A stretch of DNA of 36,344 nt from Peterkaempfera griseoplana. Its GTDB lineage: Bacteria; Actinomycetota; Actinomycetes; Streptomycetales; Streptomycetaceae. Location of the stretch: contig NZ_LIQR01000212.1 of the NCBI RefSeq assembly GCF_001418575.1, positions 1 to 36,344 on the forward strand. The letters are read 5' to 3'. The notes beneath the pieces are model-generated. The model had not been told where the DNA came from, searched no databases, and worked only from the letters and a program-made list of their open reading frames with translations. Position 1 is the first letter of the stretch; every line of letters starts with the position of its first letter. Shown piece by piece: positions 1-36,344 of the stretch. The translations under genes were made by a program, and so were the position numbers.

Positions 1-43
1 CTCCTAAAGCGGGTGTCGCAGGTTCGAATCCTGCCTGGGGCAC
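1..43 (+). tRNA. tRNA-Arg(CCU), 3' part only (cut by the window edge)
   Basis: The first bases read as an anticodon loop CTCCTAA (anticodon CCT) followed by the 3' anticodon strand AGCGG, a five-base variable loop, a perfect T arm (GCAGG, TTCGAAT, CCTGC), the acceptor 3' strand CTGGGGC and discriminator A. CCA is not encoded. The 5' half would lie before base 1. The same sequence recurs at 1579-1621 without a matching 5' half, so this copy is probably the functional gene side, although that cannot be verified because the 5' half is not visible. Confidence 0.7.
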
Positions 44-49
44 AGAGCA
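1..49 (+). repeat. attL-like direct repeat, copy 1 of 49 bp
   Basis: Bases 1-49 are identical to 1579-1627, and identity stops at base 50 (a versus c). The repeat covers the tRNA 3' half from the anticodon loop onward plus six downstream bases. This is the usual form of the core site used by tyrosine integrases. It lies next to an integrase remnant at 124-810, which supports the att reading. Confidence 0.8.
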
Positions 50-50
50 A

Positions 51-91
51 AGGGCCAGCTCAGAGACTTGCACCTCTGAGGCTGGCCCTTC
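51..91 (+). terminator. Rho-independent-type hairpin after tRNA-Arg
   Basis: The left arm 51-65 pairs with the right arm 74-89 with one bulged base and an 8-nt loop, followed by a short T-rich stretch (CTTCTTT). It lies directly downstream of the tRNA 3' end, and also between the tRNA and the converging integrase remnant. On the att model this hairpin belongs to the inserted element, while the original chromosomal terminator is the one at 1639-1672. Confidence 0.65.
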
Positions 92-123
92 TTTATGGGG
101 AGCCCGCGCCACAAGCGCGCCAC

Positions 124-810
124 TCAGCCGCTGCGTGGCGGCGGTGAAGCATTGCCGTTCTGCTGCTTCCGGATCATCTCGCCCAGCTTGTCGGCGATGG
201 CCCGGTCGCGGTCGCTGGTCATGTGCTGGTAGATCAACGCGGCCCGCGTCGTGCTGTGGCCCATCCTGGTCATCAGCTCCCGCGTGCTGGCGCCAGCGCT
301 GGAAGCGAGCGTGTTCCCGGTGTGACGGAGATCGTGGAAGTGCAGTTCTCCGGTCACGCCGGCCTTGTCGCGCGCGGCCACCCAGACAGCCCGAAAGTTG
401 CTCCGCCGAAGCCTGCCACCGTGGGGGCCGACGAAGACGTGAGCATCCGGGCCGGGCGCTGCGAATAGCTCCAGGTGGCGGACCACGTCGGGCAGGATCT
501 CATCGGGGAAGGAGATCGGCCGGACTCCGGCTGCCGACTTGGGCGCCTTGTCGGTGAGGTGCCCGTTCTGCATCTCCGCCTGAGCCCGCCAGACGCGGAT
601 CACGCGAGTCGATACGTCCACGTCCTTCCGGCGCAGCGAGGCCAGCTCACCGAACCGGAGAGTCGTGAAGGAAGCCAGGAGGATAGCCAGCCGGAAGCGA
701 GGCTGTACCACGTCGGCGACCGCGAGCACTTCCGCAATGGTGAGGACGGGTCGCTCCGGCACGTCATACCGGTCGGCGCCCTTGACTCGACAGGGATTCC
801 GGCGGATCAG
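124..810 (-). pseudogene. Tyrosine recombinase (integrase), N-terminally truncated
   Basis: The frame encodes the catalytic domain of a tyrosine site-specific integrase of the kind carried by actinobacterial integrative elements and phages. From the GTG at 762 the catalytic set is visible: R36 (in LRFGEL), K75, H143 and R146 (HDLRH), H169 (GHS) and Y178 (IYQH). Reading upstream in the same frame, integrase-like sequence (NPCRVKGADRYD) continues to 810 and meets a TGA at 811-813. Full-length relatives are about 380-400 residues, so the arm-binding and core-binding N-terminal domains are missing. No continuation was found in the other frames just upstream, which points to a deletion rather than a single frameshift. 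The stop lies about 75 bp from the att repeat, the normal arrangement. The protein is probably inactive; a shortened product from the GTG cannot be excluded. Confidence 0.8.
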
Positions 811-968
811 TCAGGCCCAAGGAGCCCTGACCGAGTCGCAACAGCTTACGGCCCCCTGATCATGCTCGACCCCAGACCGGACAGGACACCGCCCAAAGCC
901 GCTCCACCAGCCGCGCGGTACTGGTCGCAGAGTGGAATCCCTTCCGCTGGGTTGGCTCGTCCGGCATC
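811..968. other. Non-coding stretch upstream of the integrase remnant
   Basis: I see no supportable gene here. The left edge at about 811 is where homology of the integrase remnant ends, so this is a likely deletion junction within the element. The remainder before the small membrane ORF shows no repeat or RNA signature that I recognise. Confidence 0.3.
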
Positions 969-1196
969 ATGGCCGCCGTGAAGTGGATCTATGCGCGCAC
1001 CAGTGGTCAGATGTTCCTGCTGTTCCTGAGTCTGTGGGCAGTCCTGTACCTGGCTCTGTTTCTCGCGCTGGGCCTATCGTCTGGTTGGGATGCTGGTTCT
1101 TGGCTCACCGTCGGGGCGCCCAGCACTTCCTTTGAGCTGTCATTTCTCGTCAGCCTTGCGCTGGTCTGGCGTCGGCGCGTGGCCCGGCGACGCTGA
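969..1196 (+). CDS. Small hypothetical membrane protein (75 aa)
   Basis: This is a short frame with two strongly hydrophobic segments (roughly residues 15-38 and 55-66) and a basic C-terminal tail (RRRVARRR), which would place the tail in the cytoplasm. I do not recognise the family. There is no clear ribosome binding site before the ATG at 969; an internal ATG at residue 14, just before the first hydrophobic segment, is an alternative start. It lies inside the att-flanked element and could be surviving cargo. Random GC-rich DNA can also produce such a frame, so support is modest. Confidence 0.35.
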   Translation: MAAVKWIYARTSGQMFLLFLSLWAVLYLALFLALGLSSGWDAGSWLTVGAPSTSFELSFLVSLALVWRRRVARRR

Positions 1197-1578
1197 GTCC
1201 GATACGCGCCGTAGCCGTGCCACGTATGGGCGGAGATCAAGTCGGGGCTCGGACGCAAGACGGCACCGGGCGGTGAAGTCCCGGAGCCGTCTCCGGGCCC
1301 TGAAAGGTCGATCAACGCCGACCAACGATGACAATCGGTGACAGCATCAGCGCTGGTTAGCGGGCCGGACCTACCTAGCACCGCAGTTCATCGAGGTGAC
1401 TGATTAGTAGACCGGCAACTGATCACGACAGGTGGGGAGTGGATGGGCGTGCCACAGTCGTGCCATGTGGGACGGGGAACCAGGGGGAACTTCGGTCCGT
1501 CACGGTCGGGCAGTGGAAACCGCGCAGGTGCTGGACGTGCAGGCCAGCGGGCGTACCAGTGATGTCTGGCCGCCCTCG
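1197..1578. other. Right arm of the att-flanked element, no gene seen
   Basis: This stretch between the small membrane ORF and the second att copy contains open frames on both strands, but none has a ribosome binding site, a recognisable motif or convincing codon usage. Bases just left of 1579 do not restore a tRNA anticodon stem (CCTCG cannot pair fully with AGCGG), so the second copy is an att scar and not a complete tRNA gene. Confidence 0.4.
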
Positions 1579-1627
1579 CTCCTAAAGCGGGTGTCGCAGG
1601 TTCGAATCCTGCCTGGGGCACAGAGCA
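1579..1627 (+). repeat. attR-like direct repeat, copy 2 of 49 bp
   Basis: This is an exact copy of bases 1-49, offset by 1578 bp, representing a tRNA-Arg(CCU) 3' half without its 5' half. With copy 1 it delimits a 1.58-kb remnant containing the truncated integrase. The sequence to its right should be the ancestral DNA downstream of the tRNA, which fits the good terminator at 1639-1672. Confidence 0.8.
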
Positions 1628-1638
1628 CGACCAGCGCA

Positions 1639-1672
1639 AACGCCCCGGACCGGTCGAGGTCTGGGGCGTTTT
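1639..1672 (+). terminator. Hairpin terminator right of the att copy
   Basis: AACGCCCCGGACC pairs with GGTCTGGGGCGTT (one G-U pair) across a 6-nt loop and is followed by TT. It sits 12 bp after the tRNA-like 3' end. It is most simply the original tRNA-Arg terminator, separated from its gene by the inserted element. Confidence 0.65.
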
Positions 1673-1819
1673 GACGGTAACGGCCTTCGTGGCAGGCGGT
1701 GATCGCTGCACGATGTGGATTCGAGTGACATCCGAATTCCGGGTATGCAGGGTCACCCGGGGACCGCCGTCAACGTCCTCGCCTCACTGCTCTGTGGGTG
1801 TGGTCCTGGACGCCGGTCC

Positions 1820-2077
1820 CTAACCGACCAGGCGGCGGCGCCAGTCCAGAGGGGTGACGGTGATGGCCCGGCCGGGGTCACGATCCCACTCGGCGTGAAG
1901 TCCGACTGCTTCGAGGGCAGCCACGACCTCGTGACCGATGGCTGCAGTGGTCTCGGACGAGCCGTCGAAGCCACCGTAGAGGAGCGTCAGTCCGTGGCCG
2001 GCCGCGGCGGAGTCCGTGCACTGGCTGTGGAAGTAGACGAAGCCGCGGGCGTCGGGCCTGCCTTCGCCGCCGATCGC
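1820..2077 (-). pseudogene. C-terminal fragment resembling DUF6891 proteins
   Basis: The C-terminal end of a minus-strand frame (from about PDARGFVYFHSQCTDS to the WRRRLVG end) resembles the C-terminal half of small actinobacterial DUF6891-type proteins, as I remember them. They share the GHGLTLLYGGFDGSSETTAAIG segment and the ITVTPLDWRRRLV tail. The N-terminal half, expected to contain a Cys-rich segment, is absent, and sequence upstream of about 2077 looks unrelated in all frames. The function of the family is not known to me. The fragment adds to the decay seen between the att copies. Assignment rests on memory of the family without a search. Confidence 0.4.
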
Positions 2078-2329
2078 CGGCCGCCGAGACGAGGAGCGTG
2101 CGACGCCGTTGGATTGGGCGATGTGGCTCGGAACCCTTGCTGTGTCTGTTTCCAGCGGGTTGAAGTAGAGCCGGTGGGGCGATGGCTTTGGGAGCACAGG
2201 TTCGGCGGTGGGAACCGGAGCTATTTAGCGTGATGGTGTACGACATGCCGCTTTTGGAGTAATCGGGGTTTTGGGCTGTTTGGCCGCTCACGCTGTGATC
2301 GTTGATCCCGGTCGTGTCAGGAGACCCGT

Positions 2330-2870
2330 GTGTACAGGTCGCGTGAGTGGATCTTTGAGCGGATCCGCCGGGACCGGCGTTTGGGCCCGGCGGTGTCGGG
2401 GCGGGCGTTGGCCCTGCGGCACCGGGTGTCGCGGAACACGGTGGCGAAGGCCTTTAGCGCCGTCGGTGCCGGCGAAGCGGAAAGAGCCGCCGCCGCGGTG
2501 GAGCGTGCTGGAGCCGGTGAAGCCGTTAATCGACGCGATACTGCGGGCTGATGTGGGCGCGCCGAGGAAGCAGCGCCCCACCATCGACCGGATTGTTCAG
2601 CGGCTGGCGGGCGAGCACGATTTCGAGCTCGCGGCGTACTCCCTGGTCCGCGACCACGCCGTCAGGCGGCGCCCGGATGCGGAAGGCGGCTTCACCAGGA
2701 CCCAAGAAACGTTCTGGGCCGCGGCCAAGAAGGCGGGGGACCGGAAGGCGCCCGGATGCTGATCGAGGTGCTGCTGCACCGGCAGTTGCCCGCCGACGCG
2801 GTGATGGCCGGGTGGCCACCGTCCTTCGGGTCGGCTCGGTCGGCAGCGACCTGGGGGCGACGGTGATGCC
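2330..2870 (+). pseudogene. IS21-family transposase istA remnant, frameshifted and internally deleted
   Basis: Starting at GTG 2330 (AGGAGA upstream at 2319), the first frame gives the IstA N-terminal helix-turn-helix region (REWIFERIRRDRRLGP, ALRHRVSRNTVAKAF). Homology then moves to a second frame (RWSVLEPVKPLIDAILRAD, APRKQRPTIDRIVQRL, YSLVRDHAV). At about 2690 it jumps to text typical of the IstA C-terminus (FWAAAKKAGDR), so most of the DDE catalytic core is deleted. Further frameshifts near 2745 and 2810 lead to LIEVLLHRQLPADAVMAG and a final ATVLRVGS stretch. No istB and no clear terminal inverted repeats were found. The product cannot be functional; the element is old. Confidence 0.75.
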
Positions 2871-2978
2871 TGCTGTCCTGTGTTGATTAGACACTCCCCT
2901 CCTGCGGCCCTGCCGCCCTGAGCAGCTTCGAAAGAGGGCCAAGGGCAATGGCGGACCGATGAGAGGAAAAGCGTCAGA

Positions 2979-4199
2979 GTGACTGAGTACGACATGACGG
3001 TCGAGGGGCTGCTGGCGGCGGTGGAACAGGCGCCACCAGTAGATTCCGTTGCAGTGGTCGCCCAGGTCCTTGCCGGGCAGATGGATGCCTGTGAGGTCCG
3101 CTTCTGGATCATCGATTTCACCGGCGATGTCTTGCTGTCTCTACCGGTGGGCAATGACGGGGAAGGCGGGGAACAACACCACATCGACCTTCGCGGCACG
3201 CTCCACGAGGAGGTGATCCGCTCCCAGCAACTGCATATCACCCAGACCCCCGGGCCGGTGAGCGGATACCAGGTGCTGGCACCCGTGACCACCCAAGGAG
3301 ATGCCATCGGCATCCTGGAAGTGACCACAACCATCAAGCCCAGCCCACGTCACAGCCACCAGATCGCGCAGGCCGCCCAAGCCCTGGCCTACGTCGTCAC
3401 CTCCAACCGGCGCTTCACCGACCTCTACGAATGGGGCCGGCGCAGCATTCCGCCCACCCTGGCCGCTGAGATCCAGCACAACCTTCTCCCGCAGGCTCTG
3501 TCCTGTGAAGCAGGGCCGATCACTTTCGCCGGCGCCCTCCAGCCAACCCACGACATCTCCGGCGACACCTTCGACTACAGCCTGGACAGGCAGACCCTGC
3601 ACGTCTCCATCACCGATGCCATGGGCCACCACACCTTCGCCGCACTGCTGGCCTCGCTCATCGTCGGTTCCCTTCGCAATACCCGGCGTGCCCGGATCCC
3701 CTTGGCCGAGCAGGCCCGGGCAGCACACCAGGCCGTCCTGGACTACGGCCAAGACGCCACCGTCACGGGCCAGCTCCTGAACATCAACCTGTCCAACGGC
3801 CACGCCCTGTTCGTCAACGCCGGCCACCCCTGGCCACTGCGACTGCGCAACGGCCGGGTCAGCGAGATCCAACCGGAAGTGGACCTGCCCTTCGGTGCAC
3901 CCTGGGACGGCCGCTACCGCGTTCAGGACCTGGACCTGGCCCCCGGAGACAGACTGGTGCTGATCACCGATGGGATGACCGAACGCAACACCACCGCCCT
4001 GGACCTCCCCGCCCGCATCGAAGCCGACGCCGCTCTGCACCCCCGGGAAGCCGTCCGGTCCCTCATGCGCGCCCTCCGCCAAGCCACTCAAGGAAACCTG
4101 CTGGACGACGCCACCGTCGTCTGCCTGGACTGGCATGGCACCAGCTCCAGCCAGCACACCAGCGCGACCAGCGCCGACACCTCCCCGAACCGCCACTGA
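2979..4199 (+). CDS. GAF-SpoIIE serine phosphatase (RsbU-like)
   Basis: The product is a predicted cytoplasmic protein phosphatase of the PPM/SpoIIE class, which in Streptomyces usually dephosphorylates anti-sigma-factor antagonists. Residues about 15-135 look like a GAF sensor domain, and about 175-385 form the phosphatase domain. Metal-binding signatures are visible: SGDTFDY (D196/D199), ITDAMGHH (D213, G216), NAGHPWPLRLRNG, PFGAPWD, LITDGMTERN and DDATVVCLD. The last ~20 residues are a Ser/Thr-rich tail. No membrane segment is present. The GTG at 2979 is preceded by GAGAGG at 2961-2966, a slightly long 12-nt spacing; ATG 2994 is an alternative start. No antagonist or sigma gene is adjacent. 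It lies between att copies two and three and may be island cargo. Confidence 0.85.
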   Translation: MTEYDMTVEGLLAAVEQAPPVDSVAVVAQVLAGQMDACEVRFWIIDFTGDVLLSLPVGNDGEGGEQHHIDLRGTLHEEVIRSQQLHITQTPGPVSGYQVLAPVTTQGDAIGILEVTTTIKPSPRHSHQIAQAAQALAYVVTSNRRFTDLYEWGRRSIPPTLAAEIQHNLLPQALSCEAGPITFAGALQPTHDISGDTFDYSLDRQTLHVSITDAMGHHTFAALLASLIVGSLRNTRRARIPLAEQARAAHQAVLDYGQDATVTGQLLNINLSNGHALFVNAGHPWPLRLRNGRVSEIQPEVDLPFGAPWDGRYRVQDLDLAPGDRLVLITDGMTERNTTALDLPARIEADAALHPREAVRSLMRALRQATQGNLLDDATVVCLDWHGTSSSQHTSATSADTSPNRH

Positions 4200-4387
4200 C
4201 GCACATCGGAACGCGAACACCACCGCAGCCCGCGCTCAGCACACGGAGTCGGGCCTCCTGGCAAGTCTCGGACTTCCTTGCGTTCGTCCTGTCCGGTGCC
4301 ATGGACCTGTGGCACGGGAGGTCCCGGGCCTGGGCTGGGTGGAAATGCGTGGACAGCTCTCCGCCGGGCCCGGCAGAGTGGCCGACC

Positions 4388-5128
4388 GTGACGAGCAGTG
4401 AGCTGTGGACCCGTGCGACCGCCGAGCGCTACGACGCCGAGGAGAACGCAATGTCCTCGGCCGCTGTTCTCGGGCCGACTCTCGACTTCCTCACCGAACT
4501 CGCCGGGGACGGCCGGGCACTGGAGTTCGCCGTCGGAACCGGCAGAGTGGCCGTCCCGCTCCGGGAACGCGGCGTGTCCGTCGTGGGCATCGAGCTGTCC
4601 GAGCACATGGCAGCGGTCCTGCGGCGCAAGATCGACGAGGAGGGACTGCCGGTCACCATCGGCGACATGGCCACGACTGTCGTCCCCGGTGAGTTCACCC
4701 TGGTGTATCTCGTCTACAACACGATCTCCAACCTGCTCACCCAGGACGAGCAGGTCGAGTGCTTCCGCAACGCCGCACGCCACCTGATGCCTGGCGGCCG
4801 CTTCGTCATCGAGCTGGAGACGCCGCCGCTGCGGCTTCTGCCGCCCGGGCAGGTCGCGGTGCCGTTCGACGTCTCCGAGCGGCATCTCGGCTTTGACACC
4901 TTCGACGTGGTCGAGCAGATGCTGGTCTCGCACCATCTCACCCTGGACGGCGACGACGGCCGCTACCGCCGTGGCAGCTCGCGGCACCGGTATGCATGGC
5001 CGGCGGAGCTGGATCTGATGGCACGGATCGCGGGGCTCAAGCTGGAGCGGCGCGTCGCGGACTGGAACGGGGCAGCGTTCACCCAGGACTCCTCGAAGCA
5101 CATCTCCGTGTGGCGCAAGCCGGCCTGA
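4388..5128 (+). CDS. Class I SAM-dependent methyltransferase
   Basis: This 246-residue protein is predicted to transfer a methyl group from S-adenosylmethionine to an unknown acceptor. Motif I is visible at about residues 45-57 (ALEFAVGTGRVAV), followed by the acidic end of beta-2 (VVGIELSEHM), the motif II/III region (VYLVYNTISNLL) and a motif with LMPGGRFVIE, the usual post-motif element. The C-terminal third (AWPAELDLMARIAGL, ISVWRKP) is typical of small-molecule type methyltransferases. I chose GTG 4388 because family homology starts near SSELW; the reading frame is open further upstream to 4301 but that extension looks non-coding. It follows the phosphatase by 188 bp on the same strand. 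No pathway can be inferred from the neighbours. Confidence 0.8.
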   Translation: MTSSELWTRATAERYDAEENAMSSAAVLGPTLDFLTELAGDGRALEFAVGTGRVAVPLRERGVSVVGIELSEHMAAVLRRKIDEEGLPVTIGDMATTVVPGEFTLVYLVYNTISNLLTQDEQVECFRNAARHLMPGGRFVIELETPPLRLLPPGQVAVPFDVSERHLGFDTFDVVEQMLVSHHLTLDGDDGRYRRGSSRHRYAWPAELDLMARIAGLKLERRVADWNGAAFTQDSSKHISVWRKPA

Positions 5129-5303
5129 GGCAGTCCCTTCCGGTCCGGCCCACGGGCTGGGTCGCCCCGGATGGAGCCGACGGCGGTCCGTGACGGCAAC
5201 GGAGTCGTACGGAACGGATGGAGGCGGCACCCCGGGGACCCTCTCGTCGGGGGATCGGCCGGTGGCCCGGCGCGCCTGCGAGGAGGGGCGAACCCCCGGC
5301 GAA

Positions 5304-5346
5304 CTCCAGAAGCGGGTGTCGCAGGTGCGTACCCGGCCCGGGCACA
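5304..5346 (+). repeat. Degenerate third copy of the tRNA-Arg 3' end / att core
   Basis: Aligned to bases 1-44 this stretch has 36 identities, 7 substitutions and one single-base gap, including an exact 17-nt run at 5310-5326 (AAGCGGGTGTCGCAGGT) and an exact GGGCACA end. It has the same orientation as the other two copies. The T arm is broken, so it cannot be a functional tRNA, and no 5' half is visible upstream. It is best read as an old att scar or tRNA relic, lying 11 bp beyond the stop of the SUKH gene. Confidence 0.65.
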
Positions 5347-5357
5347 TGGTGCAGCGG

Positions 5358-6284
5358 TCAGCTCCAGCCGGGAGCAGGGGGTTCGGCGCCGCTGAACCAG
5401 TGGGCGGCGAAGACCCCGGGGGCGGGGTACGGGTGCGCCGGGTCGGTGAGCATGCGGAAGACGAACTCCGCCGTGGTCCCGTGGTACCGCTCCCAGGGGA
5501 CGGGGCCGACGTCCCGGTGGAGGACGGGCCAGCGGTCGGGATCGGGGTCCTCGGTGAGCCAGCAGAAGTCCTGCTCGTGTTCGCTGCTCGCCCACCACAG
5601 CAGCCCGCCCGGCGCCGGGAAGGGCCGGTACGGTTCCCACTGGCTGCTGCCGTGCCCTTCGGCGAACCCGGCGAGGTCCTCGGCATGCCGTCTGATCCGG
5701 TCCGGCAGGTGGATGTCGAGGTAGCCGTCGAAGGTGCCGTCTCCGAACCGCTCGATCAGTTCCTTGTAGTCGCTCGGCAGGGCGGTGCCCAGCCGGGCCT
5801 CGGCCGCCGCCCAGTCGGCCTGGCTGCGCCGGTCCGGGTCCCAGCCCGTGAGCAGCACGAGTTTGTCCACCCAGGAGGCGTCCGCCGGCAGTTCGTCGGG
5901 CTCCGGGAGGCGCCGCTCCGCGACGAGTGCCACCGGGCGTGTGTCGCCGTCGTCGCCGCGGACCGTGCCGCAGCCGACCCACCTCCCGCCGTACATCCAG
6001 GCGCGCATCGACACCAGCCGCGCTCCGAAGGGAGCGAGCAGCGGCAGTCCGGAACGGTCGTTCACCGCCGGGTCGACGTCGCCGTCCACAGCGAGGGCGC
6101 GGGGGCTTCCATGCCGGCACGAGAGCTCCTCGGCCAGCAGGAACAGGCTCTCGAAGTCCGGCACGTCCAGGCAGGTGTGGCCCGCCCTGTGTCCGTCCAC
6201 CTCGCAGCGGGGTCTCCGCAGGTGGTCCAGCGCGCCCTGGTACAGCGGCTCCACGAGGGCGTCGAGAAGTACGGTCACGTCCAT
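5358..6284 (-). CDS. SMI1/KNR4 (SUKH) domain protein
   Basis: This is a 308-residue protein whose C-terminal half matches the SUKH fold: WAAAEARLGTALPSDYKELIERFGDG at about 155-180, followed by a DIHLP segment, a WEPYRPFPAPGGLLWWAS stretch and a long terminal helix region. SUKH proteins are known mainly as immunity proteins against contact-dependent toxins, and as general binding modules. The N-terminal ~145 residues (with HxCLDVPDFESLF and VSMRAWMYGGRWVGCG) are not recognised and may be a second domain. The start codon is uncertain because no good ribosome binding site precedes the ATG at 6284. No toxin gene is adjacent. The gene converges with the methyltransferase and abuts the degenerate att copy, which is a common setting for orphan immunity genes. 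Confidence 0.7.
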   Translation of the reverse strand: MDVTVLLDALVEPLYQGALDHLRRPRCEVDGHRAGHTCLDVPDFESLFLLAEELSCRHGSPRALAVDGDVDPAVNDRSGLPLLAPFGARLVSMRAWMYGGRWVGCGTVRGDDGDTRPVALVAERRLPEPDELPADASWVDKLVLLTGWDPDRRSQADWAAAEARLGTALPSDYKELIERFGDGTFDGYLDIHLPDRIRRHAEDLAGFAEGHGSSQWEPYRPFPAPGGLLWWASSEHEQDFCWLTEDPDPDRWPVLHRDVGPVPWERYHGTTAEFVFRMLTDPAHPYPAPGVFAAHWFSGAEPPAPGWS

Positions 6285-6408
6285 GGCGAGCAGTCAAGCA
6301 CCCGGCACCGACAGCGACGGCCGGTCAGTTCCTGCTGCAGACAGCGGCCGGCCGGGATGCGCCGAGGCGCTGACGATGGCCGCCGGCGGCGGGCGGCACC
6401 GGCCCCCG

Positions 6409-6690
6409 TCAGTGGATGCAGCCGCATCCGGAGGCCGTCCCGGTCGAGGCAGGGATCGCGGCCGGGTCGGCCTGTGCGGCGGAGGTGCGGCAGGCGGTGG
6501 TGCCGCAGCACGCCCTCCGGGGCGTCCGCGGTGCCCTGGGCGGCGCTTTTGCCGAGGGTGTCGGCGTCGGCCTTGACCACGTACACCTCCCAGGGCTCCT
6601 GGCCGGGGCCGGTGACCCAGAGCTTGTCCCGGAGGGCGTAGCAGCGGGAGGTGTCGTTCTCCTCGAAGGTGGCCAGGCCTGCGTTCCAGG
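6409..6690 (-). pseudogene. ArsI/CadI-family metalloenzyme remnant (C-terminal part)
   Basis: One minus-strand frame (about 6682 down to about 6520) reads RCYALRDKLWVTGPGQEPWEVYVVKADADT, which closely resembles the C-terminal part of the ArsI/CadI glyoxalase-fold family. These are C-As lyases or cadmium-induced proteins. After about 6520 the family-like Cys-rich tail (ACCGTTACRTS and CGCIH) continues in a different frame, so there is a frameshift. The N-terminal half of the enzyme (VOC fold with its metal ligands) is absent; upstream sequence is Arg/Pro-rich junk. No arsenic or cadmium resistance genes accompany it. The identification relies on these motifs alone. Confidence 0.6.
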
Positions 6691-6914
6691 CGCGACCGGC
6701 ACGACCGCGTCCACCGCGGGGCGTGGGCGCAGCCTCCCCGGGCGCACGGCCTGACCGGCGCCCGCGGAGGGGCTCAGGGGGGCCGGACGGCGGGCGGCGC
6801 ACCCCGAGGCGTTGCCGGGGTACGCCGCCCGGGTCGGGCGGGGGCGGGCCGGCCCTCGGGTCGCGGTGACCGTTCGCGGAGCCGGCCCGATGGGTCATGG
6901 GGGTGCTCCCCGCG

Positions 6915-7586
6915 TCAGAGGCTGTGGGCGGTGATGTCGCCGTAGGCGGTGGTGGCGTGGATGGCGAGGGGGGCGTCGGCGCCTTCGGTGTTCCTGAGGG
7001 CGTTGTGGATGCGACCGTGGGCGGTGCCGGCGTCGAGGGTGGCGGAGACGGTGCGGGCGGCGCCGACGGTGATGTCGCCGTGTTCGGTGCGCAGGGTGAC
7101 GGTGCCGTGGTGGGCTTCGGTGATGTGGAGGTCGCCCTTCTGGGTGGTGAGCTGGGCGGGGCCGTTGAGGCGGCCGAGGGTGATGTCGCCGGCGGCGAGG
7201 GTGAGGTGGGCAGTCCGGGTCTCGTCGAGCTTGACGGTGGCCTGGGCGGCTTCGAGGGTGACGTCGCCGAGGCGTCCGACGCCGCGCAGGTCGGCGTCGG
7301 CGGCCTTGGCCCGCAGGTGGGAGCCGGTGGGGAGCTGGACGGTGATCTCCAGGGTTCCGGAGGGGCCGAGGACGCGGCCTGCCGCTGCGGGGGTGTGGAT
7401 GTGCAGGACGCCGTCGGTGTAGCTGACCTGGGTCTGCTCGGCGGCCTTGACGTCGCGGCTGCGGGAGGCGTCGGCGGGCAGGACCTCCACGGTGGTGTCG
7501 GCCCGGTCGGCGGCGATGAGCCGGATGTGCCCGGCGGGGATGTCCAGGACGGCGGTGACCGGGGCGGCGGTGGCGAACTTCTGCAT
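6915..7586 (-). CDS. DUF4097-family beta-strand repeat protein
   Basis: The 223-residue protein is built of short repeating beta-strand units typical of DUF4097, a right-handed beta-helix-like repeat: DITLGRLNGPAQLTTQKGDLHITEAHHGTVTLRTEHGDITVG, with G-D-I/L-x-I steps roughly every 17-20 residues. There is no signal peptide or membrane segment. Family members have no established biochemical role. ATG 7586 was chosen over an upstream in-frame start (7670) because GAAGGAGCG precedes it at good spacing. In other streptomycetes such genes often sit behind a small HicB-type or similar regulator; none is seen here, although the upstream region is rich in palindromic GTTGC motifs. Confidence 0.8.
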   Translation of the reverse strand: MQKFATAAPVTAVLDIPAGHIRLIAADRADTTVEVLPADASRSRDVKAAEQTQVSYTDGVLHIHTPAAAGRVLGPSGTLEITVQLPTGSHLRAKAADADLRGVGRLGDVTLEAAQATVKLDETRTAHLTLAAGDITLGRLNGPAQLTTQKGDLHITEAHHGTVTLRTEHGDITVGAARTVSATLDAGTAHGRIHNALRNTEGADAPLAIHATTAYGDITAHSL

Positions 7587-8087
7587 GGTGCGCTCCTTCG
7601 AGATCCTGTTTCCGATGCAGGAAACGCTACGTTGCGTTCGCAGTACTGGCAACGCCCTTGTTGTGCTCAAATCCCTTTGCTGCAGGTAAAGGCAGGGAAA
7701 TCATTGCAATGGTCCTGCGACTGAAGCAACGGCCTTCAGTGACGCCCGTTGCAATGGAATGGCGGTGAACGCTATGCGCGAGGCGCCGCCCGTGCTCACC
7801 GCCACCGAACCCGTCCGGCGACCCGCGGCGGACTGGAGTGCCGGCGCCCCGTCCACTGCCGCCGCGAGCACCACGCCGTTGCCGACGGGGGCCGGGGACC
7901 CGCTCCGTCCGCTGAGGGGTGCGTCAGTCGGCCGTCAGGCGTCTTCGGCGGACGGGACCGCGGACAAGGGCGACGAGAGCGCCGCGGCCGCCGGACCGGC
8001 ATTCCCAGCGGATGGCCGGGCGACTACGTTGAGGGCCGGGAGTCCGCGCCTCGCGTGGACCTTGGCTGCGAGGAGAGGGTTCCGCAC
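7587..8087. promoter_or_regulatory. 500-bp divergent control region with GTTGC/GCAAC motif array
   Basis: Between the DUF4097 gene and the MOSC gene I see no convincing gene. A frame from ATG 7759 ends in an ATGA overlap with the MOSC start, but has no ribosome binding site and low-complexity Ala/Pro/Arg composition. The DUF4097-proximal part carries CGTTGC (7630-7635) facing GCAACG (7649-7654), a perfect palindrome CATTGCAATG (7702-7711), GCAACGG (7726-7732) and GTTGCAATGG (7748-7757). TTGCAATGG occurs twice. The pattern suggests operator sites for an unidentified regulator. Confidence 0.45.
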
Positions 8088-8630
8088 ATGAGCAGGTCGG
8101 TGACGGCGGTCAGCAGCAACAGCGAGTACTCGTTCACCAAGCCGAACCGGGAGAGCATCACCCTGCTCGCCGGCCTCGGGGTGGAAGGGGACGTGCACGC
8201 CGGTGTGACGGTCAAGCACCGCTCGCGGGTCGCGCAGGACCCCACCCAGCCGAACCTGCGTCAGGTCCACCTCATCCACGGGGAACTCTTCGACGAGCTC
8301 GGCGAGGCGGGTTTCCGCGTGTCCCCCGGCGAGCTCGGGGAGAACATCACCACCCGCGGTGTCGACCTGCTCCAGCTGCCGGTGGGCACCCTGCTGCAGC
8401 TGGGCGCCGAGGCCGTGGTGGAGGTGACCGGACTGCGCAATCCCTGCCTGCAGATCGACAACTTCCAGGACGGGCTGCTGAAGCAGGTCGTCGGCCGCGA
8501 CGACCTCGGCAACATCGTGCGCAAGGCCGGGATCATGGGCATCGTGAAGGAAGGCGGAGTGGTGCGCCCCGGCGACGCGATCGAGGTCAAGCTGCCGGAT
8601 GGGCCGCACCGGCCGCTGGAGCGGGTCTGA
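8088..8630 (+). CDS. MOSC domain protein
   Basis: This 180-residue protein consists of a single MOSC domain, the module found at the C-terminus of molybdenum cofactor sulfurases and in YiiM/YuaD-like proteins that handle N-hydroxylated substrates. Visible hallmarks are the GVEGDVHAG segment near residue 30, the QVHLIHGELFDEL strand/helix, SPGELGENITTRGVDL, and the conserved cysteine in LRNPCLQID that is proposed to carry sulfur or contact the cofactor. ATG 8088 follows GAGGAGAGGG at 8070-8079, a strong ribosome binding site. It is monocistronic by spacing. The actual substrate is unknown; stand-alone MOSC proteins have been linked to xenobiotic N-oxide reduction in other bacteria. Confidence 0.88.
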   Translation: MSRSVTAVSSNSEYSFTKPNRESITLLAGLGVEGDVHAGVTVKHRSRVAQDPTQPNLRQVHLIHGELFDELGEAGFRVSPGELGENITTRGVDLLQLPVGTLLQLGAEAVVEVTGLRNPCLQIDNFQDGLLKQVVGRDDLGNIVRKAGIMGIVKEGGVVRPGDAIEVKLPDGPHRPLERV

Positions 8631-8731
8631 GCCGGACAGTCCTCGCCGTTCAGGGCAGGCGTCCGGGAGATTTCCGAACCCGCGCCGGGGGAAAGCCGCA
8701 GCCGTGCAACCCTCACCCCGCCTCAGGGGTC

Positions 8732-8769
8732 TTCACGCTGTCACATCCTCGCCCGAACAGCGTGAAAGG
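8732..8769 (+). promoter_or_regulatory. Perfect 10-bp inverted repeat abutting the ribosome binding site
   Basis: TTCACGCTGT (8732-8741) and ACAGCGTGAA (8757-8766) are perfect inverted repeats separated by 15 nt. The right arm runs into the AAAGG (8765-8769) that serves the GTG start at 8775. It could be an operator, or an mRNA hairpin limiting access to the ribosome binding site. Confidence 0.5.
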
Positions 8770-8774
8770 CCTCC

Positions 8775-10205
8775 GTGCACCAGAGAAGATCCGTCGCCGT
8801 CCTGACCGGCGGCGCCCTGTCCGCCGTCGCCCTCGGCGGTCTGCTGGCCGCCGCCCCGCAGGCGGCGGCCGCCGATGTCACCTGCTCGACCAACGTCTAC
8901 AAGCGGACGTTCTACAAGAACACCACGTTCTCCGGCTCCCCCGTACGGACCGACTGCGACGGCGCCATCAGTCAGAGCTGGTCCGGCAGCCCGGCCACCG
9001 GTGTGCCCTCGAACAACTTCGGTGTCCGCTGGTCCGTGACGCGTGACTTCGGCTCCGGCGGCCCCTTCACCTTCGCCGTCTCCGCCACCGACGGCGTCCG
9101 CGTCCACCTGGACGGGGTGCGCAAGATCGACCTGTGGAAGGGCACCGGGGACACCGCCCGCGCCAAGAGCGTCAACCTCACGGTTCCCTCCGGCAGGCAC
9201 ACCCTGCGAGTGGACTACGTGAACTGGAGCGGCGCCGCCAAGGTCGCGTTCACCTACACGCCCCGGACGTCGTCCGCGTACGACAGGACGAAGCCGCTCG
9301 CGCCCACCGGCGTGAAGACCGCCTACAGCACCAAGTCCCGCAGGACCACCGTCTCCTGGTCCGCCAACAAGGAGATGGACCTGGCCGGCTACTCCCTCTA
9401 CCGGCGGCCCGTCAGCTCCGGCACCTGGACGAAGGTCGCCACGACCACCGCCCGCAGCTACACCGATCCGCTCGTCAACCCCGACGACCGCACGCCCTAC
9501 TACTACGAGGTGCGCGCCAGGGACAAGGCGGGCAACACCTCGTCCGGCAGTGCGGACACCATCGTCCGCCCTCTGCCGGTAGTGACCTCCCTGACCGGCA
9601 CGTACGCCAAGGCCACCGGCAGGGTCACCCTGAAGTGGCCGCTCAACACCGAGCCGCAGTTCGACCACTACACGGTCCTCAGCAACGACCTGGTGGACGG
9701 CTACTACCGGTGGGTCCCGCTCGGCACCACCAAGGGCAGCACCTGGACCACCGCACCCGTCACCGCCGACGGTGAGACCCGCCACTACCGGGTCCTGGTC
9801 ACCAACGACAACGGGACCACCACCTACAGCGCCAACGGGCTGGACGCCACCGCCGCCAACGAGCTCTGGCTCGACATCCCCGACGGCATTCCCCCGGCGG
9901 TGGCCCCCGACCTGTCCCTGAGCTCCTGCGCCGGCGGCGTCCAGGCGACCGCGACCGGCTACACGCCCGCCGCGATCCGCGACTTCAGCGGCTTCGAGAT
10001 CCAGCGCCGGGTGTCCGGTGCGGCCACCTGGACGGTGGTCCTGCACAAGGGGTACGACCCGCGTCTCGACCCCGCCACCGCCACCGTCTGCGACCCGCTG
10101 CCGGCCGACGGGCGCACCTATGAATACCGGGCCCGTACCTATGACGCGTCCGGCAACTACTCGTCGTACAGCGGGACCCTGGCGGTGACCCGGCCGGTCG
10201 GCTGA
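8775..10205 (+). CDS. Secreted PA14 / fibronectin type III protein
   Basis: This is a 476-residue exported protein. Residues 1 to about 34 form a signal peptide with basic start (HQRRS), hydrophobic core and an AQAAAA-type cleavage zone. Residues about 36-165 resemble a PA14-type carbohydrate-binding domain (WSVTRDF, FTFAVSATDGVRVHLDGVRKIDLW, GRHTLRVDYVNWSGAAKVAFTYT). Three fibronectin III-like beta modules follow, at about 175-268 (APTGVKTAYSTKSRRTTVSWSANK), 272-360 and 370-472, each with the YYYEVRARDKAGN or YEYRARTYDASGN type strand. No catalytic domain or cell-wall anchor is present. GTG 8775 follows AAAGG at 5-nt spacing. It is probably an extracellular binding protein; ligand unknown. 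Confidence 0.82.
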   Translation: MHQRRSVAVLTGGALSAVALGGLLAAAPQAAAADVTCSTNVYKRTFYKNTTFSGSPVRTDCDGAISQSWSGSPATGVPSNNFGVRWSVTRDFGSGGPFTFAVSATDGVRVHLDGVRKIDLWKGTGDTARAKSVNLTVPSGRHTLRVDYVNWSGAAKVAFTYTPRTSSAYDRTKPLAPTGVKTAYSTKSRRTTVSWSANKEMDLAGYSLYRRPVSSGTWTKVATTTARSYTDPLVNPDDRTPYYYEVRARDKAGNTSSGSADTIVRPLPVVTSLTGTYAKATGRVTLKWPLNTEPQFDHYTVLSNDLVDGYYRWVPLGTTKGSTWTTAPVTADGETRHYRVLVTNDNGTTTYSANGLDATAANELWLDIPDGIPPAVAPDLSLSSCAGGVQATATGYTPAAIRDFSGFEIQRRVSGAATWTVVLHKGYDPRLDPATATVCDPLPADGRTYEYRARTYDASGNYSSYSGTLAVTRPVG

Positions 10206-10250
10206 CGCCGGGCGGGACGGCACGGGGAACCGGACCCGGCCGATGCGGCA

Positions 10251-10289
10251 CACCCCGGGGGCGCGGCGCCTGGCCGTGCCCCCGGGGTG
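10251..10289 (+). terminator. Strong hairpin after the PA14/FnIII gene
   Basis: CACCCCGGGGGC (10251-10262) and GCCCCCGGGGTG (10278-10289) form a perfect 12-bp stem with a 15-nt loop, about 45 bp past the stop. No T-tract follows, which is common for streptomycete terminators. Confidence 0.6.
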
Positions 10290-10350
10290 CGCCCGCCCCC
10301 CGCGCCGGGGGGACGGGCCCCGGAGGGCCCCCGGCACCGGGACGGGACGG

Positions 10351-10506
10351 TCAGTACCGGGCGCCGACGGGGGCCGGGATGGCGTCGAGGTCGGCGAGGT
10401 CGGCCGCGGACAGCCGGACCTCTGCGGCGCCCGCGTTGTCGGCGAGGTACCCGGGGTTCTTGGTGCCGGGGATGGGGACCACATGCGGGCCCTGGGCGAC
10501 CAGCCA
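10351..10506 (-). pseudogene. Aldo/keto reductase C-terminal fragment
   Basis: Read on the minus strand, about 50 codons give WLVAQGPHVVPIPGTKNPGY, then a segment with AGAAEVRLSAADLADLDAIP and the end PVGARY followed by a stop at 10351. This is the characteristic C-terminus of actinobacterial aldo/keto reductases (the VPIPGTK cofactor-binding loop and the DLxxLD helix). Everything upstream, including the TIM barrel with its catalytic Asp/Tyr/Lys/His, is absent. At about 10504 the sequence switches to an FG-GAP repeat fragment on the opposite strand. Confidence 0.65.
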
Positions 10507-10760
10507 ACTTCTACCGGGGCACCGGCAAGGGCACCTTCAGCACCCGACGCCTGATCGGCTCGGGAATGGATGCGCTCAACTCCATCACGGCCGTTGGCGA
10601 CATCAACCACGACGGGCACAACGACCTGCTCGCCGTCAGCAACAGCAAGCGGGCGGACCACGGCAACCGACTCGTCCTCTACACGGGCAAGGGCGACGGC
10701 ACCTTCAACGCGGGCCGTGTCTGGGCGAACGGCTGGAGCGGAGTGGGGGGTCTTTTCTGA
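10504..10760 (+). pseudogene. FG-GAP/VCBS repeat protein fragment
   Basis: A plus-strand frame from about 10504 reads NFYRGTGKGTFSTRRL, a stretch with AVGDINHDGHNDLLAV, then LVLYTGKGDGTFNAGRVWAN and ends GLF at a stop. These are integrin-like FG-GAP/VCBS repeats with the calcium-binding DINHDGHND loop. Neither a signal peptide nor the N-terminal part is present, and the C-terminal end stops inside a repeat, so the piece is truncated on both sides. It joins the reductase fragment at a shared GCCA. Confidence 0.65.
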
Positions 10761-10835
10761 CGGGGTCGGTGGCGGCTGTCCGTACGCAGACGGCCCAGGC
10801 ATTGACCGTCATGGGTACCGGGCTCGGTGCGGCCC

Positions 10836-11117
10836 TCAGTCCGCCGCCGCCTCCTCCTCCGGGTTCAGGCGGGTGACGAACTGGGGGCCGCGCTGCCGGG
10901 GTGCCCAGCCCAGGCGCCGCGCACGGCGGACGGCTACGGCCACCAGCGCCGGGGTGATGACGGTGCCGTGTTCCACCCAGGTCACCATCCGCCGGCCGCC
11001 GTCGTCGGCGTCCTCCACCACGATCGCCAGGCCGGGTTCGTCGTCGGGCGCCACCACCCACCGGTAGCGGTGCCCGTCCACCACGGCGATCCTTGTGCCC
11101 TTCCTCGCCAGTGCCAT
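10836..11117 (-). CDS. Small hypothetical protein (93 aa)
   Basis: The product begins MALARKGTRIAVVDGHRYRWVV, which recalls a widespread group of short streptomycete proteins that start with an L-A-R-K-G-T-R-x-I-x-V-D-G-x-x-Y-R-W strand pair; I know no function for them. It is acidic in the middle (EDADDGGRR) and ends in EEEAAAD, with no membrane or signal segment. The ATG at 11117 has GGGAGGG about 10 nt upstream. It is separated from the large secreted protein gene by a strong terminator hairpin, so it is expressed on its own or reads through weakly. Confidence 0.65.
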   Translation of the reverse strand: MALARKGTRIAVVDGHRYRWVVAPDDEPGLAIVVEDADDGGRRMVTWVEHGTVITPALVAVAVRRARRLGWAPRQRGPQFVTRLNPEEEAAAD

Positions 11118-11235
11118 CGTGCCCGGGCCCTCCCTGCCGCGCCGTCCCGCCGCGGCGATTACAGCTCACCCGGCCCTCCGGCAGCAACGCCGCCGGGCGT
11201 TGGCAGGTGCGCCCGATCCCGCACAGGACATGGAG

Positions 11236-11281
11236 ACGCCCCCTCGGCCGGCAGCGGTGCTGCGGGTGGCCGAGGGGGCGT
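11236..11281 (-). terminator. Perfect 14-bp hairpin terminator after the large secreted protein gene
   Basis: ACGCCCCCTCGGCC (11236-11249) pairs perfectly with GGCCGAGGGGGCGT (11268-11281) across an 18-nt loop, 22 bp past the stop of the 11304-14795 gene. Confidence 0.7.
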
Positions 11282-11303
11282 GTCGGGCAGGGGCGCCGGC
11301 GGG

Positions 11304-14300
11304 TCAGCGGGCGACGGCTCCGGTCGCCTTGCTGACCGCGGTGCCGCTGGTGTGTCCGGTGCGGCGTGCGGTCACCTTGACGGTGATCCTCTTGCCGCGC
11401 TGGCCTGAACCGAGGAGGAGGGTCGACCTGGTGGCCCCCTTGATCGCCACACCGTTGGCGTACCACTGGTAGCCGTACGACGTCGGAGCGGGCGTCCAGG
11501 AGCCGTGGTAGGCGGTCAGCCGGTGTCCCACCCTGACCGTGCCGGTGATCGTCGGGGCCTTGGTGGCCTTGGGGGCGACCCCGGCGGCGACGGTCAGCGC
11601 GGCGGTGGTGGCGGAACCGTCGGAGTGCCCGGTCCGGTGCGCGGTGACGGTGACGGTCAGCTTGTGGCCCAGCAGGGCCGCGGGCGGGGTGTACGCGGAG
11701 GCGGTCGCCTTGGAGATCGCCTTGCCGTCCGCCTTCCACTGGTAGCTGTAGGAGGTGGCGGAGGGCGACCAGGTGCCCGCGGCGACGGTCAGTCTGGTCT
11801 CCACCCTTACGCTGCCGGTGATCCGCGGGGCGGTGGTGGCCCGGGGCGCCGCGCCCTTGGCGACGGTGACGGCGGGGGAGGTGGCTGTGCCGTTGACGTA
11901 CCCGGTCCGGTGGGCGGTGACGGTGACGGTGAGCTTGTGGCCCAGCAGGGCCGCGGGCGGCGTGTACGTCGAGGCGGTTGCGGTGGGGATCGCCTTGCCG
12001 TCGGCGTTCCACTGGTAGGTGTACGAGGTGGGCGTGGTCGTCCAGGTGCCGGGAGCGGCGGTGAGCCTGGCGTCGACCTGGGCGCTCCCGGTGGCCTTGG
12101 GCGCTGCGGTGTTCCTCAGCTGGGGCGGGGTGACCGTGAAGTTGCCCATGCCGAACTCGGCGCTCCTGGTGAAGACGCTCAGGTGCCAGATGCCCGCGGG
12201 GACCGCGGTGAGGTCCAGGACGGCTGTCAGGGTCCGGCGGTCGGCCGACACCGAGGTGGTGGTCGCCTCCTTCTGGACGCCGCTCTGCAGGATGCGGACC
12301 GTGTCGTCCTGGCGCAGGGCGGCGCCCGTCACCGTGATCGTGACCTTGGTCCCGCTGACACCGCCGGCGGGTGTCGCCGAGGAGACGTTGACGCGCTCGG
12401 TGCCGCAGGGCTCGGAGAGGCAGTCGAGCTCCGCGCGGTAGGCGGACTGCGAGGCGTCCTCGGGCAGGCCGATGAGCAGGGTGGTCGGGGTGGGGTCTGC
12501 GGAGTAGCTCTCGTTCACGGAGCAGCTGTAGCCCGTGGGGATGAACCGTATGCAGCCGTCGCTCAGGCGGCTGTTGTAGAGCGAGGGGACGGCGGTGGAG
12601 GGGCTGCCCGCGGTGTCGCTGACGGCGAAGTCGAAGTTGTCGCGGTACGCGGTCGGGAGCACCGCGCAGAGGGCGGTGTGCTGCTCCGTCAGGGTGCCGG
12701 TGACCGGGCCGTACCCGTAGCTGATGTTGGGCACCCTGGTGCACTCCGGGGCCGGTCCGGCGGCGGTGGCGATGCGCAGGGCGTCCAGGTGGTAGGCAGC
12801 CGCGGACTGCAGGCTCGGCGGGACGGTGACCAGGACCTGGTAGCGGGTGGAGCCGGTGACCGCGCAGGCCCTGTTCCGGTACGAGCAGACCCCCTTGCCC
12901 TGCGCGTCGTAGGCCAGGATGTTGGCCGTGCCCAGCGGGTCACGGACATTGAGGTGCAGGACGTCCCCGGCGTCCTGGGTGGTCACCTGCCGGCAGCGCA
13001 GCGTGCCCGGTGCACCGGGTGCGCCGCTGTAGGAGGCGCCACCCACCGCGACGGCCGGGGAGGGGGCGCAGCCCTTCGCGGTCTCGGTGACGTCGCGCCG
13101 GGTCAGGGTGTACTCGGCGGCGGTGTCGGTACCGGTGACCAGCACCGTGTGGGCCAGACCGGGGGTGAGGGGGCAGGTGGTCCAGGTGGACAGGGAGGGG
13201 ATGACGTAACAGACCTGCTTGCCGGTGGAGTCCAGGACCGTGAAGTCGGCGGGGGAGGAGCCGGAGACCGCCTGGAGCTGGATGTTCTCCACACTGCTGT
13301 GGTCGTCGGCGGGGATGGTCAGGCAGTCGGAGAAGACCCCACCGCCGGTGCTGATCCGGGCCTGGCCGCTGGTGTCGGTGAAGTCGCCGGCCGGCAGGGT
13401 CCGGCAGCCGCCCGCCTCGTCCGTGCGGTGCAGGGCGAGTGCGTAGGCGCCGGCGGGGTCCCGGTTGTCGGTGGTGGAGACCAGGACGCGGAACGGGGCT
13501 GCGCCGCTGAGCGCACAGGTCCCCGCCTGCAGTGAGGAGGCGTCGCACTGCTGGGCGCCGGTGGCGTCCACCACGGTGAGGTCGACCTGCGGGACGGTGC
13601 CGCTCAGCCCCTTCAGGGCTGCCAGACGGGCGCCCTGCGGCAGCGCCAGCGACAGGCAGTCGATCTCTCCGGCCGAGCCGAACGTGCCCTGGTTGAGGCC
13701 GGTGGCGGCGGCTGTGCAGCCGGTGTCGGCGGTGCGGTCCAGGATCAGGGTCTGCTGGTCGGTGTAGACGACATAGTCGCCCGCGGCGAGGGCGCAGAGC
13801 TTCCCCGCCGGGCAGACGGTCGCCCCCGACCGGTCGTACACGCCGAGTGTGGAGCGGACACCGGACGTGTCGACCTCGTAGGCGAGGTAGCGGCCGCCAC
13901 CGGGGACGGTGAACACCTTGCACTCGCTTGTCGGGTCCGCAGCGGTGGGGGCGGAGCCGTAGGCGTTCAGCGGGACGGCGGTGCAGCCGGACGGGTCGGA
14001 CAGCCTGCGGACCTTCAGCGTGTAGTCGGCGGGGAAGCCGCCCTCGGCGCTGTCGACCTGGGCGAGCACCCGGTACGGGCCGTCGCCGGGCAGTACGCAA
14101 CCGTCGCCGCCGTCGCCCGGCCTCGGGCAGATCCGGGCGCCGGTCGTGTCGGTGATCCAGGCCTCGTGGGCACCGTACTTGACGGTGCTGAAGTCGACGG
14201 CGATCCGCTCACCCGCCTTTCCGGCGAACGGGTAGCACTCGACGGCCAGCGGGCCGGGTGCGGCGGCGGTGATGGGAGGGACATCCCACGAGGTACCGGA

Positions 14301-14795
14301 CTCGGGTGCGCATCCGGTGGTGGTCGAGGCCAGGGGCACGACGGCGACCGGCACCTCCGGCAGGTCGGCCGCGCCGACGTTGGTCACCTCGAGGGTGAAG
14401 TCGCCGGCGTGCGACAGCGGGCACCAACCGTCCTGGTAATAGGTCGTGTCATAGCAGTCCACCGGGTTCTCGCCGTCGAGGACCTGGGCGTGGACGCTCT
14501 GCTGGGAGTTGTCCACGAGGACCCGGTACAGGCCGGGCTGGTCGGCGGTGAAGGTGAAGCAGACGCTCCCCTCGGCGGGGATCGCCGGGCGGCCGGCGGC
14601 GGGTCCCGCGTCACCGAACGCGGACAGCGGCAGGACCGCGCAGCCGTCGTCGGCAGCGGCCGCGCCGGTGCCGGCTGCGGTGTCGTACGCCCACGCGGCG
14701 CCGGCCGGGAGCAGCAGCGACAGCAGGACCGAGAGAGCGAGCAGCAGTGCGGTGTACGACGCCAACCTTGCGTCCGTACACGGGCGGTGAGGCAT
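11304..14795 (-). CDS. Large secreted protein: seven four-Cys modules plus Ig-like repeats
   Basis: This is an 1163-residue exported protein. A signal peptide covers residues 1 to about 36 (LLLALSVLLSLLLPAGAAWA). Residues about 50-790 hold seven modules of about 100 residues, each opening with a C (usually GC) and containing four cysteines spaced C-x(19-26)-C-x(34-37)-C-x(5-11)-C. The cysteines fall near 52/79/114/125, 162/187/223/233, 271/292/328/334, 360/380/417/427, 464/491/529/541, 576/601/637/644 and 685/710/748/758. Each module has PPC-like (pre-peptidase C-terminal) beta-strand text. An IPT/TIG-like domain (about 800-895) and three 91-residue Ig-like repeats follow (about 898-1163; YxYQWxADGKAI, LLGHKLTVTVTAHRTG). 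No sortase motif, membrane anchor or catalytic domain is seen. ATG 14795 is preceded by GGGGGGA. The role is unknown; matrix, adhesion or carbohydrate binding would be a guess. Confidence 0.82.
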   Translation of the reverse strand: MPHRPCTDARLASYTALLLALSVLLSLLLPAGAAWAYDTAAGTGAAAADDGCAVLPLSAFGDAGPAAGRPAIPAEGSVCFTFTADQPGLYRVLVDNSQQSVHAQVLDGENPVDCYDTTYYQDGWCPLSHAGDFTLEVTNVGAADLPEVPVAVVPLASTTTGCAPESGTSWDVPPITAAAPGPLAVECYPFAGKAGERIAVDFSTVKYGAHEAWITDTTGARICPRPGDGGDGCVLPGDGPYRVLAQVDSAEGGFPADYTLKVRRLSDPSGCTAVPLNAYGSAPTAADPTSECKVFTVPGGGRYLAYEVDTSGVRSTLGVYDRSGATVCPAGKLCALAAGDYVVYTDQQTLILDRTADTGCTAAATGLNQGTFGSAGEIDCLSLALPQGARLAALKGLSGTVPQVDLTVVDATGAQQCDASSLQAGTCALSGAAPFRVLVSTTDNRDPAGAYALALHRTDEAGGCRTLPAGDFTDTSGQARISTGGGVFSDCLTIPADDHSSVENIQLQAVSGSSPADFTVLDSTGKQVCYVIPSLSTWTTCPLTPGLAHTVLVTGTDTAAEYTLTRRDVTETAKGCAPSPAVAVGGASYSGAPGAPGTLRCRQVTTQDAGDVLHLNVRDPLGTANILAYDAQGKGVCSYRNRACAVTGSTRYQVLVTVPPSLQSAAAYHLDALRIATAAGPAPECTRVPNISYGYGPVTGTLTEQHTALCAVLPTAYRDNFDFAVSDTAGSPSTAVPSLYNSRLSDGCIRFIPTGYSCSVNESYSADPTPTTLLIGLPEDASQSAYRAELDCLSEPCGTERVNVSSATPAGGVSGTKVTITVTGAALRQDDTVRILQSGVQKEATTTSVSADRRTLTAVLDLTAVPAGIWHLSVFTRSAEFGMGNFTVTPPQLRNTAAPKATGSAQVDARLTAAPGTWTTTPTSYTYQWNADGKAIPTATASTYTPPAALLGHKLTVTVTAHRTGYVNGTATSPAVTVAKGAAPRATTAPRITGSVRVETRLTVAAGTWSPSATSYSYQWKADGKAISKATASAYTPPAALLGHKLTVTVTAHRTGHSDGSATTAALTVAAGVAPKATKAPTITGTVRVGHRLTAYHGSWTPAPTSYGYQWYANGVAIKGATRSTLLLGSGQRGKRITVKVTARRTGHTSGTAVSKATGAVAR
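11536..12110 (-). repeat. 273-bp tandem DNA repeats encoding the Ig-like domains
   Basis: The stretch around 11641-11760 recurs at 11914-12035 with an offset of 273 bp (91 codons), with long runs identical at the DNA level (for example the cagcagggccgcgggcgg core). A third, more diverged unit lies at the gene's 3' end. The high nucleotide identity between the first two units suggests recent duplication or gene conversion. Confidence 0.7.
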
Positions 14796-15058
14796 TCCGT
14801 CCCCCCGGGGCGGTCATGTGGTGTGAGCGGCCCGCCCCCGGCACTCTCCGTGCCGGGGCGGCGGTAGTGGTCTGATGCACGCTTCCGCAGGACCCCCGGC
14901 ATCCGCTGTCGGCCCGCTCCTGGGACACGGGGCGGGCGTGATGCCATGTGCGTGCGCGCGCATGATGATCGCACACGTGTATCACCTCGTGTGCGGAATA
15001 TCTGCACACGCCTCAACGGCTGCGGGCGCTCCCCTCGTCCGTGCCCGGGCGCCGCCGG
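14796..15058. promoter_or_regulatory. Intergenic control region of the large secreted protein gene
   Basis: This 263-bp gap precedes the large gene and follows the DUF397 gene, both on the minus strand. It contains a GC-rich hairpin at about 14831-14862 (GCCCCCGGCA facing TGCCGGGGC), which could terminate the upstream operon. It also has a perfect 8-bp inverted repeat CGCACACG (14970-14977) / CGTGTGCG (14988-14995) with a 10-nt spacer, followed by another CACACG at 15004-15009. The latter looks like a dyad operator. I see no gene here. Confidence 0.4.
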
Positions 15059-15253
15059 TTACAGCAGGTGGTCGGCCTTGCCCGCCTTGATGTCGCGGAT
15101 GAGGGTGCGCAGGCTCTCCATGGAGTCGGTGAGCGGACGGTCCTCCTGGCCGTTGACGGCGATGTAGGCGTTGCCGTCGGTGTCGGTACCGAGCCGGAAG
15201 CAGGAGTTGCCTTCGCCGCAGAAGGGGTCTTCCCAGGTGATGGTGGCCGGCAT
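15059..15253 (-). CDS. DUF397-like small protein
   Basis: This 64-residue protein (WEDPFCGEGNSCFRLG, YIAVNGQEDRPL, SLRTLIRDIKAGKADHLL) matches the short DUF397-type partners that sit next to Scr1/WhiJ-like helix-turn-helix regulators in Streptomyces. In characterised relatives the small protein modulates the regulator, and the pairs affect development or antibiotic production. The ribosome binding site GAGGAG overlaps the stop of the upstream regulator gene (12-bp gap), so the two are one transcription unit and probably translationally coupled. The conserved C-x-x-G-x-S-C segment is present. Confidence 0.82.
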   Translation of the reverse strand: MPATITWEDPFCGEGNSCFRLGTDTDGNAYIAVNGQEDRPLTDSMESLRTLIRDIKAGKADHLL

Positions 15254-15265
15254 GCAGTTATCTCC

Positions 15266-16117
15266 TCACAGTTGTCGCGCAATCGCACGGATGAAGTCAC
15301 GGGACTGCCGAGGCGGCAGGGCCAGCTCTTCCAACCAGTCCAACTGCGCTCGGTATTTCGCGAGTTGGCCTTCCGCGTGCAGGAACTCCGGCCCATGAGA
15401 GCTGTCCACCTGCACCGTGTCCAGTTGCGTGACAGGCCCTTCGGCATAGAGGACGTTCTGTCCTGCTCCGGGGAAGGCGCCGTGGCTGAACGGGACGACG
15501 AGCAGGGTGATGTTCTCGCGTTCGGACATGGTGAGGAGATGGTTCAGCTGCGCAAGGGTGACCGCGCGGCCCCCGAACTGCATGCGCAGTGCCGACTCGT
15601 GGACGACGGCCACATATGCGGGGGAGTCGTCGCGAGTGATTACGTGCTGACGTTCGGCGCGATGCGCGAGCCGCAGTCCGACCTCGTGTTCGGGCAGGGC
15701 TGGGACCACCACCCGGAAGACGGAGAGTGCATGATCCGACGTCTGGAGTAGGCCGGGGATGTGGACGGTGTTGGCGGTGCGCATCCGTACCGCGTAGGCC
15801 TCCAGCTCCGCGATGTCGAGCAGTCCCTGGGGCAGGCTGCCGCGGTAGCGCTCCCACCACCCCTTGCTGCTGGGCCGCGCCATCTCGATCAATGCGTCCA
15901 GGTAGCGCATGTCGGTGCAGTCGCAGTTGCAGGCCAGCGTGCGCAGCCGTTCGGCGCTGATGGGGCGACTGCCTGACTCCATGTTGGAGATCTTGCCGCG
16001 GTCGACCCCCAGCAGCCCGGCTGCGTACTCGGCGGACATCCCCGCCGAGACCCGCATTCTCCGCAGTTCGCTTCCCAGGCGCTTCTGCCGCTCGGTGAGA
16101 GCCGTCCTGACGGTCAT
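15266..16117 (-). CDS. Scr1-family (DUF5753) helix-turn-helix regulator
   Basis: This 283-residue DNA-binding protein has an N-terminal XRE-type helix-turn-helix at about residues 12-70 (LGSELRRMRVSAGMSAEYAA, LLGVDRGKISNMESGSRPIS). A C-terminal DUF5753 domain spans about 95-280, with the usual IPGLLQTSDHA, RQHVITRDDSP, VVHESALRMQFGG, NITLLVVPFSHGAFPG and DSSHGPEF strands. The family is called TA-system antitoxin-like but acts with DUF397 partners in Streptomyces. ATG 16117 has GGAAGGA at good spacing. It is divergent from an RsbW-like ATPase gene; the shared 272-bp spacer holds a perfect 12-bp palindrome that may be its autoregulatory site. Confidence 0.9.
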   Translation of the reverse strand: MTVRTALTERQKRLGSELRRMRVSAGMSAEYAAGLLGVDRGKISNMESGSRPISAERLRTLACNCDCTDMRYLDALIEMARPSSKGWWERYRGSLPQGLLDIAELEAYAVRMRTANTVHIPGLLQTSDHALSVFRVVVPALPEHEVGLRLAHRAERQHVITRDDSPAYVAVVHESALRMQFGGRAVTLAQLNHLLTMSERENITLLVVPFSHGAFPGAGQNVLYAEGPVTQLDTVQVDSSHGPEFLHAEGQLAKYRAQLDWLEELALPPRQSRDFIRAIARQL

Positions 16118-16389
16118 GCCGTTCCTTCCGTGCGACCCGGGAGCAGTCTCCCGCTGTGCGGGGCTGGTTCACCACTGACGGTTGAGTTGGCGTGAGTTAG
16201 TGGCAAATTTGCCCCGTGTGTGGATACGCTCAGTATTGCGGACCTTACACATGGCAACGTCGGAAGTGCACCGCGCGAGCATGCCCCCCTGCCCCGGGGC
16301 GGGTGTGCCCGCGCCGGGGAGGCAGGCCACCGGTGCGGCCGAGGCCTGCGTACACCCAGCAACCGTCGATCTCCTGCGAGGAGTCAGCC
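16118..16389. promoter_or_regulatory. Divergent regulatory spacer with 12-bp palindrome and GC hairpin
   Basis: The spacer between the Scr1-type regulator and the ATPase gene contains the perfect palindrome GGCAAATTTGCC (16202-16213), notably AT-rich for this DNA and about 85 bp before the regulator start. It also has a stem CCCCGGGGCGGG (16292-16303) / CCCGCGCCGGGG (16308-16319; 11 of 12 pairs, 4-nt loop) in the probable leader of the ATPase gene. No gene is seen. Confidence 0.5.
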
Positions 16390-16857
16390 ATGTCAGGATC
16401 TCCGCCGCCGTCCATGCGGTCCACACCCGGACTCCTCCCGCCGCGGACGCCGGCCGTACCCGTGGTCCCCGCCCACTGGAGCCTGCCGGCCGGTCCGGCG
16501 TCGGTAAGCCGTGCCCGGCGTGCCGTGTCGCAGGGCCTTCCGGACGGCTGTCCGCCCCGGCTCGCCGCCGATCTGACGCTGCTGGTCTCCGAACTCGTCA
16601 CCAACGCGGTCCGCCACGGCACCCGCCCCGGTGAGGAGGAGGTGATCGAAGTCGTTCTGTGGCCGAGCGACGGGCACTACTGGCTGGCCGTCTCCGACCC
16701 CGGCAGCCGGATGCCGGCGCTCGCAGCGCCCGGTCCCGGGGCCTGCGGCGGCCGGGGGCTGGTGCTGGTGGACGCGCTGTCCGCGGTGTGGGCCGTGGTG
16801 CCCCGCCGCACCTGCGGCAAGACCGTGGTCGCCGGTGTTCCGCTCCTCGGGGGCTGA
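16390..16857 (+). CDS. RsbW-like ATP-binding protein (HATPase_c_2)
   Basis: This 155-residue cytoplasmic protein has the GHKL ATPase fold of anti-sigma serine kinases. The N box LVSELVTNAVRHG supplies the conserved Glu and Asn, the G1 box is VSDPGSRMP, and the G2-like loop is GGRGLVLVDALS. The N-terminal ~35 residues are Pro-rich and probably disordered. ATG 16390 was chosen because GCGAGGAG at 16376-16383 precedes it; the frame is open further upstream. Such ATPases are repeatedly found beside Scr1/DUF397 pairs in streptomycetes, so the three genes 15059-16857 form a known type of regulatory cluster. The sigma factor or antagonist partner is not in the window. Confidence 0.87.
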   Translation: MSGSPPPSMRSTPGLLPPRTPAVPVVPAHWSLPAGPASVSRARRAVSQGLPDGCPPRLAADLTLLVSELVTNAVRHGTRPGEEEVIEVVLWPSDGHYWLAVSDPGSRMPALAAPGPGACGGRGLVLVDALSAVWAVVPRRTCGKTVVAGVPLLGG

Positions 16858-16927
16858 GGCCGCTTCGCGCGCGCACAGTGACCTGCTGACGACCCGTTGT
16901 CAGTGGTGGCGGATATGTTCTGCGGTC

Positions 16928-17938
16928 ATGAGGATCGTTGCAGCGAGGCTGCTGGCCAGGACCGTCCCGCTGATGTCGTCCCCGGCCGTGGTGCCGTCCG
17001 GGCCGGGCACCGGCGAGGCCGTGCGGCGCCTGGTGACGTGGCCGGTGGAGGGGAGACTCTACGGCTTCGACCTCGGTGCGGGCGGGGAGGAGGTGCCGCC
17101 GAGGGCCGAGTTCGTGCTGGGCGGGAGCGCGCGTGAAGCCCTGGGGGCCGTGGTGGCGCCCGACGGGAGCTGCGTGGTGCGGTGCTCGCAGACCGCGGTG
17201 GAGTGCGTGGGGGCGGACGGCGCGGAGCGGTGGCGGCTGGCGTTCGAGGCCCCGGCCCATTCCTCGGTGGGGTGGGTGGACTGCGAGTTCTCCTCCGACG
17301 GTGCCCAGGTGTGGGTCTACCGGCCCGACGCCATGCTGGGCCGGGGCGACGGGGGTGACCGCTGGCTGGTGCTGGACGCAGCCGACGGCCGGGTGCTGGC
17401 CGAGGCGCCGCTGCCCACCGTGGGCCAGGGGGCACGGCAGGTGATGCATCCCGACGGTCGCCATGTCCTGCTGGACGTGGGAGAGGGGCAGGACGGCGTC
17501 CAGCTGTTCCGCGGTGCGCTGGTGGGGGATCGGCTGGAGGTGCACGAGTACCCGTGGGACGACCGCTGCCTCGTCGATGTGTCGCCCGACGGACGGGAGT
17601 TCATGACGGTGGGCCATGGTGAGGACGACGCGGTCTTCCACGCCTTTCCCGACGGCGAGGAGCTGTGCAGCTTCGGCCTGGAGCGGTTCGTGTCGGAGGA
17701 CGAGGAAGAGGAGGAGCAGATCACCGTCGCCTGGAGCGGCGGATATCTCAACGAGGAGACCGCGGTGATCACCCTGGCCGGGGAGAGCGGGGACGCCGAG
17801 TGGACCAGGCACCAGGTGGTCGATCTGGCCAGTGGCGCGATCCTGGGTGAGATACCCGGGGAGCCCAGGCTGCTCGGTGACGGCACCTGGGTCGCCATGG
17901 ACGAGCAGGGGCGCCTGAACCACTGGGGTCTTCGCTGA
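16928..17938 (+). CDS. Predicted beta-propeller-like hypothetical protein
   Basis: This 336-residue protein has repeated short beta-strand blocks ending in propeller-like signatures: VVAPDGSCVVRC, CEFSSDGAQVWVYR, WLVLDAADGRVLAEA, VMHPDGRHVLLDV, VDVSPDGREFMTVG and HQVVDLASGAILGE. This suggests a WD40/YVTN-like or quinoprotein-like propeller. An acidic run (EDEEEEE) sits near residue 258. It has no clear signal peptide, although the first 16 residues (MRIVAARLLARTVPL) are basic and hydrophobic. The ATG at 16928 lacks a strong ribosome binding site, so the start is uncertain; residue 16 (MSSPAVV) is another choice. No partner is identifiable. Confidence 0.65.
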   Translation: MRIVAARLLARTVPLMSSPAVVPSGPGTGEAVRRLVTWPVEGRLYGFDLGAGGEEVPPRAEFVLGGSAREALGAVVAPDGSCVVRCSQTAVECVGADGAERWRLAFEAPAHSSVGWVDCEFSSDGAQVWVYRPDAMLGRGDGGDRWLVLDAADGRVLAEAPLPTVGQGARQVMHPDGRHVLLDVGEGQDGVQLFRGALVGDRLEVHEYPWDDRCLVDVSPDGREFMTVGHGEDDAVFHAFPDGEELCSFGLERFVSEDEEEEEQITVAWSGGYLNEETAVITLAGESGDAEWTRHQVVDLASGAILGEIPGEPRLLGDGTWVAMDEQGRLNHWGLR

Positions 17939-18047
17939 CGCAGCTTCAGGTGATGTCGGCCGGCCCGGAGCGATCGGACACGGGCGAGGTCGGCCGGTTT
18001 CCGTGGATCTGCCGTGGGCCCAGGTACTTGATGACCGGGCGAGAGAG

Positions 18048-18608
18048 TCAGCCGGAGGCCGGGGCCGAGGTGGACGCCGGTGACGCGGACGGGCCGGTGT
18101 CCAGCAGGATCCAGACGTCCGGCGGGAGGCCCGGCGGCGCCGGTGGGGGGACCGGCCGCTGCTCCTCGGACCAGGCGGTGCCGACGGCTGCGCCGGCCAC
18201 CTGCCGCCAGAAGCGGCCGGCACCCGCGTTGGCCTGCTGGAACGCGATGGCCCATGGGCCGGGCCGAGAGCGCAGCAGCTCCAGGGCGGCCCGCAGGCCG
18301 ACGCCGTGCCGGCGCAGCGCACGCACCACGAAGAAAGCCGAGATGGAGGTGGCCCCGTCGGGCAGCGGCCGGGTCAGGGCGAACCCGGCGAGGGTGGGCC
18401 CGTGGTGGATCAGTAGGGCCCGGCGGTCGGGTTCGCTGAAGAACAGCGGCAGCTGACGGAAGGTGAACAGCCCGTCGTCGCCGGGAAGGTGCCCCAGGAA
18501 CTCGGACATGTCATGCCGATAGAGCTGGACCAGCCGCTCGATCACCGGCCGTTGCTCCGGACCGGCCTCGCGCACCGTCACCGCGGGGGACCCTGCTGCC
18601 GTATCCAT
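18048..18608 (-). CDS. GNAT-family N-acetyltransferase
   Basis: This 186-residue protein has the GNAT fold: an N-terminal REAGPEQRPVIERLVQLYRHD strand/helix, the beta-4 strand SISAFFVVRALRRHGVGLRAA that forms the acetyl-CoA pyrophosphate loop (motif A, here RRHGVG), and the later WAIAFQQANAGAGRFWRQVAG segment typical of motif B. The acceptor substrate is unknown. The last ~20 residues are a Ser/Ala/Pro-rich tail. ATG 18608 has AAGGA nine nt upstream. It stands alone, convergent with the beta-propeller gene. Confidence 0.82.
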   Translation of the reverse strand: MDTAAGSPAVTVREAGPEQRPVIERLVQLYRHDMSEFLGHLPGDDGLFTFRQLPLFFSEPDRRALLIHHGPTLAGFALTRPLPDGATSISAFFVVRALRRHGVGLRAALELLRSRPGPWAIAFQQANAGAGRFWRQVAGAAVGTAWSEEQRPVPPPAPPGLPPDVWILLDTGPSASPASTSAPASG

Positions 18609-18878
18609 CCGCCCATCCTTGCAGGCGGCCCGGCCCCCGGTGCCGCTCGGTCCGCCTGGCCCCTCGTCACCCGGGCCGGAGCCGGTCGGCGGGCGGCGGG
18701 GACGCGTCCACGTGCGGTTCGCACTCGGAGCGCCGCCGCGCCGTACGGGCGGTTCGCAGACAGCTGTGGAAACCGCTGAACCCGCTGAACTGGGCTGAAG
18801 CCGGGGACCGCCCGTCCGGCCCCGCCTCCCGGCCGTCTAGCCTTGGCCAGTCAAAAGGACCACGGGGACAGGAGTGAC
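18609..18878. promoter_or_regulatory. Upstream region of the T7SS-like operon
   Basis: This 270-bp divergent gap has no gene that I can support. It contains a perfect tandem duplication of CCGCTGAAC (18773-18781 and 18782-18790), followed by a related CTGAACTGGGCTGAAG stretch. It presumably carries the promoter of the four-gene operon starting at 18879. Confidence 0.35.
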
Positions 18879-19178
18879 ATGGGGGACTTCTTCTCAGTTG
18901 AACTGCAGAGCCTCGACAAACTGCTGCAGCAACTGCACTCGAGTCAGGACGAGCTGCGGACCGCGCTGAACGCGCTCCGTGACACCGGGGTGCGGACCAC
19001 CGGCAGCTCGGCGCTCGACCATGCCTGCGACGAGTTCCATGACAGCTGGGACGACGCGATCAAGAAGATCGCGGAAGGGACCGAGCAGATCGAGTCCGGT
19101 CTGCAACTGGTCTGCAGGACCTACGGGGAGACCGAGCAGGCTCTCGCCCAGGCGATGAAGGGCGGGGAGGGGGCATGA
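18879..19178 (+). CDS. WXG100-like small protein
   Basis: This 99-residue, almost entirely helical protein (LQSLDKLLQQLHSSQDELRT, LDHACDEFHDSWDDAIKKIA, EQIESGLQLVCRTYGETEQA) has the length and helix-turn-helix layout of WXG100/ESX substrates, with a central W. The strict WxG turn is replaced by WDD. It is expected to form a helical hairpin and pair with a partner for type VII secretion or act as its companion. ATG 18879 follows GGAG (18871-18874); the frame is open upstream but starts there lack a ribosome binding site. Its stop overlaps the next start (ATGA), so it is the first gene of a coupled operon. Confidence 0.78.
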   Translation: MGDFFSVELQSLDKLLQQLHSSQDELRTALNALRDTGVRTTGSSALDHACDEFHDSWDDAIKKIAEGTEQIESGLQLVCRTYGETEQALAQAMKGGEGA

Positions 19179-20464
19179 GCGACAGCGCGTTCCCCGCACT
19201 CGGCTTCGACCCCGCACCCGGTGACACCGGCAATGTGGACCAGCTGGTCGACCGGCTCAACCGGGCCGCCGGAGCCCTCAGCGGCGCCCATCAGCTGCTG
19301 ACCTCGGTCGCCTCCGGCGGATCCACCTGGGAGGGCGAGGCCGCCAGGGCCTTCGCCGGCAAGGTCGGCGAGCTGCCCGGCTATCTGGACGACAGCGCCC
19401 AGGCGGTGAAGGAGGCGTCCGCTCAACTGGGCGGCTGGAGCCTGACGCTGGCCTCGTACCAGGAGACCGCCCGCCGCTACGAGCAGCAGGCCGCCGAGGC
19501 CCGTCAGAAGCTGCAGGACGCCGAGACCCGGGTCGACCAGGCCACCGGCGCCTACAACCAGGCGGCCGACAACCCCGCCTTCGGTCTCCAGGGCCGCTTC
19601 TACAGCGACGCCTCGGAACTGGCCGCCGCCCAGCAGCAGTTGGACGCCGCCCAGAAGACCGTGGACGAGGCCGCCGGCAGGCTGGACGCGGCCAAGGGAC
19701 AGCTCTCGGAGATCCAGGACGAACTGGACGCGGTCATCAAGCAGGCCAAGGAGCTGCTGGAGCACCACCAGGACGACGCGGGCAAGGTGGCCAAGTCGCT
19801 GCGCAAGGCGACCAAGGGTGCCCCCAGCACCAGTATCTGGGACAAGCTGGGTGATGCCTTCCAGCGCATCGGCCACAAGATCAAGGACTGGGCCACCGAG
19901 CACGCCGACCTGCTGAAGAAGATCGGCGACATCGCTTCCGCCGCCTCCGCGGTCCTGGGCATCGCGGCCCTGGCGACCGTGTGGTGCCCGCCGCTGTCCG
20001 GTGCGCTGGCCGGTGCCGCAGCGGGGGCCTCGGTGGTCGCCCTGGGGGCGCACGGCCTCGCCAAGCTGGGCGGCGCGGACGTGAAGTGGTCGACGCTGAT
20101 CGGCGACGGCATCGGCGCCTTCCCCTTCGGCAAGACCGTGGGCATCGCGGGCAAGGGCGTCACCGCGGCGAGCAGGGCGCTCAAGCTGGGCAGGGTCGCG
20201 GGCAGCGGCCGGATCCTCAACGCCACCGGCGGCCTGCTGAAGTCCCACATCCTCGACGGCGGCATCGCCAACAAGGTGATCAGCAAGACGCTCGCCAGAA
20301 CCCCGGTCAGCAAGCTGCCCAGCTTCGCCGCGCACCTCGGTGAGGACGGCGTCCTCAAGACCGAGTCCTGGTGGTCGCGCGGCGTCCAGCTCGGCTACAA
20401 GGTGCCGCTCGCGGGTCTCAGCGTGCCGCGGGCCGTCCGGGAACTCAACGGTGATGCCGCATGA
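19175..20464 (+). CDS. Putative T7SS-secreted protein (WXG/LXG-like), no recognised toxin domain
   Basis: This is a 429-residue protein. The N-terminal ~100 residues resemble the helical targeting domain of actinobacterial T7SS-secreted proteins, with the motif GGSTWEGEAARAFAGKV supplying WEG. Residues about 100-225 form long coiled-coil-like helices (EQQAAEARQKLQDAETRVDQ, QQQLDAAQKTVDEAAGRLDA). Residues about 250-300 are hydrophobic and Ala/Gly-rich (ASAASAVLGIAALATVW, LAGAAAGASVVALGAHGLA), like a pre-toxin or membrane-inserting segment. The remaining C-terminal ~130 residues match no toxin family that I know and contain no obvious catalytic motif. It overlaps both neighbours by 4 bp (ATGA). 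No secretion ATPase or EccC-type gene is nearby. Confidence 0.75.
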   Translation: MSDSAFPALGFDPAPGDTGNVDQLVDRLNRAAGALSGAHQLLTSVASGGSTWEGEAARAFAGKVGELPGYLDDSAQAVKEASAQLGGWSLTLASYQETARRYEQQAAEARQKLQDAETRVDQATGAYNQAADNPAFGLQGRFYSDASELAAAQQQLDAAQKTVDEAAGRLDAAKGQLSEIQDELDAVIKQAKELLEHHQDDAGKVAKSLRKATKGAPSTSIWDKLGDAFQRIGHKIKDWATEHADLLKKIGDIASAASAVLGIAALATVWCPPLSGALAGAAAGASVVALGAHGLAKLGGADVKWSTLIGDGIGAFPFGKTVGIAGKGVTAASRALKLGRVAGSGRILNATGGLLKSHILDGGIANKVISKTLARTPVSKLPSFAAHLGEDGVLKTESWWSRGVQLGYKVPLAGLSVPRAVRELNGDAA

Positions 20465-21171
20465 CCACAGCCACAGACGACCGGGTCGAGCCGGGCGATC
20501 CCGCCGAGCCCGTCGACCCGGGCGACCCGGGCCCCCGGCTGAGCTGGCGGCCCCCCGTGCACTTCCACTCGCTGGGCCTGGAACTGCCCGAGGAGGAGCG
20601 CCCGGCCCATCTGGCCGAGATCGCCGCGGAGATCTGGTCCGGTGGCACCGAGTACCAGCGCACCACCGTCCGCGGCTGGTACGAGGACATCGCCGCTGCC
20701 GCGGCCGAGGACGGCGCGGAGTACGCGGGTCTGTACATCGGCGGCACCGACGACGACCGGCTCACCACCGCCACCCTGGTCGTCCGTACCGACCCGGCCC
20801 ACACCGGTGAGCCGGACGCCGTGGCCGCCGCACTGGAGGAGCTGCTCTCCAACGACTCGGCCAACCATGTCTTCCGCCAGGAGGCCCCGGCCGGACCGGT
20901 CGTGGTGGTGGTCTCGGGCCTGCTGGTGTCGCTGCCGGACGAGGAGACCGGCGACCGGGTGGAGCTGCCGCTCTGCACCGTCACGGCGCACCTGCCCGTC
21001 GCCGGGGCGGACCTGCTGCTGACCATGCAGCTGAGCACCCCCTCGGCCGCCGAGCTTCCGGACTACATGGCGCTGCTCGCGGGCACCGTGGAGACCGTGA
21101 GCTACGGGGAGGAGTCGGCCGGGGCCGCGGGGTCCGCCCTGGCCGCGGGTATCGAGGAGGCGTTCGGATGA
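20461..21171 (+). CDS. Hypothetical partner protein of the T7SS-like operon (236 aa)
   Basis: The product is a soluble acidic protein with a Pro/Asp-rich N-terminal 30 residues and an alternating alpha/beta pattern thereafter: EYAGLYIGGTDDDRLTTATLV, PAGPVVVVVSGLLVSLPD, LCTVTAHLPVAGADLLLTMQ and LPDYMALLAGTVETVSY. The last two strands and the final helix recall PsbP/Mog1-like or ESX chaperone-like folds, but I cannot place it in a family. It starts in an ATGA overlap with the upstream secreted-protein gene and ends in another with the next gene, so it is obligately co-expressed. A role as chaperone, immunity or export adaptor for the upstream product is inference from position only. Confidence 0.7.
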   Translation: MTTATDDRVEPGDPAEPVDPGDPGPRLSWRPPVHFHSLGLELPEEERPAHLAEIAAEIWSGGTEYQRTTVRGWYEDIAAAAAEDGAEYAGLYIGGTDDDRLTTATLVVRTDPAHTGEPDAVAAALEELLSNDSANHVFRQEAPAGPVVVVVSGLLVSLPDEETGDRVELPLCTVTAHLPVAGADLLLTMQLSTPSAAELPDYMALLAGTVETVSYGEESAGAAGSALAAGIEEAFG

Positions 21172-21713
21172 CCGGCCGGTACCCGGGGCAGCCGCCCGTT
21201 CCTCCCGCGGTGCAGGCCTACGGGGCCCCTCCCGAGGTGCCCGAGCAGCCCCAGTCCCGGCGGTCCGCCGTGGGTGTCTGGCTGCAGATGCTGCTGCAGC
21301 CGCTGTGGCTGCTGCCGTACTTCGCGGTCGCGTACGTCGGCGAGGAGAGCGGGATCCGGGAGGGCATGTTCGACCGGATGCTCTGGCATGTCCTCACTGT
21401 GCGGCGGCTGCGGCTGGAGCGCCGCGGCACCGCCGAGGAGTGGGAGCGGTGGCTGGACGAGCGGCTGGCCGCGGTGGGCGACGCCGAGGTGCGGGCCGAG
21501 CGGCTGCGCCGGCGCGGCACGGAGCGGGACGTCCGCAAGTACGGCGCGCCCCGGGGCGCCACCGTCGTCGTCCAGCGCCGCTACTACCGCGGCATCGGCC
21601 CCCGGGGTGCGGCAGCCGTCGCCCAGCGCCGTGCCTGGGCGGTGGACTGGGCGGCCTCGTCCGAGCCGTACCGCAGACTGACCCTGCGCTACTACGGCCC
21701 GTACGAGACGTAG
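21168..21713 (+). CDS. Hypothetical protein with one hydrophobic segment, last gene of the T7SS-like operon
   Basis: This 181-residue basic protein has a proline-rich N-terminus (about residues 1-30), a single hydrophobic stretch at about 36-57 (VGVWLQMLLQPLWLLPYFAVAY) that may be a membrane helix or re-entrant segment, and an Arg-rich helical/beta C-terminal region (VRRLRLERRGTAEEWERWLD, VVVQRRYYRGIGPRG). I do not recognise the family. It begins at an ATGA overlap with the preceding gene. Its association with membrane and its position suggest that it supports or neutralises the secreted-like protein, but nothing in the sequence proves that. Confidence 0.7.
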   Translation: MTGRYPGQPPVPPAVQAYGAPPEVPEQPQSRRSAVGVWLQMLLQPLWLLPYFAVAYVGEESGIREGMFDRMLWHVLTVRRLRLERRGTAEEWERWLDERLAAVGDAEVRAERLRRRGTERDVRKYGAPRGATVVVQRRYYRGIGPRGAAAVAQRRAWAVDWAASSEPYRRLTLRYYGPYET

Positions 21714-21724
21714 CCGCCGCGCGT

Positions 21725-21748
21725 CCGCAGCACCGCAGCACCGCAGCA
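21725..21748. repeat. Three tandem CCGCAGCA units
   Basis: Three perfect 8-bp units lie 12 bp after the operon's last stop. Nearby, at about 21790-21832, GGCCGTC TGT GACGGCC sits inside a longer GC-rich dyad that could terminate both this operon and the convergent transporter gene. Confidence 0.5.
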
Positions 21749-21839
21749 CCGCACCTGGCGGTCCGGCCCGTCCCGCCGGCCCCTCCCACGACGGTGCCCG
21801 GGCCGTCTGTGACGGCCACGGGCCCGTGCGGCGGGGCGG

Positions 21840-23273
21840 TCAGCCGCTGGTGGCGCGGTTGTGCAGGCGGGGCAGGCTGGGGCGGCGCGGTGGGCGTGCG
21901 GCGTCGTCCGGCCGGCGGAGCGTCAGCGCATGGAGTGCGGAGAGCAGGGCGAGGGCGGAGAGCACCAGGTAGACGGTGCGGTAGGAGGAGAGCGGCGGCT
22001 CGGCGGCCGGTGCGGTGGTGGTGGACAGCAGCAGGGTGGCGACCAGGGCGGGCGCCATGGCCATGGAGAGCTGCCGGATGACGCTGCTGACGGTGGACGC
22101 CTGCCCCACGTCGGACTTGGCGATGGTGCTGAACGAGGCCACGGTGGTGGGCATGAAGACCGCGCCCATACCGAGGCCCAGCAGGAACATGTAGAGCCGG
22201 AAGGTCCACAGGCTGGTGTGCAGGTCGCAGGTGGACATCACGGCGAGGACGGCGGCGACGCAGAAGAGCCCCCCGGCGATGATGGGGCGGGGACCGGTCC
22301 GCTCGTACAGCCGGGAGACCAGCTGCACGGTGAGCAGCACCCCGATCGCCTCGGTGAAGGTGCTGGTGCCGGACTCCAGCGCGGAGACGCCCTGGGCCTC
22401 CTGGAGGAAGAGCGGGGCCATGTACATCGCCCCCATGAAGGGGATCAGGCCGATCAGGTTGACCACGTTGGTTCCGCGGAAGAGCGGGTTGCGGAGCAGC
22501 CGCAGCCGCAGCAGCGGCTCGGCCCGGCGCAGTTCCACGGCGATGGTGGCGGCCAGCAGGACGGCCCCTGCGGCGAGGGAGCCCGCGATGGCGGGGCTGG
22601 ACCAGCCGCGCTGGGCGCCGTCGCACACCCCGAACATCAGCAGGGAGATCGCGGAGGCCGAGAGCAGCAGTCCGGCGACGTCGAAGCGGCCGGGGGCCTC
22701 CTCGCGGGAGTTCTCCAGGAAGAGCAGGCCGAAGAGGACGGCGGCGGCGCCGAAGGGCAGGTTGACGTAGAACACCCACCGCCAGGAGAAGGAGTCCACC
22801 AGGAAGCCGCCCAGCATGGGGGCCACGGAGGGGGCGACCTGCTGGGGCAGGGTCATCACCCGGGAGGCCCGGAGCCGCTCCTCCGCGGTGAAGGTGCGGA
22901 ACAGCATGGCGCCGACCACGGGGGTGAGCAGTCCGCCGGAGAGGCCCTGCAGTCCGCGGAAGACGACCAGCTGGCCGATGCCGCCGGCCAGGCCGCACAG
23001 CGCGGAGGACAGGGTGAACAGGCCCATGGCGCCCAGCAGCACCGGCTTGCCGCCGAAGCGGTCGCCGAGCCAGCCGGACACCGGGATGATCAGGCCGACG
23101 CAGACCGGGTAGACCACGACGACGCTGTCGATACCGGCGGCCTGCGTGTGGAACTGACGGGCGATCGAGGGAAGGGCCACCGTGGTGATGGCACCGTCCA
23201 TGACCACCAGGAAAAGAGTGGCGACAAACATCACCGGGACGACCAGACGCTGGCTGATCCGGTAGCGGGACAT
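21840..23273 (-). CDS. MFS drug efflux transporter, DHA2 (EmrB/QacA-like)
   Basis: This 477-residue integral membrane protein is predicted to have about 14 transmembrane helices. Motif A appears as GWLGDRFGGKPVL, motif B/C-like text as FRGLQGLSGGLLTPVVG, and the typical WRWVFYVNLPFG follows the sixth helix. It is a proton-driven exporter by family. ATG 23273 has GAAGGA at good spacing. It is divergent from a marR gene, and two adjacent palindromes overlap its likely promoter, so repression by the MarR protein is expected. The substrate is unknown. The C-terminal tail is Arg/Pro-rich and cytoplasmic. Confidence 0.9.
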   Translation of the reverse strand: MSRYRISQRLVVPVMFVATLFLVVMDGAITTVALPSIARQFHTQAAGIDSVVVVYPVCVGLIIPVSGWLGDRFGGKPVLLGAMGLFTLSSALCGLAGGIGQLVVFRGLQGLSGGLLTPVVGAMLFRTFTAEERLRASRVMTLPQQVAPSVAPMLGGFLVDSFSWRWVFYVNLPFGAAAVLFGLLFLENSREEAPGRFDVAGLLLSASAISLLMFGVCDGAQRGWSSPAIAGSLAAGAVLLAATIAVELRRAEPLLRLRLLRNPLFRGTNVVNLIGLIPFMGAMYMAPLFLQEAQGVSALESGTSTFTEAIGVLLTVQLVSRLYERTGPRPIIAGGLFCVAAVLAVMSTCDLHTSLWTFRLYMFLLGLGMGAVFMPTTVASFSTIAKSDVGQASTVSSVIRQLSMAMAPALVATLLLSTTTAPAAEPPLSSYRTVYLVLSALALLSALHALTLRRPDDAARPPRRPSLPRLHNRATSG

Positions 23274-23295
23274 CGTCTTCCTTCGGGAGGTGGGA

Positions 23296-23330
23296 TATGC
23301 TGAGCATACTCACTATGAGTCGACACACAA
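23296..23330 (-). promoter_or_regulatory. DHA2 transporter promoter with twin 13-bp palindromes (MarR operator candidate)
   Basis: TATGCTGAGCATA (23296-23308) and ACTCACTATGAGT (23308-23320) are perfect 5-bp-arm dyads sharing one base. On the minus strand, a -35 TTGTGT (23325-23330) and -10 TATGCT (23303-23308) with a 16-bp spacer would place the dyads over the -10 and spacer of the transporter promoter. The AT-rich character stands out. Confidence 0.6.
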
Positions 23331-23385
23331 CCGCGCGGTCGGGGGTGGCCGGATCTGGACGGCCGGGCGGAGGCAAGGGAGTGCC

Positions 23386-23952
23386 ATGCAGAAGCGGATG
23401 GGGCCGCGCAGCAGTGACGTCCTGATCGACGAGCTCTTCGAGACGACCGTCTGCCTGCGCACCTACGTCGACGCCCGGCTGCGCGGGCACGGCATGTCGG
23501 TGTCCCGGCTGCGGGCCCTGCGGACGCTGGCCACCGCTCCCGACCCGATGCGGATGCGCGACCTGAGCGATGTGCTGGGGCTCGCGGCGCGGACCGTCAC
23601 CACCATGGTCGACGCGCTGGAGCGGGAGGGCCTGGTGGAGCGGCTGCCGCACCCCACCGACCGCCGGGCCTATCTGCTGACCCTCACCCCGCTCGGACGC
23701 ACCCGCCACCGGGAGGCGGAGGAAATCGACCGGGACGCGCTGGCCACCGCCACCGGAGGTCTCACCGGACCGGACCGCGAACGCCTGCGGGAGCTGCTGG
23801 GCGTGCTGCGCACCACGACGGCTGCAGCCCGCCAGGAGCAGTCCGCCGCAGAGCAGTCCGCCGCCGTGCCGGGTGAAACCGTGCAGGCTGGAGCCGAGCA
23901 GGATCGTCAGAACCAGGATCGTCAGCACCAGGCAGAGAGAGGCGACCGATGA
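23386..23952 (+). CDS. MarR-family transcriptional regulator
   Basis: This 188-residue winged-helix repressor shows the MarR core: VSRLRALRTLATAPDPMRMR, the recognition region LSDVLGLAARTVTTMVDALE and the wing EREGLVERLPHPTDRRAYLL. The C-terminal ~40 residues are Gln/Ala/Glu-rich and low in complexity. ATG 23386 was chosen because AAGGGAG precedes it; the frame is open upstream to 23290. It is divergent from the DHA2 transporter and overlaps the downstream aldO-like gene by 4 bp (ATGA), so it probably controls both itself and the oxidase, as well as the pump. Confidence 0.9.
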   Translation: MQKRMGPRSSDVLIDELFETTVCLRTYVDARLRGHGMSVSRLRALRTLATAPDPMRMRDLSDVLGLAARTVTTMVDALEREGLVERLPHPTDRRAYLLTLTPLGRTRHREAEEIDRDALATATGGLTGPDRERLRELLGVLRTTTAAARQEQSAAEQSAAVPGETVQAGAEQDRQNQDRQHQAERGDR

Positions 23953-25202
23953 GGAACTGGGCGGGCAACATCGCCTTCGGCGCGGAGCGGCTCAGCCGGC
24001 CGGGCTCCGTCGAGGAACTGCAGGAGCTGGTCGCCGGCAGCAGTTCGGTGCGGGCCCTGGGCACCGGCCACTCGTTCAACGCGATCGCCGACACCAAGGG
24101 CACCCTGGTCTCGGTCGCCGGGCTGCCGCACATCGTGGACGTCGACCAGGCGGCGGGCGCGGTCACCGTGAGCGGCGGCCTGCGGTTCGGCGAGTTCACC
24201 GGCGCCCTGCACGGTGAGGGCCTCGCCCTGCACAACCTGGGCTCGCTGCCGCACATCTCGGTGGCCGGAGCCTGCGCCACGGGCACCCACGGCTCCGGTG
24301 TCGGCAACGGCTCGCTGTCCTCCGCGGTCCGCGCCCTGGAGTGGGTGGCCGCCGACGGCGAGCTGGTGTCGCTCCACCGGGGCGACCCCGGCTTCGCCGG
24401 TGCGGTGGTCTCACTGGGCGCCCTGGGGGTGGTGACCCGGATGACGCTGGACGCGGTGCCCGCGTACGACGTCCAGCAGTGGGTCTACGAGGGACTGCCG
24501 GTGGCGCGGCTGCGGGAGCGCTTCGACGAGGTGGTGTCGGCCGCGTACAGCGTCAGCCTCTTCACCGACTGGCGCAGCGACCGCATCGCCCAGGTCTGGC
24601 TGAAGCAGGCCGTCGGCGCCGACGGGCCGCAGCCCTCGCCGGAGCAGTGGCTGGGCGCGGTGCGCGCGGACGGGCCCCGGCACCCGGTGCCCGGGATGCC
24701 GGCGGTGCACTGCACCGAGCAGGCGGGCGTCCCCGGGCCCTGGTACACCCGGCTGCCGCACTTCCGGCTGGAGTTCACGCCCAGCAACGGCGACGAGCTG
24801 CAGAGCGAGTACTTCGTCGACCGGGCCGACGCGGTGGCGGCCTTCGACGCCCTGGACCGGGTGCGGGACCGCTTCTCGCCGGTCCTCCAGATCAGCGAGA
24901 TCCGCACCGTCGCCGCCGACGAGCTGTGGCTGAGCCCCGCCCAGGGCCGCGAGACGGTGGCCTTCCACTTCACCTGGGCCCCCGACGAGGCGGCGGTGGC
25001 GGTGGCCCTGGGCGCGGTGGAGGAGGCGCTGGCACCGTTCGGCGCCCGTCCGCACTGGGGCAAGGTCTTCACCATGGAGGCGGAGGCGGTGCGGGGACTC
25101 TACGACCGGTACGGGGACTTCGAGCGCCTGGTGGCCGAACGGGACCCCGAGGGGAAGTTCGGCAACGACTGGCTGCGCAGCCGGCTGCGGCCCGCCGGCT
25201 GA
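23949..25202 (+). CDS. aldO: FAD-dependent alditol oxidase
   Basis: This 417-residue protein closely resembles the Streptomyces coelicolor alditol oxidase AldO (about 418 residues), which oxidises xylitol, sorbitol and similar polyols to aldoses with release of H2O2. FAD-linking His is present in ALGTGHSFN (H41). Other shared blocks are NLGSLPHISVAGACATGTHG, SVSLFTDWR, HPVPGMPAVHCTEQ, EFTPSNGDELQSEYF, EIRTVAADELWLSPA (Glu and Arg of the active site) and RPHWGKVF (active-site Lys). It is translationally coupled to the upstream marR gene through an ATGA overlap. No signal peptide is evident. Polyol-specific transport genes are absent, so the in vivo substrate is unresolved; a neighbouring efflux pump is an unusual companion. 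Confidence 0.88.
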   Translation: MRNWAGNIAFGAERLSRPGSVEELQELVAGSSSVRALGTGHSFNAIADTKGTLVSVAGLPHIVDVDQAAGAVTVSGGLRFGEFTGALHGEGLALHNLGSLPHISVAGACATGTHGSGVGNGSLSSAVRALEWVAADGELVSLHRGDPGFAGAVVSLGALGVVTRMTLDAVPAYDVQQWVYEGLPVARLRERFDEVVSAAYSVSLFTDWRSDRIAQVWLKQAVGADGPQPSPEQWLGAVRADGPRHPVPGMPAVHCTEQAGVPGPWYTRLPHFRLEFTPSNGDELQSEYFVDRADAVAAFDALDRVRDRFSPVLQISEIRTVAADELWLSPAQGRETVAFHFTWAPDEAAVAVALGAVEEALAPFGARPHWGKVFTMEAEAVRGLYDRYGDFERLVAERDPEGKFGNDWLRSRLRPAG

Positions 25203-25211
25203 CGGGGCGTC

Positions 25212-25946
25212 CTACAGCCCGCCGGCGATCCGCAGCACCGCCCCGGTGGTGAAGGAGGCGTCGTCGGAGAGCAGCCAGGAGACCGCCCCGGCGATCTCCT
25301 GCGGCTGTCCGGCGCGCCCCAGCGGGATGGCCGCGGCGACCTTCGCGGGCCGCTGCGGGTCCTGGTGGAAGTCGGTCCAGATGGTGCCGGGGGCGACGCA
25401 GTTGACCCGGATGCCGTCCGCCGCGACCTCCTTGGCCAGGCCCACGGTCATGGCGTCCACCGCCGCCTTGCCCGCGGCGTAGTGGACGTACTCCCCGGGG
25501 CTGCCCAGGGTGGCCGCGGCCGAGGAGATGTTGACGACGGCGCCGCCGCCGGTCCTCGTCATGTCGCGGACGGCGCGCCGGGCGCACAGCAGATAGCCGG
25601 TGACATTGACGTCCAGGGAGCGCCGGATGCCCGCCGGGTCCAGGTCCGCCAGCCGGCCGTTGGGGCCGCCGACCCCGGCGTTGTTGACCAGCCCGGTGAC
25701 GGTGCCGAGGGCCTCGGCGGCGGTCTCGAAGAGCCTGTCGACCCCGGCCTCGTCGGTGGTGTCCACCGGGATCGCCACGGCGTGCCGGCCCGCCTCCCGT
25801 ACGGCGGCCGCGACCGCCTCGGCGGCCTGTGCGTCGCTGCGGTAGCCGACGGCGACGTCATGGCCGTCGGCGGCCAGCCGTACGCAGATCGCCGCACCGA
25901 TTCCGCGGCTGCCGCCGGTGACGACGGTGACGGGCTGTCGGCCCAT
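25212..25946 (-). CDS. Short-chain dehydrogenase/reductase (SDR)
   Basis: This 244-residue classical SDR has the cofactor motif TGGSRGIG at about residues 10-17, NNAG in the VNNAGVGGPNG segment, a catalytic Ser in NISSAAAT, and the YxxxK pair as YAAGK. YRSDAQAA after the second strand (Arg) suggests an NADP preference. The family usually reduces ketones or oxidises alcohols, for example 3-oxoacyl-ACP-type substrates. ATG 25946 follows AGGAGG at ideal spacing, which rules out the longer upstream frame. It is convergent with aldO (9-bp gap) and 44 bp downstream of nadR on the same strand, so it could receive read-through from the pnuC-nadR unit. Confidence 0.88.
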   Translation of the reverse strand: MGRQPVTVVTGGSRGIGAAICVRLAADGHDVAVGYRSDAQAAEAVAAAVREAGRHAVAIPVDTTDEAGVDRLFETAAEALGTVTGLVNNAGVGGPNGRLADLDPAGIRRSLDVNVTGYLLCARRAVRDMTRTGGGAVVNISSAAATLGSPGEYVHYAAGKAAVDAMTVGLAKEVAADGIRVNCVAPGTIWTDFHQDPQRPAKVAAAIPLGRAGQPQEIAGAVSWLLSDDASFTTGAVLRIAGGL

Positions 25947-25990
25947 GGATCCTCCTGGTCGGTGATGATCGCGGCTGCTGGCGGTGCCCA

Positions 25991-27112
25991 TCATCCCAGG
26001 GGGTCGGCGAGCCGCCAGCCGTGGGCCAGCAGTGCGTCGACCGCGTCCAGTGCCCGCCGCAGCCGCCGGCGGCGGTCGCCGCGCAGCTCCAGCCAGGGGA
26101 CCGGGGCCGCGCCGAGGACCTCCCGGAAGCGGCCGGTCATCCAGGGCCGCAGATGCTCGCCGTCCCGCAGCCCGTCGTCGTGGAACGGCACGTCCGCGTC
26201 GCTGGTGAGCAGATAGAGGGCCCGGGGCGGCACGGCCGCGGCCAGCGCGTGCACGGCCGGGGTGGTGCGTCCGCGGTAGCGCTCCTGCCAGACGGTGGTG
26301 GCCAGCGCGTCGGTGTCGCAGACCAGGACCGGGCCGCCGGACCGGGCGGCGCTCTCCTCGTCGGCGCTCTGGCGGCGGACGACGTCCTCGAAGTCGGCGT
26401 CGTCCCAGTCGAGGTCGAAGACGCTCGGCTCGGGTGCACCGGCGCGGGCCGCCCGGGCGCGGGCCAGCGCCAGCTTGGCCACGGTCAGTTCCCGGCCGTA
26501 CTCGGGCACCCAGCGGGTGAGGGCGTGCGGGCCGCCGCGGGCACGCAGCGCCTCGGCGAGGTCGCGGGAGAGGGTGGTGGTGCCGGTGGACTCGGCCCCC
26601 AGCACCACCACCCGGCGGGTGAACCAGGCACGGGCGGCCGGCTCCAGGGCGTCCCAGTGGGCGACGGGGTCCTCGCGCACCTTGGTGCCGGAGACGGCGA
26701 AGGTGTCCCGGCCGCTGTCCAGCCGTACGTCGGCGGCCCCGAAGCGGCGGGCCAGTTCGGCGCCGTACGGCTCGGAGGTGAAGACCGCGTCCACCGGTGC
26801 CTCCCGGTGGGGGCCGGCGGCCACGCCCTGGCGCATCAGGGCGACATGGCCGTCCCAGGCGGTGTCGCTGGCGTAGTCCACGGCGAGGTTGTCGCGGACC
26901 CCCACCACCGCGACACCGGGCCGGTCGCCGTGGGCCTCGCGCAGCCAGGCGACCCGGTCGGCCAGCGGTATCGACTCCACGTCCGCGGCCATGGCGACCA
27001 CGGTGACCCGGCGGCAGCTGTCGGCTGCGGTGCGGATCAGGAAGTGGTGCCCGGCGTGCGGGGGGTAGAACTTGCCGATCACCAGGCCGTGCTCGAAGAC
27101 CGCGCGGCTCAT
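25991..27112 (-). CDS. nadR: Bifunctional NMN adenylyltransferase / nicotinamide riboside kinase, NadR-like
   Basis: This 373-residue protein has two catalytic halves. Residues 1 to about 160 are a nucleotidyltransferase with GKFYPPHAGH (HxGH at 19-22) and SGTKVR at 141-146, which would convert NMN plus ATP to NAD. Residues about 165-373 form a P-loop kinase (VVLGAESTGTTTLS at 169-182) like the nicotinamide riboside kinase of NadR, followed by VPEYGRE, a DTDALAT segment and a DVPFHDDGLRD lid-like stretch. The N-terminal repressor domain of enterobacterial NadR is lacking. The P-loop reads G-x4-G-T-T instead of G-x4-G-K-S/T. It overlaps pnuC by 4 bp (ATGA), a coupled uptake-and-salvage pair. 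A longer frame running upstream to 29335 is only a shadow of other genes. Confidence 0.88.
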   Translation of the reverse strand: MSRAVFEHGLVIGKFYPPHAGHHFLIRTAADSCRRVTVVAMAADVESIPLADRVAWLREAHGDRPGVAVVGVRDNLAVDYASDTAWDGHVALMRQGVAAGPHREAPVDAVFTSEPYGAELARRFGAADVRLDSGRDTFAVSGTKVREDPVAHWDALEPAARAWFTRRVVVLGAESTGTTTLSRDLAEALRARGGPHALTRWVPEYGRELTVAKLALARARAARAGAPEPSVFDLDWDDADFEDVVRRQSADEESAARSGGPVLVCDTDALATTVWQERYRGRTTPAVHALAAAVPPRALYLLTSDADVPFHDDGLRDGEHLRPWMTGRFREVLGAAPVPWLELRGDRRRRLRRALDAVDALLAHGWRLADPLG

Positions 27113-27765
27113 GCGGTCACCGCCGCGGCGGCGGGGGAGGCGTTCAGCTGCTGCTGCCAGCTCCGCAGCCCGACCAGGCAGAGCGCCAGGAAGACCACAT
27201 AGACGGCCGCGGTCAGATAGAGCGACTTGGCGGTGTAGAGCGGGATGTAGACCAGGTCGGCGGCGATCCAGAGGTACCAGTTCTGCAGCGCCTTGACGTT
27301 GAGCAGCCACTGCGCGGCCAGTGAGAGCGCGGTGGTGAGGGCGTCCCAGAACGGCGCCACGTCGTGGGCGCGGGTGAGCACCACGGTGAGCACCCAGGTG
27401 GCCGGGACCGTCAGCAGCAGCACCAGGGCGAGGACCGGGGGCGTGGCGCTGCCCATCGGGCGGCGGGTGCGGCGCTCGCCGCCGTGCAGCCAGGTCCACC
27501 ATCCGGCGGCGGCCAGCAGCAGGTAGACCACTTGGAGCAGGGCGTCCGCGTACAGCCGGGCGCTCCAGAAGAGCACCAGGAAGAAGACGTTGTTGGCGAT
27601 GCCCACGGGGAAGTTCGCGGTCCGGGCCCGGACGGTGAGCCAGACGCAGGCGGCTCCGGTGGCGAAGCCCAGCAGTTCGGCCCAGGTCACCGCGTCGGCC
27701 CCGAGGTGGAAGAGCACGTGGTTCAGTGGCGCGACCAGGTCGGCCAGGGCGTCGCTGACGGCCAT
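27109..27765 (-). CDS. pnuC: Nicotinamide riboside transporter PnuC
   Basis: This 218-residue membrane protein with about seven hydrophobic helices is typical of PnuC facilitators, which carry nicotinamide riboside across the membrane down a gradient maintained by its phosphorylation inside. The family hallmarks WxxW and NWYLWI are seen ([32 protein letters not shown]). The [12 protein letters not shown] helix is also characteristic. ATG 27765 follows GGAGGGG. Its stop overlaps the nadR start (ATGA), so transport and phosphorylation are coupled. A promoter and dyad lie just upstream at 27781-27826. Confidence 0.9.
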
Positions 27766-27780
27766 GGGGTCCCCTCCGAT

Positions 27781-27826
27781 CAGTAAATGTCAGAGTGACG
27801 ATAACTGGAGAGGGTGCCCCTGCCAA
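27781..27826 (-). promoter_or_regulatory. pnuC promoter with overlapping dyad operator
   Basis: On the minus strand a -35 TTGGCA (27821-27826) and a -10 TATCGT (27798-27803) are separated by 17 bp. A 27-nt imperfect dyad (27781-27807: outer arms CAGT/ACTG, inner arms GTCA/TGAC around GAG) covers the -10 and start region, the position of a repressor site. A local NAD-responsive regulator gene is not present in the window. Confidence 0.55.
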
Positions 27827-27886
27827 GGGCTTTGGATACCGGAATACACCGGGCGGGGGCCCTTGCGGCGACCTAGGGTGGCGTTC

Positions 27887-29287
<1,401 letters not shown>

Positions 29288-29360
29288 GGCGGCCGCTGCC
29301 CTGCCGGGAGGTGCCCGGGTCGGCGCGCCGGTCACGGCGCACCGGCCCTGTGGCGCCGGT

Positions 29361-29996
29361 TCAGTAGGCCACCCCCACCGCCTGGCGGACCGTCGCCGGG
29401 TCGTCCAGCGCCGCCAGCATCAGATGGGCGACGTCGGCGCGCGCGATGGAGCGCCCGTGCCGCACATTGGCGCCCAGGGCGGTGCGGTAGCGGCCGGTGC
29501 CGGGCCGGTCGGTGAGCCTGGGCGGGCGTACCACCGTCCAGTCGGCGTCGGAGCGGGCGAGTTCCGCCTCCATGGCGGCCAGGTCCGCGTACACCTCGCG
29601 CAGCAGCCTGCGCAGCAGCGGACTCGCAACCGCCCGGTAGAGCAGCGACTCGCCCTCGGGCATCGGGCCGACCGGTGCGGCGCTGACCACCACGATCCGG
29701 CGCCCGCCGGTCTCCGCCAGCGCCTGCAGGGCGGACCGGGTGCCGCGCGAGGAGATGCCGGCCGCCTTGCGGCCCCGCGGCCCCAGCCCGGAGAGCACGG
29801 CGTCCCGCCCCGCCACCGCAGGCCGCAGCGCGAGCGAGTCGGTGACGTCGGCCGTCACCACCTCGAGCGCCGGGTGGCTGAGCAGGAAGCGATCCGGGTC
29901 CCTCACGACCGCTGTGACCTGGTGTCCGGCGTCCAGCGCCTGGCGGACGACCTGGCGGCCGACTCCGCCGGTGGCGCCGAGGACCGTGAGCTTCAT
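29361..29996 (-). CDS. NmrA-like NAD(P)-binding reductase (atypical SDR)
   Basis: This 211-residue Rossmann protein has GATGGVGRQVV at residues 8-18, a VVRDPDR segment after the second strand (Arg favouring NADP), and the WTVVRPPRLTD stretch typical of NAD(P)H-binding atypical SDRs. No YxxxK catalytic pair is evident, so it may act as a sensor or flavin/quinone-type reductase. ATG 29996 follows GGAGG. It is divergent from a TetR regulator gene whose candidate operator lies in the shared 97-bp spacer; repression by that protein is the likely control. Confidence 0.85.
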   Translation of the reverse strand: MKLTVLGATGGVGRQVVRQALDAGHQVTAVVRDPDRFLLSHPALEVVTADVTDSLALRPAVAGRDAVLSGLGPRGRKAAGISSRGTRSALQALAETGGRRIVVVSAAPVGPMPEGESLLYRAVASPLLRRLLREVYADLAAMEAELARSDADWTVVRPPRLTDRPGTGRYRTALGANVRHGRSIARADVAHLMLAALDDPATVRQAVGVAY

Positions 29997-30012
29997 CTGC
30001 CGCCTCCGCAGG

Positions 30013-30032
30013 GTGGGTAAGTACTCACTCAC
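30013..30032. promoter_or_regulatory. 20-bp dyad in the nmrA-like/tetR spacer
   Basis: GTGGGTAAGTACTCACTCAC equals its own reverse complement at 16 of 20 positions, centred on AGTACT. Its size and position are typical of TetR operators. TAGGGT at 30036-30041 directly after it could be a -10 for the tetR gene. Confidence 0.6.
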
Positions 30033-30093
30033 CACTAGGGTGGTCCCCGGAGTACCCACGGTCAACCCCGGTACGGCGAGAGGCGGCACATCC

Positions 30094-30777
30094 ATGGCAG
30101 AGCAGCGGAGCACCCCGGCCCCGACCAGGGAGCGCATCCTGGACGCGGCCGACCGGCTGCTGCGCACCATCGGGCTGGCGCGCGCCACCACCAAGGAGAT
30201 CGCCCGCGCCGCCGGCTGCTCGGAGGCCGCCCTCTACAAGCACTTCCGCGGCAAGGAGGAGATCTTCGTCGCCGTCCTCCACGAGCGGCTGCCCGGGATC
30301 GGCCCGCTCCCGGCGGGGCCGCCGGAGGCGAGCGCCGACCACACCCTGGAGCAGTGCCTCACCGGCATCGCGCACCGCGCCGCCCTCTTCTACGAGGCCA
30401 CCATGCCGATCGGCGCCTCGCTCTTCGCCGAGCCCGGCCTCCTCCGGCGCCACCGCGAGGCGCTGCGGGAACTGGACGCCGGACCCCACAAGCCGCTGCT
30501 GGCGGTCGCCGACCACCTGCGGGCCGAGCAGCGCCGCGGTCGCGTCCGCGCCGACGCCGACTGCGACGCCGCGGCCGCCCTGCTGCTCGGGGCCTGCTTC
30601 CAGCGGGCCTTCCTGCTGCACTTCAACGGGGCGGACGACCTCCACTCCGGCGGGCCGGACGACGTCCACCCCGGCGGGGCGCACGGCACAGGGCCCGCAC
30701 TGCCGGAGGCGGAGGGCTTCGCCGCGGCGCTGGCCCGCACCGTGCTCGGCGGCATCGCCGCCGAGGCCGCCGGCTGA
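30094..30777 (+). CDS. TetR-family transcriptional regulator
   Basis: This 227-residue repressor has the TetR DNA-binding domain at about residues 10-58 (TRERILDAADRLLRTIGLAR, TTKEIARAAGCSEAALYKHFRGKEEIF). A variable ligand domain contains an Asp/His/Gly-rich insertion near the C-terminus (NGADDLHSGGPDDVHPGGAHG) that could bind metal or simply be disordered. ATG 30094 has GAGAGG upstream. It is divergent from the NmrA-like reductase gene and convergent with the CapA gene. The ligand is unknown. Confidence 0.92.
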   Translation: MAEQRSTPAPTRERILDAADRLLRTIGLARATTKEIARAAGCSEAALYKHFRGKEEIFVAVLHERLPGIGPLPAGPPEASADHTLEQCLTGIAHRAALFYEATMPIGASLFAEPGLLRRHREALRELDAGPHKPLLAVADHLRAEQRRGRVRADADCDAAAALLLGACFQRAFLLHFNGADDLHSGGPDDVHPGGAHGTGPALPEAEGFAAALARTVLGGIAAEAAG

Positions 30778-30810
30778 CCCGGGCATCCCCCCGTACCGCT
30801 CCACCGCCGG

Positions 30811-31791
30811 TCAGCTGTCGTGCCATTCCACCACCAGCCGCCCGTCGACCGGCGCCACGGCGGTGCCGAACTCGGAGCAGGCACGGGTGAAGCGGTCGTA
30901 CAGCCACTCCCACTCCTCACCGCGGGCGGCCTCGGTACGGCCGGGCTCCAGCCGCAGCGGCAGCGCCTCCACCCGCACCGGCACCACGGGCGAGCCGTCC
31001 AGCTCCACCACGAAGAGCATCCCCAGGTCGTTGCGGAGCGCCGGATGGACCGCGTAGTCGTCGATGAAGTCGCCCATGTCGTGCAGGATTCCGCGCGCCG
31101 CACCATGCAGGACGTGCGCGGAGTGGCCCGCGACCAGCGTGGCCCCCGCGTCCAGCAGGGCGCAGGCGGCCCGTCGCACATACCGGGGCGGCCGGACGGT
31201 CATGTTGGGTCCCCAGTGCGGGGTCACCAGCACGGCGTCGGCCTCGGCGGCGGCCTCCCGCACCAGCTCCTCCAGCCAGCCCGGCAGCCCTTCACCCAGC
31301 TCGGCCCAGGCCGTCCCGGGACGGCCCGGGGCGGCCGCGAAGTCCTCCGGGTGGTCGGCGAAGCCGATCACGGCCAGCCGCATCCCGGACGCCTCCAGCA
31401 CCCGGAACCGGCGTGCCGCGGTCAGGTCCGGGCCGGCGCCCACCGTGCGGATCCCGTTGGCGTCCAGCCGTGCCAGGGTGTCGGTCAGTGCGTCGTAGCC
31501 GTAGTCCAGCGCATGGTTGTTGGCCAGGGTGACGCAGTCCACCCGGAGTTCGGCCAGCACGTCGGCGGCGCAGGGCGGGGCCCGGAAGAAGAACCGCTTG
31601 CCCGGCTGCGGCCAGCGCTCGCCCCGGTCGGACACACAGCACTCCAGGTTGAGCACCCGCAGGTCCGCCCCCGCCACGGCCTCCCGCACCTCGGCACCGA
31701 ACAGCTCCCGGGCCCGGTCACCGGCGGCGAGGCAGCGTGCGACACCCCGCCCCAGCATGGTGTCCCCTGCCAGTGCCACGGTGACGGCCAT
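30811..31791 (-). CDS. CapA-family metallophosphoesterase-like protein
   Basis: This 326-residue protein matches the CapA/PgsA family associated with poly-gamma-glutamate synthesis and with calcineurin-like phosphoesterases. Motifs in order are LAGDTMLGRGV (metal-binding Asp), VLNLECCVSD, TLANNHALDYGYDA, TPHWGPNM and LVAGHSAHVLHG. Unlike membrane-anchored CapA there is no N-terminal transmembrane helix, so this is a cytosolic version, as is usual in actinobacteria. ATG 31791 has GAGGTGA upstream. No cap or pgs partner genes are adjacent, so polyglutamate production is not implied. Confidence 0.85.
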   Translation of the reverse strand: MAVTVALAGDTMLGRGVARCLAAGDRARELFGAEVREAVAGADLRVLNLECCVSDRGERWPQPGKRFFFRAPPCAADVLAELRVDCVTLANNHALDYGYDALTDTLARLDANGIRTVGAGPDLTAARRFRVLEASGMRLAVIGFADHPEDFAAAPGRPGTAWAELGEGLPGWLEELVREAAAEADAVLVTPHWGPNMTVRPPRYVRRAACALLDAGATLVAGHSAHVLHGAARGILHDMGDFIDDYAVHPALRNDLGMLFVVELDGSPVVPVRVEALPLRLEPGRTEAARGEEWEWLYDRFTRACSEFGTAVAPVDGRLVVEWHDS

Positions 31792-32095
31792 CGCCGGTCA
31801 CCTCGCCTCCCTGCCGCGAGTGGCCCCCGCTACCTACGAGGATGCGACCGGGACGGTCGGCGGTCACGGGTGGGACCGCGCCGAGTCCGCGGAGCGGGCG
31901 GCCGGGGGGCGCCGTCCTGGGTGCTCCCTGGTCGCGGCTCCGGCGGCGGCGCGCCTCGGCCGTAGCTGCCTGGACGTGCCGGTCCGTATCCGCCGGCCCG
32001 GGGCCCGGACCTGCTGACCGGCCCCGGCGCGCCCCTGGCAGGGCCGGTCAGCGTACGGTGCGCGGACGGTCAGCGGCCGCCGGGACAGTCGGCGC
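31792..32095. promoter_or_regulatory. Divergent spacer with 12-bp perfect inverted repeat upstream of the second DHA2 gene
   Basis: No gene is visible. GCTGACCGGCCC (32013-32024) and GGGCCGGTCAGC (32041-32052) form a perfect 12-bp inverted repeat with a 16-nt spacer. GGTCAGCG recurs at 32068-32075. The array lies 20-80 bp before the transporter start and could be operator sites for a regulator not encoded nearby, or a leader hairpin. Confidence 0.5.
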
Positions 32096-33664
32096 ATGAA
32101 CTCCTCACCTGCTCCCGGCGCCCACAAGTGGGCGACACTGACCATCGGCTGTGTGGCCCAGCTGGTGCTGGCCGTCGACATGACGGCGCTCCACCTGGCC
32201 ATCCCCGGACTGACCAGGGATCTCGACCCCTCCGCCACACAGATCCTGTGGATCGCCGACAGCTACGGCTTCGCCCTGGCCGGCCTGCTGGTCACCATGG
32301 GCTGGCTCGGTGACCGGATCGGCCGCAGGCGACTGCTGCTGATCGGCACCGGCGCCTTCGGGCTGGCCTCCGCGATGACCGCCTACGCCGACAGCGCGGC
32401 GCAGCTCATCGCGGCCCGGGCCCTGCTGGGTGTCGCGGGCGCGACCATCATGCCGTCCACCCTCTCCCTGATCCGCAACGTCTTCACCGACGCCAGGGAG
32501 CGCACCACCGCGGTGGGCATCGCCTCGGGTGTCGCGGGGGCCGGGGTCGGCCTGGGACCGGTGATCGGCGGAGCGCTGCTGGACCACTTCTGGTGGGGCT
32601 CGGTCTTCCTGGTCAACCTGCCGGTGATGGCGGTGCTGCTGGTGGCGGGCCTGCTGGTGCTGCCCGAGTCCCGCAACCCCCGGCCGGGCCGGCTGGACCT
32701 GCCGAGTGTGCCACTGTCGGTCCTCGGCGTCCTGGGCCTGGTGTACGCGGTCAAGGAGGCCGCCCGGGCCGGTGCGGGCCAGCCGAGGGTGGCGGTGGCC
32801 GCCGTCGCCGGACTGCTCGCCCTGGTGGTCTTCGTACGGCGCCAGCGGCGGCTCGACCACCCGCTGATCGACCTCCGGCTGCTGGGCAGCCGGGCCTTCT
32901 CCGGTTCGGTGGGCGCCAACCTGGTGGCCATGTTCGCCCTGGTCGCCCAGTCGCTGATCTTCGCCCAGTACTTCCAGCAGGTGCTCGGCTGGTCGCCGCT
33001 GGTCGCCGGACTGGCCGGGCTTCCCGGAGCGGTCGCCGCGATGGCGGGCGGTGGGCTGGCCGGACCGCTGATCGGGGTCATGGGACGAGCCAGGGTGGTC
33101 GCCCTGGGGATGGCGGTGGCCGCCTGCGGCTTCGTCCTCTACACCCTCACCGGCACCGTCGCGCACTACCCGGTGATGGTGCTGGCGATGCTGCCGGTCG
33201 GCCTGGGCATGGGTTTCACCTTCGCGGTCACCACCGACACCATGCTGGCGGCGGTGCCCCGGGAGCGGGCCGGCGCCGCCTCCGCCATCTCCGAGACCGG
33301 CAACGAACTCGGCGGCGCCCTGGGCATGGCGGTCCTGGGCAGCGTCCTCGGCGGTGTCTACCGCGGCGGCCTGCGGCTGCCGGACGGGCTGCCCGGCGGG
33401 ACCGTCGCCGCCGCCCGGGACTCCCTCGGCGGCGCGCTGCAGGCCGCGGCCGGGGCTCCGGCCGGACTCGCCGGACGGATCACCGATGCGGCGCGGCACG
33501 CCTTCGTCGGGGGGATGCACACCGCGGCGCTGTGCAGTGCGGCGCTGGCCGCGGTCGTCGCGGTGGCGGTGCTGTTCGCACTGCGCGGGGTGCCGAACGA
33601 CATCCCCGAGCAGCCGGAACCCGCCGACCAGGAGGCTCCCGCCGCGGCGGCTGCGGTCCGCTGA
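32096..33664 (+). CDS. MFS efflux transporter, DHA2 (QacA/SmvA-like)
   Basis: This 522-residue membrane protein is predicted to have 14 transmembrane helices. The first helix carries LVLAVDMTALHLAIPGL (the D-M-T acidic site typical of QacA/SmvA-like antiporters), motif A is MGWLGDRIGRRRLLLIG, and motif C-like text is VAGAGVGLGPVIGGALL. The family exports cationic drugs and quaternary compounds by proton antiport. The ATG at 32096 has only a weak ribosome binding site (GGGACAG). It has no adjacent regulator; the inverted repeats upstream suggest control in trans. The C-terminal tail is Pro/Ala/Glu-rich. Confidence 0.9.
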   Translation: MNSSPAPGAHKWATLTIGCVAQLVLAVDMTALHLAIPGLTRDLDPSATQILWIADSYGFALAGLLVTMGWLGDRIGRRRLLLIGTGAFGLASAMTAYADSAAQLIAARALLGVAGATIMPSTLSLIRNVFTDARERTTAVGIASGVAGAGVGLGPVIGGALLDHFWWGSVFLVNLPVMAVLLVAGLLVLPESRNPRPGRLDLPSVPLSVLGVLGLVYAVKEAARAGAGQPRVAVAAVAGLLALVVFVRRQRRLDHPLIDLRLLGSRAFSGSVGANLVAMFALVAQSLIFAQYFQQVLGWSPLVAGLAGLPGAVAAMAGGGLAGPLIGVMGRARVVALGMAVAACGFVLYTLTGTVAHYPVMVLAMLPVGLGMGFTFAVTTDTMLAAVPRERAGAASAISETGNELGGALGMAVLGSVLGGVYRGGLRLPDGLPGGTVAAARDSLGGALQAAAGAPAGLAGRITDAARHAFVGGMHTAALCSAALAAVVAVAVLFALRGVPNDIPEQPEPADQEAPAAAAAVR

Positions 33665-33738
33665 CCGGCGGGCGGGGGCCCGTCCCCCGGGGTACTTTGG
33701 CGCACGTACTGATCCCTCCCGGCGAGGTGACGAGGCGA

Positions 33739-34014
33739 ATGGTCCGCAGGCATGTGGTGGTCTCCGGCGAGGTGCAGGGTGTCTTCTTCCGCGACACCTG
33801 CCGCCGGACGGCCGCCGAGCACGGGGTCTCCGGCTGGGTGCGCAACCGCGCCGACGGCACGGTGGAGGCGGTCTTCGAGGGGCCGCCCGAGGCGGTGGAG
33901 CGGGTGGTCGCCTGGAGCCGCCAGGGGCCACCGGCCGCCAGGGTCGAGCAGGCCGAGGTCGTCGAGGAGGAGCCGGAGGGCCTGACCGGGTTCGCCGTGC
34001 TCCCCACCGGCTGA
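33739..34014 (+). CDS. acyP: Acylphosphatase
   Basis: This 91-residue enzyme hydrolyses acyl phosphates such as acetyl or 1,3-bisphosphoglycerate-type carboxyl phosphates. The fold signature V-x-G-x-V-Q-G-V-x-F-R is present as VSGEVQGVFFRDT with catalytic R18, and GWVRNRADGTVEAVFEG supplies the catalytic Asn (N36). ATG 33739 follows a GAGGTGACGAGG stretch. It is convergent with the DNA glycosylase gene with one base between stops. The acylphosphatase next to an Fpg-type gene is a familiar pairing in streptomycetes. Confidence 0.92.
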   Translation: MVRRHVVVSGEVQGVFFRDTCRRTAAEHGVSGWVRNRADGTVEAVFEGPPEAVERVVAWSRQGPPAARVEQAEVVEEEPEGLTGFAVLPTG

Positions 34015-34015
34015 G

Positions 34016-34876
34016 CTACTTCAGCAGTCTGGACAGCCGCCGGTCCGCCAGCACCCGGCCCTGGGTCTGGCAGGTGGGGCAGTACTGCAGCGACGACTCG
34101 GCGAAGACCACCTGCCGTACGGTGTCGCCGCACACCGGGCAGGGCTCTCCGGCCCTGCCGTGCACCCGCAGGCCTGCCTTCTTCTCCGCCTTGAGGTCCC
34201 CCGAGGCCAGCCCCCGGGCCCGCTCCAGGGCCTCGCCCAGCACCGAGCGCAGCGTGCCGTACAGCCGGTCCAGCTGCTCCTCGTCCAGCGAGGAGGCCAG
34301 GGCGTACGGGGAGAGCCGCGCCGTGTGCAGCACCTCGTCGGAGTAGGCGTTGCCCACCCCGGCGAGCAGGGACTGGTCGGTGAGCAGCCCCTTGAGGCGG
34401 ACCCGGCGGTCCGCGGCCACTGCGGCCAGGTCGGTGCGGGAGAAGGAACCGTCCAGCGGGTCGGGGCCGAGCCGGGCGACGCCGGGGACCTCCGCCGGGT
34501 CCCGTACGACATGGGCGGCCAGCCGCTTGGTGGTGCCCTGTTCGGTCACCTGCCAGCCGGAGCCGTCGTCCAGCAGCAGCTGCAGGGCGAGCGGGCCGCG
34601 GCCGGGCCTGGGCGGAGCGGTGGGCAGACCGTCACGGTGGCGGACCCAGCCGGCCCGCGCCAGATGGAGGACCAGGTGCAGACCGGAGGCGTCCAGATCG
34701 AGGAACTTGCCGCGCCGGGTGACGGAGGCGACCGTGCGGCCGTGCAGGGCCGACGGCGGCGGGTCGAAGGTCTTCAGCGCCTGGAAGGCCGGTACGTCCA
34801 GCCTGACCACGGTACGGCCGGCCGTCCGGCCGTCGAGGTGGTCGGCCAGCGCCTGCACCTCGGGAGACTCCGGCAT
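34016..34876 (-). CDS. Fpg/Nei-family DNA glycosylase
   Basis: This 286-residue base-excision repair enzyme begins MPESPEV, giving the N-terminal Pro2 nucleophile and Glu3 needed for glycosylase/lyase action. It ends with a zinc finger C246-x2-C249-x16-C266-x2-C269 (CPVC ... CPTC). The helix-two-turn-helix region has LLTDQSLLAGVGNAYSDEVL. Because Pro2 must be exposed, the start is fixed at 34876, yet the GGAGG lies only one base from the ATG, and another in-frame ATG occurs three codons upstream. Whether it acts on 8-oxoguanine (MutM) or oxidised pyrimidines (Nei) cannot be told from sequence alone. Confidence 0.9.
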   Translation of the reverse strand: MPESPEVQALADHLDGRTAGRTVVRLDVPAFQALKTFDPPPSALHGRTVASVTRRGKFLDLDASGLHLVLHLARAGWVRHRDGLPTAPPRPGRGPLALQLLLDDGSGWQVTEQGTTKRLAAHVVRDPAEVPGVARLGPDPLDGSFSRTDLAAVAADRRVRLKGLLTDQSLLAGVGNAYSDEVLHTARLSPYALASSLDEEQLDRLYGTLRSVLGEALERARGLASGDLKAEKKAGLRVHGRAGEPCPVCGDTVRQVVFAESSLQYCPTCQTQGRVLADRRLSRLLK

Positions 34877-34976
34877 GCCTCCCATGATGCACCGGGTGCC
34901 GGCCGGGCGCCGGGGTGGTGCGGGTGCCGGGGGCGGCGCACCCTGGATGAAGAGGCAGTGATCGGAGGTGATTGCC

Positions 34977-35258
34977 GTGCAGGCACAGACCAACACGCTC
35001 GTCGGATGGCATGTGGAGATGGAGTTCAGCGAGAGGGACGCCCGCACCAGGGCGGCGGCCCTGCTGCGGCTGCCGGACGGGACGGAGATCAGGGCGCACG
35101 GGCACGCGAACCGCCACCCGGACGACCCGGAGCAGCAGCGGGTGGGCGAGGAGGTGGCCGCGGCCAGGGCCTTCGACGACCTGGCACGCCAGCTGCTGGC
35201 CAAGGCCGGCGGGGAGATCGAGGAGGTCACCCATCTGCGGGCCTACCTGGCCATGTGA
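34977..35258 (+). CDS. DUF1876 domain protein
   Basis: This 93-residue protein matches DUF1876, a small alpha-beta fold (dsRBD-like) common in actinobacteria: GWHVEMEFSERDARTRAAA, RLPDGTEIRAHGHANRHP, VGEEVAAARAFDDLARQLL. The function is not established. I chose the GTG at 34977, since a near-perfect Shine-Dalgarno (GGAGGTGAT, 34964-34972) ends five bases before it; an upstream GTG at 34968 lies inside that site. It is divergent from the glycosylase gene. Confidence 0.85.
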   Translation: MQAQTNTLVGWHVEMEFSERDARTRAAALLRLPDGTEIRAHGHANRHPDDPEQQRVGEEVAAARAFDDLARQLLAKAGGEIEEVTHLRAYLAM

Positions 35259-35314
35259 GGCCCGGCCCCGCTCTCTGCCGGGCACGGACCCCGCAGCAAC
35301 GATGGGTGTGATGA

Positions 35315-35330
35315 TGTGACCGGCGTCACA
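35315..35330. promoter_or_regulatory. Consensus Crp-type site upstream of the lipoprotein gene
   Basis: TGTGACCGGCGTCACA is a perfect dyad fitting TGTGA-N6-TCACA and the streptomycete form GTG-N6-GNCAC. It lies 90 bp before the start codon at 35420, a normal position for control of this gene. Confidence 0.65.
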
Positions 35331-35419
35331 GGAAAAGTCGTCAGGGGCATGTAACCCGGGGAGCGGTGGGCTGCGTAGAGGGGGCAAGTCACCAGCCCAC
35401 GCCCCTGGAGCCTGTCTTG

Positions 35420-36208
35420 ATGCGCGCCAACCGCACCCCGAAGCACATTGCCGCCCTGGCGATCGTCGGTGCCGCAGCCCTCAGCCTCACCGCCTGCAAG
35501 TCCGGCACCCCCGCCGCCGCGGGTCTGCCCACCCCGGCCGGTGCGGTGACGGGCCTGCCGACCCCCGCGGTGAGCGCCCCCACCGCGCTCCCCGGCCTGC
35601 CCGGCGGCAAGGGCGGCGTCAAGGTCCCCGCCTCCGTGCTGCCCAGCAGCATCGGCAAGGGGGTCGGGTCCGGGGCCGTGCGCGGTGTCGCCGGCACCGC
35701 CGTCGGCAAGGTCAAGGGCGTCGCGAGCGCCGCCGCCGGCTCGGTCGGCGCCGCCTGCGCCGTCCACGACCTCAAGGGCTCCCTGGACGTGCCGTCGGCC
35801 GCCGCCGGGCTCAACGTCGGCGACCTGCCCGCCGGGGTGGTCGCCACCGTGGTGAAGCTGGTCAACACCACCACCCACTCCTGCGTCCTCAACGGCTGGG
35901 CCGGTCTCACCCCCGTCGCCGTGGGCAGCCCGCTGGCCGGTGTGAAGCAGACCCGGATCGGCCACCAGGGCGACACGGTCACCGTCGCCGCCGGGGGCAC
36001 CGCCTATGTCGCCGCCGGCTTCACCACCGGCGCGACCTGCCCCTCGCTGGACAGCGTCAATGTGATCATCCCCGGCCAGTCCGGTGTGCTGCAGGTCCCG
36101 GTCGCCACCACCACCGGCGCCGACAAGCCGCTCCGCATCTGCCCCGGCCTGCTGCGCACCACCCCCGTCAGCACCCACCCCGCTGACGTCCTGAAGCTCA
36201 TCGGCTGA
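35420..36208 (+). CDS. DUF4232-type lipoprotein
   Basis: This 262-residue exported lipoprotein has a type II signal peptide (MRANRTPKHIAALAIVGAAA) with lipobox LTAC, placing the lipidated cysteine at residue 26. Residues about 27-110 are a low-complexity Gly/Ala/Pro/Val linker containing two near-identical GLPTPA units. Residues about 125-262 match DUF4232, a secreted beta-sandwich with paired cysteines (AACAVHDLKGSLD, THSCVLNGWAGLTPVAVG, TCPSLDSVNVIIPG, RICPGLL). Its function is unknown; the proteins sit on the outer membrane face of actinobacteria. ATG 35420 has GGAG nine nt upstream. A perfect Crp-type dyad sits 90 bp upstream. Confidence 0.87.
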   Translation: MRANRTPKHIAALAIVGAAALSLTACKSGTPAAAGLPTPAGAVTGLPTPAVSAPTALPGLPGGKGGVKVPASVLPSSIGKGVGSGAVRGVAGTAVGKVKGVASAAAGSVGAACAVHDLKGSLDVPSAAAGLNVGDLPAGVVATVVKLVNTTTHSCVLNGWAGLTPVAVGSPLAGVKQTRIGHQGDTVTVAAGGTAYVAAGFTTGATCPSLDSVNVIIPGQSGVLQVPVATTTGADKPLRICPGLLRTTPVSTHPADVLKLIG

Positions 36209-36220
36209 CATCGCACAGAC

Positions 36221-36250
36221 CTTCCCGGCGGGTGCCTCCCGGCCGGGAAG
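36221..36250 (+). terminator. Hairpin terminator after the DUF4232 lipoprotein gene
   Basis: CTTCCCGGCGGG and CCCGGCCGGGAAG pair almost perfectly around a TGCCT loop, 12 bp past the stop. A second, larger dyad (arms at about 36257-36268 and 36300-36311) follows. Confidence 0.65.
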
Positions 36251-36325
36251 CACCACCTGCGGCCCGGACTCCGGGGCTCCACCCCCCGGCTCCCCGGCCC
36301 GGACCGCAGGCGGCCGGTGCTCCGC

Positions 36326-36344
36326 ATGTCACTTATACACATCT
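36326..36344. other. Probable residual Nextera transposon-end adapter
   Basis: The last 19 bases match the reverse complement of the Nextera (Tn5) mosaic-end sequence at 17 of 19 positions, including a continuous 13-base stretch (CTTATACACATCT) at the extreme end. This is most likely library-construction sequence left on a contig end rather than chromosome, so frames beginning here on the minus strand should be ignored. Confidence 0.9.

Follow-up and report, generated by a model that had tools for sequence, protein, structure and literature searches.

A predicted secreted protein of Peterkaempfera griseoplana with seven tandem four-cysteine modules, two of them modelled in the PPC/collagen-binding-type fold

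The window analysed here, a stretch of 36,344 nucleotides from the soil bacterium Peterkaempfera griseoplana, carries a gene for a secreted protein whose greater part, about two thirds of its length, is left unnamed by Pfam and NCBIfam. This part is an array of seven tandem four-cysteine modules, and the module is an unnamed, though not rare, sequence variant of a known fold. The gene is an open frame of coding-type composition (GC3 0.94, GC2 0.60), and its product runs from a leader of about 36 residues through the modules (residues 51–790), a C-x4-C loop (792–797) and an IPT-fold domain (801–891) to three Ig-like repeats that extend to the C-terminus. The features, given by window position and strand, are these:

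14964..14976, (-): conserved upstream element GTGTGCGATCATC, a near form of which lies upstream of 14 of the 16 genes compared
11304..14795, (-): whole gene, encoding the secreted 1163-residue protein, stop codon included
14688..14795, (-): signal peptide, residues 1–36, recognized from sequence, with cleavage placed by eye near AWA
14316..14645, (-): four-cysteine module 1
13989..14315, (-): four-cysteine module 2, modelled alone
13722..13988, (-): four-cysteine module 3, the shortest
13410..13721, (-): four-cysteine module 4, start of the conserved core
13074..13409, (-): four-cysteine module 5
12747..13073, (-): four-cysteine module 6
12426..12746, (-): four-cysteine module 7, end of the array
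12405..12422, (-): C-x4-C loop, residues 792–797, between module 7 and the IPT domain
12123..12395, (-): IPT/TIG-fold domain, residues 801–891
11307..12122, (-): three Ig-like repeats, residues 892–1163, similar to phage decoration and tail proteins

One of the protein's 31 cysteines is found in the leader, and the other 30, located between residues 52 and 797, make up seven quartets and one C-x4-C pair. The spacing C-x(19-26)-C-x(34-37)-C-x(5-11)-C fits seven times, and a chance origin of this pattern is ruled out, as more than two quartets were seen in none of 20,000 shuffles of residues 37–800 (no quartet in 19,421, one in 575, two in 4, and three or more never). Pairwise identity among the seven modules is 12–35% (mean 23%), and in an alignment of 49 modules from seven proteins, drawn from 112 modules cut out of 16 proteins, the four cysteines are the sole invariant columns. 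The original prediction of a secreted protein with seven tandem repeats of this spacing and little other identity is therefore borne out, though the limits it gave the array (about residues 50–760) have to be moved to 51–790. It had also foreseen a protein with neither an enzyme nor a cell-wall anchor, and indeed the Pfam and NCBIfam scans gave no enzyme domain above a curated cut-off, and no LPXTG-like C-terminal end is seen by eye. Because no cell-wall anchor is seen, retention of the protein at the surface is a guess. Hydrophobic leaders precede the array in many relatives as well. A role in defence is rejected, as PADLOC gave no match.

Neither Pfam nor NCBIfam has a model that names the modules, no solved structure is related to the module profile by sequence at an E-value of 10, and our search of titles and abstract openings in the literature found no description of this module family. 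To model the fold, AlphaFold2 was applied to residues 48–896 with 16 aligned rows (mean pLDDT 84.4, pTM 0.65) and, using 49 module rows, to module 2 by itself (pLDDT 85.7, pTM 0.79), the two models sharing sequences and so not being independent. Module 5, within the array model, has the collagen-binding domain s3b of ColG as its top match (1nqj_A), with a Z-score of 12.2 and an rmsd of 2.1 over 95 residues of the 96-residue chain. Likewise, module 2 is closest to the s3 domain of ColH (3jqw_C; Z 10.8, rmsd 2.3, 96 residues). PliG (Z 10.4) and further collagen-binding domains come next, ahead of GOLD domains (8.6). When module 2 was searched with Foldseek, the first five rows included ColH (three chains of one entry), the PPC domain of the Bacillus anthracis collagenase, and ColG. 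With the whole array, the top Foldseek rows were mostly eukaryotic multi-domain chains of low TM-score, with the tandem domain of ColG ninth, and these are given little weight because single domains are blurred in one long model. The models of modules 5 and 2 thus both display the PPC/collagen-binding beta-sandwich, and the earlier guess of a PPC-like domain proved right at the level of fold. The likeness leaves the ligand unfixed, because PliG, GOLD, and other domains also resemble the modelled module.

At the level of sequence, the relationship with PPC is weak. The PPC family (PF04151) gave no row for the protein even at an E-value of 1, its curated cut-off of 25.9 bits not being reached, and no match in the source genome at 0.001. 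Of all Pfam families, PPC matches the largest number of the 49 aligned modules, yet that number is three and the matches are weak (best E-value 0.00095). In three hhalign runs of the modules against 29 PPC domains of related genomes, the probabilities were 7.9, 9.0, and 21.6%, again weak, with 2.7 and 2.1% for reversed PPC in two of those runs. Since this evidence is weak, we call the modelled modules PPC-fold, and not members of the Pfam PPC family.

The PPC fold is most familiar from bacterial proteases, where it forms a collagen-binding tail. Its representatives in Hathewaya histolytica, s3a and s3b of ColG and s3 of ColH (PF04151), are beta-sandwiches of about 95–120 residues that match modules 2 and 5 with Z-scores of 9.4–12.2, and in ColG they are set in tandem as are the modules here. 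These domains are attached to a collagenase, whereas the modules have four conserved cysteines, come in seven copies, and are linked to no enzyme and matched by no Pfam PPC model; in fact, neither Pfam nor NCBIfam finds a peptidase domain in this protein, which thus departs from the attachment to a secreted peptidase that is typical of PPC. The PPC-like domain of a metalloprotease (2luw_A), which we take to be vEP C-ter100 of Vibrio vulnificus, carries a C-x10-C pair after a DLYL stretch, at what would be the place of the third and fourth cysteines (C3 and C4) of the modules. It is, however, matched only by a PPC domain from Streptomycetaceae and not by the modules, and has one such pair in the aligned stretch.

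A parallel in cysteine content comes from the M9A collagenases of Grimontia and Vibrio, in which, according to passages of PMC6168687, PPC domains with four cysteines have already been described; the parallel is one of cysteine number. By the same account, the Grimontia hollisae domain has two disulfides by mass and binds collagen independently of calcium, while the ColG and ColH domains do not bind collagen without calcium (PMC6168687). Those domains sit on a collagenase, unlike the enzyme-free modules here. The proposal of a new cysteine module consequently holds for the sequence family, which has no Pfam or NCBIfam model, but not for the fold, nor for the occurrence of four cysteines within it.

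To examine how the cysteines might pair, we counted them in the 605 module copies that an iterated module profile found in 85 frames, some of which are the same gene fetched twice. Four cysteines are present in 516 of the 540 distinct segments, five in 19, and two in five, and no segment has one or three. These numbers depend on the cutting of the segments and come from relatives that are not independent, and a cysteine-rich profile may miss modules that lack cysteines. Each of the 19 five-cysteine segments is the last module of its array, cut long enough to take in the first C-x4-C cysteine. Two of the two-cysteine segments belong to L151, a fragmentary frame that seems shifted on inspection by eye. 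The remaining three come from the distant relative L138 (modules 1, 3, and 5), in which the first and second cysteines (C1 and C2) are kept and C3 and C4 are both absent. In the nine-module relatives L025, L026, L027, and L029, the usual C1–C2 spacing of the first module is replaced by C-x11-C, a change confined to that pair. As for strand positions, C3 and C4 of the module 5 model (residues 482 and 494) lie on strands 480–487 and 489–495, equidistant from the turn at 488, and in the module 2 model they flank the loop between strands 61–63 and 73–74. From this parity, the loss by pair, and the strand positions, C1–C2 and C3–C4 are likely disulfides within each module, since the cysteines that are lost go together as a pair, and even counts and paired loss lend support to the originally predicted disulfide bonding. 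A bond from C4 of one module to C1 of the next is unlikely because the L138 modules that follow those lacking C3 and C4 retain C1; also against it, the four-module forms L023 and L024 begin at module 4 with all four cysteines.

Excluding the fragmentary L151 (two hits), the number of module hits per frame ranges from 4 to 9, and a module-by-module comparison with the source protein covered 19 of the 85 frames. All 42 modules of six orthologs have their closest counterpart at the corresponding position, and a recent expansion of the repeats is ruled out for this reason. The last four modules of seven more distant family proteins match modules 4, 5, 6, and 7 in that order (7/7), with the earlier modules less regular. 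Short forms (L023, L024, and L149) are made of modules matching 4–7, with a leader evident in L024 and none that is clear in L023, while L156 and L157 match through module 5 and then stop. The lone exception among the 19 frames is L138, where the order is blurred, with module 7 matched by the last module alone. Moreover, invariant columns among the 16 aligned rows amount to 37, 29, and 31% in modules 5, 6, and 7, 25 and 23% in modules 2 and 4, and 11% in modules 1 and 3. Judged from these sequences, the array is old, with modules 4–7 as its apparent core.

Beyond the array, both cysteines of the C-x4-C loop are invariant in the 16 aligned rows. The domain that follows has the IPT/TIG fold in its model, with its best match a MET receptor fragment (5lsp_A; Z 11.5, rmsd 1.7, 82 residues) and plexin, NF-kB, and EBF rows below it. 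The Pfam TIG score is 10.9 bits against a curated cut-off of 20.9 (PF01833), so that the predicted IPT-like domain is confirmed by its likeness in fold to the IPT/TIG domains of MET, plexins, and EBF, but not by sequence score. The three Ig-like repeats, also as predicted, are evident from their mutual identities (57/81, 43/85, and 46/87), and they match phage Ig-like decoration and tail domains in PHROGs (E-values 4.9e-32 and 3.3e-27) and 5lxk_A (0.0025). Phage Ig-like domains bind surface sugars. The repeats here differ in that they end a cysteine-module array for which 50,697 phage records hold no match, and a phage origin of the array finds no backing there. The ZirU family (NF040485) has its best stretch in this same tail, though its 48.1 bits fall short of a cut-off of 100. 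The tails of relatives vary, with FG-GAP repeats in L006, DUF7619 in L138, and in the others a stretch that no Pfam model over cut-off names. Scattered sub-cut-off domain matches in relatives were taken as chance.

Full-length or near-full-length relatives share 49–63% identity. In the source genus, two of three genomes match, these being the source itself and one other over the whole length at 63%. At the family level, the array is matched in 58 of 297 sampled genomes (E-value 1e-10) and in five of 17 genera. A contig scan gave 21 loci, of which 15 Streptomyces loci (L035–L049, one titled [Kitasatospora] papulosa) carry the array, and the remaining six are limited to the IPT and Ig-like part, their matches starting no earlier than residue 834. 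Across the class, nine of 394 genomes match, including three from outside the family in the module part (G509, G850, and G733) and one in the IPT part only (G754). The genus of G509 has matches in 22 of 101 genomes: eleven over more than 500 array positions, seven of these interrupted within the match by a stop codon, G1059 over part of the array, and ten in the IPT part only. A scan of the phylum with the module profile, covering 396 genomes and scoring 12 candidates in each, found at least three hits. The gene is also present in 22 records of Streptomyces plasmids, and in the two of these that were examined it adjoins an MFS transporter gene. Some public records label relatives as "TolA" or "Tat pathway signal protein".

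No neighbour in the window keeps its place beside the array gene, and none falls into a cluster of at least three loci. The neighbour most shared among relatives occurs in 8 of 16 loci, and no operon partner was found. Relatives of the upstream DUF5753 regulator are present in four of 17 loci (44% identity in L041 and 25–29% in three), in each case 4.4–6.5 kb beyond the array gene and never adjoining it, and the neighbouring MFS and SDR genes have matches in two loci and one, respectively. A regulon for the upstream element is ruled out, the pattern GTGTGCGAYSATC being found once in the source genome.

On balance, we lean toward a secreted, non-enzymatic, multidomain protein that acts as an adhesin or matrix scaffold by binding or bridging insoluble polymers or cell surfaces. 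The binding role is put forward because PPC-type domains bind elsewhere, as the Grimontia domain does collagen in passages of PMC6168687. After export by the signal peptide, each module would fold into a PPC/collagen-binding-type beta-sandwich, as predicted for modules 2 and 5 and presumed for the rest, and would be closed by two internal disulfides, C1–C2 and C3–C4. The seven modules, the C-x4-C clamp, and the IPT domain might together form a stiff, protease-resistant rod (the array pTM being just 0.65). A second contact would come from the tail, whose Ig-like form here gives way to other types in relatives, and the protein may thereby attach to insoluble polymers or to cell surfaces near the hyphae and link them. 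Of the originally predicted extracellular fibre or binding protein, a large binding protein suits the architecture, while the rod shape is conjectural at that pTM. A bolder version, which we hold only tentatively, is a new family of extracellular actinobacterial rods, in which an ancient, strictly ordered, disulfide-knit PPC-fold array without enzymes would have a conserved binding role of its own at each position, above all in modules 4–7 with the C-x4-C clamp and IPT domain, and exchangeable tails would set the target.

The scarcity of anything common to the modules beyond their cysteines, as well as the variation from four to nine hits per frame (L151 aside), is what would be expected of disulfide-rigid spacers that bind nothing in a purely structural extracellular or spore- or hypha-coat protein, with the tail alone contacting a partner. 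We nonetheless regard this as unlikely, given that the order of modules 4–7 recurs in each of the seven distant family proteins, that the 29–37% of invariant columns in modules 5–7 exceeds what a spacer needs, and that PPC domains of known function bind substrates. Less probable still is a split exoenzyme in which the array works in trans and guides a protease, secreted on its own, to the substrate. Domains appended to peptidases do have this fold, but in the source protein and ten relatives (11 proteins scanned) no enzyme domain over cut-off, and hence no fused peptidase, was found, and the most shared neighbour, in half of the 16 loci, speaks against a partner in the gene neighbourhood, if not in the rest of the genome. 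Least credible is an array of inhibitors, each module blocking a secreted lysozyme or protease in the manner of PliG-fold inhibitors, since PliG (4dy5_B; rmsd 3.1, 99 residues), though among the best matches of module 2 and within one Z unit of the best collagen-binding row, is bettered by the best collagen-binding domain in rmsd on module 2 and in Z-score on module 5.

Returning to the binding or bridging protein that we favour, a fold familiar chiefly as an accessory to peptidases is used here as a stand-alone repeat with conserved, and probably bonded, cysteines. Naming the module would let annotators correct both the unnamed array and the "TolA" and "Tat pathway signal protein" labels, and the array provides a defined target for work on the surface attachment of Streptomyces hyphae.

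Upstream of the gene for the seven-module secreted protein, we noticed a short conserved element, which recurs 5' of most of the corresponding genes in the 15 Streptomyces loci with a module array (L035-L049).

14964-14976, minus strand: upstream element GTGTGCGATCATC and near forms, 12-13 bases

When fixed upstream stretches were compared, GTGTGCGATCATC or a near form preceded 14 of the 16 array genes, as scored with a pattern that was defined post hoc from the already inspected alignment. Beyond these 16 genes, the element was present in only three of 13 additional relatives. Upstream of some array genes it is followed by an inverted copy, TCGCACACAT, and GTGTGCGAYSATC occurs a single time in the genome of P. 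griseoplana. Possibly, the element serves as a gene-specific operator or promoter.

Near the array gene, a second secreted protein is encoded, and none of the relatives' 17 loci yielded a match to it.

8775-10205, plus strand: secreted protein with a PA14 domain (E 1.2e-10) and, as judged by eye, fibronectin-type parts

Also encoded in the window are a SUKH/SMI1-KNR4 protein (5358-6284, minus strand), from a family whose members often provide immunity to polymorphic toxins, and a T7SS-signal/WXG100-like protein (19175-20464, plus strand). Elsewhere in the same genome, Ig-like repeats with 49% identity to the tail of the array protein are found at locus L002 (G000:C222:3836-4369).

Among the relatives carried on Streptomyces clavuligerus pSCL4 and other plasmids, some bear the annotation 'cell envelope integrity protein TolA' or 'Tat pathway signal protein', and both names are probably wrong. 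In L138, a relative whose genome (G733) belongs to a different family within the class, the array begins with an alternation of two-cysteine (modules 1, 3, and 5) and four-cysteine modules, and this protein also contains a DUF7619 part.
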